Positions 1 to 64,000 of a DNA stretch of 64,000 nt are shown piece by piece. Location of the stretch: the NCBI RefSeq assembly GCF_949769195.1, contig NZ_OX458333.1, positions 620,001 to 684,000 of the forward strand, read 5' to 3'. Position 1 is the first letter of the stretch. Every line of letters starts with the position of its first letter. This DNA is from Methylocaldum szegediense (GTDB lineage Bacteria; Pseudomonadota; Gammaproteobacteria; Methylococcales; Methylococcaceae). Under the pieces are notes generated by a model that searched no databases, had not been told where the DNA came from, and saw only the letters and a list, made by a program, of their open reading frames with translations. The position numbers were made by a program, and so were the translations under genes.

Positions 1-697
1 GCTTCAGTTCATATTTGATCAGTTCGAGGACTTGCAGGGATTGATGCGCCGATATCTGCTGCCCTGGCTGAGTCGAGTTTCGGGGCGGGTCGTCGGTATG
101 TTGGAAGGCGTAGGGTACTTGGGGGCGAAGCTCTTCTTCACCGTCTTCTTGATGTTTTTCGTCTACCGCGATGGACACCGGCTGATTTACGAGGTGCGCC
201 AGGGCTTGCGGCTCGCTCTGGGCGAACGGGCCGACGAGTACCTTTCCACGACTGAAGTTACGGTGAAGGCGGTGGTTTACGGCATCGTGCTGACCGCCAT
301 CGCCCAAGGTGTCATGGCCGGGATCGGGTATTGGATCGTCGGCATCAGGGCGCCCGTGATGCTCGCCGCATTCACCACGTTTTTCGCGTTGATCCCGTTC
401 GGCACGGTGGCGGTTTGGGTTTCCGCAAGCGTGTGGCTGCTCCTAAACGGAGATTATTGGGCTGGAGTCGTATTGTTTCTCTGGGGAGCCTTGGTCGTAA
501 GTTGGATCGACAACTTGATCCGCCCCCTCGTGATCAGCCGCACCACGCAGATTCCGTTCGTGATCGTGATGTTCGGGGTGTTGGGCGGTTTGGCCAGCTT
601 CGGCTTCATAGGTTTGTTCGTTGGGCCCGTGATTCTGGCCGTCGGCATGGCCGTATGGCACGAATGGCTGGAGTCGGCACCGCCTTATCGTCCTTGA
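1..697 (+). CDS. AI-2E family transporter (PerM/UPF0118), C-terminal part
   Basis: The frame is open at the left edge of the window, so the N-terminus lies outside it. About 230 residues are visible, with several long hydrophobic segments, a charged stretch (RLALGERADEYL) and late membrane spans with many Gly, Pro and Val. This is the usual C-terminal half of PF01594 permeases, polytopic inner-membrane proteins whose members have been linked to autoinducer-2 or ion export. The substrate cannot be read from the sequence. It ends at a TGA, and the next gene lies on the other strand beyond a repeat. Confidence 0.8.
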   Translation, partial: LQFIFDQFEDLQGLMRRYLLPWLSRVSGRVVGMLEGVGYLGAKLFFTVFLMFFVYRDGHRLIYEVRQGLRLALGERADEYLSTTEVTVKAVVYGIVLTAIAQGVMAGIGYWIVGIRAPVMLAAFTTFFALIPFGTVAVWVSASVWLLLNGDYWAGVVLFLWGALVVSWIDNLIRPLVISRTTQIPFVIVMFGVLGGLASFGFIGLFVGPVILAVGMAVWHEWLESAPPYRP

Positions 698-936
698 ACG
701 AAGCCTTCGAGCTACGGATCAGCCTCAATTCGGCAATCGGGAACAACGTGAAGGAAGCTCTGAGCACGTGGATTCCGTTAGTGCCCTTCGACGAGCTCAG
801 GAGAGCGTTCGACAAGCTCACAACGAACGGAATCAATACCTTACCGTTCGTCGTGAGCCCTTCTCCCAGACGGATAAAGGAGTTTACGCACTCTCCTTCG
901 GGTTTGTCGGCAAAGGAGTGCCGACTTACTTTGTGC
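698..936. repeat. Intergenic dispersed repeat with palindrome
   Basis: No gene is seen here. From 754 the sequence begins GAAGCTCTGA, the same 10-mer that forms the ends of the repeat inserted in fliH. It continues through a CTTCGACGAGCTCAGGA motif (786-802) into an imperfect 15-bp inverted repeat (816-830 with 844-858). A related copy starts at 23941. It reads as one copy of a MITE-like or palindromic repeat family lying between convergent genes. Confidence 0.55.
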
Positions 937-1773
937 CTACGCAAACAGTTGCTGCGCCTCCTCGACCTCGGCGGCGACGCCTTCGATTTCCAAGATCTCG
1001 ATTTCCGGCGTGAGTCCGAGCTTGGTGAATGCGGGGACGCGAGATAGATCGACCGAGGGTGCCGCTTTCGTGCCCATGACGCTTCCCAAGTAGGCGACCT
1101 GAACAAGGTCCACATAATCCGGCGTGGAACCATCTCTCTGGAAGTCTCTGTATTCCCAGGCAGCACGACTCATGCTGTCGGGGAGAGCCCAAGTTTCCAT
1201 GATGATTTTGCCGATCTGCGTATGCAGATTTTCCAAATGGTTTTCCAGGATTGCGTCGTCCTCCAGCAGTTCGGGAAACTTTTCCGCCAGCGTCAGAATG
1301 GGCAGCTTGCCGATTTGGTGAATGAGACCGGCAAGCATGGCCTGGTCCGGATCCAGGGGGCGGGTGCGCACTGCCAATGCTCGGCATACGGCGGCAACGG
1401 AGAGGCTATGTTGCCAGATCTCGTGGAAGCGGCTTTCCAACAGCAGGGAAGACGGTTTGAAGACCTGCTTCATCGCCAAGTTCATCACCACGTTCCGAAC
1501 AGTTCTATGACCGAGGCGGGTGATGGCGGCCCGAAGGGTTTCGATTTTTTGGCGGGTCCTGTAGAGCGGGCTGTTGGCGATTTGCAGGAGCCGTGCGGAT
1601 AGTGCTGGATCGGAAGAAATTGTTTCCGCGATTTCGGTATCCGAAGCGTTGTCCTTATTGATTGTCTGGCGGACTCTGAGGGCGACCTCCGGAATGGTGG
1701 GTAGCTGTAGTTTGTCGTTCTCGATCGCCGCTTTGATGTAATCGAGGAAAACTTGTTCGTTTCTTAGATCCAT
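937..1773 (-). CDS. HDOD domain protein
   Basis: This encodes 278 residues from the ATG at 1773. A longer open frame to 1986 overlaps ygfZ and is not needed. HDOD domains are HD-related signalling modules without assured hydrolase activity. Matching features are the start LQLPTIPEVALRVRQTI, then SDPALSARLLQIANSPLY and a helical core with HSLSVAAVCRALA and AGLIHQIGKL. The family often acts in motility, biofilm or c-di-GMP networks. It lies 25 bp downstream of ygfZ on the same strand, so the two are likely co-transcribed. The C-terminus is acidic with many Glu. The exact partner is unknown. Confidence 0.85.
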   Translation of the reverse strand: MDLRNEQVFLDYIKAAIENDKLQLPTIPEVALRVRQTINKDNASDTEIAETISSDPALSARLLQIANSPLYRTRQKIETLRAAITRLGHRTVRNVVMNLAMKQVFKPSSLLLESRFHEIWQHSLSVAAVCRALAVRTRPLDPDQAMLAGLIHQIGKLPILTLAEKFPELLEDDAILENHLENLHTQIGKIIMETWALPDSMSRAAWEYRDFQRDGSTPDYVDLVQVAYLGSVMGTKAAPSVDLSRVPAFTKLGLTPEIEILEIEGVAAEVEEAQQLFA

Positions 1774-1798
1774 TGTGCAGAACCCTATACGCGTAACC

Positions 1799-2782
1799 TC
1801 ATGGGACCTCGAAAGTATAGGGTAATGCCAGAAACTCGACGGCGGGGCCGTCGGGCCGAAAGAGCCGGATATCGGAATCTTGGGTGCGCTCGAGAGGCAG
1901 GACTGCCAGCAACTGGAAGCCCCGCTCCTCTTCCGGTGCTGCGGCAACGACTTGCCCAAGCCGCTGGCCTTCGGCTTCGCCTGCACGATAGAGCGGATCG
2001 CCGGGCACTGGCCGGCGTTCGTCGAGCGTGCGTAGGCGGAACATTCGGCGCTTCAGGTTTCCGAGGAAATGCGTTCGCGCGATGATCTCCTGGCCGGTGT
2101 AACAGCCCTTGCGATAGCTGACGCCGCCAAGGACATCGAGATTGAGCATTTGCGGAAGGAATTCTTCGCTGGTGGCCTGTGTTACGCTCGGGAGACCTTC
2201 TTCGATATTTCGGAGGTGCCAGGCATCAGATTTGACGAGGCTGTAGCCCGGCGTAGCTGCTAGCGCTTGCCAGATTCGTTTGGCCGATCCCATCTCCGCG
2301 GCGATCAGAACGCGCCGGCGACTCGGGCCGATGTCGACCATTATTGCCTCATCGTCTTGGATAAGGGCGGACAGGTCGGGAAGATCGGTATCAGGACGGA
2401 ATAGGCCGATGAATCCTTGTCGCCCGGTCAGATCTTCTATGGAAACCTTGGAGCGTAGCACATAAAACTTAAGGCGCTTGTGTGCCGTTTCGACCAAATC
2501 AGCCGGAAGGAAAAGATAGTAGTCGCCGCCTCTTCGCGAGATGCAAAAGCTCGCGATGACTCGGCCCTTGGGATTGCAGAACGCTCCGAGACCGGGTTTG
2601 TCAGGTTCTAGGCCGGCAATGTCGCAGGTCGATTGGCCTTGCAGGAAAGTTATCGCGTCGCTGCCGGAAACCCGCAGCACACCGATGTCGGTCAAGCCGC
2701 AGAAAGCCGAAAGGTTGGACTGTGCTGACATGGCGGAATCCGCCGGGTTTTCGTTCAGAAAGGCCGACCACTCGTCGTTCAT
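1799..2782 (-). CDS. ygfZ: YgfZ/GcvT-like folate-binding protein
   Basis: This 327-residue protein carries the YgfZ signature KGCYTGQE (about residue 230) and an N-terminal GcvT-like fold with FLQGQSTCD. YgfZ proteins bind tetrahydrofolate and help maintain or repair certain Fe-S enzymes such as MiaB. The motif cysteine is present, so it is probably functional. The start at 2782 gives a normal length. A terminator-like hairpin lies 24 nt upstream of the start, between htpX and this gene, so it may have its own promoter or rely on readthrough. The HDOD gene follows closely. Confidence 0.92.
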   Translation of the reverse strand: MNDEWSAFLNENPADSAMSAQSNLSAFCGLTDIGVLRVSGSDAITFLQGQSTCDIAGLEPDKPGLGAFCNPKGRVIASFCISRRGGDYYLFLPADLVETAHKRLKFYVLRSKVSIEDLTGRQGFIGLFRPDTDLPDLSALIQDDEAIMVDIGPSRRRVLIAAEMGSAKRIWQALAATPGYSLVKSDAWHLRNIEEGLPSVTQATSEEFLPQMLNLDVLGGVSYRKGCYTGQEIIARTHFLGNLKRRMFRLRTLDERRPVPGDPLYRAGEAEGQRLGQVVAAAPEEERGFQLLAVLPLERTQDSDIRLFRPDGPAVEFLALPYTFEVP

Positions 2783-2805
2783 AGCTGTAATCCCATCATC
2801 TATCG

Positions 2806-2842
2806 AAAAAAAAGCCCGCCTGGATGAAGTCCTTGGGCGGGC
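2806..2842 (-). terminator. Rho-independent terminator after htpX
   Basis: The inverted repeat GCCCGCC/GGCGGGC (2814-2820 with 2836-2842) is followed, on the minus strand, by an uninterrupted run of eight T (A-run at 2806-2813 on the plus strand). It sits just downstream of the htpX stop and before ygfZ. Confidence 0.85.
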
Positions 2843-2860
2843 GAATTAGGGGCCTTTTCG

Positions 2861-3751
2861 TTAACGGAGATTCTGTAGAGCGGCGATGCGTTCTTCCAGC
2901 GGCGGATGGCTCATGAAAAGCTTCTTGAAACCGTAGCCCAAACCGCCGTCGATTCCGAATGCCGCGAACTCGCCCGGCAAATCTCGATGGTCGTGGGTCC
3001 GCTGCAAGGCCCTCAGCGCCCCGATCATCTTCTGCCGACCGGCGAGACTCGCACCGCCGGCATCGGCGCGGAACTCGCGCCAGCGGGAAAACCACATGAC
3101 GACCATGGTCGCGAGAATGGAGAGGAATACTTGCGCCACGATTTGTGTCAAATAGTAAGCCGGTCCGTAGCCGCCGCGGTCGTCTTCCGAGCGGAACACC
3201 ACCCGGTCGATGAGATGCCCGGCAATGGAGGCGAAGAAGTAGACGAACGTGTTGACGACGCCCTGAATGAGCCCCAGGGTAACCATGTCGCCGTTGGCCA
3301 CGTGGCTGATTTCGTGACCCAAGACGGCCTCGACCTCGTCGGTGTTCATGCGACGCAAGAGACCGGAGCTGACGGCGACCAGGGCATCGTTCTTGTTCAT
3401 GCCGGTCGCGAACGCATTGGGGTCCGGAGAATCGAAAATGCCCACTTCGGGCATGCCGATGCCGGCTTGTTGTGCTTGGCGGCGGACGGTGTCGACCAGC
3501 CAACGCTCGGTCTGGTTGGCCGGCTGCTCGATGACGTGTACGCGCATGGACTGTTTCGCCATCCACTTGGACATCATCAGCGAAATGAACGAGCCGCTCA
3601 TGCCGATGATGGCCGACATCACCAGCAGACCGTCGAGATTCAGATGAACGCCGCGCTGGCTGAGAAAATCGCCGAGTCCCAGTACGTGGAAGACGATACT
3701 GATCAGCAGCAGCACCGCGGCGTTAGTGAGCAGAAAGAGAAATACGCGCAT
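2861..3751 (-). CDS. htpX: Membrane zinc protease HtpX
   Basis: This 296-residue M48 metalloprotease acts in the inner membrane on misfolded membrane proteins. Two N-terminal membrane spans are visible (VFLFLLTNAAVLLLI and LVMSAIIGMSGSFISLMM). The zinc site HEISH lies near residue 145, followed by more membrane segments and the third-ligand region REFRADAGG. Length and motif order match E. coli HtpX. A sigma-32-like promoter upstream and a clear terminator downstream indicate a single-gene unit with heat-shock control. Confidence 0.96.
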   Translation of the reverse strand: MRVFLFLLTNAAVLLLISIVFHVLGLGDFLSQRGVHLNLDGLLVMSAIIGMSGSFISLMMSKWMAKQSMRVHVIEQPANQTERWLVDTVRRQAQQAGIGMPEVGIFDSPDPNAFATGMNKNDALVAVSSGLLRRMNTDEVEAVLGHEISHVANGDMVTLGLIQGVVNTFVYFFASIAGHLIDRVVFRSEDDRGGYGPAYYLTQIVAQVFLSILATMVVMWFSRWREFRADAGGASLAGRQKMIGALRALQRTHDHRDLPGEFAAFGIDGGLGYGFKKLFMSHPPLEERIAALQNLR

Positions 3752-3791
3752 GGTTATCGATCACCTGCTATCAAGACATGGGTGTTACCAT

Positions 3792-3820
3792 AGATGGAGG
3801 CAAAACGTTAAGAAATCAAG
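3792..3820 (-). promoter_or_regulatory. Candidate sigma-32 promoter of htpX
   Basis: On the minus strand CTTGATT (3820-3814) is followed after 14 nt by CTCCATCT (3799-3792). This resembles the heat-shock consensus CTTGAAA / CCCCATNT, and lies about 40 nt upstream of the htpX ATG. HtpX is heat-inducible in other proteobacteria. The match is partial. Confidence 0.42.
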
Positions 3821-3887
3821 TCGTTTGCCGTAGACGCACTTTTCACCGTAACTTTCTCTTAGTTCGTTCGGCTCAACGAGGACAGGT

Positions 3888-5006
3888 ATGGGCTCAACTA
3901 AACATGCTTGGCTGACGTTCGCGGTATTCGCGCTTGGCGCCAGTGTTTGCTGCAACGTCCGCGCTGAAGTCAGACTGGGGGAGATCAAGCTCCCACCGGG
4001 CTTTCGTATTGGGCTCTACACCGATAAGACGCCGGACGCCAGATCGCTGGCTTTGGGCGATGATGGGACCGTGTACGTGGGTAGTATGGATGAAGGTCGT
4101 GTTTACGCGTTGCGGGATGGGAATGGAGACGGCAAGGCCGATCAGGTCCACGTGTTAGCCACGAACTTGAACATGCCGAACGGGGTCGCGTTCGCCGATG
4201 GCGATCTGTATATCGTCGAGATTCCACGTATCCTGAGGTTCCGGGATATCGGGCCGCGGTTGTCGAATCCGCCGGAACCGGAGGTCGTTTTCGACCGTTA
4301 TCCCGAAGATGTTCACCACGGCTGGAAATATCTGCGGGTAGGGCCTGACGGGAAACTTTATGTCCCGGTTGGCGCACCATGCAATGTCTGCCTTTCCGAA
4401 AAGGACATTTATGCGACACTGACCCGACTGGACAAGGACGGATCGAATTTCGAAATTTATGCGCGCGGCGTCCGGAATACCGTCGGTTTCGATTGGCATC
4501 CGGAAACCAAGGAGCTTTGGATGAACGATAACGGACGAGACTGGCTCGGCGACGATCGTCCGCCCGACGAACTCAATCATGTGCCGAAACCGGGACTTCA
4601 TTTTGGTTTTCCGTATTGCCACGGCAAGAACATCGCGGATCCATCGTTCGGTAAGGGCAAGTCTTGCGCCGAATTCGAGCCGCCGGCGTGGACTTATCCG
4701 GCCCATGTCGCGCCGCTCGGCATGCGCTTTTATACCGGTAAGCAGTTTCCGGCCGAATATCGCGGCCGACTTTTCGTCGCGCAACACGGCTCCTGGAATC
4801 GAAGCGCGCCCGTCGGTTATCGGATCGTGACGGTCGAATTCCGCGGCGGAAAACCCGTGGCCGACGAGGTTTTCGCGGAAGGCTGGCTGCGGCCGAACGG
4901 CGAAGTGCTAGGTCGCCCGGTGGACCTCTTGGAGATGCCGGATGGTGCGCTACTGGTGTCGGATGACAAGGCGGGGGCGATTTACCGTATCGTTTATCAG
5001 CCGTGA
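3888..5006 (+). CDS. Secreted PQQ-type sugar dehydrogenase (sorbosone dehydrogenase family)
   Basis: This encodes 372 residues. A signal peptide is visible (hydrophobic stretch WLTFAVFALGASVCC, cleavage near ...RAEVR), so the protein should be periplasmic. The mature part fits the six-bladed propeller of soluble aldose/sorbosone dehydrogenases: LPPGFRIGLY, repeated DGTVYVGS and DGKLYVPVGAPCN blades, RGVRNTVGFDWHP, and late HGSWNRSAPVGYR and LLVSDDKAGAIYRI. Members oxidise sugars with pyrroloquinoline quinone. Many homologues are of unproven substrate. A GAGG stretch precedes the ATG. It is a single gene, divergent from htpX. Confidence 0.88.
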   Translation: MGSTKHAWLTFAVFALGASVCCNVRAEVRLGEIKLPPGFRIGLYTDKTPDARSLALGDDGTVYVGSMDEGRVYALRDGNGDGKADQVHVLATNLNMPNGVAFADGDLYIVEIPRILRFRDIGPRLSNPPEPEVVFDRYPEDVHHGWKYLRVGPDGKLYVPVGAPCNVCLSEKDIYATLTRLDKDGSNFEIYARGVRNTVGFDWHPETKELWMNDNGRDWLGDDRPPDELNHVPKPGLHFGFPYCHGKNIADPSFGKGKSCAEFEPPAWTYPAHVAPLGMRFYTGKQFPAEYRGRLFVAQHGSWNRSAPVGYRIVTVEFRGGKPVADEVFAEGWLRPNGEVLGRPVDLLEMPDGALLVSDDKAGAIYRIVYQP

Positions 5007-5333
5007 GCCGAAATAGGCAATTTATCGACTGAGCTCGAAAACGCGGCTCTAGCAACTTCGTGGATTCGTTTGGAGCGGGATTGCTCCGCCATTGTCGGGC
5101 GCTTCGGCGGTTGAAAACGGTAGCCGAGCCCAAGCGGGTTCAGGCACGGTGGAGAGAAAGACCGACGGGATGCGGTTTTCCGAGGCTCCCAAATTTCGGT
5201 CGGGGCAATCCGGGGCACGGTTTCGGCGCGGCGATCAGCCGAAGGCGCGAAGCCTCGACGTCCACCGGCCGTGATGGTGGCACGAAAGACCTGGAGGGTG
5301 TCTTACGGGCTGGAAGGTAATGAGAGAACGATC
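5007..5333. other. Intergenic stretch without recognised gene
   Basis: This is 327 bp between the sugar dehydrogenase and the methyltransferase. Short open frames exist on the plus strand but show no recognisable protein or start signal. No strong hairpin with a T-run was seen. Confidence 0.5.
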
Positions 5334-6074
5334 ATGAACAAAGCGACTGCAGAAAAATTATTTTCGGGCCCCATTGGGGAAGAATACGAAATGCTGAAGC
5401 GGATTTGCCCGGCGGCGGCCGATATCAGCCGGCGAGTCGGCGAATTCGTGGCCAATTGGACGCCCAGGTTTCCGACCGAGTCCTTGAATCTCGTGGAGCT
5501 CGGCTGCGGTACCGGGGTGACGACCTTGAATCTCATCAACGCCCGCCCCGACACGGTGATCACATCGGTCGATAACGAACCGACCATGCTCAATCAGGCA
5601 CGGCGGAATCTGGCCGACGCCGTCGCGCAGGGCCGCTTGCGGCTGTTTGAGAACGACGCCTTGTCTTACCTTCGGGAGCTGCCGTCGGCTAGCGTGGACA
5701 TCCTCGCCTCGGCTTATACGCTGCACAATTTCCTGAACGATTATCGCGCTCGCGTCCTCGAAGAAATTTTTCGCGTTCTAAAGCCGGGCGGGATATTCGT
5801 CAACGGCGACCGCTACGCACTCGACGACTCGCTGGCTCACCTGCGGGCGACTCAGGAGGAGGTGAAGCAGTATTTCCGTGTGTTTACCGAACTGAACCGC
5901 GTGGATCTACTGGAGCAGTGGATTGTTCACCTGTTTAGTGACGAGTCTCCCGATCACGTGATGCCCCTCGAACCGAACTTGAGCGCCATGCGGGAAATCG
6001 GTTTCGATGCGGTGACGGTGCATTTCCGCGAGGATGTGAACGCGTTGGTTAGCGGGTCGAAGCCGTGGCCGTAA
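5334..6074 (+). CDS. Class I SAM-dependent methyltransferase
   Basis: This encodes 246 residues from the ATG at 5334. The longer frame adds 21 residues without family character. Motif I is VELGCGTGVTTLNL, with the acidic end of strand 2 at ITSVDNEP, then DALSYLRELPSASVDILASAYTLHNF and VLKPGGIFVNGDRYAL. This is the typical Methyltransf_11/25 order. The substrate is not evident. The stop overlaps the GTG of radA by 10 bp, so the two genes are probably co-transcribed, although no functional link is known. Confidence 0.85.
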   Translation: MNKATAEKLFSGPIGEEYEMLKRICPAAADISRRVGEFVANWTPRFPTESLNLVELGCGTGVTTLNLINARPDTVITSVDNEPTMLNQARRNLADAVAQGRLRLFENDALSYLRELPSASVDILASAYTLHNFLNDYRARVLEEIFRVLKPGGIFVNGDRYALDDSLAHLRATQEEVKQYFRVFTELNRVDLLEQWIVHLFSDESPDHVMPLEPNLSAMREIGFDAVTVHFREDVNALVSGSKPWP

Positions 6075-7444
6075 ACCGCACCAAGGACCGGAAGATCGTT
6101 TTCCGCTGCACGGAATGCGGTCACGCCCAAACCAAATGGTCGGGGCAGTGTCCGGCCTGCATGGCGTGGAACTCGATGGTGGAAGGGGTGGAGGATAGGG
6201 TCGCACCGTCCACTTCGAGGTTTTCGGGCTACGCGGGAGCCGCGGAAAGCGCCGTTCCGGTCTCGCTGGCGGAGGTCGAAGCCGAAGAGATACAGAGGAC
6301 ACCGACCGGCATCGAAGAGTTCGACCGAGTCTTGGGCGGTGGCCTGGTTACCGGCTCCGCCATTCTGATCGGGGGTGATCCTGGAATCGGCAAATCGACG
6401 CTCTTGCTCCAGACGCTTACCAAGCTCAGCGAGCGTCAGCGGGTTCTTTACGTCACCGGAGAAGAATCGATTCGGCAGGTAAGCCTCCGCGCTAAGCGCT
6501 TGCAACTTTCCTGTACAGGCGTCCAAATCGTCGCCGAGACCTCGCTCGAGCGGATTCTGGCAGTTGCGTCGAACCTTCGGCCGGACGTTTTAGTCATCGA
6601 TTCCATCCAAACCACTTTCAGCGAAGTCCTGCAATCGGCGCCCGGTTCCGTGGCGCAGGTGAGGGAATGCGCGGCGCAACTGGTCCGCTACGCGAAGCAA
6701 ACGCCGACGACCGTGTTTCTGGTGGGGCATGTCACCAAGGAAGGTGCTCTGGCCGGGCCCCGGGTGTTGGAGCACATGGTGGATACCGTGCTGTATTTCG
6801 AAGGCGACTCGAGCAGCCGATTCCGGGTTATTCGCGCCTTCAAGAACCGCTTCGGCGCGGTCAACGAGCTCGGCGTGTTCGCCATGACGGAAACCGGGCT
6901 CCGTGAGGTCCGTAATCCTTCGGCGTTATTTCTGTCGCGCGGCGAGGAAGACGCGCCCGGCAGTGTTGTGATGGTGATGCGCGAAGGCAGCCGCCCGCTT
7001 CTGGCAGAAGTCCAAGCGCTCGTCGATGAATCCCATTCGCCGACACCGCGCCGAGTGACCGTGGGTATGGAGCAGAATCGCCTGGCCATGCTGCTGGCGA
7101 TACTCCATAGGCACGGCGGAATTCCGCTGTTCAACCAGGACGTTTTCGTCAACATGGTGGGCGGCTTGCGTCTTACCGAGACCGCAGGCGATCTCGCAGT
7201 GGCATTGGCAGTCGTATCCAGCTACCGGGATCGTCCGATTCCGAAGGACTGGGTGGTATTCGGCGAACTCGGCTTGAACGGCGAGGTCAGGCCGGTCCAA
7301 AACGGGGAGGAACGGCTCAAGGAAGCTGCAAAACACGGGTTCACCCATGCCTTGGCGCCCGTCAAGAATATCGCGAAAGGGGGCATCAAGAATTTGGAGA
7401 TCGTGCCGGTAAGAAGCCTACGCGATGCCCTGGCTGCATTGTGA
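6065..7444 (+). CDS. radA: DNA repair protein RadA
   Basis: This 459-residue protein has the GTG start at 6065. The N-terminal zinc finger has CTEC at 15-18 and CPAC at 29-32. The Walker A motif GGDPGIGKST lies near residue 100, and the RadA-specific KNRFG motif is present. A Lon-protease-like C-terminal domain follows (SPTPRRVTVGMEQNRLAMLLAILHRHGG, VVFGELGLNGEVRPV). RadA is a RecA-like, DnaB-type branch-migration factor in recombinational repair. All key motifs look intact. Confidence 0.97.
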   Translation: MAVNRTKDRKIVFRCTECGHAQTKWSGQCPACMAWNSMVEGVEDRVAPSTSRFSGYAGAAESAVPVSLAEVEAEEIQRTPTGIEEFDRVLGGGLVTGSAILIGGDPGIGKSTLLLQTLTKLSERQRVLYVTGEESIRQVSLRAKRLQLSCTGVQIVAETSLERILAVASNLRPDVLVIDSIQTTFSEVLQSAPGSVAQVRECAAQLVRYAKQTPTTVFLVGHVTKEGALAGPRVLEHMVDTVLYFEGDSSSRFRVIRAFKNRFGAVNELGVFAMTETGLREVRNPSALFLSRGEEDAPGSVVMVMREGSRPLLAEVQALVDESHSPTPRRVTVGMEQNRLAMLLAILHRHGGIPLFNQDVFVNMVGGLRLTETAGDLAVALAVVSSYRDRPIPKDWVVFGELGLNGEVRPVQNGEERLKEAAKHGFTHALAPVKNIAKGGIKNLEIVPVRSLRDALAAL

Positions 7445-7769
7445 TCGAGAGCGATGCGGCGCAGTTGCCCCCTTGTCCGCCCGAGTTCGACGTGTTTCTT
7501 CATCTGATTGATTTTTAGGTAGTGATTAACTCTGGCGTAAGGTATTGTTCCATCGCTCGACGTGAACCGTTCGGTCCGCCGATTTCCGGAAAGGACGAGG
7601 TTGATTCATGGGGATGACCGCTGCGTGCAGTTTCTAGCTATTGGTGTAAGCCTTGGCCTAATAGATAACTCGCCGGAACTCGGTCTACAGTTGGCGGGTG
7701 GTGGCTTCCATTTAGCGGGAGGCGGGGCGAAGGCAATCCACAGCAAAACCGGTGTGGGTTTCCGGTTAA
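7445..7769. other. Intergenic stretch left of the IS481 insertion
   Basis: Bases between radA and the IS481 target site. A 70-codon plus-strand frame (7562-7774) and an overlapping minus-strand frame exist, but neither looks like a known protein. The IS may have split something here, because the sequence right of the element (8847-8886) also carries no gene. Confidence 0.4.
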
Positions 7770-7775
7770 CGTAGC

Positions 7776-8840
7776 TGTCGCGTCTCGTGTGATTATTTAC
7801 CGAGAAGGAGTTATGCTCTGTTCGAAGCCCGGAGCCTTCTCCAGGAGATATTCGGTTCGTCCAAGTGAGGTTTCTCTCCATGCAGATTCGTCTTCATAAG
7901 AACGCCCGTACCACCCCGGCCGTTCGGCAGGCCATTCAAGCGTCCACGTTGAGCGAGCGCGCCTTGGCCCAAAAGCATGGCATTAGCCGAACGACCGTCC
8001 GCAAGTGGAAACACCGCTCCTCGGTCGAAGATGCCTCACACCGGCCCCACACCCTCAGAACCACGCTCACGCCCGCCCAGGAAGCCATCGTGGTCTACCT
8101 CCGCCAAGCTCTGCTCCTCCCCTTGGGTGATCTCCTGGCCGTGACCCGGGAATTTCTCAATCCCGCCGTGTCCCGTTCCGGGCTAGACCGCTGCCTGCGC
8201 CGCCACGGGGTGGCGTCCCTCAAGACCCTGCTTCCGCCTACAGAGAAGGCGAAGGTCAAACCCTTCAAGGCCTATGAGCCCGGCTTCCTTCACCTGGATG
8301 TTAAGTACTTGCCCGCCATCGACGGCGAACCCCGCCGATACCTGTTCGTCGCCATCGACCGCGCCACCCGCTGGGTCTATGTCGCCCTCAAGCCCAACCG
8401 CACCGCCTTAAGCGCAAAGGACTTCCTCAAAGCGGTGATTCAGGCCGCGCCTTTCCGCATCCAGAAATGCCTGACCGACAACGGCTCGGAGTTTACCGAC
8501 CGTTTCCTGACCCGAACTCGGCAGTCCTCGGGGACGCATGAGTTTGACCGCCTCTGTACTGAACAAGGCATCGAACATCGCCTGATTCCGCCGGGCCGGC
8601 CCCAAACGAATGGCCTGGTGGAACGCTTCAATGGCCGCATCGAGGAGGTGTTGCAAACCCATCACTTCGATTCAACCGCCGATCTGGACACCACCCTGCA
8701 CCGCTATGTCGAGCTGTACAATCATCACATTCCCCAAAAGGCCTTAGGCCATCTCACCCCGATCCAGGCTCTCAAAAACTGGCAACTGTCCCATCCTCAT
8801 CTTTTTCGAAAGAAGGTTTACGATCTTGCGGGACTTGACA
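7776..8840 (+). mobile_element. IS481 family insertion sequence, 1065 bp
   Basis: The ends are imperfect inverted repeats that begin TGTC and share GTC-CG (left TGTCGCGTCTCG, right end inverted TGTCAAGTCCCG). The element is flanked by the 6-bp direct repeat CGTAGC (7770-7775 and 8841-8846). The exact duplication fixes both boundaries. It contains one transposase gene. Confidence 0.9.
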
Positions 8841-8845
8841 CGTAG
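7880..8845 (+). CDS. IS481 family transposase
   Basis: This encodes 321 residues from the ATG at 7880, which is preceded by GAGG. An N-terminal helix-turn-helix (SERALAQKHGISRTTVRKW) is followed by an rve integrase core. The DDE triad is visible as HLDVKYLP, LTDNGSEF and VERFNGRIEE. It ends with the family-typical YNHHIPQKALGHLTPIQAL. The frame looks intact. The reading frame runs out of the element, and its TAG stop lies in the right-hand target duplication (8843-8845). Confidence 0.95.
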   Translation: MQIRLHKNARTTPAVRQAIQASTLSERALAQKHGISRTTVRKWKHRSSVEDASHRPHTLRTTLTPAQEAIVVYLRQALLLPLGDLLAVTREFLNPAVSRSGLDRCLRRHGVASLKTLLPPTEKAKVKPFKAYEPGFLHLDVKYLPAIDGEPRRYLFVAIDRATRWVYVALKPNRTALSAKDFLKAVIQAAPFRIQKCLTDNGSEFTDRFLTRTRQSSGTHEFDRLCTEQGIEHRLIPPGRPQTNGLVERFNGRIEEVLQTHHFDSTADLDTTLHRYVELYNHHIPQKALGHLTPIQALKNWQLSHPHLFRKKVYDLAGLDT

Positions 8846-8886
8846 CTCCAGACTTCATCCCATTCAAGCACGGGTCCAGGGTGCGC

Positions 8887-11800
8887 CTACAACTGGCGCT
8901 GATAAAGAGTTATGTTCTTGACGCTAATTGCGCGACAAGCTGCCGGATTGTCAAGATCAAAACGGATTCCTTTTATTCTGTGCAAAATTAACCACCAAGG
9001 GGAGGCATCAAGCGGAACTATTAAAGTTCCGTTCTCAGCCGAAAATTTAAAGCTTGATTCTTCGAATGCGCCTTTGCGTTCATCACCCCACCAAAATATC
9101 TGTATTCTTGGTTCGACCTTGCGGTCGAAGCATTTGAAATCAAATCTAAGCAATCCAGCATCACGGCCGGACAAGCCGAAATCGGAAATATCGTAGATCA
9201 CTTTTGGATCGCTTCCTTTAACCTCATAAACGCCGTTTTCAGAAGAAACATCAAATACTCTCGGAGATATTCCATCTAAATTTCGAATCGAGGTCATTTT
9301 AGCTCGTAGTGACTTTTCAGACCTACCCCATGAGACCGGTATCTTCTTAAGGTCTGAAACTGAAAATGACCTCTGAAAAAGCGAAGCAGTGTACTCTCGA
9401 CAAACGTTTGGCGAAACAGTTATATCGACCAAGTTCTGATCAGAAGTGTCAGGAGGGGGGATTTGATCGCCGCTAAGCCAAACAACTGGCTGCTTATCGG
9501 AAATTCGTTTAATAACTCGAGTTTCACCGTCCGGAAAGCGAATCTGGTTTCCAGTCTTAAGCATTGAAACAAGAACAGGATCGCTTAAAACTATCGCAGC
9601 CTCATGTCGACCAAAACCGTAAATCCAATCTTCGTTAGTTATATTTCGAATTTCAGCAGTTATTTTATTATCAACATGCTCTTCTTTACCTGAGTTCCTG
9701 TAACCAATAATAAACCCGCTCTCCATTCTAGGTATATAATTATTTATCACAAATTTATATAGGTACGGATTACGCAGTGCAAGCCCACCACCATCATGAG
9801 TAATGTTGTCTGCCTGTAAAAGAGCGATTTTAGGGGGCGAAACAGCTAAAGCTTCTATAGCGCGCTTTTGTTGCTCTCGAGGAGCTAAATTATAAGGAGC
9901 GGTAATTGGTAATGGTGGTAAACGATTTAAATAAAAATAGTGCGCATTGCGGGAAGTTAGGTCTAGATAGGTTTCATCTGTAGAAAGTTTCGATTTAATA
10001 AGAGCATTTAATCTACTAATATGATTCCATTGATTTTTATCTACGTATGCAAGCCCAATATTAGGTAGTCCTGCCTTGGTCGCATCCGTTAAAGTGGGGG
10101 AACGAACTGTTTGTGCTGCACTTGAAAAAAGGCTGGATAAAGAAGTAGATCTAAATCCGAGCAGGGAGCTCATGAATACAACAGATAAAACCACGAACAC
10201 TCGATTGTAATCCGTTAATGTGTTCCATATTAAAAGTGGAAATAGTACTGTCCAACCTAAAATAGACACTAGCCCGGGTCTAGATAAGTGACCGGGATCA
10301 AGTCGCCCCATAGAGTACGGAATTAAAAAAAGCAAAAAAACAAGAAATATAATGGCATGATAAAAGGAGCTTCGGGAGTCATTAAAGTCTCGCCAATACT
10401 TATATATAACATAAAGGCACGAGAGCGGTATCGCAATCCAAGACATTCTGATAACTTCTAAAACAAGTCCAGATGGCCTTGATGTATTCCAACTAAGACT
10501 CCATGGTATACCATAAGTAACCTGGTTAATTGGTCCATTTTCTAGCACATATTGGATGGCGCCAGCTAGCATGGTAAGTAAGGAGGTTGTAGTGAGTAAG
10601 AACAACAGCGAGACGAAAGTTAGGCCTAGACATCTCCACGACTCTTTGTCGCCGATACGTATTTGGTCCCATATCATTTTGAGAGCAAGAAAGCCAAAAG
10701 CCGCAACCAAAAGCAGCCCCGGAGCTGGTGTGCCTAAAATGACAACAGGAGCCGTGAGCATCCAAACAGAGAGCCATTTGGCAGGTTGAGCCCTCAAAAT
10801 AGAGCTTAGCCATAGACAGATAAAAGGTACAAGGAAGAACCAACTAAAACGACCGCCAAGCAGGAAAATAGCTACAAAAGCGAGGATAAGGTTTCCTGTA
10901 AAATAATAAATTGACATAAAAGAAAAAAGGCTAAGAACGGCTAAGGCGGACCGTCCCGCCTCGCCAATACTTGCAGCAGTTCCGTCATAGAATATGGACG
11001 CAAAAAAAGCTCTCAAATCATCATCAATGAACCCATGGGGAGGTATATAATTAACATAGGGGATGAAGCCGTGCGAATAACTCCAGTAGCCGATTAGATG
11101 CTCGCCAAAATGATAGTCATCAGCACTAATTTTGGGCGTTATGGTAACGCCTGTTTTTAAGCCAACAAGAAGTCCGAAAAGCGCAAAAGGCGAAAATAAT
11201 CTCCTCCAATCTCTATCTCGAAGGTTTGGTCGGAAACGCTTTAACACGTCATAGGTTCCATAAATAATAAAAGCGACGATTAAAGCCTTCAAATAAATAG
11301 TTGTGTTATATTTCACAATAGCGCCTGACGGCAGTAAAATCCTTGATGGGTACAGTGTCAAGAAAAAAAACGGGAGCCCAATCTGTCCCGCAAAGAAAAG
11401 TTTTATAAAACCAGGGTGTGGGCTACTACGGTACTTTATGAGCGCGAGTGTTCCCGCGAGGAATCCAATGACAATCAAGAAAGAGCTGACCTTGAAAGGA
11501 GAAACGACTCTTAAATTACCCACTAAGCTCATAGGGACCCTGCTTAAAAGGATTGCGATCTCAATGGGTATAAGAGAAATTAAAACTATCGATAATAGAA
11601 TCGCGCCGCAAAAGTCCGGGTCGAATTTACCTTTATTTTTCCGATTGAAAAAAGCAATAACGGCAATAGAAGTTAATCCGAGCGCGGAAATAAATATCGG
11701 TTTAGTGTCTAACGTCGGACCTAAAAAAAGGGATCCGACGGTAGCGTAAAATGGGAGAGACCATAAAACTAGTTGTTTCAGGAAGCCGAAGAAGACCTCG

Positions 11801-12042
11801 CAGCTATGGCCTTCGCGTATACTGGAAGCTATTTTTGATAGGGCAAGAGAGCCAAAAAAGGAAGCTAGGATAAAAGCGGGCCACGCTATTAAATCTTGAA
11901 TTTTAGTTCCGGCATCCCATGCGATCCGGCCGACGAGAAAATCACTATAATGCGGGGTAATCTTTAGCTTAAGCGCGGCGATAAAAAGCGTTGCTCCAAG
12001 AACCAGTGCAGAGGTTGTCGCAGTGAATTTTTTAGTATTCAT
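8887..12042 (-). CDS. Large polytopic membrane protein, GT-C-like, with soluble C-terminal region
   Basis: This encodes 1051 residues. Roughly the first 640 are a series of hydrophobic spans. The last about 400 are soluble and end in a beta-rich, possibly carbohydrate-binding segment (LRFDFKCFDRKVEPRIQIFWWG). A paired acidic motif SADDYHFGE near residue 304, in a loop between spans, resembles the catalytic loop of GT-C glycosyltransferases that use polyprenyl-phosphate sugars. That is inference. No named family is recognised. The gene is visibly more A/T-rich than the rest of the window, which suggests transfer. Its ATG overlaps the stop of the upstream GT2 gene by one base (TAATG), so it is translationally coupled as the last gene of the operon. 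Confidence 0.7.
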   Translation of the reverse strand: MNTKKFTATTSALVLGATLFIAALKLKITPHYSDFLVGRIAWDAGTKIQDLIAWPAFILASFFGSLALSKIASSIREGHSCEVFFGFLKQLVLWSLPFYATVGSLFLGPTLDTKPIFISALGLTSIAVIAFFNRKNKGKFDPDFCGAILLSIVLISLIPIEIAILLSRVPMSLVGNLRVVSPFKVSSFLIVIGFLAGTLALIKYRSSPHPGFIKLFFAGQIGLPFFFLTLYPSRILLPSGAIVKYNTTIYLKALIVAFIIYGTYDVLKRFRPNLRDRDWRRLFSPFALFGLLVGLKTGVTITPKISADDYHFGEHLIGYWSYSHGFIPYVNYIPPHGFIDDDLRAFFASIFYDGTAASIGEAGRSALAVLSLFSFMSIYYFTGNLILAFVAIFLLGGRFSWFFLVPFICLWLSSILRAQPAKWLSVWMLTAPVVILGTPAPGLLLVAAFGFLALKMIWDQIRIGDKESWRCLGLTFVSLLFLLTTTSLLTMLAGAIQYVLENGPINQVTYGIPWSLSWNTSRPSGLVLEVIRMSWIAIPLSCLYVIYKYWRDFNDSRSSFYHAIIFLVFLLFLIPYSMGRLDPGHLSRPGLVSILGWTVLFPLLIWNTLTDYNRVFVVLSVVFMSSLLGFRSTSLSSLFSSAAQTVRSPTLTDATKAGLPNIGLAYVDKNQWNHISRLNALIKSKLSTDETYLDLTSRNAHYFYLNRLPPLPITAPYNLAPREQQKRAIEALAVSPPKIALLQADNITHDGGGLALRNPYLYKFVINNYIPRMESGFIIGYRNSGKEEHVDNKITAEIRNITNEDWIYGFGRHEAAIVLSDPVLVSMLKTGNQIRFPDGETRVIKRISDKQPVVWLSGDQIPPPDTSDQNLVDITVSPNVCREYTASLFQRSFSVSDLKKIPVSWGRSEKSLRAKMTSIRNLDGISPRVFDVSSENGVYEVKGSDPKVIYDISDFGLSGRDAGLLRFDFKCFDRKVEPRIQIFWWGDERKGAFEESSFKFSAENGTLIVPLDASPWWLILHRIKGIRFDLDNPAACRAISVKNITLYQRQL

Positions 12043-12887
12043 TATCGAGACGTGCGATTAGGTCCTGTTGCTGTTTTTGGGTTAAAACGACCAAAGGATG
12101 ATAAAAGAAGTGTTTTTAGAACGGATAAAGTTCCCCCAATGCCAGTTATTTTGGTAGGAATCGGCCCGGGGGGATATCGCCTGATTGTCGGCAGCTCTTT
12201 ACACACATAGCCGAGCTTAGGCGCCCGGTATGACAAGTAGGCGAGAAGTTCATAGGTGACAAAAATATCTCGAAATGGAGCAATTCCGGGGTCTAGCAGC
12301 ATCCTGCGACTGTATGCTCGGAACCCTTGCGTCGTGTCTGTCCATTTAAACCCTGATGCGAGACTTAGGCAGGGCGCATGGATATACCGGATTGCAAATT
12401 GTCGAAGCTTTGGCGTGTTCACTCCCATACCGCCGGGTAAAAAGCGAGATGCTTGTACAAAATCAACTCCATCTTCTAGAGCCTGGATGAATTGCGGTAT
12501 CGCTCCCGGATCATCTTTGTCGTTGCCATCGATAGTGACTATACCGTTGTAGCCGTGATCGAGGGCAAAAGCATAGGCGCATCTTAGCTGGGCGCTCAGT
12601 TTTCCCGGGCCAGTTTTGACGAGAAGCGCTTTAACGCCCATTTGCTGCAACATATCGAGTTTCAGGGAACCGTCCGTGCTGCCGCCATCGACGATAATGA
12701 TGTCCGCGATTGCAGTAATTTGGTTAGCTTTCATCCGTTTGAGGAAGGTCTTTATTCGCTCACCTTCGTTAATCACGGGGATTACGACACAGTAGGAATG
12801 TTGCTTGCCGAACCACAGTGGCACCTCCATAGCAGGCACTTGCCACTCGGCGCGGTCTCTTGGAGAAATTTCTTGTGTTGTATTCAC
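12042..12887 (-). CDS. Glycosyltransferase family 2, DPM1-like
   Basis: This 281-residue protein has the GT2 fold start YCVVIPVINEGERIKTFLKRM, IIIVDGGSTDGS and a second acidic site VTIDGNDKDDPGAIPQFI. This is the arrangement of dolichyl/undecaprenyl-phosphate mannosyl- or glucosyltransferases. No C-terminal membrane spans are obvious, unlike the other GT2 of this operon. It probably transfers a sugar from a nucleotide donor to a lipid carrier or glycan. It starts 4 bp after the transporter gene and overlaps the membrane protein gene by one base. Confidence 0.85.
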   Translation of the reverse strand: MNTTQEISPRDRAEWQVPAMEVPLWFGKQHSYCVVIPVINEGERIKTFLKRMKANQITAIADIIIVDGGSTDGSLKLDMLQQMGVKALLVKTGPGKLSAQLRCAYAFALDHGYNGIVTIDGNDKDDPGAIPQFIQALEDGVDFVQASRFLPGGMGVNTPKLRQFAIRYIHAPCLSLASGFKWTDTTQGFRAYSRRMLLDPGIAPFRDIFVTYELLAYLSYRAPKLGYVCKELPTIRRYPPGPIPTKITGIGGTLSVLKTLLLSSFGRFNPKTATGPNRTSR

Positions 12888-12891
12888 TTGG

Positions 12892-13248
12892 TCATGTAAC
12901 CCGAGCGGTGATCAGTGCCACGCCCACAATCACGAGAAAGATGCCGGCACCTGTTGTCCAGTGAAATGACTCACGAAAGATCAAAGCGGAACAAAGCGCG
13001 ACAGACGCCACTGCTCCAGAAGTCAATACAGGGTGAGCGACATTGAGCGGTAGCCTTGCCAATGCAGCGGCGTAAAGGAGGAATGCGGCACCGTATAGAC
13101 CTAAGCCTAACCAGAAGGGCCAGTTGCTTAAGGCCGCCAGGGGATCTGTTAAGGAAGGAAACTTCCTGGGAGGCATCATGGCGATCTTGACCATGATGCT
13201 GGCGGACGCATTAGCGGCGATGCCAAGCACCAAGATTAACCATTTCAT
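12892..13248 (-). CDS. Small EmrE/EamA-like membrane transporter
   Basis: This encodes 118 residues from the ATG at 13248, which overlaps the upstream stop as ATGA. A longer frame upstream adds ten residues inside the isomerase gene and was not chosen. Four hydrophobic helices are visible, ending FLVIVGVALITARVT. The central LPLNVAHPVLTSGAVASVAL is the pattern of small multidrug resistance and ArnE/ArnF-type proteins. In this operon a role as a flippase for a lipid-linked sugar is likelier than drug export, by analogy with ArnEF. That is inference. Confidence 0.78.
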   Translation of the reverse strand: MKWLILVLGIAANASASIMVKIAMMPPRKFPSLTDPLAALSNWPFWLGLGLYGAAFLLYAAALARLPLNVAHPVLTSGAVASVALCSALIFRESFHWTTGAGIFLVIVGVALITARVT

Positions 13249-14078
13249 GTGGCAGCACCTTGTGCTGATCTGTAGCACTCAACAGCACAAGACAAAGCTC
13301 GTTCGATGGACTGGAGATGAGGCTCTTCGTTTGTGGCCACCATCTCAATTGAAACCACGTGCTGAGGAAGGTATTGCAGGAGCGCTTCGTGCATAAGCCG
13401 ATGATCAGTGCCGCCATCGCCGAGTGGCTTCAGATCCGGCTCGCTCGCATGCACATGGCCTATCAAGCCGGCGCAATTCTTCAGTACCGCTTTGGGAGAT
13501 TCTCCATTAATCGTTAAGGACCCGGTGTCGAACTGCATTCGGATAGCACTGTGACCGACCGCGGTTACGACCTGGGCTGTCTCTACACTGTTGGTCATAA
13601 AGTTCGCGCCGTATCGGGTTGGATTAGGCTCCAGGCACACAATGACGCCATGCTCCTGCGCGGCATCACCGAGACGCAGGAAAAACTTGACTGCTTGCTC
13701 TAATGCTTGGGCATCGCCCAAGCCGGAGCGATCTCGGTTTTTGGGTGAGCCAAATACCAATCGGGTCGCACCAAGACCCGCACCGATACGGCACACCGCT
13801 CGCAGATGATCTAGCATCGCTTGCTGGCTTTTGTTGTCGCCAAATACATTCAACCCTGTCGTACCAAACAACAGGGCTTGCATACCGGTGATCTCGATAC
13901 CGTGATCAGCCCACCATTGCTTGACCTTTGCAATGTCCTCGTCCTTAGTCTCTGCTGGATTGGCGAAGTATTTACCGGGCGCAACATCGATCGCATCTAC
14001 GCCGAATTTATTCAGGAGTTGTGCGACGGCTAGATCTTCGGAAATGTCCCAGGCAATGTTCGATATCGCAAGCCTCAC
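13245..14078 (-). CDS. TIM-barrel sugar phosphate isomerase/epimerase (AP endonuclease 2 fold)
   Basis: This 277-residue protein fits PF01261. The strand-end acidic and histidine residues that usually bind a divalent metal are visible at VCLEPNPTRYGANF, MQFDTGSL, GHVHASEPDL and VSIEMV. Relatives isomerise or epimerise sugars and inositols. In this setting it probably works on the sugar made or modified by the operon. It overlaps its neighbours by 4 bp on both sides. Confidence 0.85.
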   Translation of the reverse strand: MRLAISNIAWDISEDLAVAQLLNKFGVDAIDVAPGKYFANPAETKDEDIAKVKQWWADHGIEITGMQALLFGTTGLNVFGDNKSQQAMLDHLRAVCRIGAGLGATRLVFGSPKNRDRSGLGDAQALEQAVKFFLRLGDAAQEHGVIVCLEPNPTRYGANFMTNSVETAQVVTAVGHSAIRMQFDTGSLTINGESPKAVLKNCAGLIGHVHASEPDLKPLGDGGTDHRLMHEALLQYLPQHVVSIEMVATNEEPHLQSIERALSCAVECYRSAQGAAT

Positions 14079-14869
14079 GACGCTGCTCCAGTTTCACCCT
14101 TCAAAGTAATAGGTTCTGATTGGGCATAGCTGCGGATGGCCAAGATCGATTCACGCGCACTGTATTGATAACGGCCTGAAACGCCGAATGCCTCTGCATA
14201 TCGAGTTTGCATATCGTAACGAGCGGGAGTGTTCGGAAGCGAATGTGTGAACGGCTTGCCGAAACCCATCAGAGAAACGTCGGCAACGCTGATCGGTTCG
14301 GCGGTAAGATGCACAAGAGATAGGCGGGCGTCTAGTGCCATCTGGATGTCGTACCAAAGATTGACCATAGGGTAAAACTGGAAGATCGCTCTACTTTCGA
14401 TTGCGTGAAGATTATTGTGATTAAGAAAGTCAAAGATCACGTTCTTGCGTAAACCGGGACCAACCAACCCTGGCAAGCGGACGATCAGATGGCGGGGAAA
14501 ATGCTGTTCCACAAATTTTTCGAGGAGTCGACGATGAAGTCCGTAGGGATGCAAGCCCGCTTCGTTGACCGGAGTAGATTCATCAACTCCAACCGGAGTT
14601 TTGAATACATCGACGGTGCTAATCAATATGAATGTTTTGCACTTGAGGGTTCGAAGGTGGTCGATTAGGGAGTCAATCTTCTTTCGATCCACTTCGGGCT
14701 CGCGATTGGCAATCCATTTCTGGGCGGGAGCTCCTGCACAAACCACTACATTGAACTCACGATTGTCGACTTCATGGATATTGGTCGAACGGTAAAGCGC
14801 AGTAAAATGCGCTTGCTTTAGAAGCGTACTTCCGACAAAACCAGAAAATCCAATTAGGGCGTTTTCCAT
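14075..14869 (-). CDS. Rossmann-fold NAD(P)-dependent epimerase/dehydratase-like protein
   Basis: This encodes 264 residues from the ATG at 14869. A GTG at 14875 that overlaps the previous stop as GTGA is an alternative. The glycine motif GFSGFVGS is at residue 7. FILISTVDVFKTP and ESTPVNEAGLHPYGLHRRLLE follow the extended SDR pattern, but the usual YxxxK is YGLHR, with Arg one place later. So either the catalytic lysine is replaced or the enzyme is atypical. It likely reduces, epimerises or dehydrates a nucleotide sugar. Confidence 0.75.
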   Translation of the reverse strand: MENALIGFSGFVGSTLLKQAHFTALYRSTNIHEVDNREFNVVVCAGAPAQKWIANREPEVDRKKIDSLIDHLRTLKCKTFILISTVDVFKTPVGVDESTPVNEAGLHPYGLHRRLLEKFVEQHFPRHLIVRLPGLVGPGLRKNVIFDFLNHNNLHAIESRAIFQFYPMVNLWYDIQMALDARLSLVHLTAEPISVADVSLMGFGKPFTHSLPNTPARYDMQTRYAEAFGVSGRYQYSARESILAIRSYAQSEPITLKGETGAAS

Positions 14870-14871
14870 CG

Positions 14872-16014
14872 TCACTCCAGCGAACTTTTAAACTCTTCTG
14901 TTTCGAGTTTTTCAAGAATGTCGTAAATATTGTCTATCTTTCCGCCTAGCACCGAATAACAGCCCGGTAGCTTTTCATGCTTTTCGAAGAGAATCGGGCG
15001 GCCGTCATCTCCCTCGTTTTTGACCAAAACGGTTTTAACTTCGAAAAGCGAAGCAATATATTTGGCATTGCGTATGGCTGGGAGGTACCGGCCTGCATCC
15101 CGGACCATTCGATCAACCCGTGTAGCCTGATCGTATTCATCGAGCTTCTTGTATGGATCAATCCCTGGTTCGTCCTTCCAGCAAAAGTGCGGCGTGTAAC
15201 GAACGTGCGACAGTGTGTGCAGGCCACGAGCAGGAAACGGCATCATCGAAAAAAATGGCCCGTCCATGACCGTGATTCCAAGCTCTTTGAGCACCTCGGG
15301 CACTTGCATAAGGGCTATTTCGGTCACCTCTTGCTTAAGCTCAGTTTGGGTGCGAGGGAAGTCGCCTGAAAACTGATTCAGTCCGCTATAGGTACAGTTG
15401 AAGACGTATTTACAGGTGATTGACGAAGCACCTCCTGACTCTGGCTGGATGGCTACTGTCAAATTGTTGTCTGCCTCTGAGCGGAAAATCGCTGTCGCGC
15501 GGGTTGAAAAGCGCACGTCGACGCCGGCATACTTAAGTTCTCTAACTGCCCACTCGGCGAGTCGCGTTGAGTCGAAGGCATACTCCTCGACGAGAAAAAC
15601 ATCTTCAATCAGCCGAGGCTCGAAAAGCTGTTTTAATTCAGCTTTTGCCGGTTTGAGTTCTGCTCCAATCTGATGACAAAAGCGTTCGAATTGCTTGGCA
15701 GTCACCTTCGAGTTACGCCTTGCAATAGCGTAAAGCTTTACAAAATCCTGTTTAATGGCTTGCGGCCAATCGCGTACGAAGCGGGGTAAATTGACACGAC
15801 TGCGAAAAGCTGTAGTGAAGCTTCTAGGGTAGTGGTATCCGCTGTGTACGCGCGCCTGGTTGTTGTACGACGCACGAGTCAGAAGCCAAGGCTCCCGTTC
15901 AAGCAGGATCACTCGACGCAATCCACGGGTCTTAACAAGGTAAATCGCAATTGAAGATCCGTAGAAGCCACCGCCAATGATAACCGCATCTACAGTGCTC
16001 TGTCGCACGGTCAC
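14872..16014 (-). CDS. FAD-dependent oxidoreductase (DAO family)
   Basis: This encodes 380 residues. The dinucleotide-binding start VDAVIIGGGFYGSSIAIYL is followed by ILLEREPWLLTRASYNNQARVHSGYHYPRS, a DAO-like flavin contact region, and by a C-terminal LGGKIDNIYDILEKL. It resembles glycine/D-amino-acid or L-2-hydroxyglutarate oxidase relatives, here in a sugar cluster. It may oxidise a hydroxyl or amine on a carbohydrate. The substrate is unknown. It overlaps the upstream gene by 4 bp. Confidence 0.8.
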   Translation of the reverse strand: MTVRQSTVDAVIIGGGFYGSSIAIYLVKTRGLRRVILLEREPWLLTRASYNNQARVHSGYHYPRSFTTAFRSRVNLPRFVRDWPQAIKQDFVKLYAIARRNSKVTAKQFERFCHQIGAELKPAKAELKQLFEPRLIEDVFLVEEYAFDSTRLAEWAVRELKYAGVDVRFSTRATAIFRSEADNNLTVAIQPESGGASSITCKYVFNCTYSGLNQFSGDFPRTQTELKQEVTEIALMQVPEVLKELGITVMDGPFFSMMPFPARGLHTLSHVRYTPHFCWKDEPGIDPYKKLDEYDQATRVDRMVRDAGRYLPAIRNAKYIASLFEVKTVLVKNEGDDGRPILFEKHEKLPGCYSVLGGKIDNIYDILEKLETEEFKSSLE

Positions 16015-17036
16015 GTAACAAGCTGACCTGAATGGTGCGAGGCTTTGGTTGATGATGACGAAACGTCTTCAATATTCAGCTTCTCCCTGTGGGTCATGCG
16101 CATACTCGTGAATTCCTGGCCAACGTGATACAGCGGACCTTCATTGCTAAGGCTGGCCATATGCAATATGTATTCGCCTAGCACCAAAAGCACTAACGAG
16201 ATCAAGAAAAACATGCCTGATTGCTGCAAAGACAGGCTCACCCAGCCGGGTGCAACGTCAGTTTTGAAAATGCCGACTGCAAGAACATAGACCGAATAAA
16301 GCAAGTTCGCAGCGGCTCCAAACAAGGACAGTGATGTCACAAGTCGCATCGGCGCTTGTGTCGTTGACACAAGGAGACGCATTCCTCGGTCGATGCTTTC
16401 CCCCAATTTCTTGGTCTTCGTTGCACGCGGTTTAGCGCTGTATTCCATGTTGACGCGCGCAAAACCACCGGTGGCCGGTAAGTGCCGGTAGGTTACGGCG
16501 GGCTGCGGGTGCTGAAGAATAAAGTTTACGACCCGCTTGCTCAATAGCCTGTACTGAGGCGCTTCTTTAGCAAGATGTATCCCGTTAAGTGATTTGTACA
16601 AGAGATTAAAGGCTGTATAAGCCGTGCGATAAGCAAAACTTTGGCGCGGCTTCTGCCGGTTATTTGCAAAAACAACATCGGCTCCAGTAACCGCTTTCTT
16701 GAGCATTTCGGGTAAGAAACCAATATCATCAAGCAGGGGATCGATTATAACGATGAAATCACCCAGCGCATTCTCGAGTCCTACCCATGAAGCCGTGTCG
16801 CTGTCAACTTCCTTCGTAAGGGCATAGACCTGCAAGTTTGGATAGCCCGAAGGACCTGTCAGGCTTTTTAGAACGTTGACGCTGTCATCATCGGATGCGT
16901 TGTCAACAATGATCAGCTCATAATCGATGACGAGCGATGTCAATTGAGCGGAGGCATACTGAATAATGCTTTCAAGCTGCTGGGCTTGGTTGCGCACGAC
17001 ATATACAACTGACAGAAATACTGGGAAAAAACCCAT
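16011..17036 (-). CDS. GT2 glycosyltransferase with C-terminal membrane spans (GtrB/ArnC-like)
   Basis: This encodes 341 residues from the ATG at 17036, chosen for the GGAGG ribosome site at 17050-17046. The GT2 fold is shown by LSVVYVVRNQAQQLESI, YELIIVDNASDDDSV and DFIVIIDPLLDD. Two hydrophobic spans near the C-terminus (SLSLFGAAANLLYSVYVLAVGIF, MFFLISLVLLVLGEYI) match polyprenyl-phosphate sugar synthases such as GtrB and ArnC. It is the first gene of the seven-gene operon and probably charges undecaprenyl phosphate with the operon's sugar. Confidence 0.85.
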   Translation of the reverse strand: MGFFPVFLSVVYVVRNQAQQLESIIQYASAQLTSLVIDYELIIVDNASDDDSVNVLKSLTGPSGYPNLQVYALTKEVDSDTASWVGLENALGDFIVIIDPLLDDIGFLPEMLKKAVTGADVVFANNRQKPRQSFAYRTAYTAFNLLYKSLNGIHLAKEAPQYRLLSKRVVNFILQHPQPAVTYRHLPATGGFARVNMEYSAKPRATKTKKLGESIDRGMRLLVSTTQAPMRLVTSLSLFGAAANLLYSVYVLAVGIFKTDVAPGWVSLSLQQSGMFFLISLVLLVLGEYILHMASLSNEGPLYHVGQEFTSMRMTHREKLNIEDVSSSSTKASHHSGQLVT

Positions 17037-17483
17037 TTTTGTGGTCCTCCAACGCGCATCGTGGCGATGCGATTTCATTTATCGTACAAATTTTGTCATT
17101 TTAAATTGCACGCAGGGCAACGTCACTCTTATCCGCATTGTCCGTCCCAACATGCGATGCCTGAGGGGAATATTTAGTAAAGCAGTCGCGCCCGTGCATT
17201 GAGAGGAGTGACAGACAGAAAGCAAAGAGTTAAACGACAGAGTTCAAGGTATCAACCGTGGGGTCTACGGTGCAATTGGGACGTCCTTTGGTACAGACCG
17301 CCCCGAAAGTTGGGGGTAACAGGGATGCGTTGTAAGGCTGGGTTTGATGGGGTCATAAAAATCGTCTTTAGGTCAGGATAACGCTAACTCGGAAGTTTCT
17401 ATGATGAGTTGACGCGGCTGCGTTCCGTTTCGAAAGCGCAGCGCCATATCTTGGTCAAGGCTCGAGTTATGGTCGACGGATCG
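17037..17483. other. Operon leader region and unassigned DNA
   Basis: 447 bp upstream of the glycan operon and left of the IS256 remnant. No gene is recognised. The promoter of the operon should lie in the part next to 17050, but no convincing -35/-10 pair was fixed. Confidence 0.4.
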
Positions 17484-17555
17484 GAGTAATGGTCAAAATG
17501 TTGTGTATCCGGAGCTGATCAGGCGGCGACTTTCTCGACGTCTTCCTGAACGCCG
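17484..17555 (-). repeat. Remnant of an IS256-type end (type A)
   Basis: These 72 bases closely match, in inverse orientation, the last part and right terminal repeat of the element at 20585-21971 (GAGTAATGGTCAAA, then the coding end with GCGGCGACTTTCTCG). The fragment stops abruptly at a 23-nt piece (17556-17578) that recurs inside the neighbouring IS256-type element at 17718-17740. Confidence 0.8.
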
Positions 17556-17578
17556 TCGATACAGGACTTTCAGAATCG

Positions 17579-18899
17579 CCGGGGGTGTCAAGTTAACTGT
17601 GTAACTGGGGTTAGTTCATAGGGTAACTCGATTACCAAAGAGGATCACGAAGTGGTTCAACGCCCGTTTCCAATCCTGGATCGGCAGGGTCCATTTCTTC
17701 TCGATCCGCTGCAGTCCCAGATACAGGACTTTCAGAATCGCCTCATCGTTCGGAAACGCGCCGCGGGTCTTGAGCAGCTTGCGCAGGCTGAAGTTGAGTG
17801 ATTCGATCGCGTTGGTGGTCTACAGCACTTTGCGGATCTCCGGCGGATCATCGAAAAACACAGTCAAGCGCGTCCAATCCGCCCGCCAGCTTTGGCTGAT
17901 GGCTGGGTACTTCGCGTCCCAGGTGTCCGCAAACCGCGCCAGGGCAGCTTCGGCCTCGGTCAAGGTCGCGGCGCCATCAATCGCCCGCAGGTCTTTCGCC
18001 ACCGCCTTGCGCTCCTTCCAGGTGACATACTGCAGGCTGTGGCGCACCTGATGGACGAGGCACCGTTGGACCTGGATGTTGGGAAACACGGTTTCAATCG
18101 CTTCCGGCAGTCCCTTGAGGCCGTCGACACAGGCGATAAAGCCATCCTGAACGCCTCGGTTCTTCAACTCGGTAAAGACCGACAGCCAGAACTTGGCGCC
18201 TTCTGTGTCCGCGATCCAAAGGCCCAGCAGCTCCTTTTCGCCTTGCAGATTGACGCCCAAAGCGAGATAGACCGCCTTGTTCTTGACCGGTCCCGCTTCG
18301 CGTGATTTGACGATCAAAGCGTCGAAATACAGGATCGGATACACCGACGCCAAGGGCCGGCTCTGCCATGCCTTCACGTCCGCCAACACCGATTCGGTCA
18401 CGTTGGAGATCAGCGTCGGCGAGACTTCCACGCCATACAGTTCTTCCAGATGCCCCTGAATACCACGGGTGGATAAGCCCCGCGCATACAGCGCCAGAAC
18501 CTTCTCATCAAATCCTTCGAGCCGGCGTTGGCGCTTGGAAACCAGTTGCGGCTCGAAGTCTCCGTTGCGATCCCGCGGGACCTCAATCGCCAAGGGTCCG
18601 GTTTCCGTTTGAATCGTCTTCGCCGACTTGCCGTTGCGGGAGTTGCCACTGCCGCGCACTTCCAGGGCACGCGCCGCTACCCCAAATGGGCCGTCATTTC
18701 GGCTTCCAACGCCCGTTCCACCAGGCGTTTGGTCAGCTGTTTGAGCAAACCGTGTTCCCCCAGAAGGTCTTTCGGATTCGTATAGCCTTTGAGCAATTCA
18801 TCCAATAAGGCGTCTTGTTTGGCTGTGTCACGGGTCATGTTTGAGTCTCTTTTTCTGGCTGATTTTACCAACCAGTTACACAGTTCTTTTTACACCCTC
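17579..18899 (-). mobile_element. IS256 family element (type B), degenerate
   Basis: The terminal inverted repeats are GGGGGTGTCAAGTTAACTGT on the left and GGAGGGTGTAAAAAGAACTG on the right (inverted). Both are followed by GTGTAACTGG. They enclose a broken mutator-type transposase. No target duplication is visible, and a fragment of a second copy adjoins it in inverse orientation. Confidence 0.8.
17616..18871 (-). pseudogene. IS256 (mutator) transposase, frameshifted and with internal stop
   Basis: The N-terminus (18677-18871: DALLDELLKGYTNPKDLLGEHGLLKQL) ends in a stop after EAEMTAHLG. The frame resumes about 18676 as ALEVRGSGNSRNGKSAKTI. Asp motifs are visible in LYFDALIV and CVDGLKGLPEAI. 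A TAG at 17822-17820 stands where the family has a tyrosine in IRKV-Y-TTNAIESLN, so the catalytic Glu lies beyond the stop. Translation of the rest gives a good C-terminus ending at 17616. Two independent lesions make it inactive. Confidence 0.88.
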
Positions 18900-19035
18900 C
18901 CTGTATCTGGGACTGCAGCGGATCGAGAAGAAATGGACCCTGCCGATCCAGGATTGGAAACGGGCGTTGAACCACTTCGTGATCCTCTTTGGTAATCGAG
19001 TTACCCTATGAACTAACCCCGGTTACACAGTTAAC
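18899..19035 (+). repeat. Inverted fragment of a second IS256 type B copy
   Basis: About 137 bp from CTGTATCTGGGACTGCAG to the terminal repeat GGTTACACAGTTAAC is the inverse complement of the 3' end of the adjacent element (17595-17730). Its outermost bases (TTGACACCC) reappear at 19675-19683, on the far side of an IS200/IS605 element. It makes a roughly 1.4-kb inverted-repeat structure with the element on its left. Confidence 0.85.
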
Positions 19036-19674
19036 TCCAACGCTAAGCCACCGCCTGTGGCGGTGAGAATAACCAAGGCTCTGCCCTCGAGTGGGATTGC
19101 GACGAGGGTTGTAGGTGATTTCTCCTCTATCTGGGCCTACCCAGTCCACAAGAGGAGAAATCGAGATGAGAGAATGGCAAAACCAATCTCATGTCACGTG
19201 GTATTGCCGATACCACGTGGTCATTGTGCCGAAGTATCGTCGCAAATCAATGTTTGGCCTGCTTCGGCGTGATATTGGCTTGATTTTAAAAGAGCTCTGC
19301 CGGCGATTCGGCATTGATTTGGTGGAGGGGCACGTGATGCCGGATCACATGCATATGTGTTTAGGGATTCCGCCGAAGTACAGTGTGGCAAATACGATCG
19401 GCAAGCTGAAAGGGAAGTCGGCGATCCTGATTCACCAGCGGTACGGACGGAAACGCAATTTTGTGGCGCTCAATTTCTGGGCGCGCGGGTACTGTGTGAG
19501 CACGGTGGGTCTCGATGAGGCGATGATTCGGAATTACATCCGATCCCAGGAAGAGCGCGAAAAGAAAGAAGAGCAGATGAATTTGGCACTGTAACGTCAA
19601 AACATCCGGTAGGCTCGGTGCCCCCTTATAAGGGGGCTTCCTCAAACTACCCGCTATGCGGGTAGTACGTGATT
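19036..19674 (+). mobile_element. IS200/IS605 family element, 639 bp
   Basis: One transposase gene is flanked by subterminal hairpins: ACCGCCTGTGGCGGT on the left (near 19050) and CTACCCGCTATGCGGGTAG on the right (19647-19665). It has no inverted repeats and no duplication, as expected for this family. The boundaries follow from the interrupted IS256 end, which reads GTTAAC | element | TTGACACCC. It therefore inserted 3' of TTAAC. A further CCCCCTTATAAGGGGG hairpin lies downstream of the gene. Confidence 0.85.
19166..19594 (+). CDS. tnpA: IS200/IS605 transposase TnpA
   Basis: This encodes 142 residues from the ATG at 19166, preceded by AGGAG. It is a Y1 HUH single-strand transposase. The HUH motif is HMH in GHVMPDHMHMCLGI, and the catalytic tyrosine is probably in EAMIRNYIRSQ. 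The start REWQNQSHVTWYCRYHVVIVPKYR is typical. The frame is intact, so the element may be active. No tnpB accompanies it. Confidence 0.95.
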   Translation: MREWQNQSHVTWYCRYHVVIVPKYRRKSMFGLLRRDIGLILKELCRRFGIDLVEGHVMPDHMHMCLGIPPKYSVANTIGKLKGKSAILIHQRYGRKRNFVALNFWARGYCVSTVGLDEAMIRNYIRSQEEREKKEEQMNLAL

Positions 19675-19685
19675 TTGACACCCCC

Positions 19686-19953
19686 GGTCATGATCATTGA
19701 GGTCCTCATAGCCGCAACACAGACCCTAAAGCCGTTGGGCGACCAGGTCTTGCAGGGCATGTGTGATGCGGTTCGGAGCCCTCGGATCGTTCAACGCCTG
19801 CGCTACCGCCTTCGATAAGCCAAGGCGTCGATCCAACTGCCGCAAGAGCACGAGTCCGCCATCGGAACGGATCGCTCCACCCCGGAAATTGGCTTTGATG
19901 ACCCGCCGTCCCAGGCATCTAAATGTCATCTCATCAGCGGTACAATTTGGCAT
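19686..19953 (-). pseudogene. IS1380 transposase, N-terminal remnant
   Basis: From the ATG at 19953 the frame reads MPNCTADEMTFRCLGRRV, then FRGGAIRSDGGLVLLRQLDRRLGLSKAVA and DPRAPNRITHALQDLVAQRL, which is the start of IS1380 transposases. A TAG follows at 19728-19726. Beyond it the same frame continues GLCCGYEDLNDHD before running into the IS256 end. Only about 90 of the usual 400+ residues remain. Confidence 0.85.
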
Positions 19954-20024
19954 CGGCACAGCTCCCCACAAAATCTGTTTCGCAACCTGATTTAATGCGG
20001 GTTTCAACGCTGTGCCGACCCTCC

Positions 20025-20327
20025 TCATGATGAAATATCCGGGCTTGCGCCACCCTCGTTTAAAGCTTTTGCCCTCTCGTAACAAGCACTACGAGTGAGC
20101 GTAACCCCTGCCTTTGCTTCTGTCTCGTCATTCCACTCACCGGCCTCATTCAGCACCGCTTCACACTCGGTGCACCATGAATCAGGGTATAACTCGCCGG
20201 CTTCAGCTTCAGCAGGCCAGAATCCGCGGGGCTGGCCGTCCCTTAGCGTTTGAACAATGTGCTGGCAAACATACGTGGCAACGCGCCTGCCATGGATGCC
20301 GCACCCAACGTATTGGCTATCGTCCAT
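20025..20327 (-). CDS. Small Cys-rich protein next to an attC-like site
   Basis: This encodes 100 residues from the ATG at 20327. A longer frame to 20345 starts with TTG. The pattern CGIHGRR...VCQHIV, DSWCTECE and SACYERAK, with GEWNDETE between, suggests a small zinc-binding fold. I recognise no named family. The 3' end runs into the IS1380 remnant, and the last residues (GGASPDISS) may be foreign. The ATG lies 8 bp after the GTTAG of a palindromic site (20334-20401), as for a gene in an integron cassette. Confidence 0.55.
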   Translation of the reverse strand: MDDSQYVGCGIHGRRVATYVCQHIVQTLRDGQPRGFWPAEAEAGELYPDSWCTECEAVLNEAGEWNDETEAKAGVTLTRSACYERAKALNEGGASPDISS

Positions 20328-20333
20328 AGTGCT

Positions 20334-20401
20334 CTCTAACGCCAAACTCAGCCGAGGAAGACCGCATCGCGACCTGACGTCGCCCGGAGCGACGTGTTAG
20401 C
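20334..20401 (-). other. Candidate attC-like recombination site
   Basis: On the minus strand GCTAAC (20401-20396) and GTTAGAG face each other across about 68 bp. The right half, GGCTGAGTTTGGCGTTAG, resembles known attC right halves. The gene at 20025-20327 starts immediately after it. The inner L boxes do not pair well: the left half instead forms its own CGTCGC/GCGACG hairpin. It could be a decayed attC or an unrelated palindrome. Confidence 0.28.
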
Positions 20402-20584
20402 AACGGTATGGGATTGGAAGCAGACCATTCGGAAGACCTCTTGCATGGTGCGGTTGACCCGCTCCGGTTACGCGTAAACACCTCAACTCAGGAAACATTT
20501 TGACAACTTCATAAGCCCGGTTTCGAAACGCCCCTGAGTTTCCCCAAATGGCGACGATCAAGGACGCTTGCTGCGCCAGGTCTC

Positions 20585-21971
20585 GAGTTATGCTCGAAAG
20601 TTGTGGATGAGGGATTGAGATAGGCGGCGTATTCTGGATGGTCTTCGAAGTCATCCCTTCCTACAAGAGGAGCGAATACGCCATGAGTGACGATAAGATC
20701 ATTCCGTTGAAGAATCCAGGGGCACCAGCTCCCGTGGCGGATGCCTTAACGGAGTTGTTACGGGAAGGCGCCCAGCGGATGCTGGCGGCGGCGATCGAAG
20801 CGGAGGTGGCCGCCTTTCTGGAGCGATTCAAGGACGAGAAAACGGCGGATGGGCGCCAAGCGGGTGGTGCGGAACGGTCATCTACCGACGCGGTCCATCC
20901 AGACCGGTGTGGGTCCTATCGAGGTCAAGGTGCCGCGGGTGCGAGATCGGTCGAAGGCGATCCGGTTGACCTCGGCGATTTTGCCGCCGTACCTTCGGCG
21001 CCCCCAGAGCCTTGAGGCGTTATTGCCGTGGTTGTACTTGAAAGGGATCTCGACCGGGGATGTTCAGGAGGCGCTGACGGTGCTGTTAGGGCGGGAGGCG
21101 CCGGGGCTGTCGGCGAGTACGATCAGCCGCTTGAAAGAGGTCTGGAAGGACGAGCATCAGCGTTGGTCGCGGCGGGATTTGTCGAACCGGCGTTATGTGT
21201 ATCTCTGGGTAGATGGCATTCATTTCGGGGTGCGGCTGGAGGATGCGGCGCAGTGCATTCTGGTGGTGATAGGGGCTACGGCGGACGGCAAGAAGGAGTT
21301 GCTGGCGTTGGCTGATGGCTATCGGGAGAGCGAACCGTCCTGGCGCGAGGTGCTGTTGGATCTCAAAGCCCGGGGTCTCACCCTTGATCCGCACCTGGCC
21401 ATCGGCGATGGCGCCTTAGGCTTCTGGAAAGCCTTACCGCAGGTGTACGGGACCACCCGTGGCCAACGCTGTTGGGTCCATAAGACGGCGAATGTGCTCA
21501 ATAAGCTGCCGAAGAGCCAACAGCCCAAAGCCAAAGCGGCGTTGCACGAGATCTGGATGGCCGCCACCCGGCAGGAAGCGGAGAACGCGTTTAATCACTT
21601 CGTCGAGGTGTATCGGCCTAAGTATCCCAAGGCGGTGGCGTGCCTGGAAAAGGATCGGGAGACGCTGTTGGCGTTCTATGCTTTTCCGGCAGAGCATTGG
21701 ATTCACCTGAGGACCACCAATCCGATCGAATCCACCTTTGCCACGGTGAGGCTCAGAACCGCTAAAACGCGAGGCTGCGTGTCACGGGGAAGTATTCTCG
21801 CGATGGTGTTCATGCTGGTGAAAAGCGCCGAGCGACACTGGCGGAGATTGAATGGAGTTCCGCGGCTGGCTCAGGTCCTTGAGGGAGTCGTGTTCAAGGA
21901 CGGCGTTCAGGAAGACGCCGAGAAAGTCGCCGCCTGATCAACTCCCCATACACAAAATTTGACCATTACTC
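20585..21971 (+). mobile_element. IS256 family element (type A), about 1.39 kb
   Basis: The terminal inverted repeats match over about 28 bp: GAGTTATGCTCGAAAGTTGT on the left, and GAGTAATGGTCAAATTTTGT on the right (inverted). They enclose one mutator-type transposase gene that is broken by a frameshift. The remnant at 17484-17555 belongs to the same type. Confidence 0.85.
20683..21937 (+). pseudogene. IS256 (mutator) transposase with one-base frameshift
   Basis: The first 56 residues (MSDDKIIPLKNPGAPAPV... to KTADGR) are in one frame. The rest (KRVVRNGHLPTRSIQTGVGPIEVKVPRVRDRS... to EDAEKVAA) is in another. The switch is at about 20853-20858, where GGGCGCCAAGCGG has one C more than the codons for GRKR would need. 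The DDE residues are in YLWVDGIHF, IGDGALGFWKAL and NPIESTFATVRLR. Everything else is intact, so a single base change, or a sequencing error, separates it from an active gene. Confidence 0.9.
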
Positions 21972-22286
21972 CCTGATGGCCGTTTTCGTGTACTTAGTTT
22001 TCGAGCATCGGCGCTTTTAAAGCGTTTTCACTTTTGGGTGAAAGGCAACCGTGGGAAAGCGAAATTAGCCAGGGCGGAGGACGCCGTAACCCGTCGCAGA
22101 CCTCGAAAGAGCAGATCGCACGGATACACCGATCCGCCCTGCGGTACGGCCTTTGTGGCGGCTGAGGGTTAAGGTTCGACACTCGGGTCGCTCGATCGCT
22201 TGGGTCTAACCCTTCGAATAACGATCTGCGCTCCCAAACGGGACTGAGAAGACGTACGTGTCGGTAAATGATTTCCACAGCGGGTT
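21972..22286. other. Intergenic stretch right of the IS256 element
   Basis: 315 bp with fragments of GTAACCC/GGGTTA-type repeat (about 22085-22210). It has no open frame that resembles a protein. Confidence 0.4.
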
Positions 22287-22670
22287 ATGCCAAACAAGCA
22301 AAGCGAAAGCGCTCAAACAAGCCCGATTTCTGAAGCCGATTTGAACGTCATTCCAGCAGGGACGCCGGAATCCAGCGTCCAGGATGGCAGGCGACGGAAC
22401 AGTGTCGACGTCAACGGAACCCTCTATGTTGGTGTCACTTCGAAACTTGTTCGACGAGCGTTCCAACATCGCAATGGCCTTGTGGAGGGCTTTACCAACA
22501 AATATAGGGTGCACATGTTGGTCTGGTTCGAGCTGCACGAACGAATGGAGACCGCCATTCTCCGAGAAAAGCTCATCAAGAAATGGCCTCGAGCTGCGAA
22601 GATCGGACTGATTGAAGCGAGTAATTCGGAGTGGCGCGATTTGTGGACAAACGTGATTGGCATTTCGTGA
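22287..22670 (+). pseudogene. GIY-YIG endonuclease remnant with repeat-derived N-terminus
   Basis: From 22413 the frame reads NGTLYVGVTSKLVRRAFQHRNGLVEGF, LVWFELHERMETAILREKLIKKW and NSEWRDLW, a UPF0213/YhbQ-type GIY-YIG nuclease core. The YIG half is present as YVG, together with the catalytic Arg and Glu. The first strand with the GIY motif is missing: the frame upstream instead crosses a palindromic repeat (22346-22373). The ATG at 22287 opens this chimeric frame. It is probably inactive unless another start restores the strand. Confidence 0.65.
22346..22373. repeat. Palindromic repeat copy 1 next to GIY-YIG remnant
   Basis: ATTCCAGCAGGGACGCCGGAAT pairs its two arms (ATTCC/GGAAT and GC/GC). 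It is the same type as the copies at 22712-22735 and 22785-22815. Confidence 0.75.
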
Positions 22671-23028
22671 CAGACAACGACCTACACAATGCAGTCGAGT
22701 ATCGACCGTCACGCCGGCAGGGGATGCCGGCCTCCAGGGCACAGGAAGGAACTGTGTTGAAGCCTTTCTTGGCTACCATCCATGGCGTGGATTCCAGCAT
22801 CCCTGCCGGAATGACGAGCACTGGCGCAACGCGGACATCAAATCGGTTTTTCGTGTTTATCCCACTACTTATAGCGTGTTTTCACCATTACAGCGTTTTC
22901 ATTTCCCATTTCTTATGGAGGCCCGGTTTCTTTGAAGCGCCTGTTCTGAGACCTAGGTCCAAAGAAGGACGGGGAAACACCCGTACACGGAAGAAATTTC
23001 CTGCGAGTATGCACATGAGTCCGGCAAT
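22671..23028. repeat. Palindromic repeats 2 and 3 downstream of GIY-YIG remnant
   Basis: The 358-bp gap holds a perfect 7-bp stem GCCGGCA/TGCCGGC (22713-22719 with 22725-22731) and ATTCCAGCATCCCTGCCGGAAT (22791-22812). Both share CAGGGATGCCGG-type bases with copy 1. No gene is seen in the remainder up to the ygiD start. Confidence 0.75.
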
Positions 23029-23814
23029 ATGACGAACCATCGACAACCCGCCGTATTTTTCGGTCACGGCAGCCCGATGAACACGCTACAGCAGAATAGG
23101 CACACCGACGCCTGGGCAGCGTTCGGAAGGCAGACGCTTCAACACCCACCGGCAGCCGTGCTTTGCATTTCGGCCCACTGGTATATCCATGGCACTGCTG
23201 TCACCGCTACTGCCACGCCACCCACGATTCATGATTTCGGCGGCTTTCCGAAAGCCTTGTACGAAGTGGAATACGCGGCGCCCGGTTCGCCCGAACTGGC
23301 GCAACGCATCGTGGAATTGTTGTCGCCGCTCGCTGTCGCGTTGGATCGGAAGCGGGGGCTGGATCACGGTGCCTGGTCGGTACTCGCGCGTGTTTTCCCG
23401 AAGGCCGAAATTCCCGTTGTGCAGTTGAGCATCGATGCGAGCATGCCGCCCGAGTTTCATTATGAGCTTGGCCAGAAATTGGCCGTATTGCGCGATGAAG
23501 GTGTGCTGATCATGGGCAGCGGCAATACCGTACACAATCTACGAACGGTGAACTGGGACCCTGACGCTCCGGCCTATGACTGGGCATTGCGTTTCGATGA
23601 GCGTGTGCGCGACTGTCTTGTCAACGGCGACTATAACGCATTGATCGACTATGAGCGGTTAACGCCTGACGCTAAGCTCGCCGTGCCGACGCCGGATCAT
23701 TATTTGCCGCTGTTGTACATCCTTGGCGCGCGCCGGCCTGGAGACGACCTCCAATTCATTACCGAAGGTATCGAGCTAGGTTCAATCAGCATGTTGGCGT
23801 TTGCTTTTTCGTGA
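23029..23814 (+). CDS. ygiD: 4,5-DOPA-type extradiol dioxygenase (YgiD family)
   Basis: This encodes 261 residues of the LigB/DODA class. Metal-binding histidines are visible in FFGHGSPM, ISAHWYIHG, GNTVHNL and TPDHYLPLLY. DFGGFPKALYEVEYAAPGSPELAQ is typical. YgiD proteins open catechol rings such as L-DOPA. The bacterial physiological substrate is not settled. Start and length agree with the family, and it stands alone. Confidence 0.93.
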   Translation: MTNHRQPAVFFGHGSPMNTLQQNRHTDAWAAFGRQTLQHPPAAVLCISAHWYIHGTAVTATATPPTIHDFGGFPKALYEVEYAAPGSPELAQRIVELLSPLAVALDRKRGLDHGAWSVLARVFPKAEIPVVQLSIDASMPPEFHYELGQKLAVLRDEGVLIMGSGNTVHNLRTVNWDPDAPAYDWALRFDERVRDCLVNGDYNALIDYERLTPDAKLAVPTPDHYLPLLYILGARRPGDDLQFITEGIELGSISMLAFAFS

Positions 23815-24263
23815 CCAACTGTCCTGTGAATCGGCGAACACGAAAGCCGCCCGCAGGGCGAGATGACGGAACGCCAGCGAAACGTTATCGCATCTTTGGC
23901 CGATTTATCGGCCGAATACCGTTCTTCCGGTCGTTTTGGAAAGCTCTGATTGATTTGTTTCCGTTCATGCCTCTCGACCGCGTTCAGGACGGGCCCGTCG
24001 ACGGAGCTTAGGACAGCCACCCGCCCGCCACCCACACTTGCTGCGCTTAACCGCCGTTTCTTGGAGCAATCACACGTCAAGACGCTCGCGCAAACGAAGC
24101 GTACCGCATGAGGTCATAATCACAGAATAGGAAGTACGGTGTTGCGAGAAGGCATCGTGATCGCCTTGCAGATAGCAAGAGAAGTGGCCTGGACGTTTCG
24201 TACTCCTGTTCAAAATCGGAGTTCAATCGCGGGTCGCAAGACCCAGTACGCGGACGGTGCCCC
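23815..24263. repeat. Intergenic stretch with a MITE-family copy
   Basis: 449 bp without a recognised gene. From 23941, AAGCTCTGATT, TTCCGTTCATGCC, a TCGAC and a TCAGGAC follow in the same order as in the repeat at 754-802. AAGCTCTGATT also equals the inverted right end of the repeat in fliH. Confidence 0.5.
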
Positions 24264-25436
24264 ATGACGAAAACCATTGGAATTTCATCGGTCCAGGAGA
24301 GAGCTGTTATCAAGGAAGGCGAAGGCAAAAAAGTCGACATCCTTTACTTCGATGGCGGAGGCGCCCACAAAGGCGTAGCCAGGGCTCTAGAGGCGGAACT
24401 GAAACGGGCCTTCTCCGAAGCCTCTGTTAGAGCGGTCAACACCGACCTGATTTTTTCCCATTTTCCTTTGTTGGCAGGGCTCACCCGAGCGGGTATTTCG
24501 CTCTACAACACGGGCCTCAAATGGGAAACGCTGGTCGGTTTGCGCCAATACATCGCGCTGGGAAAGGGATTGATAACCCTGATGCAGCCGGCGGCTCCGC
24601 GGCTTGCAGCGTTTTGGCAGCACCAGGCACCGCATATGTTGATCTCGACGATCCCCTTGTATAACGGACTCATGTTTACTGCCGCCCGCGAGATTAACCC
24701 GGAAGTGCGCTGCGTGACGATCCCGGTCGATTTCGAAGAGTTTTACCGCCAGTACTGGTTCGATCCATCCTTGAAGTCCTACTACTTGTGCGGCACCGAG
24801 CGGCTCGTGCAGCAGGCCTTGCAAAGCGGAGTGCCGGAATCTCAGGTCTTTCCGCTCCGGGGTATGCCGGTTCACCCGTCTTTTCTCGAACCTATCGATA
24901 CCGATCCGGCGGATGCTCTCGACGAATTGGGATTGCGAAGGGATCTTCCGACAGTCCTCGTCTTCTTCGGCGGACAAGGCTCAAGGTACCTGGTCGACAT
25001 CGTGCAACGCTTGGATGCTTCGGCGACTCCGTGCAATCTGATCGCCATTTGTGGTTGCCACAAGGCAGCTTACGACTCGCTGAATCAGTGGCGATCGCGC
25101 AAGCCTAAGCTGATCGTGGGATATACCGCCAAGGTTGCGGAATACATGAGGCTTGCGGATGTCATGGTGGGTAAACCGGGCCCGATTTCCATTCATGAAG
25201 CCATAGCCTGCCGCGTCCCGCTCGTGCTCGTGGATAATCCATCCATGCGCATACTTTTCGAATACAACATCCGCTGGGCAGAGGAAAACGGCATCGCTAA
25301 ACGCGTTCGGTCCCTAACGGACGTTCCCGGGGCGGTAAATGAAATCCTGGCATCGGATCACTGGTATCGGAACGTGGCTCGCCTGAACCTCGATGCCAAT
25401 GCGGGTGTCGCGGCTTGTCTACGACAATTGATGTAA
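24264..25436 (+). CDS. MurG/MGDG-synthase-like glycosyltransferase (GT28)
   Basis: This encodes 390 residues. The N-terminal half starts VDILYFDGGGAHKGVARAL, a nucleotide-sugar GT-B start with a glycine-rich loop. The C-terminal half has PTVLVFFGGQGSRYLVDIV, KLIVGYTAKVAEYMRLADVMVGKPGPISIHEAIA and PLVLVDN, the UDP-sugar site of MGDG synthases and MurG. It may glycosylate a lipid. The acceptor is unknown. It has no operon partner. Confidence 0.82.
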   Translation: MTKTIGISSVQERAVIKEGEGKKVDILYFDGGGAHKGVARALEAELKRAFSEASVRAVNTDLIFSHFPLLAGLTRAGISLYNTGLKWETLVGLRQYIALGKGLITLMQPAAPRLAAFWQHQAPHMLISTIPLYNGLMFTAAREINPEVRCVTIPVDFEEFYRQYWFDPSLKSYYLCGTERLVQQALQSGVPESQVFPLRGMPVHPSFLEPIDTDPADALDELGLRRDLPTVLVFFGGQGSRYLVDIVQRLDASATPCNLIAICGCHKAAYDSLNQWRSRKPKLIVGYTAKVAEYMRLADVMVGKPGPISIHEAIACRVPLVLVDNPSMRILFEYNIRWAEENGIAKRVRSLTDVPGAVNEILASDHWYRNVARLNLDANAGVAACLRQLM

Positions 25437-26695
25437 TTCCAAATCGCGTTCAATAAGGCATTCATTTTTGTAGGGCGGGTTAGGCCGCGAGGCCGTAACC
25501 CACGGACCGACCTCGAATCGGTGGGTTACGCTGAGTCCGTCCTGAGCTCCGTCGAAGGGCTAACCCAGCCTACGATTCATGTTCACTCGAATGCCGAATG
25601 GAATAAGAGCGCTATTAGCGGTAGCCGGTTATAAGAGGATGGGTAGGGCGAAGTGGACTCCGTCGCTTTCTGACCTGAACCTTGAACATCGGAGAAACTG
25701 AATCGGAAGCCGGGATTGAACCGAAAGGCGGTCAGCTTGACTGGCTCCTTGAGTCGGCCTTGCTTGCCGGAACGCGACGGGTGGTGAAGCGGTGGCTTGC
25801 GGCGTTCAAATTTCCGGTTGAAAAGGGATTCCAAAAAAGCGGTCGTTCCGAGCTTCCGACGGCGCCAACCACATGCGAGCGTGTGTGAAGAAATCTCCGG
25901 AACTCGATCAGTTTTGATATCTTCATAAATCCTGGCGTACTGAGCACGAGCCGTTTTATCGCGCCTGGTCTGTCGAGAATTGCACGTTGAGGTTATCTTA
26001 TCGAGGATAAACGCTTATTCTGAGTTTTCTAACGAACGCCATCTGATCCAATGCTTCTTCAAAAGATATAAGCATTGCCGCGGCATTTGCGGGTGCTTTG
26101 AGAAAACCGCCGTTCCTTTTTAATCTGTTCAAATATCGTCGCCATCTTGATGACGTGTTGTACGCTGCGGAGATACGCGGACGAAAGGAGTCTCGATCGA
26201 TCCCCCTCCACGTTCGTAAGCGAGCAGTGGCTCCATGCGCCCGGCGCTGTTTTACACCGAACGAGAAAAAGCGGGGCTCGCCGAGTGTGCAGCGATCACC
26301 CGATTCGGCAAAGGACATGCCCCGGACAAGGTATTCGAACAGGTGGGGCGCAGTTCAGGGATGAAGACCCGGTCAAGCTCGCATTCAGGTGGCCTGTCGT
26401 GCAATCGGGTAGGTGGCGGCTTCACCCAGCGGTGAAATCGGTAGAAGGGACGATGGTCGGAATCCTTGCGGCGTGTCTACCGCATCGAAGCGGTCAACTG
26501 CCGTTTTTAGGATTATCGTCATCAACGCCTGAAACCGGCTCGCAATCGGCTTTCGGAAGGTACCGGACACCTTACCGGCCAGCATGTGAAAAGCTCCGGT
26601 AAAACGCAGGCGCGGTGGTGATGCGCTTGGGGAAATCGTGCAACGTAAACGGTAGCCATAACGTGATCAACGCAAGATATTGGATCATTCATACA
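25437..26695. repeat. 1.26-kb gene-free, repeat-rich region
   Basis: I find no convincing gene. At 25470-25575 lies a composite inverted repeat, GTAGGGCGGGTTAGGCC to CTAACCCAGCCTAC, with GTAACCCAC/GTGGGTTAC arms and a CTTCGAC-like motif inside (25543-25560). A second unit (25572-25608) recurs at 54959-54996. From 26429 to 26505 there is a copy of the repeat that also occurs at 31267-31346. Short open frames lack family signals. Confidence 0.6.
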
Positions 26696-27898
26696 ATGCG
26701 GCTCGGCTTCCTTGTTTGCCTTTTGGTAGGTTGTAGCCAGCCGACGGCGGGACCTGAAGAAGTGCCGCCCCCATCGGTTTCGGTAAGCCGGCCGATTCAG
26801 CGGGAGGTCGCGGAATGGGACGAATATACCGGACGCTTCGAAGCTGTAGAGACCGTGGAAGTGCGGGCGCGGGTAGGGGGATATCTGGAAAAGGTGAATT
26901 TCAAGGATGGATCCCTGGTCAAGAAAGGCGATTTGTTGTTCGTCATCGATCCCAGGCCTTACAAAGCCGCACTGGGTCGGGCCCAAGGCGAGCTGGCGCG
27001 TGCCCAGGCTCGGCGTGATTTAGCGAAAAATGAACTGGCGCGAGCGCGACGGTTATTCGAGAAGCGGGTGATTTCCGAAGAAGCATTCGACACTCGCGAC
27101 AAGAACCTGCGGGAAGCGGAAGCGGCCGTCCAGGCGGCACAAGCCGCAGTCGAGGAGGCCAGGCTCAACCTCGAGTTCACCGAGGTGCGTGCACCGATCA
27201 GCGGACGCATCAGCCGGCAACTCGTCACCGAGGGAAACCTGGTGAACGACAATATCGGGATGTCGACCTTGTTGACGACCATCGTTTCAATCGATCCCAT
27301 TTACGTCTATTTCGAGGTCGATGAACAGGCTTATCTGCGCCATGGCGCCAGGAGGCGAACCGGCGAGCAAGGGACCTTGCAGTCAGCGGCTATTCCGGTG
27401 TTTGTGGGGCTGGCTGACGAAGAGGGTTTTCCGCACGAAGGACGCCTGGATTTTCTGGACAACCGGTTCGATCCTGCTGTCGGTACCATCCGCGCCCGCG
27501 CCGTGGTCGACAATCCGGACGGCCTCCTGACGCCAGGGCTGTTCGCGCGCGTGAAACTTCCGGGCGGCGAGAAGGTTCCCGCGGTGCTGGTGGATGACAA
27601 GGCCATCCTCACGGACCAGGACCGCAAGTACGTTTACGTGCTCGATGCCGAGAATAGAGCGCAGCGTCGCGACATCAAGCTTGGGCGGATGAGCGAAGGG
27701 CTACGCATCGTCACCGAGGGCTTAAGTGCCGACGATGTGGTGGTCGTGTATGGCGTGCAGAAGATTTTCTTCCCTGGCATGGCGGTTATCCCTCAATTCA
27801 TCGACATGGGCGCTCCCCCTCCGCCTCCTCCCGGTCCCAAGCTGAACGCTGGCAATGAACCGCCTCCGGCCGACCGCACTCGGGAGCCGAACGCATGA
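26696..27898 (+). CDS. RND efflux periplasmic adaptor lipoprotein (MexE/AcrA-like)
   Basis: This encodes 400 residues from the ATG at 26696. A longer frame exists but lacks a signal. The lipobox is LLVGC at residues 10-14, so it is a periplasm-facing lipoprotein. The biotinyl-lipoyl half-motif is VRARVGGYLEKVNFKDGSLVKKGDLLFVIDPRPYKAAL. An alpha-hairpin coiled coil follows (about residues 95-165), then APISGRISRQLVTEGNLV and a beta-barrel. The C-terminus has a run of six prolines. Its stop overlaps the pump gene by 4 bp. Confidence 0.95.
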   Translation: MRLGFLVCLLVGCSQPTAGPEEVPPPSVSVSRPIQREVAEWDEYTGRFEAVETVEVRARVGGYLEKVNFKDGSLVKKGDLLFVIDPRPYKAALGRAQGELARAQARRDLAKNELARARRLFEKRVISEEAFDTRDKNLREAEAAVQAAQAAVEEARLNLEFTEVRAPISGRISRQLVTEGNLVNDNIGMSTLLTTIVSIDPIYVYFEVDEQAYLRHGARRRTGEQGTLQSAAIPVFVGLADEEGFPHEGRLDFLDNRFDPAVGTIRARAVVDNPDGLLTPGLFARVKLPGGEKVPAVLVDDKAILTDQDRKYVYVLDAENRAQRRDIKLGRMSEGLRIVTEGLSADDVVVVYGVQKIFFPGMAVIPQFIDMGAPPPPPPGPKLNAGNEPPPADRTREPNA

Positions 27899-30800
27899 GG
27901 GATTTTTCCGCCTTCTTCATCGATCGCCCGATTTTCGCAGCGGTCCTGTCCATTCTCCTGTTCATCGGCGGATTGATTGCAATCCCGCTGTTGCCGGTGG
28001 CCGAGTATCCCGATGTGGTGCCGCCTTCGGTCATGGTGCGCGCGGTCTATCCCGGCGCGAATCCCAAGGTCATCGCGGAGACTGTCGCCACCCCGCTCGA
28101 AGAAGCCATGAACGGGGTGGAACACATGATGTACATGAAGTCGGTAGCGGGTTCCGACGGGGTGATGTACCTGACGGTCACCTTCAGTCCGGGTACCGAT
28201 GCCGATTTTGCCCAGGTGCAGGTCCAGAACCGGGTGAACCAGGCCTTGCCGCGACTTCCGGAAGACGTGCGCCGTCTCGGCGTGACCACCGAGAAGCAGT
28301 CGCCCAATCTGACCATGGTGGTGCACCTGCTCTCGCCGAACCAGAAATACGACACGCTTTATCTACGCAACTACGCCACGCTGCACGTCAAGGACGAGCT
28401 CTCTCGCCTTCCGGGCGTAGGGCAGGCCATGGTCTTCGGCGGCGGGGACTATTCGATGCGTATCTGGCTCGACCCCGACAAGATCTCCGCGCGCGGCATG
28501 ACGGCGGGCGACGTGGTCCAGGCGATTCGCGAACAAAACATCCAGGTCTCGGCGGGGACGATCGGCGGCCCGCCTCAGCCGCGCGTCAGCGATTTCACGC
28601 TGTCGATCAACGCCCAGGGTCGGTTGGTCACCGAGGAGGAGTTCGGCGACATCGTGGTCAAGACCGGAGCCGGCGGCGAGATCACCCGTTTGCGCGACGT
28701 CGCTCGAATCGAACTCGGCGCCTCGGAATATGCGTTGCGCTCGCTGCTCAACAATCAACAGGCGGTGGCGATCGCGATCTTTCAGGCTCCCGGTTCGAAC
28801 GCCATCGAGCTTTCCAATAGCGTGCGCGCCAAGATGCAGGAATTGGAGCGCTTCTTCCCCGAAGGCGTGAAGTGGGACGTGGTCTACGACCCGACGGTGT
28901 TCGTGCGCGATTCCATCAAGGCCGTCGTACAAACGCTGTTCGAGGCTGTGTTCCTGGTGGTGGTCGTGGTCATCCTGTTCCTTCAGACGTGGCGCGCTTC
29001 GATCATTCCGCTGCTCGCCGTGCCCGTTTCGATCATCGCTACCTTCGCGGTGTTGCTGTTACTGGGCTTTTCAATCAATACGCTCACCTTGTTCGGCCTG
29101 GTGCTTGCGATCGGCATCGTGGTGGACGATGCCATCGTCGTGGTCGAGAACGTGGAGCGCAACATCGCCAACGGACTTACCCCACGAGCGGCGGCCCATC
29201 AGGCCATGCGCGAGGTCAGCGGCCCCATCATCGCTATCGCGCTGGTCCTGGCGGCGGTGTTCGTGCCTATGGCCTTTCTGTCGGGCGTGACCGGCCAGTT
29301 CTACCGGCAGTTCGCCGTAGCCATCGCCGTCTCCACGGTCATTTCGGCAATCAACTCGCTGACACTGTCTCCGGCGTTGGCGGCGACCTTGCTCAAGCCG
29401 CACGGTGCGCCACCCGATACCGTTACGCGAATGCTGGACACGCTGTTCGGCTGGCTGTTTCGACCCTTCAACCATGGTTTTCAGCGCAGTGCCGAGGTGT
29501 ATTCGGGCGTCGTGGTCCGAACCTTGCGCCGAAGCGGTCGGGTCCTAGTGCTCTACGCCGGCCTTATCGGTTTGACCTGGTTGAGTTTCGAGGCGGTACC
29601 GGGAGGTTTTATTCCAACCCAGGACAAGCTCTATCTCATAGGTGGTGTCAAGCTTCCTGAGGGCGCTTCGCTCGATCGTACCGAAGCCGTGGTGCGCGCA
29701 ATGAGCGACATGGCTTTGTCCACCGAGGGGGTTCGGGATGCCGTGGCGTTTCCGGGACTCAATGCCCTCCAGTTCACCAACACGCCGAACGTCGGCACGA
29801 TTTTCTTCGGGTTGGATGGATTCGATCGGCGGCAGCGCTCGGCTCCCGAAATCGTCGGTGAGCTGACGGCCAAGTTCTCCACGATCCAGGAAGCCTTTGC
29901 GTTCGCGATCATGCCCCCGGCGATTCTGGGTCTCGGTACCGGGTCCGGCTTTTCGCTCTACGTGCAGGACCGTGCGGGTCTTGGCTACGGCGAATTGCAG
30001 AGAGCGGTCCAGGACCTCTCTGGTGCACTGTCGCAAGTGCCAGGGATGGGCTTTCCCATCAGCTCCTATCAAGCCAACGTGCCGCAGTTGACGGTCGAGG
30101 TCGACCGCACCAAGGCGAAGCGACACGGTCTGGCTCTGAACGAAGTCTTCGAAACCCTGCAGACCTATCTGGGTTCCACCTACGTCAACGACTTCAACCG
30201 CTTCGGGCGCACCTATCAAGTCTACGCTCAAGCCGACGCCCGGTTTAGGGACGAGGTCGAGGACATCCTCTCGCTACGGGCTCGCAACCAGGCCGGCGAG
30301 ATGGTGCCGATCGGTACCGTAGTGACGGTCGAACAGACCTACGGTCCCGACCCCGTCATCCGCTACAACGGTTATCCCGCGGCGGATCTTATCGGCGAGG
30401 CCGATCCCAGGATCATGTCCTCGAACGAAGCGATAGCCACCATTGCCGCCCTGGCGCCTCGGGTGCTTCCGGCCGGCACGAGCTTCGCTTGGACCGACTT
30501 GAGCTATCAGCAGGTTAACGAAGGCAGCGCTAACAAGGTGGTGTTTCCGTTGAGCGTGTTGTTGGTCTTTTTGGTTCTGGCTGCGCTCTACGAAAGCTGG
30601 ACCTTGCCCCTGGCGGTGATCCTGATCGTGCCCATGTGTCTCCTCTCGGCGCTGTTCGGTGTGTGGCTGACAGGTGGTGACAACAACATCTTCGTCCAGA
30701 TCGGGCTAGTCGTGTTGATGGGGCTTGCCTGCAAGAACGCGATCCTTATCGTCGAGTTCGCACGCGAACTCGAGCAGCAAGGTCGCAGCACCGTTGCGGC

Positions 30801-31080
30801 GGCAATCGAGGCGAGCCGGTTGCGGCTGCGGCCAATCGTGATGACCTCCGTGGCCTTCATCGCCGGCGTCGTTCCCCTCGTGTTCTCTCACGGCGCCGGA
30901 GCCGAGGTGCGCCAGGTCATGGGGATCACTGTTTTTTCCGGTATGCTCGGGGTGACCGTATTTGGCCTGTTTCTGACGCCCGTTTTCTACGTAGTCATCC
31001 GTGCAAAAGTGGCCCGTAGGCGCGCGCGGGCAGCTACTCCCGCCTTGGCGGAAGAACTGGGGACGGTGCCCGAAGATTAG
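27895..31080 (+). CDS. RND efflux pump, HAE1 family (MexF/AcrB-like)
   Basis: This encodes 1061 residues of an inner-membrane proton-driven multidrug-type exporter. It starts FFIDRPIFAAVLSILLFIGGLIAIPLLPVAEYP. The proton-relay region in helix 4 is visible as GLVLAIGIVVDDAIVVVENVERNI. The duplicated second half ends with LVVLMGLACKNAILIVEFARELEQQG and TPVFYVVI. It forms a tripartite pump with the adaptor. No outer-membrane channel gene follows, so a TolC-like partner must be encoded elsewhere. Substrates are unknown. Confidence 0.96.
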   Translation: MRDFSAFFIDRPIFAAVLSILLFIGGLIAIPLLPVAEYPDVVPPSVMVRAVYPGANPKVIAETVATPLEEAMNGVEHMMYMKSVAGSDGVMYLTVTFSPGTDADFAQVQVQNRVNQALPRLPEDVRRLGVTTEKQSPNLTMVVHLLSPNQKYDTLYLRNYATLHVKDELSRLPGVGQAMVFGGGDYSMRIWLDPDKISARGMTAGDVVQAIREQNIQVSAGTIGGPPQPRVSDFTLSINAQGRLVTEEEFGDIVVKTGAGGEITRLRDVARIELGASEYALRSLLNNQQAVAIAIFQAPGSNAIELSNSVRAKMQELERFFPEGVKWDVVYDPTVFVRDSIKAVVQTLFEAVFLVVVVVILFLQTWRASIIPLLAVPVSIIATFAVLLLLGFSINTLTLFGLVLAIGIVVDDAIVVVENVERNIANGLTPRAAAHQAMREVSGPIIAIALVLAAVFVPMAFLSGVTGQFYRQFAVAIAVSTVISAINSLTLSPALAATLLKPHGAPPDTVTRMLDTLFGWLFRPFNHGFQRSAEVYSGVVVRTLRRSGRVLVLYAGLIGLTWLSFEAVPGGFIPTQDKLYLIGGVKLPEGASLDRTEAVVRAMSDMALSTEGVRDAVAFPGLNALQFTNTPNVGTIFFGLDGFDRRQRSAPEIVGELTAKFSTIQEAFAFAIMPPAILGLGTGSGFSLYVQDRAGLGYGELQRAVQDLSGALSQVPGMGFPISSYQANVPQLTVEVDRTKAKRHGLALNEVFETLQTYLGSTYVNDFNRFGRTYQVYAQADARFRDEVEDILSLRARNQAGEMVPIGTVVTVEQTYGPDPVIRYNGYPAADLIGEADPRIMSSNEAIATIAALAPRVLPAGTSFAWTDLSYQQVNEGSANKVVFPLSVLLVFLVLAALYESWTLPLAVILIVPMCLLSALFGVWLTGGDNNIFVQIGLVVLMGLACKNAILIVEFARELEQQGRSTVAAAIEASRLRLRPIVMTSVAFIAGVVPLVFSHGAGAEVRQVMGITVFSGMLGVTVFGLFLTPVFYVVIRAKVARRRARAATPALAEELGTVPED

Positions 31081-31439
31081 CTCGGAATCCGTCCTCGGCG
31101 ACATTGGGGAGCTTTTGCAGCGCGACCTCGTTGGCTTTCCTTCTTGTTAGAGCCTTCTGCTGCGAGGGAACTCGCTGCCGCGTATTCTCCACCTTGATAG
31201 GAACCGAAGAACGCCATGGAGGCCATATCGAAAATTGACATCATTCGTAACCGGGTACCACGGAGAACAGTGAAATTGCGGGGGAGGATAGACGGTCGGA
31301 ATCCTCGCGGCGGTTCTACTCGAATCTTAGTAGTCAACTGCCGTTGCAACAGATACGATTAACGAAAGGTTCGGGCAAACTTATCCACAGTTCTTGTGGA
31401 CAACTTTGTGATTTGACCGTAAATATTCACGCATTTGCC
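31081..31439. repeat. Intergenic stretch downstream of the pump with a repeat copy
   Basis: No gene is recognised. The part 31267-31346 aligns with 26429-26505, sharing GGTCGGAATCCT-GCGGCG and GTCAACTGCCGTT in direct orientation. The two copies lie on opposite sides of the RND operon. Confidence 0.6.
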
Positions 31440-31769
31440 ATGATTTCCACGAGTTTACGCTCGCTGTTAAAGAAAATGAACAACCCGTTACAGTCGTCTC
31501 GTTCTGACGCCGATCAGCGTTTGCCTCGCACCCTTCAAGAAGCCGTGGACCAGTTGATCCTCCTGTTGACTCAGGCCGAAAAAGATAAAATCGCGGCCGC
31601 ACCCGACGCCGACACTATCATCGTCCACTTCAGCTTGGGGGCTTACATCCGGAAGGTCTTCGGCCTTTGGCGCGGGAACAAGGCGCTCATGGCATCCTGC
31701 CGTGCCCTCAACCCCGAGGACGCCTCGAGTGTGATCATCCGGGAGCTATGGGCCAGGTTGCGACGCTAA
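31440..31769 (+). CDS. DUF6794-like small protein
   Basis: About 109 residues from the ATG at 31440. An ATG at 31476 is an alternative, and neither has a strong ribosome site. The pattern LPRTLQEAVDQLILLLTQAEKDKIA, HFSLGAYIRKVFGLWRGNKALMASC and DASSVIIRELWARL fits the small DUF6794 family of unknown function, with its conserved slG-iR--wgLW-gN. It stands alone. Confidence 0.65.
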   Translation: MISTSLRSLLKKMNNPLQSSRSDADQRLPRTLQEAVDQLILLLTQAEKDKIAAAPDADTIIVHFSLGAYIRKVFGLWRGNKALMASCRALNPEDASSVIIRELWARLRR

Positions 31770-31883
31770 TGCCGTGTGAGGCGTGAAGGGCACTCTCGAC
31801 CATCGCCCACAGAGCACGGGGTTCATCATGAGTGATCTGCCAACGAATCATTCTTTTGTCTCGTTCACCCCGTAGGGCCAGCC

Positions 31884-32438
31884 GTGCAAGCCAGCGATAT
31901 CGCTCATGTCATACAACTTGCGGTGGCGCCAGTCTTTCTCCTGAGCGGCATTGGCGCGCTGCTGTCGGTCCTCAGCGCCCGCGTGGGCCGCATCGTGGAT
32001 CGGTCTCGCCAGATCGAGGAAAAGCATGTCGTCACGGGAGAAAATCTCGACCCGGAGGTTCGGTGTGAGATCGATATGCTGTCGCGCCGCACCCGTGTCG
32101 CGTATTGGGCCATCAGCCTTTGCACCGCCTGTGCGCTACTCATTTGCACGCTCATCGTCATTTTGTTCGTCGGCGCTTTTCTAAGCCTGGATGTTTCGAG
32201 CGCCATTGCGATCCTGTTCATTGCCGCGATGGCTGCTCTGATCATCGGTCTTTACTTCTTCCTGCACGAAATCTATCTGGCGACCGCCAGTTTGCGATTC
32301 CGGCGGCGCTCACGGGTAAATTCGGATAAGAATCGAACCGCGCGAGTACATCCCCTTCGTACCGAGCAGTCAGGGCCCGCCAATGGAGCGGGCAGTGAAT
32401 CCGGGCTTCCCCACCCGGAAAAGGTGCCTAAGACCTAA
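31884..32438 (+). CDS. DUF2721 membrane protein
   Basis: This encodes 184 residues from a GTG start. Features are DIAHVIQLAVAPVFLLSGIGALLSVLSARVGRIVDRSR, two further spans (TACALLICTLIVILFVGAFL, AILFIAAMAALIIGLYFFLHEIYLA) and a charged C-terminus. That is the order of DUF2721, a three-span family of unknown function. The C-terminal about 45 residues are polar and variable. Confidence 0.85.
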   Translation: MQASDIAHVIQLAVAPVFLLSGIGALLSVLSARVGRIVDRSRQIEEKHVVTGENLDPEVRCEIDMLSRRTRVAYWAISLCTACALLICTLIVILFVGAFLSLDVSSAIAILFIAAMAALIIGLYFFLHEIYLATASLRFRRRSRVNSDKNRTARVHPLRTEQSGPANGAGSESGLPHPEKVPKT

Positions 32439-32612
32439 ATAAAAGACCGTATCGTTGGGTTGCCTACCATGCGCATCGTGCGTGCGGCCCTGAATGGGCG
32501 TGGAGTTGGACTATAGCGGGCAATAAGCGCTTCAATCGGGTTTTATGAATCGGTGCTGCTGGAGAAGCCGCTGTTTCGCGGCGCTTTTCGATGAGAATTG
32601 GGATTGACAGGG

Positions 32613-32993
32613 TTAATGGTCAGAGCTCGATGCCAGTGCCCGTAAATCCCGCTCGAGCAATTCCTCGTCGCCGAGATTGAGTTCGACCAACCTTTTCAGC
32701 GCAGAAATGCTATCGAGATCGGCGCGTTGGCACACGAAGCCAGCCTTTGTTCCGTCGCGGTGTGCGAGGGAAACGTCCATCACGATTCGAACCGTTGGGC
32801 TCAGATCGATGCGAAGTTCGTAAATTTGTCCAGGTTCGAAGTCCCAGTCGTTGCTGAGTTCTATAAGACAGCCCTTGAGCGAGAGATCCAGGATTTTGCA
32901 CGGCAGGATTTTGTCGTCTCGAGACAGCGTGGCAGGCGCGTCGTGAGCGACACGATGAAAGTGGCGCTTGTCCGAGCGCCGGGCGCGGGACAT
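32613..32993 (-). CDS. PilZ domain protein
   Basis: This encodes 126 residues from the ATG at 32993. A GTG at 33014 overlapping the FHA gene stop is an alternative. The c-di-GMP signature is present as KRHFHRVAHDAPATL (RxxR-like, here RHFHR) and the downstream DLSLKGCLIEL (D/NxSxxG). The acidic C-terminal tail is LNLGDEELLERDL. It follows the FHA gene in the same unit and lies next to the fleQ-like regulator. It may relay c-di-GMP to motility or another surface function. Confidence 0.85.
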   Translation of the reverse strand: MSRARRSDKRHFHRVAHDAPATLSRDDKILPCKILDLSLKGCLIELSNDWDFEPGQIYELRIDLSPTVRIVMDVSLAHRDGTKAGFVCQRADLDSISALKRLVELNLGDEELLERDLRALASSSDH

Positions 32994-33010
32994 GAAGCGG
33001 CTCCTCGCAA

Positions 33011-33631
33011 TCACTCTTGGAAGAATTGCATGAGGGAATCGTTAATCTTGATGATGTCGCCGTCGCTCAAGAGTACGGCCTGATCCTTCACGGGCTTGTC
33101 GTTGACTGTGAGCGAGGTGCCTTCGGCCAAGGGCGAAATAAAATACCCGTCCTTGCGCTTGGCGATAATAACCACGTCGGAACCTTCCTTTCCGAGGCGG
33201 ACCAATGATTTCTTCAAAGGGATCACGAGGCCGATCTGTCGTCCATTCAACACCTGCAAACTGCCGTTGAAGAATTTGGCGTCGGTGTCCGTCCAGACTT
33301 CCGGCTCTGGATCGGGTTCCAACTGGCTTTCTGATTGGAAGGTACTTTCCTCAGTAAAGAAGAGAACATGTTTGCCCACGGTAATTCGGTCACCGTGACT
33401 AAGCGCGTGCTCAACGACTTTCTTGTCGTTGACGAATACGGGAAAGCGACTGTCGACTTCGCGAATAATGTGTTGTTCGGGGGTCGATTCGACAATGGCG
33501 TGCTGAGGCGCAACGGCAAGACTGTCGATATGCAGGGCGTTGGACGGATCACGACCGATGCCGATCTCGCCCGGTTTTAGCGTGATGGCCTGGAGTGACT
33601 TACCTTTGAACGTGAGCGTTAATTTGGCCAT
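33011..33631 (-). CDS. FHA domain protein with two FHA-like units
   Basis: This encodes 206 residues from the ATG at 33631. The first FHA unit (LKPGEIGIGRDPSNALHIDSLAVAPQHAIVE, DSRFPVFVNDKKV, LSHGDRITVGKHVLFF) has the phosphothreonine-site pattern GRD-S/H. A second, weaker unit is shown by LVRLGKEGSDVVIIAKRKDGYFI and SLTVNDKPVKDQAVLLSDGDIIKI. No kinase is nearby. It is the first gene of the FHA-PilZ pair and diverges from fleQ. Confidence 0.85.
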   Translation of the reverse strand: MAKLTLTFKGKSLQAITLKPGEIGIGRDPSNALHIDSLAVAPQHAIVESTPEQHIIREVDSRFPVFVNDKKVVEHALSHGDRITVGKHVLFFTEESTFQSESQLEPDPEPEVWTDTDAKFFNGSLQVLNGRQIGLVIPLKKSLVRLGKEGSDVVIIAKRKDGYFISPLAEGTSLTVNDKPVKDQAVLLSDGDIIKINDSLMQFFQE

Positions 33632-33932
33632 TAAAATAGCTCGCTTTACCCTAAAGTCGTTGTTGCCAAAAGTATACACATAAGTACTATTGGTGTCGCA
33701 GATTGGCGACTTTCACCAGGCATGTCCGTGAACATCCCGCTAAAAATATAGTTGACATGGCTGTTTCTGGGCGCCAGATCGGTATCTTTCGGAGCCGATT
33801 CGAAGGGGGACCGTTTCGTTGACGACGAATTTTTGACGGCTAAACTTTCAGGCCGGTTGTTGTTGCAATTTCACCATATCATCCGGACCGGTCGGCTCAG
33901 ATGCCTGTGCCGGCCTTTGGGGAGCAGACGAG
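33632..33932. promoter_or_regulatory. Divergent intergenic region FHA / fleQ-like
   Basis: 301 bp between oppositely oriented genes. A TTGACA occurs at about 33753-33758 upstream of the regulator, but no good -10 at proper spacing was found. No sigma-54 box was seen. Confidence 0.35.
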
Positions 33933-35339
33933 ATGGGCTTGCGCCGAATTTTATTAGTCCAAAGCGAGGACACTCTATATTCCGAGCTGAGCATAGTTCT
34001 GAAGTTCCTCGAGTGTGACGTCGTTATGCGCCGCCTGGATGCCCTCGAGGAGGAAACGGATGCTGAATTCGACGCCGTGTTCATCGGCGTGGGCAAGGAT
34101 GTCGAGCAGGTGGTTTTGAAGACGGTGGAGCTTTATAGGCATGTTCCGCTCGTCCTGGTGATGGACAAGACTTCGCCCAGACCGCTGGCGAGCGGTCTGG
34201 AAAGTAGAGCCACCGCCGTTGTGGCATGGCCGGCCAATTACGCCACGTTGAGCGCCTGTCTCGATAAACTCGGAGGCGGTGCGCCCGAAGTCACGAGCGT
34301 CCGCCCGCCGGAGTTGTTCCGCAGTTTGACGGGGTCGAGCACGGCAATACAGCGCACGCGCAAGCTCATCCAGCAGGTCGCGCCGTCCGACGCGACGGTT
34401 CTCATCCTTGGGGAATCAGGCACGGGAAAGGAGGTAATCGCCCGCAACCTGCATTACTATTCGCCCCGTCGAAGCAAGCCTTTCGTACCGGTCAATTGCG
34501 GCGCCATACCCGGCGAATTGCTGGAAAGCGAGCTTTTCGGCCACGAGAAGGGTGCCTTCACCGGAGCGCTGAGCTCCCGCCAGGGGCGTTTCGAAATGGC
34601 CGAAGGCGGCACCCTTTTTCTGGACGAAATCGGCGATATGCCCTTGCCGATGCAGGTCAAGCTCCTGAGAGTCTTGCAGGAACGCTGTTTCGAGCGGGTC
34701 GGTAGCAACAAAACGATTTATTGCGATGTACGCATCATTGCGGCGACTCACCGCAATTTGGAAGATGAGATCGGTCGAAACCGGTTCCGGGAAGACCTCT
34801 ATTACCGTCTCAACGTCTTTCCGATCGAGGTTCCTTCGTTACGCGACAGACTGGAAGATGTGCCGGCTCTCGTGGAGGATCTGACCGCCCGTCTTAGAGC
34901 CGAGAAGCGCGGTGATCTGCGACTCACCCCGGCGGCACTCCGAGCGCTTCAGCGCTATCACTGGCCCGGCAATGTCCGCGAACTAGCCAACTTGATCGAG
35001 CGTCTGGCGATTTTGTATCCGAACAGCGTGGTTGATGCGGCCGATCTGCCGGAAAAATTCCAGCAGTACGTCAAACCGGAAGACGCTGCTCCGAGGCGCC
35101 GGCTCCAGGGCGAGACCACCGCCTCTACCGAGGGGCTGGGGATTGTCCGGTTACCCGGGGAAGGCTTGGACTTGCGCGAACACCTCAACAATCTGGAATG
35201 CGAATTGATCAGACAGGCTTTGGATGAATGTAACGGCGTTGTGGCTCATGCCGCCAACCTTCTCAGAATGCGGCGTACCACCCTGGTCGAGAAATTGCGG
35301 AAATACGGCCTGCGGGGCGAGGAAACGACGGTAATTTGA
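33933..35339 (+). CDS. fleQ: Sigma-54-dependent flagellar master regulator (FleQ/FlrA-like)
   Basis: This encodes 468 residues. A FleQ-type receiver-like N-terminus ([24 protein letters not shown]) lacks the usual phosphorylation Asp context. A linker follows, then the AAA+ domain with GESGTGKE (Walker A, about residue 155), the sigma-54 contact [15 protein letters not shown] (Walker B), and [15 protein letters not shown] Fis-type helix-turn-helix closes the protein ([32 protein letters not shown]). FleQ relatives switch flagellar genes on and bind c-di-GMP. It is the first gene of the flagellar block. Confidence 0.92.
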
Positions 35340-35391
35340 CGCCCCTACGAAAGCGGGCTGCTCAACTCTTTGTTTTCATTAGGCATTAAGC

Positions 35392-35406
35392 TGGCACCTT
35401 GATTGC
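35392..35406 (+). promoter_or_regulatory. Sigma-54 promoter upstream of flrB
   Basis: TGGCAC (35392-35397), 5 nt, then TTGCT (35403-35407) is an essentially exact match to the consensus TGGCAC-N5-TTGCW. It lies about 45 nt before the flrB start, which fits activation by the FleQ-like regulator encoded just upstream. Confidence 0.82.
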
Positions 35407-35448
35407 TTCCTGCCGGTCAGGTTCAACATCACCGGATCCGGCATTTCC

Positions 35449-36822
35449 TTGGCTAAAGCGTTTCTTACCGCGGTTTATCGGTTCGTAGCGGGAAGCAGGG
35501 TTGTAGGTCGGCGATCCCTTGCCGATAAAGGGCCTTGGCAAACTGATAGCTTGGAAAAGGATTGTCGACATCGATCCGGGGCTCCGCTACACCGAGTCGA
35601 AAACGGCTCCAATCAAGCTTTCGACAACGTCCTGCGCTTGCAGGATGCCTTCGAGGTATTCAACGCGCTTTCGGAAAATCTGACCCGATCCTATCTCGAC
35701 CTCGAAAGTCAGGTCGCGCGTCTTAGCGAAGAACTCGCTGCCGCCCGAAACGAAAAGCTGAAGACCCTAGCCGAAAAGGAGCGATTGGCGAATCGCCTGC
35801 AACTGCTGTTGGAAACCCTGCCGGGTGGCGTGGTCGTGATCGACGGCCAAGGCTTCGTCATCGAACACAACCCGGTGGCGGGACGCTTTCTCGGCGAGCC
35901 GCTGCTGGGTCGGAACTGGCGCGATGTCCTCGATTCCTTGCCCATTGTCGAGAACCCTCACCAACGGCTTTTGCCCGACGGAAAAACGGTCAGCCTGACC
36001 ATCAGCCCGTTAGGCGACGAGCCGGGCCAGATCGTGCTCCTTACAGACGTCACGGAAATGCGCTCACTTCAGGAGTGGGCGGATCATCAGAGGCGACTTT
36101 CGGCGCTGGGAGAAATGGTAGCGAGTCTTGCCCACCAGGTTCGGACGCCTCTAGCTGCCGCGTTGCTGTATGCATCTCATCTTACGAGGCCCGACCTTGA
36201 CGTTTCCCATCGCTTGAAATTCGGGGCCAAGCTGACCGAGCGGCTCCAGCATTTGGAACGTCAGGTCAACGATATGCTTGCGTTCGCCCGGATGGGGAGC
36301 TTGAGCAAGGAGCAGTTCTCCATCGACGATCTCCTGGCGAAGCTGGCGGAAAACTGCGAGCCGCTGATGCAGGGCAAGGCGATAGAGTTCACGGTGATCA
36401 ACCGTTCCAGTGACGATGGTTTGCACGGCAACGGCGACGCACTCCTGGGCGTGTTGATCAATTTGGTGGCCAACGCTGTGGAAGCCGTCGGCGGTGAGGG
36501 CAGTATATGCGTCGTCGTGGATCAGCCCGAGCACCAATACTTGGATATCAGTGTGTCCGATGATGGCCCGGGCATTTCCGGAGACGTTAGAGAACGAATT
36601 TTCGAACCGTTTTTCACCACACGAAGTAACGGCACAGGGCTTGGGCTGGCTATCGCAGACTACGTGGTCAAGGCTCATTTCGGGCAAATATGGTGCGAGT
36701 CCGAGCAGGGATACGGCGCGACATTTCGTATTCGATTGCCTTTATGTCCGGGCGGCACGCCCTTGCCGGGCAGTTTTTCCGGCCGGTCCGTCTTCATGGG
36801 AGGAGTTGATGCAGCAAACTGA
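35449..36822 (+). CDS. flrB: Flagellar sensor histidine kinase (FlrB/FleS-like)
   Basis: Up to 457 residues. The start codon is uncertain: the first 50 or so residues of the TTG-started frame are of low character, and a downstream start is possible. A coiled coil (SYLDLESQVARLSEELAAARNEKLKTLAEKERLANR) leads into a PAS domain (LETLPGGVVVIDGQGFVIEHNPVAGRFLG). The H-box is LGEMVASLAHQVRTPLAAALLYA, and the ATPase has SDDGPGIS and GTGLGLAI. It lacks membrane spans, as FleS/FlrB do. It pairs with flrC, whose start it overlaps by 14 bp. Confidence 0.9.
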   Translation: MAKAFLTAVYRFVAGSRVVGRRSLADKGPWQTDSLEKDCRHRSGAPLHRVENGSNQAFDNVLRLQDAFEVFNALSENLTRSYLDLESQVARLSEELAAARNEKLKTLAEKERLANRLQLLLETLPGGVVVIDGQGFVIEHNPVAGRFLGEPLLGRNWRDVLDSLPIVENPHQRLLPDGKTVSLTISPLGDEPGQIVLLTDVTEMRSLQEWADHQRRLSALGEMVASLAHQVRTPLAAALLYASHLTRPDLDVSHRLKFGAKLTERLQHLERQVNDMLAFARMGSLSKEQFSIDDLLAKLAENCEPLMQGKAIEFTVINRSSDDGLHGNGDALLGVLINLVANAVEAVGGEGSICVVVDQPEHQYLDISVSDDGPGISGDVRERIFEPFFTTRSNGTGLGLAIADYVVKAHFGQIWCESEQGYGATFRIRLPLCPGGTPLPGSFSGRSVFMGGVDAAN

Positions 36823-38146
36823 TATTTTGATCGTGGAGGATGATCCTTCCTTGTCGGAGGCCTTAACGGACACCTTGGAAATGGCCGGCTATCGGACGAT
36901 AGCCGCGGGCGACGGTGCGGAGGCGCTCGCCAGATTGGCGGAGGCGCCGGTTCGATTAGTGATCAGCGACTTGCAGATGCCCAAGGTGAACGGGATGAAT
37001 CTGCTTGAGCGCATCAAAGCCGACTATCCGGAGATTCCGGTCCTGCTCATGACCGCTTACGGCACGATCGAGAACGCGGTACAAGCCATGCGCGCGGGTG
37101 CCTGCGATTATTTGGTCAAGCCCTTCGCGGCGGAAGCCTTGGTCGAGCATGTCTCGCGGCGTATCTTGCCCAAGCTTGGGAAGACCGACACGCGAGTGGT
37201 CGAAAGCCCGGCCATGAAAAAACTGTGGGGTTTAGCGGCCAGGATCGCCAAAACCGACGCAACGGTGCTCATTCAGGGCGAAAGCGGCACCGGCAAAGAA
37301 GTCCTGGCCCGTTATATCCACCAGAGTTCTCTTCGCCACAAAGGGCCGTTCGTGGCTATCAACTGCGCCGCAATTCCGGAAAACATGCTGGAAGCGGAGC
37401 TGTTCGGTTACGAAAAAGGGGCTTACACCGGCGCGGTCCAGTCAGTGCCCGGAAAGCTGGAGATAGCCCAGGGCGGGACCGTGCTATTCGATGAAATCAC
37501 CGAGATGAGCTTGCCGCTACAGGCCAAACTGCTCAGGGTGCTCCAGGAGCGCGAGATCGAGCGTCTAGGCGGTCGCAAGCCGTTGGCTCTCGACATTCGC
37601 GTACTCGCGACCACCAACCGGAACCCGAAGGAATGGATCAGCCGTGGGTTGTTCAGGGAGGATCTCTATTACCGATTAAGCGTTTTTCCGCTGACCATTC
37701 CGCCTTTGCGGGAGCGGCGCGAAGACATCCTTCCGCTGGCGGAAGCGTTTATCCGGCGCCACTGGCAAAGCGGCAAACCGTTACCGGCATTGAGCGAGAC
37801 GGCCGCCGAGCGACTATTGGCCTATGCCTGGCCGGGGAACGTGCGGGAATTGGACAACCTGATCCATCGAGCTTTGATCCTCCAGTCGGGCGACCGCATT
37901 ACCGCGGATGACCTGGTGTTCGAGGATGATCTTTGCGGTGGCGGAAGTCCGACTTCATCGGACCGTAGAGCCGCCGATTCGCTGATGGACGAGCTGCGGA
38001 CTCATGAGGAAAGACTGATTCTGGAAACGCTTAAGGAACAGAACGGCAGCCGTAAATCCACGGCCGAGCGCCTCGGCATCAGCGAGCGGACGCTTCGCTA
38101 CAAGCTCGCTAAGATGCGCGAAGCCGGCTATGTGGTCGCTGTCTGA
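36809..38146 (+). CDS. flrC: Sigma-54 response regulator (FlrC/FleR-like)
   Basis: This encodes 445 residues from the ATG at 36809, fixed by GGGAGGAG just upstream. The receiver domain (DILIVEDDPSLSEAL, phospho-Asp in VISDLQMPKVNG, K in YLVKPFA) is followed by AAA+ GESGTGKE and the variant GAYTGA for GAFTGA. The C-terminal helix-turn-helix is LKEQNGSRKSTAERLGISERTLRYKLAKM. It activates class III flagellar genes when phosphorylated by FlrB. Confidence 0.94.
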   Translation: MQQTDILIVEDDPSLSEALTDTLEMAGYRTIAAGDGAEALARLAEAPVRLVISDLQMPKVNGMNLLERIKADYPEIPVLLMTAYGTIENAVQAMRAGACDYLVKPFAAEALVEHVSRRILPKLGKTDTRVVESPAMKKLWGLAARIAKTDATVLIQGESGTGKEVLARYIHQSSLRHKGPFVAINCAAIPENMLEAELFGYEKGAYTGAVQSVPGKLEIAQGGTVLFDEITEMSLPLQAKLLRVLQEREIERLGGRKPLALDIRVLATTNRNPKEWISRGLFREDLYYRLSVFPLTIPPLRERREDILPLAEAFIRRHWQSGKPLPALSETAAERLLAYAWPGNVRELDNLIHRALILQSGDRITADDLVFEDDLCGGGSPTSSDRRAADSLMDELRTHEERLILETLKEQNGSRKSTAERLGISERTLRYKLAKMREAGYVVAV

Positions 38147-38149
38147 ACT

Positions 38150-38165
38150 TGGCTTGGATTGTGCA
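38150..38165 (+). promoter_or_regulatory. Sigma-54-like promoter upstream of fliE
   Basis: GG (38151-38152), ten bases, then GC (38163-38164) in TTGGCTTGGATTGTGCA has the -24/-12 spacing, though the surrounding match to TGGCAC-N5-TTGCW is moderate. It lies about 35 nt before fliE, in line with FlrC control of the basal-body genes. Confidence 0.5.
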
Positions 38166-38199
38166 TTTCCTCGCGTAGTGACGAAAAACGGGCGTTACC

Positions 38200-38511
38200 A
38201 TGAGCGAGCTTGATATCAATAAGGTTCTCACCCAGATGCGCATCATGCGGGATCAGGCCCGCAGCACCGCGTTGCCCGCCGATGACGCGGCCGACTTCGG
38301 CGCTTTGCTCAAGGCGTCGATCGACAAGGTCAACGAAACGCAGCAGCACGCCAACAAGCTGGCGGAAGCGTTTGAATCCGGCACAACCGATGTCAGTCTG
38401 TCCGAAGTGATGATATCGCTCGAGAAGGCGAGTCTTTCATTCCAGGCCATGGTGCAGGTCAGGAATAAGCTGGTGGAGGCTTACAAGGACGTGATGAATA
38501 TGCCGATGTAA
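38200..38511 (+). CDS. fliE: Flagellar hook-basal body protein FliE
   Basis: This encodes 103 residues and is all-alpha. The C-terminal signature is SLSEVMISLEKASLSFQAMVQVRNKLVEAYKDVMNMPM. FliE joins the MS ring to the proximal rod. fliF follows after 20 bp. Confidence 0.95.
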   Translation: MSELDINKVLTQMRIMRDQARSTALPADDAADFGALLKASIDKVNETQQHANKLAEAFESGTTDVSLSEVMISLEKASLSFQAMVQVRNKLVEAYKDVMNMPM

Positions 38512-38531
38512 TCGTAAGACCATAGAGCCGG

Positions 38532-40235
38532 ATGGAACTTAGTCAAAGCGAAAGCAAGAACCTGGTGCCGGGCGGGCAAAGCGCCATTGCCGAGAATCAA
38601 GACACGTCGCCGGTCCTAAGAGCCTGGATGCAGATGCCGCGCGGCCGGCAAATCGCGCTGATCGCCGTGATCGCGTTTGCTCTCGCCGTCGCGATCGCCA
38701 TGCTGTTGTGGGCGAACAGGACGGAGTACGTGCGGCTGTATTCCAATTTGGAGGAGAAGGAAGCGGGCGAAATCGTTGAAGCACTGCAAAAACTCAATAT
38801 CGAACACGAGATCGACCCGACGACTGGCGTCATCCTAGTACCGGCCGGTCAGGTGCACGCGGTACGGCTGAAATTGGCCGGCATGGGGTTGCCCAGGGAA
38901 AGCGGTGCTGGCTTCGAAATTCTGGAAAAGCAATCGGGTTTCGGCACCAGTCAAATGATGGAGGGCGCACGTTATCAGCGCGCTTTGGAGGGGGAAATCG
39001 CCCGTTCGATCGCAACCATCCGGAACGTCAAATCGGCCCGCGTCCATCTCGCGTTGCCGAAAGAATCGGTTTTCGTGCGGCGTCCCAAGAAGCCGAGCGC
39101 TTCGGTCATCGTCGAACTACATTCGGGACGTGGGTTGGAGCCCGGACAGGTGGAGGCCATCGTCCATTTGGTGGCGTCCAGCGTTCCGCAGCTGGAGCCC
39201 GGCCAAGTCACAGTCGTCGACCAGCGCGGACACCTGCTCAACGCCAAGGACGATGGCAACGAGCTGTATCTCAACGCCAAGCAGTTCGACTACAAGAAGC
39301 AGGTCGAGGAGCATCTCATCGAGCGCATCGAAAACATTCTGGCTCCGGTGGTCGGGCGCGACGGCATTCGTACCCAGGTCACCGCGGATATCGATTTCAC
39401 CGTCACCGAGCGCACTCAAGAAGTCTACAACCCGGATTTGCCCGCGTTGCGCAGCGAACAAACCAGCGAGGAACAAACCAAGGGTTCGGCGGTGCAGGGC
39501 GTCCCCGGCGCGCTGTCCAATCAGCCGCCGCCTGCCGGTATCGCACCAGAAACAACTGCCGCTACGCCGAACGATCAAGCCGGGCAAAAGCCGCCGGAGC
39601 TCCCGCTCAGCACGAGCAAGAGTGCGACAAGAAATTATGAGCTCGACAAAACCATCAGCCATTCGCGGCTCGCAACCGGCGTTATCCGCCGGATCACAGC
39701 GGCGGTCGTGGTTGACTATCGACATGTCCCGCAAGGTGAAAACGGCACGACACTGCAGCCGTATAGCGAGGAGGACCTGAACCGGTTCACCAGGCTGGTG
39801 CAGGAAGCTGTGGGCTACGACGCTTCTCGTGGAGATAGGGTTACCGTGACCAACGCGCCGTTCCGGACCGAAACCGAGGATTCGCAGGCGTTGCCAATGT
39901 GGGAACAGGATTGGTTTTGGTCGCTCGTGAAGCAGGCGGGAGCGGTTTTGGTCGTGCTCGCACTGGTTCTCGGCGTGCTGAGACCTGCGGTGAAAGGCCT
40001 GATCGGGCGTGGCGATTCGGCCGTCGATGGAAACGACGCTGCGGAACCGGGCACTCAAGACCGTGCCGTCGTCGAGCCCCGTGAAATATCCAAAGAGAGC
40101 GGAGACGACGAACTGCTGATGCTGGAAGCGCCGGAAAGCCACGAGAAGCGCGTGGCTTTCGCGCAGCGTGCAGTGGATCAGGACCCTAAGCGCGTCGCGC
40201 AAGTCATCAAGAACTGGATAAATGCCAATGGCTGA
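38532..40235 (+). CDS. fliF: Flagellar MS-ring protein FliF
   Basis: This encodes 567 residues. Two membrane spans bracket the periplasmic part (QIALIAVIAFALAVAIAMLLWA near residue 40, AGAVLVVLALVLGVL near 470). YSNLEEKEAGEIVEALQKLNIEHEI and ARVHLALPKESVFVRRPKKPSASVIVEL are typical ring-building motifs. The C-terminal tail (FAQRAVDQDPKRVAQVIKNWI) is the FliG-binding part. It overlaps fliG by 14 bp. Confidence 0.96.
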   Translation: MELSQSESKNLVPGGQSAIAENQDTSPVLRAWMQMPRGRQIALIAVIAFALAVAIAMLLWANRTEYVRLYSNLEEKEAGEIVEALQKLNIEHEIDPTTGVILVPAGQVHAVRLKLAGMGLPRESGAGFEILEKQSGFGTSQMMEGARYQRALEGEIARSIATIRNVKSARVHLALPKESVFVRRPKKPSASVIVELHSGRGLEPGQVEAIVHLVASSVPQLEPGQVTVVDQRGHLLNAKDDGNELYLNAKQFDYKKQVEEHLIERIENILAPVVGRDGIRTQVTADIDFTVTERTQEVYNPDLPALRSEQTSEEQTKGSAVQGVPGALSNQPPPAGIAPETTAATPNDQAGQKPPELPLSTSKSATRNYELDKTISHSRLATGVIRRITAAVVVDYRHVPQGENGTTLQPYSEEDLNRFTRLVQEAVGYDASRGDRVTVTNAPFRTETEDSQALPMWEQDWFWSLVKQAGAVLVVLALVLGVLRPAVKGLIGRGDSAVDGNDAAEPGTQDRAVVEPREISKESGDDELLMLEAPESHEKRVAFAQRAVDQDPKRVAQVIKNWINANG

Positions 40236-41238
40236 AGCGGATTCAATGAAATTGGACGGGCCGCAGCGGGCTGCATTGTTCTTTCTAACGATCGGACAGG
40301 ACAGGGCAGCGGAAGTGCTCAAACATATGTCGCCCAAGGAAGTTCAACAAATCGGCGCGGCCATGGCCGAGCTTCGCAATATCACGATGCCTATGGTCGA
40401 GGACGTGCTCGGAAAATTCGTGGACGACATTCGGAACCAAACCGCGTTGGGCATCAATTCGGAAGAATATATCCGCAATCTGCTCACTCAGGCGCTCGGA
40501 GCCGACAAGGCCAGCAGCGTCTGCGACCGTATCTTGTTAGGCCGCAACAGCAAGGGCCTGGAGCAGCTTAAGTGGATGGATCCTCGCGCCGTCGCCGATC
40601 TGATCCGGCTCGAACACCCGCAAGTCATTGCGATCATCCTCTCTCTGCTGGATAGCGATCAAGCAGCGGAAACCTTGAGTCATCTCCCCGAAAAATTGCG
40701 ACCGGATGTCATCATGCGCATCGCCACGCTCACTGGCGTGCAGCCCGCCGCGCTGCGGGAGCTCGACGACATCATGGAAAAACAGCTGAGCGGCAACACC
40801 AACGTCAAATCGTCGACGCTCGGCGGTATCGAAACGGCTGCCAACATACTCAACTTCATCGAGAGCAATGTGGAAGCGTCGATCATGGATCAGATCAGTG
40901 ACATCGATCCGGATCTGAGCCAAAAGATTCAAGACAAGATGTTCGTGTTCGACGATCTGATCGATGTCGACGATCGCGGCATTCAAACCTTGCTCCGCGA
41001 GGTCTCCACCGATTCCTTACTGTTGGCGTTACGCGGCGCCGACGACGCGCTGAAAGAAAAAATCTTCAGCAATATGTCGCGCCGGGCGGCGGAGATGCTG
41101 CGCGATGATCTGGAGGCCGCGCCTCCGGCGCGCTTGAGTGAGGTAGAGGCTGCACAGAAAGAGATTCTCGCCATCGCCCGGCGCATGGCGGAAGCAGGCG
41201 AACTTTCTTTAGGCGGTGGCGGCGATGAGCTCATCTAA
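40222..41238 (+). CDS. fliG: Flagellar motor switch protein FliG
   Basis: This encodes 338 residues, with other possible ATG starts at 40228 and 40246. The family pattern is shown by GPQRAALFFLTIGQDRAAEVLKHMSPKEVQQI, LGGIETAANILNFIE and the C-terminal torque helix region FVFDDLIDVDDRGIQTLLREVSTDSLLLALRGADDALKEKIFSNMSRRAAEML. FliG links the MS ring to the switch complex and the stator. Its TAA lies inside the left copy of the target duplication of the fliH insertion. Confidence 0.97.
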   Translation: MPMAEADSMKLDGPQRAALFFLTIGQDRAAEVLKHMSPKEVQQIGAAMAELRNITMPMVEDVLGKFVDDIRNQTALGINSEEYIRNLLTQALGADKASSVCDRILLGRNSKGLEQLKWMDPRAVADLIRLEHPQVIAIILSLLDSDQAAETLSHLPEKLRPDVIMRIATLTGVQPAALRELDDIMEKQLSGNTNVKSSTLGGIETAANILNFIESNVEASIMDQISDIDPDLSQKIQDKMFVFDDLIDVDDRGIQTLLREVSTDSLLLALRGADDALKEKIFSNMSRRAAEMLRDDLEAAPPARLSEVEAAQKEILAIARRMAEAGELSLGGGGDELI

Positions 41239-42052
41239 GGAAGCTCTGAATAAGCCCTCTCCCTCTGGGAGAGAGTTGGGTGAGGGCATATTAGATCAAT
41301 TAGTCGGCCAGGTCGCTTCTCCGAATCGCAGACTTAATCAGAGCTTCTCTAAGGGATTCTCGGCAGAGGAACTCGCCTCGCTCGAGCCGTGGAAGTTGCC
41401 GGTCGTGGGCGAACCTGCGGAGGACGAGGAGCCGTCGGTCGTCGTGGTCGACGAAGAAACGGACTATCCGGCGATGCCGACCGCCGAAGAAATCGAGGCG
41501 ATGCAGAAACAGGCCTACGAGGAGGCTCGTGCAGCCGGTTATCAGGATGGTTCGGAACGAGGCTATCGGGACGGCCGCGACGAAGGTTACCGGCAAGGGT
41601 TCGACGAGGGACGGGCAGACGCTGCTTCGTTGGCGAAGCGCCTGCAAGACATACTCGAATGCTTGAGCGAACCGCTCGCCCGGGTGGACGAACAGGTCGA
41701 GCAGGAGCTTGTCGCGCTGGCGATTGCAGTTGCTAAACAGCTCATTCGACGGGAACTTCGGACCGAGCCGGGCGAGATCGTCGCTGTGGTGCGCGAAGCC
41801 ATGGCGATTCTGCCGTCTGGTGCCCGAAAGATCAGGCTGCACCTGCACCCTGACGATGCTGAACTGGTTCGGTCTTTGCTCGCGCTGGAGGAACTCGCGC
41901 CACGCTGGAAGATCGTCGAAGATCCGCTGTTGACCCGCGGCGGTTGCCGGATAATCACCGATGCTTCCCGCATCGACGCTACGGTGGAGAGTCGTCTCGC
42001 TTCCACGATCGCCCGCTTGTTCGGGGGCGAGAGGGAGGAGGATAAGCCGTGA
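41225..42052 (+). CDS. fliH: Flagellar assembly protein FliH with an in-frame repeat insertion
   Basis: This encodes 275 residues from the ATG at 41225, overlapping fliG. The FliH character is clear from the glycine/charged repeats ([31 protein letters not shown]) and the C-terminal [36 protein letters not shown]. FliH regulates the FliI ATPase. Residues about 6-43 come from an inserted 108-bp repeat plus its 6-bp duplication. Without it the protein would start [18 protein letters not shown]. Because 114 is a multiple of three, the frame survives, and the start and fliG stop are unchanged. Confidence 0.93.
41240..41347 (+). mobile_element. MITE-like repeat inserted in fliH, 108 bp
   Basis: The ends are inverted repeats: GAAGCTCTGAATAAG on the left, and AGAAGCTCTGATTAAG on the right (inverted). 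The element is flanked by the direct repeat TCTAAG (41234-41239 and 41348-41353). The core has a CTCTCCC/GGGAGAG hairpin and the phrase GAGAGTTGGGTGAGGG. It has no coding capacity of its own. Confidence 0.85.
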
Positions 42053-43410
42053 CCGATCTCGCTCCGGCAGCGAGGCTCAATGAATCGTGGGCTGCGAAGC
42101 TGGCTGCTTACCGCGCGCGCCTCAGCGAACCGCCGGAACTGGTGGTGGAAGGCAGGTTGAGCCGGATGGTCGGCCTTACCCTCGAGGCGGTTGGCTGCCG
42201 AGCGGCGGTAGGCGCCCGCTGTCTGGTCAAGACGGCGCACGGAAGAAGCGTGGAAGCGGAAGTGGTCGGCTTTGCCGGCGAACGGGTTTTTTTGATGCCG
42301 ACCGGCGATATCCAAGGACTCGAAGCGGATTGCCGGGTCATACCGCTGACCCAAACCTCTTCCGTTCGAGTGGGATTCGGTCTTCTCGGGCGGGTTTTGG
42401 ACGGAGCCGGCAAGCCTTTGGACGGAAAGGGTCCGGTTCTCACTGACCATTCGGTGCCGCTGACCGGCAGTGTGATAAACCCGCTGGCGCGAAAGCCGAT
42501 CCGTGAGCCTTTGGATGTCGGCGTTCGGGCGATCAACGCCTTACTCACCGTGGGCCGCGGCCAGCGTCTGGGATTGTTCGCGGGAACCGGCGTGGGCAAG
42601 AGCAACCTGCTCGGTATGATGAGCAAATACACGAACACCGATGTAGTGGTGGTCGGCCTGATCGGTGAGCGCGGCCGCGAAGTCAACGAATTCGTGCAGA
42701 AGATTCTTGGGGAAGAGGGACGCGCTAAGGCCGTGGTGATCGCGACGCCGGCCGATTACCCGCCGTTGATGCGCCTGCACGGTGCCTTGCTGGCCACGAG
42801 CGTCGCCGAGTTTTTCCGGAGTCAGGGGTTGGACGTCTTGCTCCTGATGGACTCGTTGACGCGATTCGCCCAGGCGCAGCGCGAAATCGCGTTGGCGATC
42901 GATGAGCCGCCGGCCACCAAAGGCTATCCGCCCTCGGTGTTTGCGAAACTGCCGCAGCTTGTCGAGCGCGCGGGAAACGGCAATGAAGGGGAGGGGTCGA
43001 TTACCGCCTTTTATACCGTGCTCACCGAAGGCGACGATGCCAACGACCCCATCGCCGATGCAGCGCGGGGTATTCTCGACGGTCATATCGTCCTGTCCCG
43101 CGCCTTGGCGGACTCGGGCCATTATCCGGCGATCGACATCGAAGCCTCGGTCAGCCGGGTGATGACGGACATCGCCGAAGAACGTCATCTGCAACTTGCT
43201 AGGCGCTTTAAACGCCTATACTCGATCTATCAACAAAATAGCGACCTGATCAGCGTGGGGGCTTATCACAAAGGATCCGATCCACGCATCGACGAGGCCA
43301 TCGCAATGAATCCCGGGATCATGAGTTTTTTGCAGCAGGACCTGCATGAAGCGGTCGGTTTCGAACAAAGCCTCGACGCGTTGGAAAAATTGTTGGGTTC
43401 ATCTGCATAA
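42049..43410 (+). CDS. fliI: Flagellum-specific ATPase FliI
   Basis: This 453-residue type III export ATPase has the Walker A motif [15 protein letters not shown] and the Walker B region [21 protein letters not shown]. It also has [20 protein letters not shown] and a C-terminal [17 protein letters not shown] helix. It powers export of rod, hook and filament subunits with FliH and FliJ. It overlaps fliH by 4 bp. Confidence 0.97.
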
Positions 43411-43455
43411 GTCGGCCCGCATGGCTCATAGCCTCAGCGAATAGGATTTTGATGC

Positions 43456-43911
43456 ATGAAACGATCGAAGCGCTTAATGCCGGTATTGGAACTTGCCGAA
43501 TCGAAAGAAAAACAGACCGCCCGGATTCTCAGCGAAAGCCGGCAAAAACTCGAAGCTGCGCAGCGGAATCTCTCCAGTTTAATCGGTTTTCGCGACAATT
43601 ATTCAGCTCAGTTCCAGCGATCCGGAAACGCGGGTCTCGCTAGCCGCCAGTTGATCGAGTACCGCATATTTCTTGCGAAAATCAATACCGCGATTGCCGA
43701 TCAAGAAAAGGCTGTTCATGCGGCGCAAACAGAGCTTCGAAAGCGCCAAGCGGAATGGGAGGCAGCACGCAAGCATAGCCTCGGTATAAGAAGGGTGTTC
43801 GAGCAATCGCTCAGCGAGGAGCGCCGTTCGGACGAGAAGAAACAGCAAACCGAACAGGACGAAAGAGCGGCCCGCCGTTCAAACGGCGGCATTCTGGCCG
43901 ACTTCATCTGA
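43456..43911 (+). CDS. fliJ: Flagellar protein FliJ
   Basis: This encodes 151 residues, almost entirely a charged coiled coil (ESKEKQTARILSESRQKLEAAQRNL, KAVHAAQTELRKRQAEWEAARKHS, EQDERAARRS). Position after fliI and length match FliJ, the export-chaperone-like stalk protein. Identity rests on context as much as sequence, as FliJ is poorly conserved. Confidence 0.85.
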   Translation: MKRSKRLMPVLELAESKEKQTARILSESRQKLEAAQRNLSSLIGFRDNYSAQFQRSGNAGLASRQLIEYRIFLAKINTAIADQEKAVHAAQTELRKRQAEWEAARKHSLGIRRVFEQSLSEERRSDEKKQQTEQDERAARRSNGGILADFI

Positions 43912-43976
43912 GCTCATTTTGGGTGCTCTGGCACCCGAATTGCTAAATCGGGTCTGGCGAATTCGGAATTTAGATC

Positions 43977-45251
43977 ATGAGCATTCATACTTTGACAACA
44001 CCGGCTTCCGTTCTCGAAGTAGCGCGGCTCGTCCATAACGCGGAGGCGGAAGCCAATACAGACAGCGCGCTCTTTCTCGCTGCACTGGTCGGGCAATTGG
44101 ACGCGGCAACGAGCAGCGCAGCGCCCGAAGTTGCCGAAGACACCCGGGCAATCGCCCCCGCCGAAGATAGCGATACTCCCGAGGATGTGCTACAGGCGCT
44201 TCTCCACTATGTATCCAACCTCGATGCGCTGTCCGCCCGGCCGATTGAAGACGGAACGGGTGGCAGCGGCGTGCCGGCGGGCGGCAATTCGTTGCCTGAA
44301 ACGGCAGCGCTGCTCGCCGCGCATTCCGATTCGGGGCCGCTTTCGGCCGAGCAGTTGCAGGCGGAACTTGTGGCCTTTGTCACGCCACCGTCGTTTTCCG
44401 ATCAGAACGCGCCGCCGGATGGGGGGCACGGAGAGGTAACGGACTCGGATCATGTGTTGGCGCTTGCCGGGGACGAGAAGCTTACCGGCGGACGCGACGC
44501 AGCGGTGTTCTATCAGTCTCGTCGCGAACAAAGCGGTTCCGCTGCGGCAGAAATGAGTTCGTTCGGGACAGCTTCTTTGGCTGCGAAAGAACCGGGTACG
44601 CTGTTGTCGCAGATGCCGGCTGCCGAACCGGAAGGGCGTGCAAGGGACGAACATCTTCTTTCCGATTTCGACAGAAAGCTCGGAAGTTTGGCCGAGGCTG
44701 CAGCCGAAGGCGTCCAGTTTGCGGCGGATCGCGGTTTGCCGGTAGAGGGTATACCGCTAGCAACGCAAGCTTCCATCACTTCTGCCGGTGAGTCGATGCC
44801 GCCACTTGGCAGGCCTTTGAATGAGGCTGGATGGCAAGAAGCATTAGGGGAGCGAATTTTGTGGATGACCGATAAAAACCTCATGGCGGCCGAGATCAGA
44901 GTTAATCCGGCTCATCTGGGGCCGTTGGAGATATGCATACAGATGGAGCAAGACCAGGCGTCTGTCCATTTCGCGACGCACGACGCCTCGGTTCGGGAGG
45001 CTATCGAGGCTGCCGTTCCCAAGCTACGGGAGATGTTCGGCGCCCGGGAAATCAATCTGGCCGACATCAATGTCACCGTCTCACCCGGGGTGTCGCACGA
45101 AAGCGGCACATCCGCCGAGTTCGGCCGCCAATCCGGCTTCGGCGATCGGAGCCGGTCGTTCCCGGACTCCGTCGCAGCGAAAAATGAAGATATTCCGCCA
45201 AGTTCGGGGCAGGCCATGGCGAATAATGGTTTGCTCAATTTATATGCCTGA
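43977..45251 (+). CDS. fliK: Flagellar hook-length control protein FliK
   Basis: This encodes 424 residues. The long, low-complexity, acidic N-terminal part is typical of the ruler. The C-terminal Flg_hook domain is clear: WQEALGERILWMTDKNLMAAEIRVNPAHLGPLEICIQMEQDQASVHFATHDASVREAIEAAVPKLREMF. It lies 65 bp after fliJ and ends the flagellar block in this window. fliL/fliM do not follow. Confidence 0.9.
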   Translation: MSIHTLTTPASVLEVARLVHNAEAEANTDSALFLAALVGQLDAATSSAAPEVAEDTRAIAPAEDSDTPEDVLQALLHYVSNLDALSARPIEDGTGGSGVPAGGNSLPETAALLAAHSDSGPLSAEQLQAELVAFVTPPSFSDQNAPPDGGHGEVTDSDHVLALAGDEKLTGGRDAAVFYQSRREQSGSAAAEMSSFGTASLAAKEPGTLLSQMPAAEPEGRARDEHLLSDFDRKLGSLAEAAAEGVQFAADRGLPVEGIPLATQASITSAGESMPPLGRPLNEAGWQEALGERILWMTDKNLMAAEIRVNPAHLGPLEICIQMEQDQASVHFATHDASVREAIEAAVPKLREMFGAREINLADINVTVSPGVSHESGTSAEFGRQSGFGDRSRSFPDSVAAKNEDIPPSSGQAMANNGLLNLYA

Positions 45252-45357
45252 ATCCACTCGTCATTCGTCTGGCATCGTTACGGTCAGCACCTGGCCAGAT
45301 CTCCCCTCCGGTTAAGCGACGATGGAACGATGGTTCGAGTTGTCACCGGACGATTTC

Positions 45358-45386
45358 TTGTAAGCAGAGCGGTAGCACATTACAAT
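45358..45386 (+). promoter_or_regulatory. Sigma-70 promoter of the rpsF operon
   Basis: TTGTAA (45358-45363), 17 nt, then TACAAT (45381-45386) matches the -35 and -10 elements at ideal spacing. It would give a 5' leader of roughly 75 nt before the rpsF ATG. Confidence 0.7.
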
Positions 45387-45419
45387 TCACCGTTTACGTT
45401 GGCGGCTTGGGCCGCTACT

Positions 45420-45462
45420 CCTTGCCTTACCGCCCATTCGGAAGGCTGTTCAATCCATAAGG
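45420..45462 (+). promoter_or_regulatory. Candidate S6:S18-binding leader hairpin
   Basis: GCCTT-A-CCG pairs with CGG-AAGGC (45424-45432 with 45439-45446). An outer CCTT (45420-45423) can pair with the AAGG of the ribosome site (45459-45462). Ribosomal S6:S18 leaders carry a CCG-containing stem, and S6/S18 autoregulate through it in other bacteria. Identity as that motif is inference. Confidence 0.42.
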
Positions 45463-45469
45463 AGCACAT

Positions 45470-45889
45470 ATGCGACATTATGAAATTGTTTTCATGGTTC
45501 ACCCGGACCAGAGCGCGCAAGTCCCTGCCATGGTGGATCGTTATCGCAACCTGATCGAATCCGCCTCCGGGAAAATCCATCGTCTGGAGGATTGGGGACG
45601 CCGCCAATTAGCCTATCCCATTAACAAGGTTCATAAAGCACACTATGTGCTGATGAACATCGAGTGCGACCAAGAGACTCTCGATGAGCTGGAGAGCGGG
45701 TTTCGATTCAACGATGCCGTTTTGCGTAGTTTAACGATCCGTCGACGAGAGGCGATAACCGAGCCGTCGCCGATGGCAAAGTCCGGTCAGTCGGAACACG
45801 AAGCCGGGCGGGTCGAGGAAGCATCGGCGAGCACGGACGAAGAGGGTGCCGAAGACGCCGAAGAAACGGAAGCTCCGTTGGAAACCTGA
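45470..45889 (+). CDS. rpsF: Ribosomal protein bS6
   Basis: This encodes 139 residues. The start is [25 protein letters not shown] and the core is [25 protein letters not shown]. The C-terminal tail after about residue 100 is rich in Ser, Glu and Ala, as in long-tailed S6 of gammaproteobacteria. A strong AAGGAG ribosome site precedes the ATG. It is the first gene of the rpsF-rpsR-DUF2232-rplI set. Confidence 0.97.
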
Positions 45890-45967
45890 GCCGTTCGCTT
45901 GGCGTCTAGCCGGCTTTCCTGGCGTCAGTTCGTATACGATTTACCTTAAGCAAGAAGCAGGTCTTTT

Positions 45968-46198
45968 ATGGTTCGCCAATTTAAGCGCAAGAAATATTGC
46001 AGATTCACGGCCGAGGGTGTGAAAGAGATCGATTACAAGGATCTCGACGTGCTCAAAGAATATATCTCGGAAACGGGCAAGATCGTTCCCAGCCGCATCA
46101 CGGGAACGAAAGCAAAATACCAGAGACAGCTTGCGACGGCCATCAAGCGTGCTCGTTTTTTGGCGCTGCTGCCGTATACCGACGCTCACAAAAAATAG
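45968..46198 (+). CDS. rpsR: Ribosomal protein bS18
   Basis: This encodes 76 residues, with [70 protein letters not shown]. This is complete and typical bS18. It partners with bS6 in the 30S platform. Confidence 0.97.
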
Positions 46199-46234
46199 AA
46201 GGGGCGCGGTCATTCGCGCAGGGCGCGTCCGATC

Positions 46235-47143
46235 ATGAGACCATTGGCCGCTTACATCATGAGAGGGCGGATGCAGGCCATATCGGCGGCCTGTGCTTTA
46301 GCGGTCATGTCGTGGGTGATTCCGTTTCTCAGCCTACTCGCGGCGGCGGCCGTGGGGCTTCCGACACTACGAAAGGGTGCGTACGAAGGCGGAATCATCA
46401 TTGCCACATCGATCGCGGCCCTCGGTGCCTTAGGGGGGCTCCTTGTCGGCAGTACGGGCGGTGCTGTCGGTTATGGGTGTCTCCTCTGGCTTCCCATGTG
46501 GTTGACAGCCGTGGTCTTGCGCGAATCCGGCAAGCTTTCGACGGCTTTCGGATTGGCGTCGTCCATGGGCGTTTTTATGGTACTCCTGATCTACGGGCTT
46601 TATCCGGATCCGCCTTCGCTATGGCTCGAAGGCTTGCAACGGTTTTTCGGGCCCTTGCTTGACCGCGCACCTCCGGAATTCGATGCAGATCAGTTCTGGA
46701 ACAGTTTCTCCACGACGGTTGCGCGTTACATGACTGGGATGGTTTCCGCCAGCTTGGTGATCAGTCTGATCCTGAGTTTACTGATCGCACGTTGGTGGCA
46801 GGCGGTGCTGTTCAATCCGGGCGGCTTCCGCGCGGAATTCTTAAGGTTACGCATACATGCGGCGTTTTCCTATGCCGCGGTGGGCGTGTTGATTGCTGCT
46901 GCTGCCGCAAGCGGCACCGTCGCGGAAATCGCTTTGAATTTGACCTTTCCGCTATTTGCATTGTTCCTGTTGGTCGGCTTTTCGGTGTTTCATGCTTTGG
47001 TTGCCCGGAACAAATCGTGGAAAGTTTGGCTAGTCGGAACTTACGTGTCCCTATTATTCGTTCCGTACGTCATCCTGCCGATCGCATTGGTAGGCTTCAG
47101 CGATCTCTGGTTCGATTGGCGGGAAAGGCTGTCGCCTAGCTGA
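46235..47143 (+). CDS. DUF2232 membrane protein
   Basis: This encodes 302 residues with about eight hydrophobic segments (for example [50 protein letters not shown]). A DUF2232 protein between rpsR and rplI is a known arrangement in gammaproteobacteria. Its function is unknown. It starts 36 bp after rpsR and is probably part of the operon. Confidence 0.88.
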
Positions 47144-47195
47144 GCCGAATTGTTGTTTTATCAAAAGAACGCTAACACTATCGAGGCATTCGACG

Positions 47196-47642
47196 ATGGA
47201 AGTTATTCTGTTAGAAAAGATCGCGGGTCTAGGGAATCTCGGCGACAAAGTCTCCGTCAGACCCGGTTATGGTCGAAATTTTTTGATCCCACAAGGCAAA
47301 GCCGTTGCGGCTACCGCTGAAAAATTGGCTGAATTCGAAAAACGGCGAGCCGAGCTCGAGAAAAAGGCGGCCGAAGACCTGGCTGCGGCTCAGGCACGCG
47401 CCGAAGCCATCAGTAAGCTCACCGTAAAGATCGTTCAGAAAGCGGGCGAAGAAGGACGCTTATATGGATCCGTCGGCACCAAGGACATCGCCGATGCCGT
47501 GACAGCCGCCGGTGTGACACTCCACAAACACGAAGTGCGGCTGCCTTCCGGGCCGATTCGGCAAGTGGGCGATTACGAGATTACGGTGCACTTGCACAGC
47601 GATGTCGATTGCAAGGTCGCGCTCTCGGTCGTTCCCGAATAA
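47196..47642 (+). CDS. rplI: Ribosomal protein bL9
   Basis: This encodes 148 residues. The start is [38 protein letters not shown] long connecting helix follows ([30 protein letters not shown]), then the C-terminal domain. The length is normal. A 12-bp perfect hairpin lies shortly after the stop. Confidence 0.97.
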
Positions 47643-47653
47643 GTGCGAAGCCG

Positions 47654-47684
47654 GTCTGTATGGCTTCTATAGCCATACAGACCG
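47654..47684 (+). other. Perfect 12-bp hairpin downstream of rplI
   Basis: GGTCTGTATGGC (47654-47665) and GCCATACAGACC (47673-47684) pair across a 7-nt loop. There is no T-run after it, so it is not a clear Rho-independent terminator. It may act as an RNA-processing or attenuation hairpin. Confidence 0.55.
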
Positions 47685-47702
47685 CGATCGCCTGCTCGCC
47701 CA

Positions 47703-48977
47703 GTGAGGCTATTCTACTCAGCCCTGTTCTACATTTTCACGCCGGTTATCCTCGCACGTCTCTATTGGCGAGGACGCAAGCAGCCGGGTTACTCCGAGCG
47801 CTGGAGCGAAAGGCTGGCGCTCTACGATGCGGATCCGGAACCCGGTGTCATCTGGTTCCATGCGGTGTCTGTCGGCGAAGCCGAGGCCGCGTTTCCGCTG
47901 ATTCGCGCGATCAAGCACCGATTTCCGGAAAGGACCATACTCGTTACCGCTACAACGCCGACAGGGTCGGCGCGGATCAAAGGGGTGCTCGGCGATACGG
48001 CAAGACATGTCTATTTGCCTTACGATCTCCCCGGTTGCGTGAACCGCTTCATTCGGCACTATCGACCGACGCTCGCGGTGGTGTTGGAAACCGAGATCTG
48101 GCCGAATCTCTACCACGCCTGTGGAAAATGCGGCATACCGCTGGCCATTGTCAACGCTCGTCTCTCCGAACGATCGGCGCGCGGTTACCTTAAACTTCGA
48201 TCTCTGACGCGGGAAAGCCTTTCGCATGTACGCCTAGTCGCGGCTCAAACCGCGGAAGATGCCAAACGGTATATCGCAATAGGCGCCGATCCGAAATCCG
48301 TGGTCGTGACCGGCAACATCAAGTTTGATTTGGAATTGCCGGCCACAGCGGAAGAGCGTGCCCAGGCCATGCGTCGTGCACTTTTCGGTCATCGCCCCGT
48401 TTTCATCGCCGGCAGCACCCATCCCGGTGAGGAAAGCATGGTTCTGGCTGCCTTCGCTTCACTTCGAAGACAGTTACCGGAAGTGCTACTGATTCTCGCA
48501 CCGCGTCATCCCCACCGTGTGGCGGAGATCGTTGCGGAGTGCAGGAAATTCGGCTTTTCGACTCGGCTCAGAAGTGATAGGAACGCCGGTGACGAGCCGG
48601 TCGACGTATTTCTTCTTGATACCTTGGGCGAACTACGCAGTTTTTACGCTGCCTCGGACGCAGCTTTCGTTGGAGGTAGCTTGGTGCCCGTCGGCGGACA
48701 CAATGTACTAGAGCCGGCTGCCGTCGGGCTGCCGGTTATATTCGGACCTCACCTTTTCAATTTCGCCGAGATCGGCAGCAAGCTCAAAGAGAGCGGCGGC
48801 GGAATTGAAGTGAAAAACGTCGAGGAGTTGGCGCATTGGGCGGGGCGCCTCCTGAGCGACAAATCGTTGCGCAGCGAGATCGGCGGAAACGGGAAGCGGT
48901 TTGTCTGCGAGAATCAGGGAGTAGTGCGGAAGATCGCCGAACTTCTAGGCGGATTGATCGGTACGGAGCAAAGTTAA
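47703..48977 (+). CDS. waaA: 3-deoxy-D-manno-octulosonic acid transferase
   Basis: This 424-residue protein has a GTG start. It is an inner-membrane-anchored GT-B enzyme adding KDO to lipid IVA. An N-terminal span (FYSALFYIFTPVILARLYWRG) is followed by WFHAVSVGEAEAAFPLIRAI and LETEIWPNLYHAC. The donor half has AGSTHPGEESMVLAAFASLRR and GGSLVPVGGHNVLEPAAVGLPVIFGP. The catalytic Glu region is present. Its stop shares TTAA with the stop of the convergent GGDEF/EAL gene. Confidence 0.96.
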   Translation: MRLFYSALFYIFTPVILARLYWRGRKQPGYSERWSERLALYDADPEPGVIWFHAVSVGEAEAAFPLIRAIKHRFPERTILVTATTPTGSARIKGVLGDTARHVYLPYDLPGCVNRFIRHYRPTLAVVLETEIWPNLYHACGKCGIPLAIVNARLSERSARGYLKLRSLTRESLSHVRLVAAQTAEDAKRYIAIGADPKSVVVTGNIKFDLELPATAEERAQAMRRALFGHRPVFIAGSTHPGEESMVLAAFASLRRQLPEVLLILAPRHPHRVAEIVAECRKFGFSTRLRSDRNAGDEPVDVFLLDTLGELRSFYAASDAAFVGGSLVPVGGHNVLEPAAVGLPVIFGPHLFNFAEIGSKLKESGGGIEVKNVEELAHWAGRLLSDKSLRSEIGGNGKRFVCENQGVVRKIAELLGGLIGTEQS

Positions 48978-51940
48978 TCGCTCATGAGGGGGGTCGGCTG
49001 TCCGATAAAGTAGCCTTGTGCCATGTCCACGCCCAATTCGGCCAGGGCAAGAAGAGTGGCTTCATCTTCAACACCTTCGGCAATCACCTCAATGTCGTTT
49101 CCGTGAGCGAGCGTCGTGATGGCTGAAACGAATGCTCGATCCTGCGGATTGTCGATCAAGTTAGTGACGTAACTCTTGTCGATCTTGACGAATTTCACAG
49201 GCAGGTGCCGCAAATACGAGAACGACGCGAAACCGGCGCCAAAGTCGTCGATAGCAAAACGAAACCCTAAATCCGCCAATTCTTCCATGATTTCCTTGGC
49301 GGTTCCGAAGTCGGCAATGGCAGCGGTTTCCGTAATCTCGAAAATGAGTTGCTCGGGTTTGAGCGAACCGTTCTTCAACGCGAATTTCAAGGCGCTGGTC
49401 CAGTCGCGGTCGGTCAAGGCAGACCCGGAAAGATTTACGTGAATCGCGCCTGGCGGTGCCCGTTCGACGAAGTCAGTCAGCAGGCGGATATTGGCTTCGA
49501 CGGCATAGCGGTCGATCTCGCTGATGAGCCCGGTTAGTTGAGCGAATTCGAGAAATTCCTCCGGCGAGACCAAGACGCCGTCGGATCGTTTTAGGCGTAT
49601 TAAGGATTCGTGGAAACGGACTTCGCGCCCCGCAATGGAAGCGATCGGTTGATAATGAAATATCAGCCGGCGTGCCGCGAGAGCTTCCTGAATGGCCTGT
49701 TTCCAGAGTGTGCGCTCGCTGATGCGCTGCTTGGAGCGATCGTCGTAAGAGAATAAATAGACCCGGCCGCGCCCGCGGTCTTTCGCTTGATACATCGCGA
49801 GATCCGCGTTCGCCATGATCTCGTCCATCTCCGTGCCGTGCTCGGGAATCATGGCAATGCCGATGCTGGCGGAAATCCGAAAGATTTTCTGCTGAATCCT
49901 GAGCGGCTGCTCCGCGAGTCGGTGATTTAGGAGATTGGCGAAGGCCAGCGCTCCCTCCGGGGTTTGGTTCGGCATCAAAATAGCGAATTCGTCGCCGCCC
50001 AGTCTTGCGGCGATGTCGGTCTTGCGCACACGGTTTTTCAGCTCTTGGGCGATCTTGCGGAGCAGCGCGTCGCCGGCTAGATGACCGCTGGTATCGTTGA
50101 TGTCCTTGAAATGATCCAGGTCGAAAAGAAGGATGGCGGCTCGTGTTTTGTTCCTTTCCACTTCAGCAAATTGGCGCTCCAGCTCCTGCTGAAAGCGATG
50201 GCGATTATAGAGGCCGGTTAGGGGATCATGGTTGGCAAGCCAAATCATACGGTTCTCCGCCTCGACTCGGTCCGTGACATCGAGGCCGACCGATAAGATC
50301 GCAATGCCCTCCGCGTTGTTTTCGTGGAGACGGGTGTGTACCCAAACCACGAAACGACGGGAACCGTCTTTACACAACAACTCCGCCTCATGCTGCAAGC
50401 GTTTCCGTTGCCCGCTCCACAATCCGATCAGCGCCTGTTCCAGATCATCGCCGATCTTGCTTTTCAAGATTAAGGACAGAAATTCCTTGCCGCCGAGATC
50501 GCTTTGGCTGTACCCGGTAATTTGTATGACGAAGTCGTTGGCGGTGAGAATTCGCCCCTCCCTGGTTTGAGTCAGAATGATGACTTGAGCCGTGTCGAGC
50601 AATCCTTGAACGAAGTCGCGTTCGGCGGCGAGTTCGCTGGTTTTATGCGTAATGGCCTGCGCTTGCGCTTCGAGTTGATGCGACAAAGTCACAGCGGTGG
50701 CACTTAGAATGGTGATTTCGTCGTTTAGCCCCGAGGTTCGGTGGGCAAGACGCTGTCTCGCTTCCATATACGCTCCTTGTGCCAACATGGGCAGCGTGTC
50801 GGCCAAGCGCCGAAGTTGACGAATCGGCAGACGCATCAGCAAAAGCAGCAGCAGTTCGGCGGTCAACAGGCTCACACCGCTCAGCAGGATACCGTCCCGA
50901 GTCGCGCTTCTAATTTGGCTCACCTGAGCGGTGACGTCGCTGATCATCAGGACCAGTCCTTCGGCCTTAAGCAAGTCACTGAGCGGCATCACGTCGATGG
51001 CGTAATAGCGGCCTTTCCAATGATGAATCTCCTTACTGGCGGCTATCGCATCGTCAGAGTGTTCCGACAAATGCTCCAGGAATGGGGCCAGGCGTTCGGA
51101 GTGGGTGAGCGCAGCGACACGCATCGACCACTTCGGGATTGCGTAGCCACTGCTTTCCGAGCTGTTCGAGGTCAGGATCGCGAGGTCCGAACCGGTCAAG
51201 GAGCGGTGTTCGACGACGAGCTGTGCGATGGATTGGGTAAGGCTGAAAACGCCGACGACCCGGCCACGGGATAAAACTGGCTGATAGGTGCTGAGCGCGC
51301 AATGCGGTTCGCACGACAATAATGACAATGGCTTTTCTTCCATGAATACTTGCCGAACGGTCGCTTGCTCTTCCGGACGCGGCGCTTCAGACTGAGCAGC
51401 ATTGCCCCATTGCCAGAAGCGCTGTGCATTCGGTTTGAATAGCACAAGGCGCTCTATGTCCAGGTCGTACTGAAAATCATTGAAAACGTTGGCGGCCTGC
51501 TGTAACCCAGCAAAATTCTCTCCAGTCAGGGCCGAAGCGAAGCCGCCCACGGAAGCCAGGAGAGAGCCGATTTGCTGCAGACGTGACGTCGAACGGTCCA
51601 GCAAATCCTGAACTTGGCGGCTCAACAGGCGTCTATCGAGTTGACGCTGCTGCTGAAACTGATACTCGAGGTAAAAGTAGTTCAGTACGGCGAAGGAACT
51701 GCCGATCCCCACGATCATAATGCTGAGAAACAGAAAGCCCTTCCAAAACAGGCTTAGAAAAGGCGAGCGTGGTTCGGAAACGATCCCAGTGATATTGACC
51801 GAAGGAGGAACTCGGCGCAGTTCCGCCTGGCCAGCCCAACCGATGTTGAGTCCGTTAAGTAGTTTTCTGAATGTCAAGCTTGTGAACAGTAAGTGGCGGG
51901 CTTGGTTGTTTACTCCGACAACTTTTTCAGTATAAACCAT
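48974..51940 (-). CDS. GGDEF/EAL c-di-GMP enzyme with extracytoplasmic sensor and PAS
   Basis: This encodes 988 residues. There is one span near residue 70, a periplasmic sensor part up to about 360, and a second span (SGVSLLTAELLLLLLMRL). A HAMP-like linker, a PAS domain and then the cyclase domain follow. GGDEF is intact (RLGGDEFAI) with an RxxD inhibitory site RKTD five residues upstream. The EAL-type domain has ESLIRL, EITETAAI, DDFGAGFASFSYL, KIDKSYV and EGVED. Thus it may make or hydrolyse c-di-GMP. The stop overlaps the waaA stop. Confidence 0.92.
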   Translation of the reverse strand: MVYTEKVVGVNNQARHLLFTSLTFRKLLNGLNIGWAGQAELRRVPPSVNITGIVSEPRSPFLSLFWKGFLFLSIMIVGIGSSFAVLNYFYLEYQFQQQRQLDRRLLSRQVQDLLDRSTSRLQQIGSLLASVGGFASALTGENFAGLQQAANVFNDFQYDLDIERLVLFKPNAQRFWQWGNAAQSEAPRPEEQATVRQVFMEEKPLSLLSCEPHCALSTYQPVLSRGRVVGVFSLTQSIAQLVVEHRSLTGSDLAILTSNSSESSGYAIPKWSMRVAALTHSERLAPFLEHLSEHSDDAIAASKEIHHWKGRYYAIDVMPLSDLLKAEGLVLMISDVTAQVSQIRSATRDGILLSGVSLLTAELLLLLLMRLPIRQLRRLADTLPMLAQGAYMEARQRLAHRTSGLNDEITILSATAVTLSHQLEAQAQAITHKTSELAAERDFVQGLLDTAQVIILTQTREGRILTANDFVIQITGYSQSDLGGKEFLSLILKSKIGDDLEQALIGLWSGQRKRLQHEAELLCKDGSRRFVVWVHTRLHENNAEGIAILSVGLDVTDRVEAENRMIWLANHDPLTGLYNRHRFQQELERQFAEVERNKTRAAILLFDLDHFKDINDTSGHLAGDALLRKIAQELKNRVRKTDIAARLGGDEFAILMPNQTPEGALAFANLLNHRLAEQPLRIQQKIFRISASIGIAMIPEHGTEMDEIMANADLAMYQAKDRGRGRVYLFSYDDRSKQRISERTLWKQAIQEALAARRLIFHYQPIASIAGREVRFHESLIRLKRSDGVLVSPEEFLEFAQLTGLISEIDRYAVEANIRLLTDFVERAPPGAIHVNLSGSALTDRDWTSALKFALKNGSLKPEQLIFEITETAAIADFGTAKEIMEELADLGFRFAIDDFGAGFASFSYLRHLPVKFVKIDKSYVTNLIDNPQDRAFVSAITTLAHGNDIEVIAEGVEDEATLLALAELGVDMAQGYFIGQPTPLMSD

Positions 51941-52076
51941 GAAATCATTAGCGCTGTCTGTTGTACATGGACCCTATGCTGTGAAAGCGTGAATGGCATG
52001 GTAGAGCGGGATGGCTAGGACGGAGCCGTGTCGGCTATACTTTCCGACTAACGAGACGACTTTTTTAGGGAGAGCT

Positions 52077-53543
52077 ATGACGATACCTGTGCAGCCCGTG
52101 GTGTTGTCCGGAGGTGCCGGCACTCGGTTATGGCCATTTTCGCGGGAAGCCTACCCGAAGCAATTTCTCTCTCTGACCGGGGATAAGAGCCTGTTTCAGC
52201 AGACCGTTGATCGGGTTTTGAGCACGGACCCTGAAGACGGCCATTTGGAATTTCTATCGCCACTGATTGTTTGCAATGAAATTCACCGTTTCATCGTGGC
52301 GGAACAACTCAGACTGCTGGGCGTGGAGGGGAGCGGAATTCTTTTGGAGCCGGTTGGAAAAAATACCGCTCCGGCGGTAACGCTCGCGGCTTTGCACGCC
52401 CAGGAGAGCGGTCGGGATCCGGTTCTGGCGGTCTTGCCTTCAGACCATCACGTTGAGGACGTAGCCGAGTTTCAGGCGCGAATGTCGAAAGCTGTGGAAA
52501 TGGCTGCGAAGGGTGACATCGTTACTTTCGGCATCGTTGCCGAGAGTCCGGAGACTGGCTTTGGCTATATTCGGCGAGGTCCCGAAATCGAGGACGGGGT
52601 ATACGTTCTCGACGGCTTTACGGAAAAACCGGACGCCAAAACGGCTGCCGAGTATCTGGCTTCTGAGCGCTATTACTGGAACAGCGGGATCTTCGTCATG
52701 CGGGTCGGCACTTGGCTGGAACAGATCGCCCGGCACCAGCCCGCCATTTTCGACGCCTGCAAAGCGGCTTTGGCGGCGAGCAAGCGTGACGGCGATTTCA
52801 TACGCATCGACAAAGAAGCTTTTGCGAAGTGTCCCAGCGACTCTATCGACTACGCGGTTATGGAAAAATTGACCTCGGGATCGCAAGAGGGACCTAGAGG
52901 CGCCGTGTTGCCGCTGGACGTGGGTTGGTCCGATCTAGGTTCATGGCCTGCACTCAGCAAAGTGAGACCTCGCGATGGCGACGGCAATGTCACGATAGGC
53001 GATGTTTTTCTGAAGGATACCCAGAACTCATTGCTGTATTCGCAGAGCCGCTTCGTGGCGGCTGTCGGTTTGGCGGACGTCGTGGTCATTGAAACCACCG
53101 ATGCCGTCCTCGTAGCTCACAAGGACAGAGCCCAGGACGTCAAAACGATTACCGAGCATCTCAAGAAGGCCAATCGGTCTGAACACATATTCCATACGAA
53201 GGTGCATAGGCCATGGGGCGATTACGAGTCGATCGACAACGGCCAGCGCTACCAGGTTAAACGCCTCACGATCAAGCCGGGCGCGACCCTTTCGCTACAG
53301 CTGCACCATCATCGGGCGGAGCACTGGATTGTCGTGAAGGGAACGGCGCGGGTGACCCGCGGCGAAGAGACTTTTCTCCTTACGGAAAACGAGTCCACCT
53401 ATATTCCTCTCGGTGTCAAACATCGTCTTGAAAACCCCGGTACGATTCCTTTGGAAATCATTGAAGTACAGTCCGGAAGTTATCTCGGCGAGGACGATAT
53501 CGTTCGGTTCGAAGACCGATACCATCGCCTCGAATCTCCGTAA
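52077..53543 (+). CDS. manC: Mannose-1-phosphate guanylyltransferase / mannose-6-phosphate isomerase
   Basis: This encodes 488 residues from the ATG at 52077, preceded by AGGGAGAG. The GT-A nucleotidyltransferase start is PVVLSGGAGTRLWPFSREAYPKQFL. VLPSDHHVEDVAEFQARM and YYWNSGIFVMRVGTWLEQI are typical. A C-terminal cupin isomerase domain holds LQLHHHRAEHWIVVKGTARV. It supplies GDP-mannose for polysaccharides. algA is an equally fair name. Confidence 0.95.
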   Translation: MTIPVQPVVLSGGAGTRLWPFSREAYPKQFLSLTGDKSLFQQTVDRVLSTDPEDGHLEFLSPLIVCNEIHRFIVAEQLRLLGVEGSGILLEPVGKNTAPAVTLAALHAQESGRDPVLAVLPSDHHVEDVAEFQARMSKAVEMAAKGDIVTFGIVAESPETGFGYIRRGPEIEDGVYVLDGFTEKPDAKTAAEYLASERYYWNSGIFVMRVGTWLEQIARHQPAIFDACKAALAASKRDGDFIRIDKEAFAKCPSDSIDYAVMEKLTSGSQEGPRGAVLPLDVGWSDLGSWPALSKVRPRDGDGNVTIGDVFLKDTQNSLLYSQSRFVAAVGLADVVVIETTDAVLVAHKDRAQDVKTITEHLKKANRSEHIFHTKVHRPWGDYESIDNGQRYQVKRLTIKPGATLSLQLHHHRAEHWIVVKGTARVTRGEETFLLTENESTYIPLGVKHRLENPGTIPLEIIEVQSGSYLGEDDIVRFEDRYHRLESP

Positions 53544-53572
53544 TCTACAGTTCTTTATAAGATTATTCACGT

Positions 53573-54664
53573 ATGACGCTGCACTGCGGGATCGTGGGTT
53601 TGCCGAATGTCGGCAAATCCACTTTGTTTAATGCCCTGACGAAAGCCGCCATTGCGGCGGAAAACTATCCTTTTTGCACCATCGATCCGAATGTCGGCGT
53701 GGTTCCTGTGCCTGACCCTCGGCTAGATGCGCTGGCGGAGATCGTCAAGCCGGAACGCGTCGTGCCGACGACCATCGAATTCGTCGATATCGCCGGCCTG
53801 GTCGCCGGCGCTTCGAAAGGGGAGGGACTGGGAAACCAGTTCCTTGCGCATATACGGGAAACCGACGCTATCGCTCACGTGGTCCGCTGCTTCGAAGACG
53901 AAGATGTGGTGCACGTGGCGGGAAAAGTCGATCCGATTTCCGATATCGAAGTCATCAACACGGAGCTGACCTTGGCCGATCTCGCAACTGTCGACAAGGC
54001 TTTGGCGCGCGTTTCGAAATCCGCGAAATCCGGAAACAAGAATGAGGTGGCAAAGAAGCAGATCATCGAGAAGCTGTTGGAACATCTCGACGCCGGTCAG
54101 CCGGCGCGTACGGCGCCGCTAGACGACGAGGCTAAGGCGCTGATTCGCGACCTGCATCTTCTAACGATGAAGCCGACGATGTACATCGCTAACGTACGCG
54201 AAGACGGATTTGAAAATAATCCTTATTTGGACGCCGTGGTTGCCTTCGCGAAGAAAGAGGATGCTGTAGTGGTGCCGGTTTGCGCGGCTTTCGAGGCCGA
54301 AATCGCGCAATTGGAGGACGACGAAAAGGAAGAGTTTTTGAAAGAAATGGGACTGACAGAACCGGGCCTCAACCGTGTCATTAGAGCGGCCTATCAGCTG
54401 CTCAACCTAGCGACATATTTCACTGCCGGGGTTAAGGAAGTGCGCGCTTGGACCATTCCGGTCGGAGCGACAGCTCCTCGAGCAGCGGGAGTCATACACA
54501 CGGATTTCGAACGCGGTTTCATTCGTGCCGAGGTGATCGCTTATGAGGACTTCATCGCTTACCGGGGCGAACAGGGCGCCAAGGACGCGGGAAAATGGCG
54601 TCTCGAAGGAAAGGACTACGTTATGAAGGACGGCGACGTCGTTCACTTCCGTTTCAATGTTTGA
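53573..54664 (+). CDS. ychF: Ribosome-binding ATPase YchF
   Basis: This 363-residue Obg-family protein starts [22 protein letters not shown]. It has the switch region [28 protein letters not shown]. It lacks an NKxD specificity motif, reading NVRED where the motif would be, and thus hydrolyses ATP in known members. The TGS domain is at the C-terminus ([27 protein letters not shown]). Confidence 0.97.
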
Positions 54665-55057
54665 ATCCCGAATTCGCCTCATTGGACTTCGGTCGTTTCG
54701 AATCGTCTGACCCGATCGTGCACGAAAACCGGTAGCATCAGACTACTGAAATCTCTCGTTTCAAGCGACATTCGCCTTTTGTTGCTCGGTACTCAAAACC
54801 GCCCCTGTCCTGGCGGGGCGGCTTTTAAAGAGCGCCCACGTGACCCTTTCGTAGCGCAACAAGTCCACTGGACGTCATAATCCATTAAGCAATCTCGAAT
54901 CGCGAGCTTATCCTGAGCCTGTTGGTAGGGTCTGGCCCAAACCGAGCCGAGGGACTCTACGATTAATGCCCTCTCGATTGCCGAGTGGAATAAGACTTGC
55001 CCTGGCCATGGAAACGTTATAAAGTCGCAAATTTGCGAAGTCCCTGAGGCCCGAGCG
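54665..55057. other. Intergenic stretch with a terminator and a dispersed repeat
   Basis: 393 bp without a gene between ychF and the Fur-type regulator. It holds the terminator at 54794-54825, and a unit at 54959-54996 that also occurs at 25572-25608. Confidence 0.6.
54794..54825. terminator. Bidirectional Rho-independent terminator
   Basis: CCGCCCC (54798-54804) pairs with GGGGCGG (54814-54820), with AAAA on the left and TTTT on the right. It is 130 bp after ychF. Confidence 0.75.
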
Positions 55058-55567
55058 ATGAAAATCCGGACAACGCCTGTTCCAAGCGAACACACCGCGC
55101 CAAATCATGATCACCGCGACTGCGTCGATAGGGCGCTCCGCGTCGCAGAAGAGCTGTGTGCCCAACGCGAGGTCCGGCTGACGCCGATCCGCCGTAAGGT
55201 GCTCGAACTAATTTGGGAAAGCCATCGTGCGGTCAAGGCTTACGACCTGCTCGACAGGATTAAGCCGTACGAGCGGACCGCGAAGCCGGCGACGGTCTAC
55301 CGTGCCCTTGAGTTTCTGATGGAGCAGTGTCTGATTCATCGCGTGGAAAGCCTGAACGCTTTCATCGGCTGCAACTGCTCCGAACAACGGCATGAGCAAT
55401 TGCTGTTGATCTGTGAGCGATGCGGAAATGTCGAGGAAAGAATGGGAGCCGACGTCATGCTGGCGGTTGCAAAGGAAGTGGAACAGGCAGGATTTACCCT
55501 TCACCGAAAAGCCATCGAGATTCACGGGCTATGCGCCGATTGTCGGAAGGCCGAGGGCGGCACCTGA
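55058..55567 (+). CDS. zur: Fur-family zinc regulator (Zur-like)
   Basis: This 169-residue protein has a winged helix (LTPIRRKVLELIWESHRAVKAYDLLDRI, PATVYRALEFLMEQCLIHRVE) and the zinc-structural cysteine pairs CERCGN and CADC. That pattern fits Zur more than Fur. It lies just upstream of a ZnuD-like receptor, which supports Zur. Metal specificity is inference. Confidence 0.85.
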   Translation: MKIRTTPVPSEHTAPNHDHRDCVDRALRVAEELCAQREVRLTPIRRKVLELIWESHRAVKAYDLLDRIKPYERTAKPATVYRALEFLMEQCLIHRVESLNAFIGCNCSEQRHEQLLLICERCGNVEERMGADVMLAVAKEVEQAGFTLHRKAIEIHGLCADCRKAEGGT

Positions 55568-55619
55568 GCCAAGACATATAAGACCCGAAGCTGTGCGAGC
55601 GACGTAACGCGCAGCAAAC

Positions 55620-55640
55620 TGTAACGCTATAACATTAGAC
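55620..55640 (+). promoter_or_regulatory. Weak Zur-box-like sequence before the TonB receptor
   Basis: TGTAACGCTATAACATTA resembles one half of the Zur consensus (TATAACATT). The left half is poor. It lies about 30 bp before the receptor ATG and could be the operator. Confidence 0.35.
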
Positions 55641-55661
55641 AATTGCTGTCATGGAAGAACC

Positions 55662-57749
55662 ATGAACGACCGAGTCGTCCTGTCGATCACTCTGGCCATA
55701 TCTTTTGCTTCCGTGGCAGCCGAAGAGGACCCCGTCAAAGAGTTGGATTCTGTATTGGTTACCGCACCGGTGGATCGGCAGGCCGGGGAAACTGCGCGTC
55801 CTTTCAATGCGCTGACCGGCGACGAACTGTCGCGGAAAGCGGCGAACACTTTGGGCGAAACCTTGAATCAAGAACTCGGGGTGACGAGTTCGTCTTTTGG
55901 CGCCGGTGTCGGTCAGCCAGTCATTCGTGGGCAAAGTGGCCCCCGCGTTCGGGTTATGCAAGATAGCTTGGGGATTCAAGACGTGTCCACCTTGAGCCCG
56001 GACCATGCGAACGTCATCGAGCCGATTCTCGCTGAGCGGATCGAAGTGTTGCGGGGGCCTCAAACCCTATTGTATGGCTCCGGCGCTATCGGTGGTCTGG
56101 TCAATGTCATCGACAACCGAATTCCCGATCGACTGCCGGAAAGGCTTGTCACAGGCGCGGTGGAGCAGCGCTACAGTACCGTATCCGACGAAACGACGAG
56201 CGTGGTGCGCTTGGATGCGGGGCACGGTTTTTTCGTGCTGCATCTGGACGGTTTCTACCGCGACCGGAACGATGTCGGGATTCCGGGGTTCGCCATCGAC
56301 GAGAAGGCGGAGGCGGCTGCACACGGCGCTGAGGGCCATGAAGAAGCCGTCGTCAATACCAAAGGCTATATCGCTAACACGGACGCGAGGGCCAGGGGTG
56401 GCACGGTGGGTTTCTCTCTTGTCGGCGACTCCGGATTCCTCGGCTCTTCGGTCAACCGTCTGGAAAACGACTACGGCATACCACCCGGCGCGCATGACCA
56501 TGTACACGAGGATGGCGACGAAACTGATAGCTTGGACAGGATACGGGTCGATATGGAGCAATCTCGTTACGATTTCAAAGGCGAGCTGTACGATCCCGTC
56601 CCTTTTGCCGAGACGCTGAGGATGCGGCTCGGCTATACCGATTACCGGCACGTCGAACGGCACAACGGAGCCGCCGGTACCGTGTTCAAGAACGAAGCCG
56701 TGGAAGGGCGGATCGAACTGGTTCATACCGATGTCGGTCCCTGGCACGGCATGGTCGGTGCTCAGGTGCAAGATGGCGAGTTCTCAGCCTTGGGCGAGGA
56801 GGCGGTGGTACCGAAATCGAACATTTCTTCCTACGGCTTTTTTGCGGTCGAGGATATGCACTGGCGCGATGTTCTCATCGAATTGGGCTTACGTGTCGAG
56901 GTTCAGACGATCAGTCCGGAAGGTCGAAAAAGCCGTTCGCACACGCCAGTTAGCGCATCGGGATCCTTGGTGTGGGATCTTAGAGAGGACACAGTGGTCA
57001 CTTTCGCCGTGACGCGTTCTCAGCGGGCGCCCCAGGTCCAGGAGCTATTCTCGAACGGGTTTCACGCCGCGACGCGGAGTTTCGAACGCGGCAACCCAGG
57101 GCTCAAGGAAGAAACATCCTACAACCTCGACTTGGGGTTTCGATACAACCCGGGTTGGGTGAGCGCCGAAATCAATCTGTTCCACAATTGGGTCGACGAC
57201 TATATCTTTCAGCGCAGTCCGGGCGTGGTGTTCAATCGGGAAAATGAGCAATTCGAAGCCGTCTGTTCCGAACAGGATGTCTGTATTCCGGTGCTCGAAA
57301 GTACCCAAGTAGACGCCACCTTCAAGGGCTTCGAAGCGAGCTTGAAGTTCCCGGTGTTCGATCGAAGCTTCGGAAAGCTGGAGCTCACGCTGTTTTCCGA
57401 CTACGTTCGCGGTCGGCTCGACCATGGTGGCGATGTCCCGCGCATGCCGCCGCTTCGATATGGTTTTCAGGTCGATTACAGCTTAGAAAACCTCACTGCT
57501 TTCGCCCGGCTGATGAATGTCGAAGCGCAGAATAAACCGGGCGAGAACGAAACCAGGACGGACGGGTATCTGCTCTTCAATGTCGGTGCGGAATACCGGC
57601 TGGCGATGGCGGATTACGCCGAGTTCATGGTATTCGTGAGAGGCAAGAATCTCTTTGACGAACCTATACGCAACTCCACGTCCTACCTCCGCAATATCGC
57701 ACCGGAGCCCGGTCGTACTGGCGAATTCGGGATACGCGTCAATTTTTAG
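55662..57749 (+). CDS. znuD: TonB-dependent receptor, ZnuD-like zinc importer
   Basis: This 695-residue outer-membrane protein has a short signal (VVLSITLAISFASVAA) and a plug domain with TLGETLNQELGVTSSSFGAGVGQPVIRGQSGPRVRVMQD and ERIEVLRGPQTLLYGSGAIGGLVNVI. The beta-barrel ends in a terminal Phe (FGIRVNF). Histidine- and acidic-rich loops (AAHGAEGHEE, AHDHVHEDGDE) match ZnuD zinc-binding loops. It follows the Zur-like gene. Substrate zinc is inference from loops and neighbour. Confidence 0.9.
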   Translation: MNDRVVLSITLAISFASVAAEEDPVKELDSVLVTAPVDRQAGETARPFNALTGDELSRKAANTLGETLNQELGVTSSSFGAGVGQPVIRGQSGPRVRVMQDSLGIQDVSTLSPDHANVIEPILAERIEVLRGPQTLLYGSGAIGGLVNVIDNRIPDRLPERLVTGAVEQRYSTVSDETTSVVRLDAGHGFFVLHLDGFYRDRNDVGIPGFAIDEKAEAAAHGAEGHEEAVVNTKGYIANTDARARGGTVGFSLVGDSGFLGSSVNRLENDYGIPPGAHDHVHEDGDETDSLDRIRVDMEQSRYDFKGELYDPVPFAETLRMRLGYTDYRHVERHNGAAGTVFKNEAVEGRIELVHTDVGPWHGMVGAQVQDGEFSALGEEAVVPKSNISSYGFFAVEDMHWRDVLIELGLRVEVQTISPEGRKSRSHTPVSASGSLVWDLREDTVVTFAVTRSQRAPQVQELFSNGFHAATRSFERGNPGLKEETSYNLDLGFRYNPGWVSAEINLFHNWVDDYIFQRSPGVVFNRENEQFEAVCSEQDVCIPVLESTQVDATFKGFEASLKFPVFDRSFGKLELTLFSDYVRGRLDHGGDVPRMPPLRYGFQVDYSLENLTAFARLMNVEAQNKPGENETRTDGYLLFNVGAEYRLAMADYAEFMVFVRGKNLFDEPIRNSTSYLRNIAPEPGRTGEFGIRVNF

Positions 57750-58023
57750 CGCGTAGGCCGCGGCAACCAAGAAAGCAGAACGAGGTTGCGCACCGCCTGA
57801 TGATTGCTGATAAATTGGTCATTTCAAAATCGAGCGACAATCGTTGAATCTCGAAAAGTTTCGCGTTTTGCGATTCCATAGCGTCGGCCGTTTTCTTTTT
57901 CCGGAAATGTATCGACCGTAAGAAAGTCGGCCAAATTGCAAAGTATCGGCGCGCCCGCGGCTGCTCGCGAACTTACCGAGGGCGAGTAGAATCAAATCAG
58001 ATCAAATCGAACGGGAAACCGAC
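57750..58023. other. Intergenic stretch before gltA
   Basis: 274 bp with no gene seen. A TAGAAT lies near 57990 as a possible -10, but without a clear -35. Confidence 0.35.
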
Positions 58024-59334
58024 ATGACTAATCAATATGAATACCTCAATTTAACTGATCCCGAAGGTCGACGTCTTACGTCTTTGCCGGTCATCAAGGG
58101 GACGATGGGGCCGTCCGTCCTCGATATTTCCAAGCTTTACAAAGAGGTGGGATGCTTCACGGTAGACCCAGGCTTTTCGGCAACCGCGAGTTGTGCGAGT
58201 GGCATCACCTTCATCGACGGCGAACAAGGCATACTGCTGTACCGAGGGTATCCGATCGAGCAGTTAGCGGCCCGCAGCAACTTCCTGGAGGTCACGTATC
58301 TGTTGTGGTATGGCAAGCTGCCGAACGAGAGCCAGTTGCAGCAGTTTACCCATGAGGTCGTGCATCACACGATGATCAACGAATCCCTGCGACTTTTCTA
58401 CCAGGGATTTCATCATGACGCACATCCGATGGCGGTCTTGGTTGGGGTAGTCGGATCACTTTCCGCGTTCTATCACGATTACTTGGATATCCACGATCAG
58501 AAATCACGGGAGATGGCGGCGCTCCGTCTGGTCGCCAAGATGCCGACGATAGCGGCGGCGGCTTATAAATACACCATGGGACAGCCGCAAATCTATCCCA
58601 AGAATTCTTTGAGCTATGCGGGCAATTTCTTGCACATGATGTTTGCGATGCCGACCCAGCCCTACGAGGTCGATCCGGTGGCCGAGCGCGCGCTGGACTT
58701 GCTTTTGGTACTGCATGCGGATCACGAACAAAACGCGAGCACATCGACGGTACGTTTGGCCGGGAGCTCGGGCGCCAATCCGTTCGCGTGCGTCGCCGCG
58801 GGGATCGCGGCACTTTGGGGACCCGCACATGGCGGCGCAAACGAGGCGGTGATCAGAATGCTGCAGGAGATCGGAGACGCCAAGAACATACCCAAGTACA
58901 TTGCCCGCGCGAAAGACAAGAAAGACCCGTTCCGGCTTATGGGATTTGGTCATCGCGTGTACAAGAATTTCGATCCGCGCGCGACGATTATTCGCGAAAC
59001 TTGCTATCAGGTGCTCGAAAAACTGGCCGATAGCAGAGACCCACTGTTCGAGCTGGCGCTTCGTTTGGAAGAAATCGCATTGAAGGATGAGTATTTCATC
59101 GAGCGCAAGCTCTATCCCAACGTCGATTTTTACTCGGGCATCATTTATCGTGCCTTGAACATCCCAATGAGCATGTTTACCGCCATGTTCGCGATTGCTC
59201 GCACCGCCGGTTGGATGGCTCACTGGATGGAGATGATGGCTGACCCTGAACTGCGGATCGGCCGCCCGAGACAGCTCTACACCGGACCCGTCATGCGGGA
59301 CTATGTGCCGTTAGAAGAGCGGAAGCAGCGTTAA
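58024..59334 (+). CDS. gltA: Type II citrate synthase
   Basis: This 436-residue TCA-cycle entry enzyme has its active-site residues visible in [21 protein letters not shown] and [12 protein letters not shown]. The length matches hexameric, NADH-regulated gammaproteobacterial GltA. It is a single gene. Confidence 0.97.
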
Positions 59335-59678
59335 AGCGAGCTGGACGCGTTTTTCCAGTTTTGATGCGGCGCTTTAATGCCTTGTTACGGTTCTTGGTCG
59401 GCAAGGGATTGCCGCCGATTGATTCCGAACGGGCTTTTCCTCCAATGCCGCCAGACGACATTGATCTCGGGGGTGGGGCAAGACCGGCTGGGCGCAAGCA
59501 ATTGGCACTTTCGGTTTGGGTGAATCGAGTCGAGCATTGGCTCGTCGGAAATCCTTCGCCGGCCGGCCTGCGTTGGTTTGAGGAAACCGTCAGGAATGGA
59601 TTCCCGACCTTCTCGTGGACGCCAGTACGGTCCGTATGAAAAAACCAGATGCGTGCGACGCCGGGCGTGCCGTCTCGT
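59335..59678. other. Gap after gltA with a doubtful short ORF
   Basis: A plus-strand frame, 59364-59639, encodes about 91 residues (MRRFNALLRFLVGKGLPPIDSE, then VWVNRVEHWLVGNPSPAGLRWFE). It looks protein-like but has no ribosome site or recognised family. It is left unassigned. Confidence 0.3.
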
Positions 59679-61208
59679 TCAGGCTTTCTTTCTTAGCGGC
59701 ATCGCATTGGTATCCACGATCACCGGCCAGTCCGTCCTCCGGGGTTTCGCAGATGATTTCGCGGTAAGCGCATCTCTCAGCTCGTCGGTGTCCCGACCAT
59801 CGAAGATGTAGGTGCGATCGCGGCCTTTCATCTTGGCGATGCGACATGCCGAATCAGCGTCCCGTAGCACGGACGCGGCATTGCCGCCCGCGGCCCTCAA
59901 CGCCGTGATGCCGATGCTGACGCTTATCCATAAGTCTTTTCCCGCCCAGGACAGAGAACAGTTCTTGACGGCGTCCCTGAGGTTGTTTGCGACGATCCAC
60001 GCCCGTTCGAGTGGACAGTTTTCCAGCAACAGGCCGAATTTATCACCGCCAAGTCTCCCGAGAATGTCGCTCTGTCGCAATCGTCGTTCCAAGGCATCTC
60101 CTACGGATTGCAGCAGTCGGGTGCCGGCAGCGCTCCCATATGTGTCGGTGAAAATTTTGAAATGATCGAGGTCGAGATAGCAAAGCACATGCTCGGCTTG
60201 GCTTTCTCGGGAGGAAGCCAAAAGATATTCCAGGTGCTGCTCGAATTCGACACGATCGCACAGCGTACGGTCCGGATTGGCGTTCGCGACCCGGAGCACG
60301 CTAGCTTCTTTTTGCAGTCGTGCCGCACGCTCGGCTTCCAGCTCATCGAGTCGCCGGCGATACTGCTCCAGTTCCCGTTCCAGTGCCTTATCTTTGTCGA
60401 TGTCGACGAGCGTTCCTTGCAGGAACAGCGGGTGTCCGGCGTCGTCTCGAACGATATCGGCCTGATCGCGCATCCAGCGCACCTTGCCGTCGTGGGTGAT
60501 CACGCGGTATTCGCAATAAAGCGGCACGTGACGCTCATACGTCGTCGCGAACTGTTCGATTACCGCCTCCCGGTCGTCAGGATGGATCCACTTGAGTAGC
60601 CCGATGCCTAGCGGGTCATCCAGCCAGGTTTCGGGACTGTAGCCGAGCTGCCTTGTCTGTGGGCTTACGTACAGCAGCTTTCCAGGCGCTTCCAGCGAGG
60701 CGATGTAGGTGATCGCGGGAATTTGCTCCACCAGCGCGCGGTACTTAGCTTCCGCCTTCCGCAATTGTTCCAGAGCTTCGTTTTTTTCCCTCAGAAGTCG
60801 AATCCGGCTGACGTCGTGGGCGATCAGATCCGGAAGCCGGTGCGCGAATGAGGGATCAAGGGGTTCCGCAAGATAGTCCGCGACAAGGTTCTTAGGGACA
60901 CCGGTTATAGCTGCTGCACTCTCCTCGGACCTTACTACAATCACCGGAGCGAGGTCCTCGCCCACGTTCGCAGCCAAGTCGGCGAGCAAATCGCGTGTGT
61001 CGAAATCCGGCAGTTGTCCATCGACCACGATGCAATCGGGCGCCTCACTTCGGATCAATTTCAGCCCTTGACGGCCAGTGCTGGCTTCGACGACCTCGAA
61101 GCGATAGGTCGAATGCCCCTCGAGCGCCTGTTTATAGTTTCGGCGACACTCGGGATCACTGTGGATGAGCACGAGGCGAATAATCGGTGTCATGTTGATG
61201 GAGTTCAT
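59679..61208 (-). CDS. Receiver-PAS-GGDEF protein with degenerate GGDKF site
   Basis: This encodes 509 residues. An N-terminal CheY-like segment (IIRLVLIHSDPECRRNYKQAL, CIVVDGQLPDFD) is followed by a PAS domain with PAC (RDDAGHPLFLQGTLVDIDKDKALE). A GGDEF-type domain holds LCYLDLDHFKIFTDTYGSAAGTRLL. The signature reads GGDKF, with Glu replaced by Lys, whereas the RxxD site RQSD upstream is kept. Cyclase activity is therefore doubtful, but c-di-GMP binding is possible. Confidence 0.88.
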   Translation of the reverse strand: MNSINMTPIIRLVLIHSDPECRRNYKQALEGHSTYRFEVVEASTGRQGLKLIRSEAPDCIVVDGQLPDFDTRDLLADLAANVGEDLAPVIVVRSEESAAAITGVPKNLVADYLAEPLDPSFAHRLPDLIAHDVSRIRLLREKNEALEQLRKAEAKYRALVEQIPAITYIASLEAPGKLLYVSPQTRQLGYSPETWLDDPLGIGLLKWIHPDDREAVIEQFATTYERHVPLYCEYRVITHDGKVRWMRDQADIVRDDAGHPLFLQGTLVDIDKDKALERELEQYRRRLDELEAERAARLQKEASVLRVANANPDRTLCDRVEFEQHLEYLLASSRESQAEHVLCYLDLDHFKIFTDTYGSAAGTRLLQSVGDALERRLRQSDILGRLGGDKFGLLLENCPLERAWIVANNLRDAVKNCSLSWAGKDLWISVSIGITALRAAGGNAASVLRDADSACRIAKMKGRDRTYIFDGRDTDELRDALTAKSSAKPRRTDWPVIVDTNAMPLRKKA

Positions 61209-61581
61209 TGTGATAACTCTCGTTACAGTCCTGTAAGTACATCTGAACGGGCTGTTCTGCGGCCGAATCCGATGGCGGTGAGGGATCGGTTTTCTATGTC
61301 GACTGCTCGTGTCTATCCCTTTTGGTGGTGCAAAACTCTAGACCAAGTTGCGGCGTTCGATAATAAGTACAGTTGCATATCGGACGGGAAACAGGTCGAT
61401 TTCCCTGGTTTCAGGAACTAGCGCTGCGTGGTCGTTGCCAATCGTTGCTTTGTGATAGGGGATGCGAAGGTTTTCGATGGCTGTCGTAGATAAAATTCCG
61501 GCATGCTCTAGCGCTAGGTATGATGTCCGAGGACGCGATGGATACGAACCTCATAGGCAGCGCAAGTTCTGCTTAATCGCA
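61209..61581. other. Intergenic stretch before the duplicated membrane protein
   Basis: 373 bp with no gene or strong repeat seen. A longer upstream open frame joins the membrane protein frame at 61462, but its residues look random. Confidence 0.4.
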
Positions 61582-61965
61582 ATGAACGTTACGCAAGTCA
61601 AAAGTTTTCTTATTCTGACGGTGTTGGCGATCATCGGTTTCGGACCTTTGTCGCTGACTTGCCTGATTGGCCTTTACATCGTACTCAGGAGGCCGGACTG
61701 GTTTTACCGAGTCGTGAAAAATCTTTATCGGGGTACGGCCTGCGGATCAGAGCACTGCCCGGAGCAGGACGAGAAACGCCGTTCGGCAACTAGGATGGCT
61801 AGGATTAAGACGTTCTTGTCGCTGTTAGTGCTGCTGGTGTTGGATATTGCACCAATTCCCGTGGCGGGCTCGATCGGTCTGTACGTTGTCGTCGCGCGGC
61901 CATGCTGGTTCAGGAGGCTGGTCGAAAAAATATATGGCGATATGGATACGCAATCCGACATCTAA
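61582..61965 (+). CDS. Small membrane protein with an internal duplication
   Basis: This encodes 127 residues from the ATG at 61582. The two halves are alike: FLILTVLAIIGFGPLSLTCLIGLYIVLRRPDWFYRVVKNLY and FLSLLVLLVLDIAPIPVAGSIGLYVVVARPCWFRRLVEKIY. Each half has two short hydrophobic segments and the motif GLY-V--RP-WF--LV--Y. A linker with several charged residues lies between them. I know no family for it. It is convergent with the LuxR gene. Confidence 0.6.
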   Translation: MNVTQVKSFLILTVLAIIGFGPLSLTCLIGLYIVLRRPDWFYRVVKNLYRGTACGSEHCPEQDEKRRSATRMARIKTFLSLLVLLVLDIAPIPVAGSIGLYVVVARPCWFRRLVEKIYGDMDTQSDI

Positions 61966-61980
61966 CTGAAATCGAAAAGC

Positions 61981-62478
61981 TCAGACCAGGCTTTTACGCT
62001 GCTTCGGTTCAGGACATGAGGAGGTACCTTCAAATTTCCAGATGAGCTGCGCACAGCGAAACGCCATGGCTGCGCGGGTTTCCACTCCGAGCTTGGAAAA
62101 GATCCTGCGGAGATAGCTGGCTACCGTCCATTCGCTAATATGCAGTTTATAGGCGACGAGTTTGTTGGGATAACCCATCGCCACAAGGGCGGCGATCTGC
62201 AGTTCTCTTGCAGAGAGTAATGTGGCGAGGTCGTCGCGCTCGCTGGCGTCGTTGGAATTGTTTTGGATTACGGTGTAGGCTTCGCCGTTGATCGTGAAGT
62301 TTGCGATTACGGAGGTTCGTTCCTCACCCGAGTGTTTAGGGATGGCCGCTTTTTCGGCGTATTCTGGCGAAGGAGTCCTCACAATCTGGCATGAGCGCCC
62401 GGCAATGGTAAATTCGCAGACAACGTCGGCGGGATAGGCTGGGTTGAACGTCGATGTCGGATACTTGCTGTTCTTCAT
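61981..62478 (-). CDS. LuxR-type transcriptional regulator
   Basis: This encodes 165 residues from the ATG at 62478, preceded by GGGGGA. The C-terminal GerE helix-turn-helix is LLSARELQIAALVAMGYPNKLVAYKLHISEWTVASYLRRIFSKLGVETRAAMAFR. The N-terminal part has two similar short beta motifs, EFTIAGRSCQIVRTPS and NFTINGEAYTVIQNNS, not a known receiver or autoinducer domain. The leader upstream is long and rich in hairpins. Confidence 0.82.
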   Translation of the reverse strand: MKNSKYPTSTFNPAYPADVVCEFTIAGRSCQIVRTPSPEYAEKAAIPKHSGEERTSVIANFTINGEAYTVIQNNSNDASERDDLATLLSARELQIAALVAMGYPNKLVAYKLHISEWTVASYLRRIFSKLGVETRAAMAFRCAQLIWKFEGTSSCPEPKQRKSLV

Positions 62479-62508
62479 GAACACATCCCCCTGAACTTTA
62501 CTCACCAG

Positions 62509-62644
62509 GCCCGTAAATCCTCTCCTGGCATTTACGGGCTGCTGCCTAGGCCGGTACAGCCCCGGCCAGGCCTCACGCGGCTTGTCGCCGCGGCGGGGCA
62601 TCCGTGCCCCGAATTAACCTGGCCGATATTTCAGGCCGGGTTAA
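62509..62644 (-). ncRNA. Candidate five-hairpin structured leader of the luxR gene
   Basis: On the minus strand five inverted repeats follow one another: 62614-62624 with 62634-62644; 62595-62599 with 62606-62610; 62576-62581 with 62587-62592; 62544-62554 with 62562-62571; and 62509-62518 with 62530-62539. Stems are 5 to 11 bp and mostly perfect. The region lies directly upstream of the luxR ATG. It could be a cis-regulatory RNA or a palindromic repeat. No known riboswitch class was recognised. Confidence 0.4.
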
Positions 62645-62909
62645 TAGAGCGTCTTTGTATCGAGTGTGGGCGAATTCGTTCGCTTCGGGCGCTCTGAGCG
62701 TGCAAATTCATTCGCCCGTAGGCCGTATACAAACCGGGAATGCTCTAAGTACATTCCGCCAAGACCTCCGGAACCTCGACAGATTGATTGGGTTGGTGGG
62801 GTTCTCCTGCAGTGCTGCTTATGTGTCACCGCCGATGTAGAAATGACCCCTGACACCGAAGTAAATTTGACCCCTTGGGGGAAAATGGCGGCTTTTTTGA
62901 GCCGCGGAA

Positions 62910-63932
62910 ATGTTGACTCAGGAGCAGTCAGTGGAGATCAAAGTATTGGCCCGACAGGGCCATGGCATCAAAGCCATCGCGCGGGAGCTGGGCGTCTCGC
63001 GCAACACGGTACGCAAGTACCTGCGCAGCGAAAGCGCGTTGCCCCGGTACCGGCTGCGGGCGCCCCGCCCCTGCAAGTTGGATCCCTTCAAAGCCTATCT
63101 GCAGCAACGCATCGAGGCGGCACGTCCGCATTGGATTCCGGCCACGGTGCTGCTGCGAGAGCTTCGTGAACGGGGCTATGCAGGCGGCATCAGCCAGCTC
63201 AAGGCGTATCTCGCCCCCTTCAAACGGCGACCGGAAGAACCGGTGGTCCGCTTTGAAACCCCACCGGGCCGCCAGATGCAGGCCGATTTCACGACGATCC
63301 GGCGGGGGCGCGATCCGCTCAAAGCCTTCGTGGCCACGCTGGGGTTCAGTCGCGCCACGTTCGTGCGCTTTTCCGACCGCGAGGACAGCGCGGCCTGGTT
63401 GACGGGGCTGCGCGAGGCCCTCCACTACTTCGGCGGGGTGCCCGAAGAGGTGCTGTTCGACAATGCCGGCGCCATCATCACCGAACGGGACGCCTACGGT
63501 GAAGGCCGGCACCGCTGGCACCCGGCCCTGTACGCGCTGGCCGGGGCGTATGGCTTCCGGCCCAAGGTCTGCCGGCCGTACCGGGCCCAAACCAAGGGCA
63601 AGGTGGAGCGCTTCAACGGATACCTGAAAGCCAGCTTCATCACGCCACTGGCGGCCACGCTCAAGAGCGCCGGCTTGACACTCGATGTCGAGACCGCCAA
63701 TGCCCAGATCGGCCCCTGGCTCGATCAGGTGGCGCATCAACGGGTGCACGGCACCACCGGCGTACAGCCCGCGGTGCGATTGGCCGAAGAGCGCCTCGCC
63801 CTGCGGCCGTTGCCGGTTCAGGCACCCCAAGGCTTGCCGGCACCCCAGCGGCACGTTGGCCGCGTCTTGCCCCATGACAGCCTGCAACATCCCCTGTCGG
63901 TGTACGACCAGTTGCTGGAGGTGACGGCATGA
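62910..63932 (+). CDS. istA: IS21 transposase IstA
   Basis: This encodes 340 residues. The helix-turn-helix is VEIKVLARQGHGIKAIARELGVSRNTVRKYL. The rve core has MQADFTTIRRG (first Asp), VLFDNAGAIIT (second) and KVERFNGYLKASF (Glu). It looks intact. The stop overlaps the istB start as ATGA. Confidence 0.95.
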   Translation: MLTQEQSVEIKVLARQGHGIKAIARELGVSRNTVRKYLRSESALPRYRLRAPRPCKLDPFKAYLQQRIEAARPHWIPATVLLRELRERGYAGGISQLKAYLAPFKRRPEEPVVRFETPPGRQMQADFTTIRRGRDPLKAFVATLGFSRATFVRFSDREDSAAWLTGLREALHYFGGVPEEVLFDNAGAIITERDAYGEGRHRWHPALYALAGAYGFRPKVCRPYRAQTKGKVERFNGYLKASFITPLAATLKSAGLTLDVETANAQIGPWLDQVAHQRVHGTTGVQPAVRLAEERLALRPLPVQAPQGLPAPQRHVGRVLPHDSLQHPLSVYDQLLEVTA

Positions 63933-64000
63933 ATCTGCAGCACGCCCGGATTACCGAACTCAGCCAAAGCCTGAAGCTCGAGCGGATCGGGTCGGACTGG
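63929..64000 (+). CDS. istB: IS21 helper ATPase IstB, start only
   Basis: The first 24 codons (MNLQHARITELSQSLKLERI) fit the IstB N-terminus. The rest lies beyond the window. IstB is the AAA+ partner of IstA in target selection. Confidence 0.85.
   Translation, partial: MNLQHARITELSQSLKLERIGSDW

Follow-up and report, generated by a model that had tools for sequence, protein, structure and literature searches.

An IS630-type MITE with a class-wide five-hairpin core and putative CsrA/RsmA-binding loops in Methylocaldum szegediense

The five consecutive hairpins that precede a small luxR-type gene in Methylocaldum szegediense represent, judged by sequence comparison, a single insertion of an IS630-group MITE, a non-autonomous transposable element. 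On the same grounds, their core is assigned to a lineage that extends across the class and has covarying stems and conserved H1 and H4 apical loops. The element is probably a transposable, RsmW-like RNA module that binds CsrA/RsmA; its mobility and architecture can be read from the DNA, while binding is predicted from the loops. The link to luxR is probably incidental.

Folding of the luxR leader gave five stems in tandem (H1–H5) spanning 62508–62645 of the window, i.e. the whole 64-kb stretch of DNA that was analysed (Table 1). The five hairpins described upstream of luxR in the initial annotation are thus present at that place: on the plus strand the 181-nt region folds at -92.4 kcal/mol, compared with -66.9 +/- 4.8 for dinucleotide shuffles (z -5.35; 0 of 200 shuffles fold as well), and the minus strand gives a z of -4.35. 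The frame at 62601–62479 had been called non-coding, correctly so, since this stretch consists of the element plus the luxR 5' leader. The further statement that neither a known riboswitch nor a terminator accounts for the array also holds. At cut-off, no Rfam family matched anywhere in the 64-kb window, and no curated riboswitch or cis-regulator reached its gathering score for the array; permissive Rfam scans of the region returned only a chance-level microRNA match, and neither a U tract nor a terminator call was found inside the element. The luxR ATG (62478, minus strand) lies 20 nt from the element end, with a Shine–Dalgarno-like CAGGGGGAUGUG (62491–62480, containing AGGGGGA) between the two. 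No promoter-like site was found near the window copy, which is weak evidence either way on transcription of a small RNA.

Table 1. Hairpins, mobile element and adjoining gene at the luxR locus (window coordinates).
Feature	Position	Strand	Remarks
Hairpin H1	62508-62540	+	Minus-strand loop CCAGGAGAGG, GGA at 62525-62523; loop GGA in 44/54 class-wide copies
Hairpin H2	62544-62571	+	Loop without GGA
Hairpin H3	62576-62592	+	Loop without GGA
Hairpin H4	62594-62611	+	Minus-strand loop CACGGAUG, GGA at 62603-62601, ANGGAN hexaloop; 52/54 class-wide copies
Hairpin H5	62613-62645	+	Right-hand terminal repeat in inverted duplication
Five-hairpin mobile element (MITE)	62499-62646	+	Body 62501-62644; TA at 62499-62500 and 62645-62646 is the target duplication
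Left terminal repeat	62499-62512	+	TACTCACCAGGCCC, degenerate in the window copy; consensus TATTAATCAGGCCC
Right terminal repeat	62634-62646	-	TATTAACCCGGCC, identical to the terminal 13 bp of the IS630-family IS in G017
Small luxR-type gene (GerE domain)	61981-62478	-	Element occupies its 5' leader

Other mobile sequences and a signalling gene lie nearby. An inverted-repeat stretch, GAGCGTCTTTGTAT...ATACAAACCGGGAATGCTC, is located between TA dinucleotides at 62646–62740, abuts the five-hairpin element and is probably a third small mobile repeat. The adjacent segment (62737–62860) is the left part of another dispersed MITE with the ends CTAAGTACATTC/GAATGTACTTAG, apparently cut off by an adjoining IS21 element (transposase 62910–63932); this MITE is intact, at ~104 bp, in loci L289 and L294 of Methylocaldum sp. 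14B (G001), where it occurs at more than 30 places. A response regulator with PAS and GGDEF domains is encoded near the luxR-type gene (59679–61208, minus strand).

The element is a dispersed repeat in the Methylococcaceae. A search of the host genome with the region found ~40 further places. Identity was 75–86% over the full length for many of them and fell to ~71% for the partial or most diverged matches. The same two ends recur across the matches, yielding a consensus of 151 bp, TTATTAATCAGGCC...GGCCGGGTTAATAG; the limits of the window copy were set by alignment with 54–160 other copies having these ends and by empty sites in relatives. Searches with a covariance model, in which scoring was limited to the top 150 candidates of each genome so that the counts are lower bounds, detected at least 44 copies in the host, 70 in G001, 53 in G002, 33 in G003, 60 in G007 and 25 in G006, with a few each in G005, G012, G017 and G031. 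Over ten species of the family there are more than 250 copies. Those of Methylocaldum sp. 14B are 97–99% identical to the consensus, indicating recent spread. No match to the element was found among plasmids, phages and IMG/VR viruses. When the joined flanks of the window copy were used as query, only the flanks in its own genome and an unrelated repeat were recovered, and the other three species of the genus do not share the site. Individual copies occupy varied positions, including the inside of a transposase gene and of a conserved coding gene in G002 (L118 and L155) and a site shortly upstream of a tRNA-Ala-like gene in G001 (L096).

This dispersal bears on how the array at the luxR locus is to be read. 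The initial annotation had offered a novel cis-acting RNA and an unusual clustered repeat as alternatives, and had named copies scattered without link to regulators as one refuting result. Copies are scattered genome-wide with no tie to luxR genes, so the repeat half of that proposal stands and the luxR-linked leader does not, while a structured RNA is retained in a modified sense. The hairpins fill the leader, are highly structured and end 20 nt from a start codon, as a riboswitch, attenuator or thermosensor acting on luxR might. Dozens of copies nevertheless occur at other sites and in either orientation, some within genes and some between convergent ones; no Rfam riboswitch matches, and the site is not common to the other species of the genus. 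A luxR leader RNA or riboswitch as the origin of the array was rejected on the dispersed copies and the lack of an Rfam match, and a cis-acting role of this kind is extremely improbable. A terminator or mRNA-stabilizing repeat of the REP/BIME type is scarcely more probable: strong GC-rich hairpins, mostly near gene ends, would suit it, whereas there is no U tract or terminator call, placement relative to genes is as chance predicts, and the ends are of IS630 type with a TA duplication rather than REP ends. Both the terminator (no U tract, no placement bias) and a REP/RAYT origin (element ends and TA duplication that fit IS630) were accordingly discarded. An integron attC site was also dismissed, as the repeat geometry, with 33 bp between core-like ends, does not fit.

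The assignment to the MITEs follows from several properties taken together: the element is short, lacks a transposase gene, is dispersed with fixed ends, duplicates TA, has empty sites in relatives and shares its terminal repeats with IS630. Both ends read TATTAAYCMGGCC inwards. A pyrimidine precedes the left TA in 71 of 73 copies and a purine follows the right TA in the same proportion (71/73), so the target is YTAR with duplication of TA. Where G000 has the empty site GGAAT-TTAG-ATAAC, the T and the G of the target are separated by the element in G002. Two additional comparisons of empty with filled sites give the same result, and in one of these the element has inserted into a coding gene. 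G017 carries five identical copies of a 1116-bp sequence that is bounded by the ends of the element and encodes a 345-aa transposase. This transposase scores 238 bits against the NCBIfam IS630 model NF033545 (cut-off 100) and is also well above the cut-off of Pfam DDE_3. The right end of the element is identical to the terminal repeat of this IS at 13 of 13 positions and the left end is similar; the left end of a second, decayed IS630 in G017, TATTAGCCGGGCCCTTAAATACCC, is close to the element left end, TATTAATCAGGCCCGTAAATACCC. Hairpins H1 and H5 are inverted duplications of the terminal repeats. No intact partner IS was found within the genus, where only transposase remnants of ~50% identity or less occur (G000–G003); the intact partner sits in another genus of the family (G017). 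A partner transposase in the same genome is usual for a MITE, though not required, given that it may act in trans or be lost. In view of the IS630-matching ends and the TA duplication, an IS630-type transposase most likely moves the element by cut-and-paste at TA. A second MITE of ~117 bp with the same IS630-type ends, TATTAATCCGGCCCTTAAATACCC...GGGCCGGGTCAATA, occurs in G003 (L195 1501–1620, L197 1582–1700 and L199); its core is a different palindrome that contains TTCGACAAGCTCAGGGCGAACG.

The five-hairpin architecture extends well beyond the family. Because RNAalifold gave a poor consensus on alignment A1, a fold of the consensus sequence supplied the structure. A first covariance model, built from 69 Methylococcaceae copies and searched over 301 genomes of the order, detected ~8 divergent copies of a 170-bp element in G063, which belongs to another family of Methylococcales. 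These have the same five hairpins with rewritten stems, and keep the H1 loop (UCCUG) and the H4 loop (CAUCCNUG); across the two families, 34 of 54 pairs have changed on both sides. A second model, combining the copies of Methylococcaceae and G063, was run over 369 genomes of the class and identified full-length matches in 18 further genomes from ~15 families (best E value per genome 3e-6 to 9e-16), several with 3–7 copies, and none in 349 genomes. Most of the class matches show five hairpins when folded independently. In an alignment of 54 copies, covariation is 0.629, compared with 0.161 for shuffled alignments and at most 0.111 when partners are slid. Pairing holds in 93% of cells, and both sides have changed in 49 of 53 pairs. 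Class matches are likewise repeats, as copies within a genome agree at 0.66–0.91 (median) inside the element and mostly far less outside it; the exception is G319, where three of its copies are close neighbours. These lie ~245 bp apart (L366 221–860), the last directly beside a tRNA gene. The terminal repeats of class copies are of at least three types (TATTAACCNGGC, TTARGGAAGCTCTGAATAA and TTAACAGGMTGTTGAAAA) that differ between host groups, which indicates that the lineage shares its core and not its transposon ends. The covariation check proposed in the initial annotation therefore has a divided outcome: the signal is weak within the genus and very strong across families of the class, with two loops kept, and on the latter basis the hairpins appear to form a genuine, evolving structure, one that is part of the mobile element rather than of luxR.

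Once inserted, copies in the Methylococcaceae look largely neutral, so that the link to luxR would be incidental or at most a local co-option. Based on crude ORF calling, they lie between convergent (24), divergent (23) and tandem (47) genes at the frequencies expected by chance, with unbiased orientation relative to tandem (26 vs 22) and downstream-lying genes (copy upstream, 34 vs 27). Of 521 private stem substitutions, 323 break a pair. C>T plus A>G changes number 82 and G>A plus T>C changes 92; this lack of strand asymmetry argues that no transcribed strand is favoured. Selection keeping the structure in inserted copies was rejected on these data, given the modest covariation within the family (46 double-changed cells vs 20 shuffled) and the missing asymmetry. 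Copies do fold somewhat better than when their mutations are placed at random (mean z -1.03 +/- 0.19), an effect owed in part to stems having fewer substitutions than loops and to changes inherited within subfamilies. Special conservation of the GGA loops among inserted copies was rejected too, as these loops are no more conserved than the rest of the element in the Methylococcaceae (ranks 59–89 of 147). Some copies have cleanly lost single hairpins. The H1 loop of L022, L053 and L107 is exactly inverted, with CCAGGAGGG in place of CCCTCCTGG, which points to inversion between the two arms of a short palindrome.

The two conserved loops resemble binding sites of the global regulator CsrA/RsmA. 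On the minus strand, which is the luxR-sense strand at the window locus, the H4 loop reads CANGGAUG in 52 of 54 copies and in all 25 genomes and the H1 loop AGGA in 44 of 54 copies and 21 of 25 genomes, a conservation that is partly circular because the class-wide set was found with a model already holding both loops. One copy that lacks both (L345) still scores 63 bits, limiting this circularity without removing it. Loop GGA is otherwise present in 0 (H2), 2 (H3) and 5 (H5) of the 54 copies. A minus-strand transcript would carry several apical-loop GGA motifs, a feature of RsmW and the Csr-Rsm decoy RNAs (clan CL00106). Published CsrA/RsmA sites include the CAGGA(U/A/C)G form of CsrB, the SELEX consensus RUACARGGAUGU and ANGGAN hexaloops (PMC7652899), as well as CANGGANG (PMC6849547), and the H1 and H4 minus-strand loops fit these forms. 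The spacing of the two GGA motifs (~75 nt) is beyond the published range of CsrA bridging, 10–63 nt (PMC7652899), and the stems are longer than those favoured in SELEX.

A connection to CsrA/RsmA had been considered before the class-wide copies were scanned with Rfam. In that scan, RsmW (RF02809) matched six copies over the whole model, always on the element minus strand, with E values of 0.00037, 0.00085, 0.0096, 0.025, 0.06 and 0.18; at 30–41 bits (best 41.2), the scores are below the gathering score of 52, and membership in RsmW is therefore not claimed. The matches come from three genomes, with none on Methylococcaceae copies, and are independent of the covariance model that holds the loops. 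The related RsmV gave weak matches. RsmW carries GGA on outer stem loops, binds RsmA at 11.5 nM and derives from the 3' UTR of PA4570 (PMC4950607); it is considered 'probably of independent evolutionary origin' (PMC7366521). No paper joining CsrA with MITEs in this manner was found in a literature search that covered few subscription journals.

These observations are consistent with the following mechanism. Terminal repeats would be recognized by an IS630-type transposase, or by other transposases in other hosts, which moves the element into YTAR sites; this is the step that the ends, duplications and empty sites support. The minus strand would be the conserved strand, and its transcript, in the order H5-H4-H3-H2-H1, would present GGA in the H4 and H1 loops and may bind one or two CsrA/RsmA dimers, similar to RsmW and CsrB-type RNAs. 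Such RNA would arise mostly by read-through from neighbouring promoters. Source elements may benefit from CsrA/RsmA binding, for instance if it titrates CsrA or renders transcript insertions tolerable; in that case selection would maintain the fold among lineages that spread, whereas most copies decay or drift after landing. At the window locus, the luxR sense transcript has GGA at 62603 (H4), 62525 (H1) and 62488 (ribosome binding site). Since the two loops lie shortly upstream of a ribosome binding site that itself contains GGA, local control of luxR by CsrA is possible, though such control is probably incidental and is not implied by the mechanism.

The main competing explanation is an ordinary MITE with passive hairpins, whose stems are kept or repaired at the DNA level only, through quasi-palindrome correction or as an aid to excision or replication, and whose GGA loops persist by descent or DNA recognition. 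Near-neutral decay of inserted copies, with its pair-breaking stem substitutions and lack of strand asymmetry, is expected under this explanation, as is the absence of orientation bias; the H1 loop inversions and clean losses of single hairpins are DNA-level palindrome events that also favour it. It nevertheless leaves unexplained why only two of five loops stay constant over 25 genomes amid rewritten stems, and it does not account for the RsmW matches. We regard it as rather unlikely, and retain a transposable CsrA/RsmA-binding module as the probable explanation. A bolder extension of the latter, which we offer tentatively and with some doubt, is that a gammaproteobacterial lineage of CsrA/RsmA-binding RNAs became transposable, comparable to the SINEs derived from small RNA genes, its core being taken up by several unrelated transposon ends and multiplying to dozens of copies in each genome. 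On this view, the RsmW RNA of Pseudomonas aeruginosa would be a domesticated copy.

Several known systems are close to the element. The RUP element of Streptococcus pneumoniae, a 107-bp MITE mobilized by IS630-Spn1, is similarly short and non-autonomous, has a TA target and IS630-matching terminal repeats, and is likewise often found in intergenic or IS sequence (PMC2229807). It differs in sequence and host, and no GGA-loop module has been described for it, whereas the present element has five separate hairpins and each of its ends is a palindromized IS end. RsmW arranges its hairpins in the same order, the first and the last of them bearing apical-loop GGA, but is described as a single small RNA from the PA4570 3' UTR (PMC4950607), unlike the dispersed copies described here with their terminal repeats and fifth hairpin. 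Hairpin-loop GGA, in part of the CAGGA(U/A/C)G form, is also found in the CsrB and RsmX/Y/Z RNAs, while the element has only two GGA loops and is mobile. Correia/NEMIS, ERIC, CIR and QMITE are mobile repeats of 100–200 bp with folding transcripts, and RNAs of NEMIS and ERIC affect mRNA processing (PMC2229807); however, most form one long end-to-end stem, and none has been reported with CsrA/RsmA-type loops or with one core under different transposon ends.

Binding of CsrA/RsmA by the minus-strand RNA would mean that transposons scatter sites for a global post-transcriptional regulator across bacterial genomes. This would provide a ready route for rewiring of the Csr/Rsm network and a possible origin of orphan decoys such as RsmW. 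Should CsrA not bind, a five-hairpin fold that is conserved by covariation while its transposon ends are of several unrelated kinds would still suggest a role of the fold itself in the spread of a mobile element.
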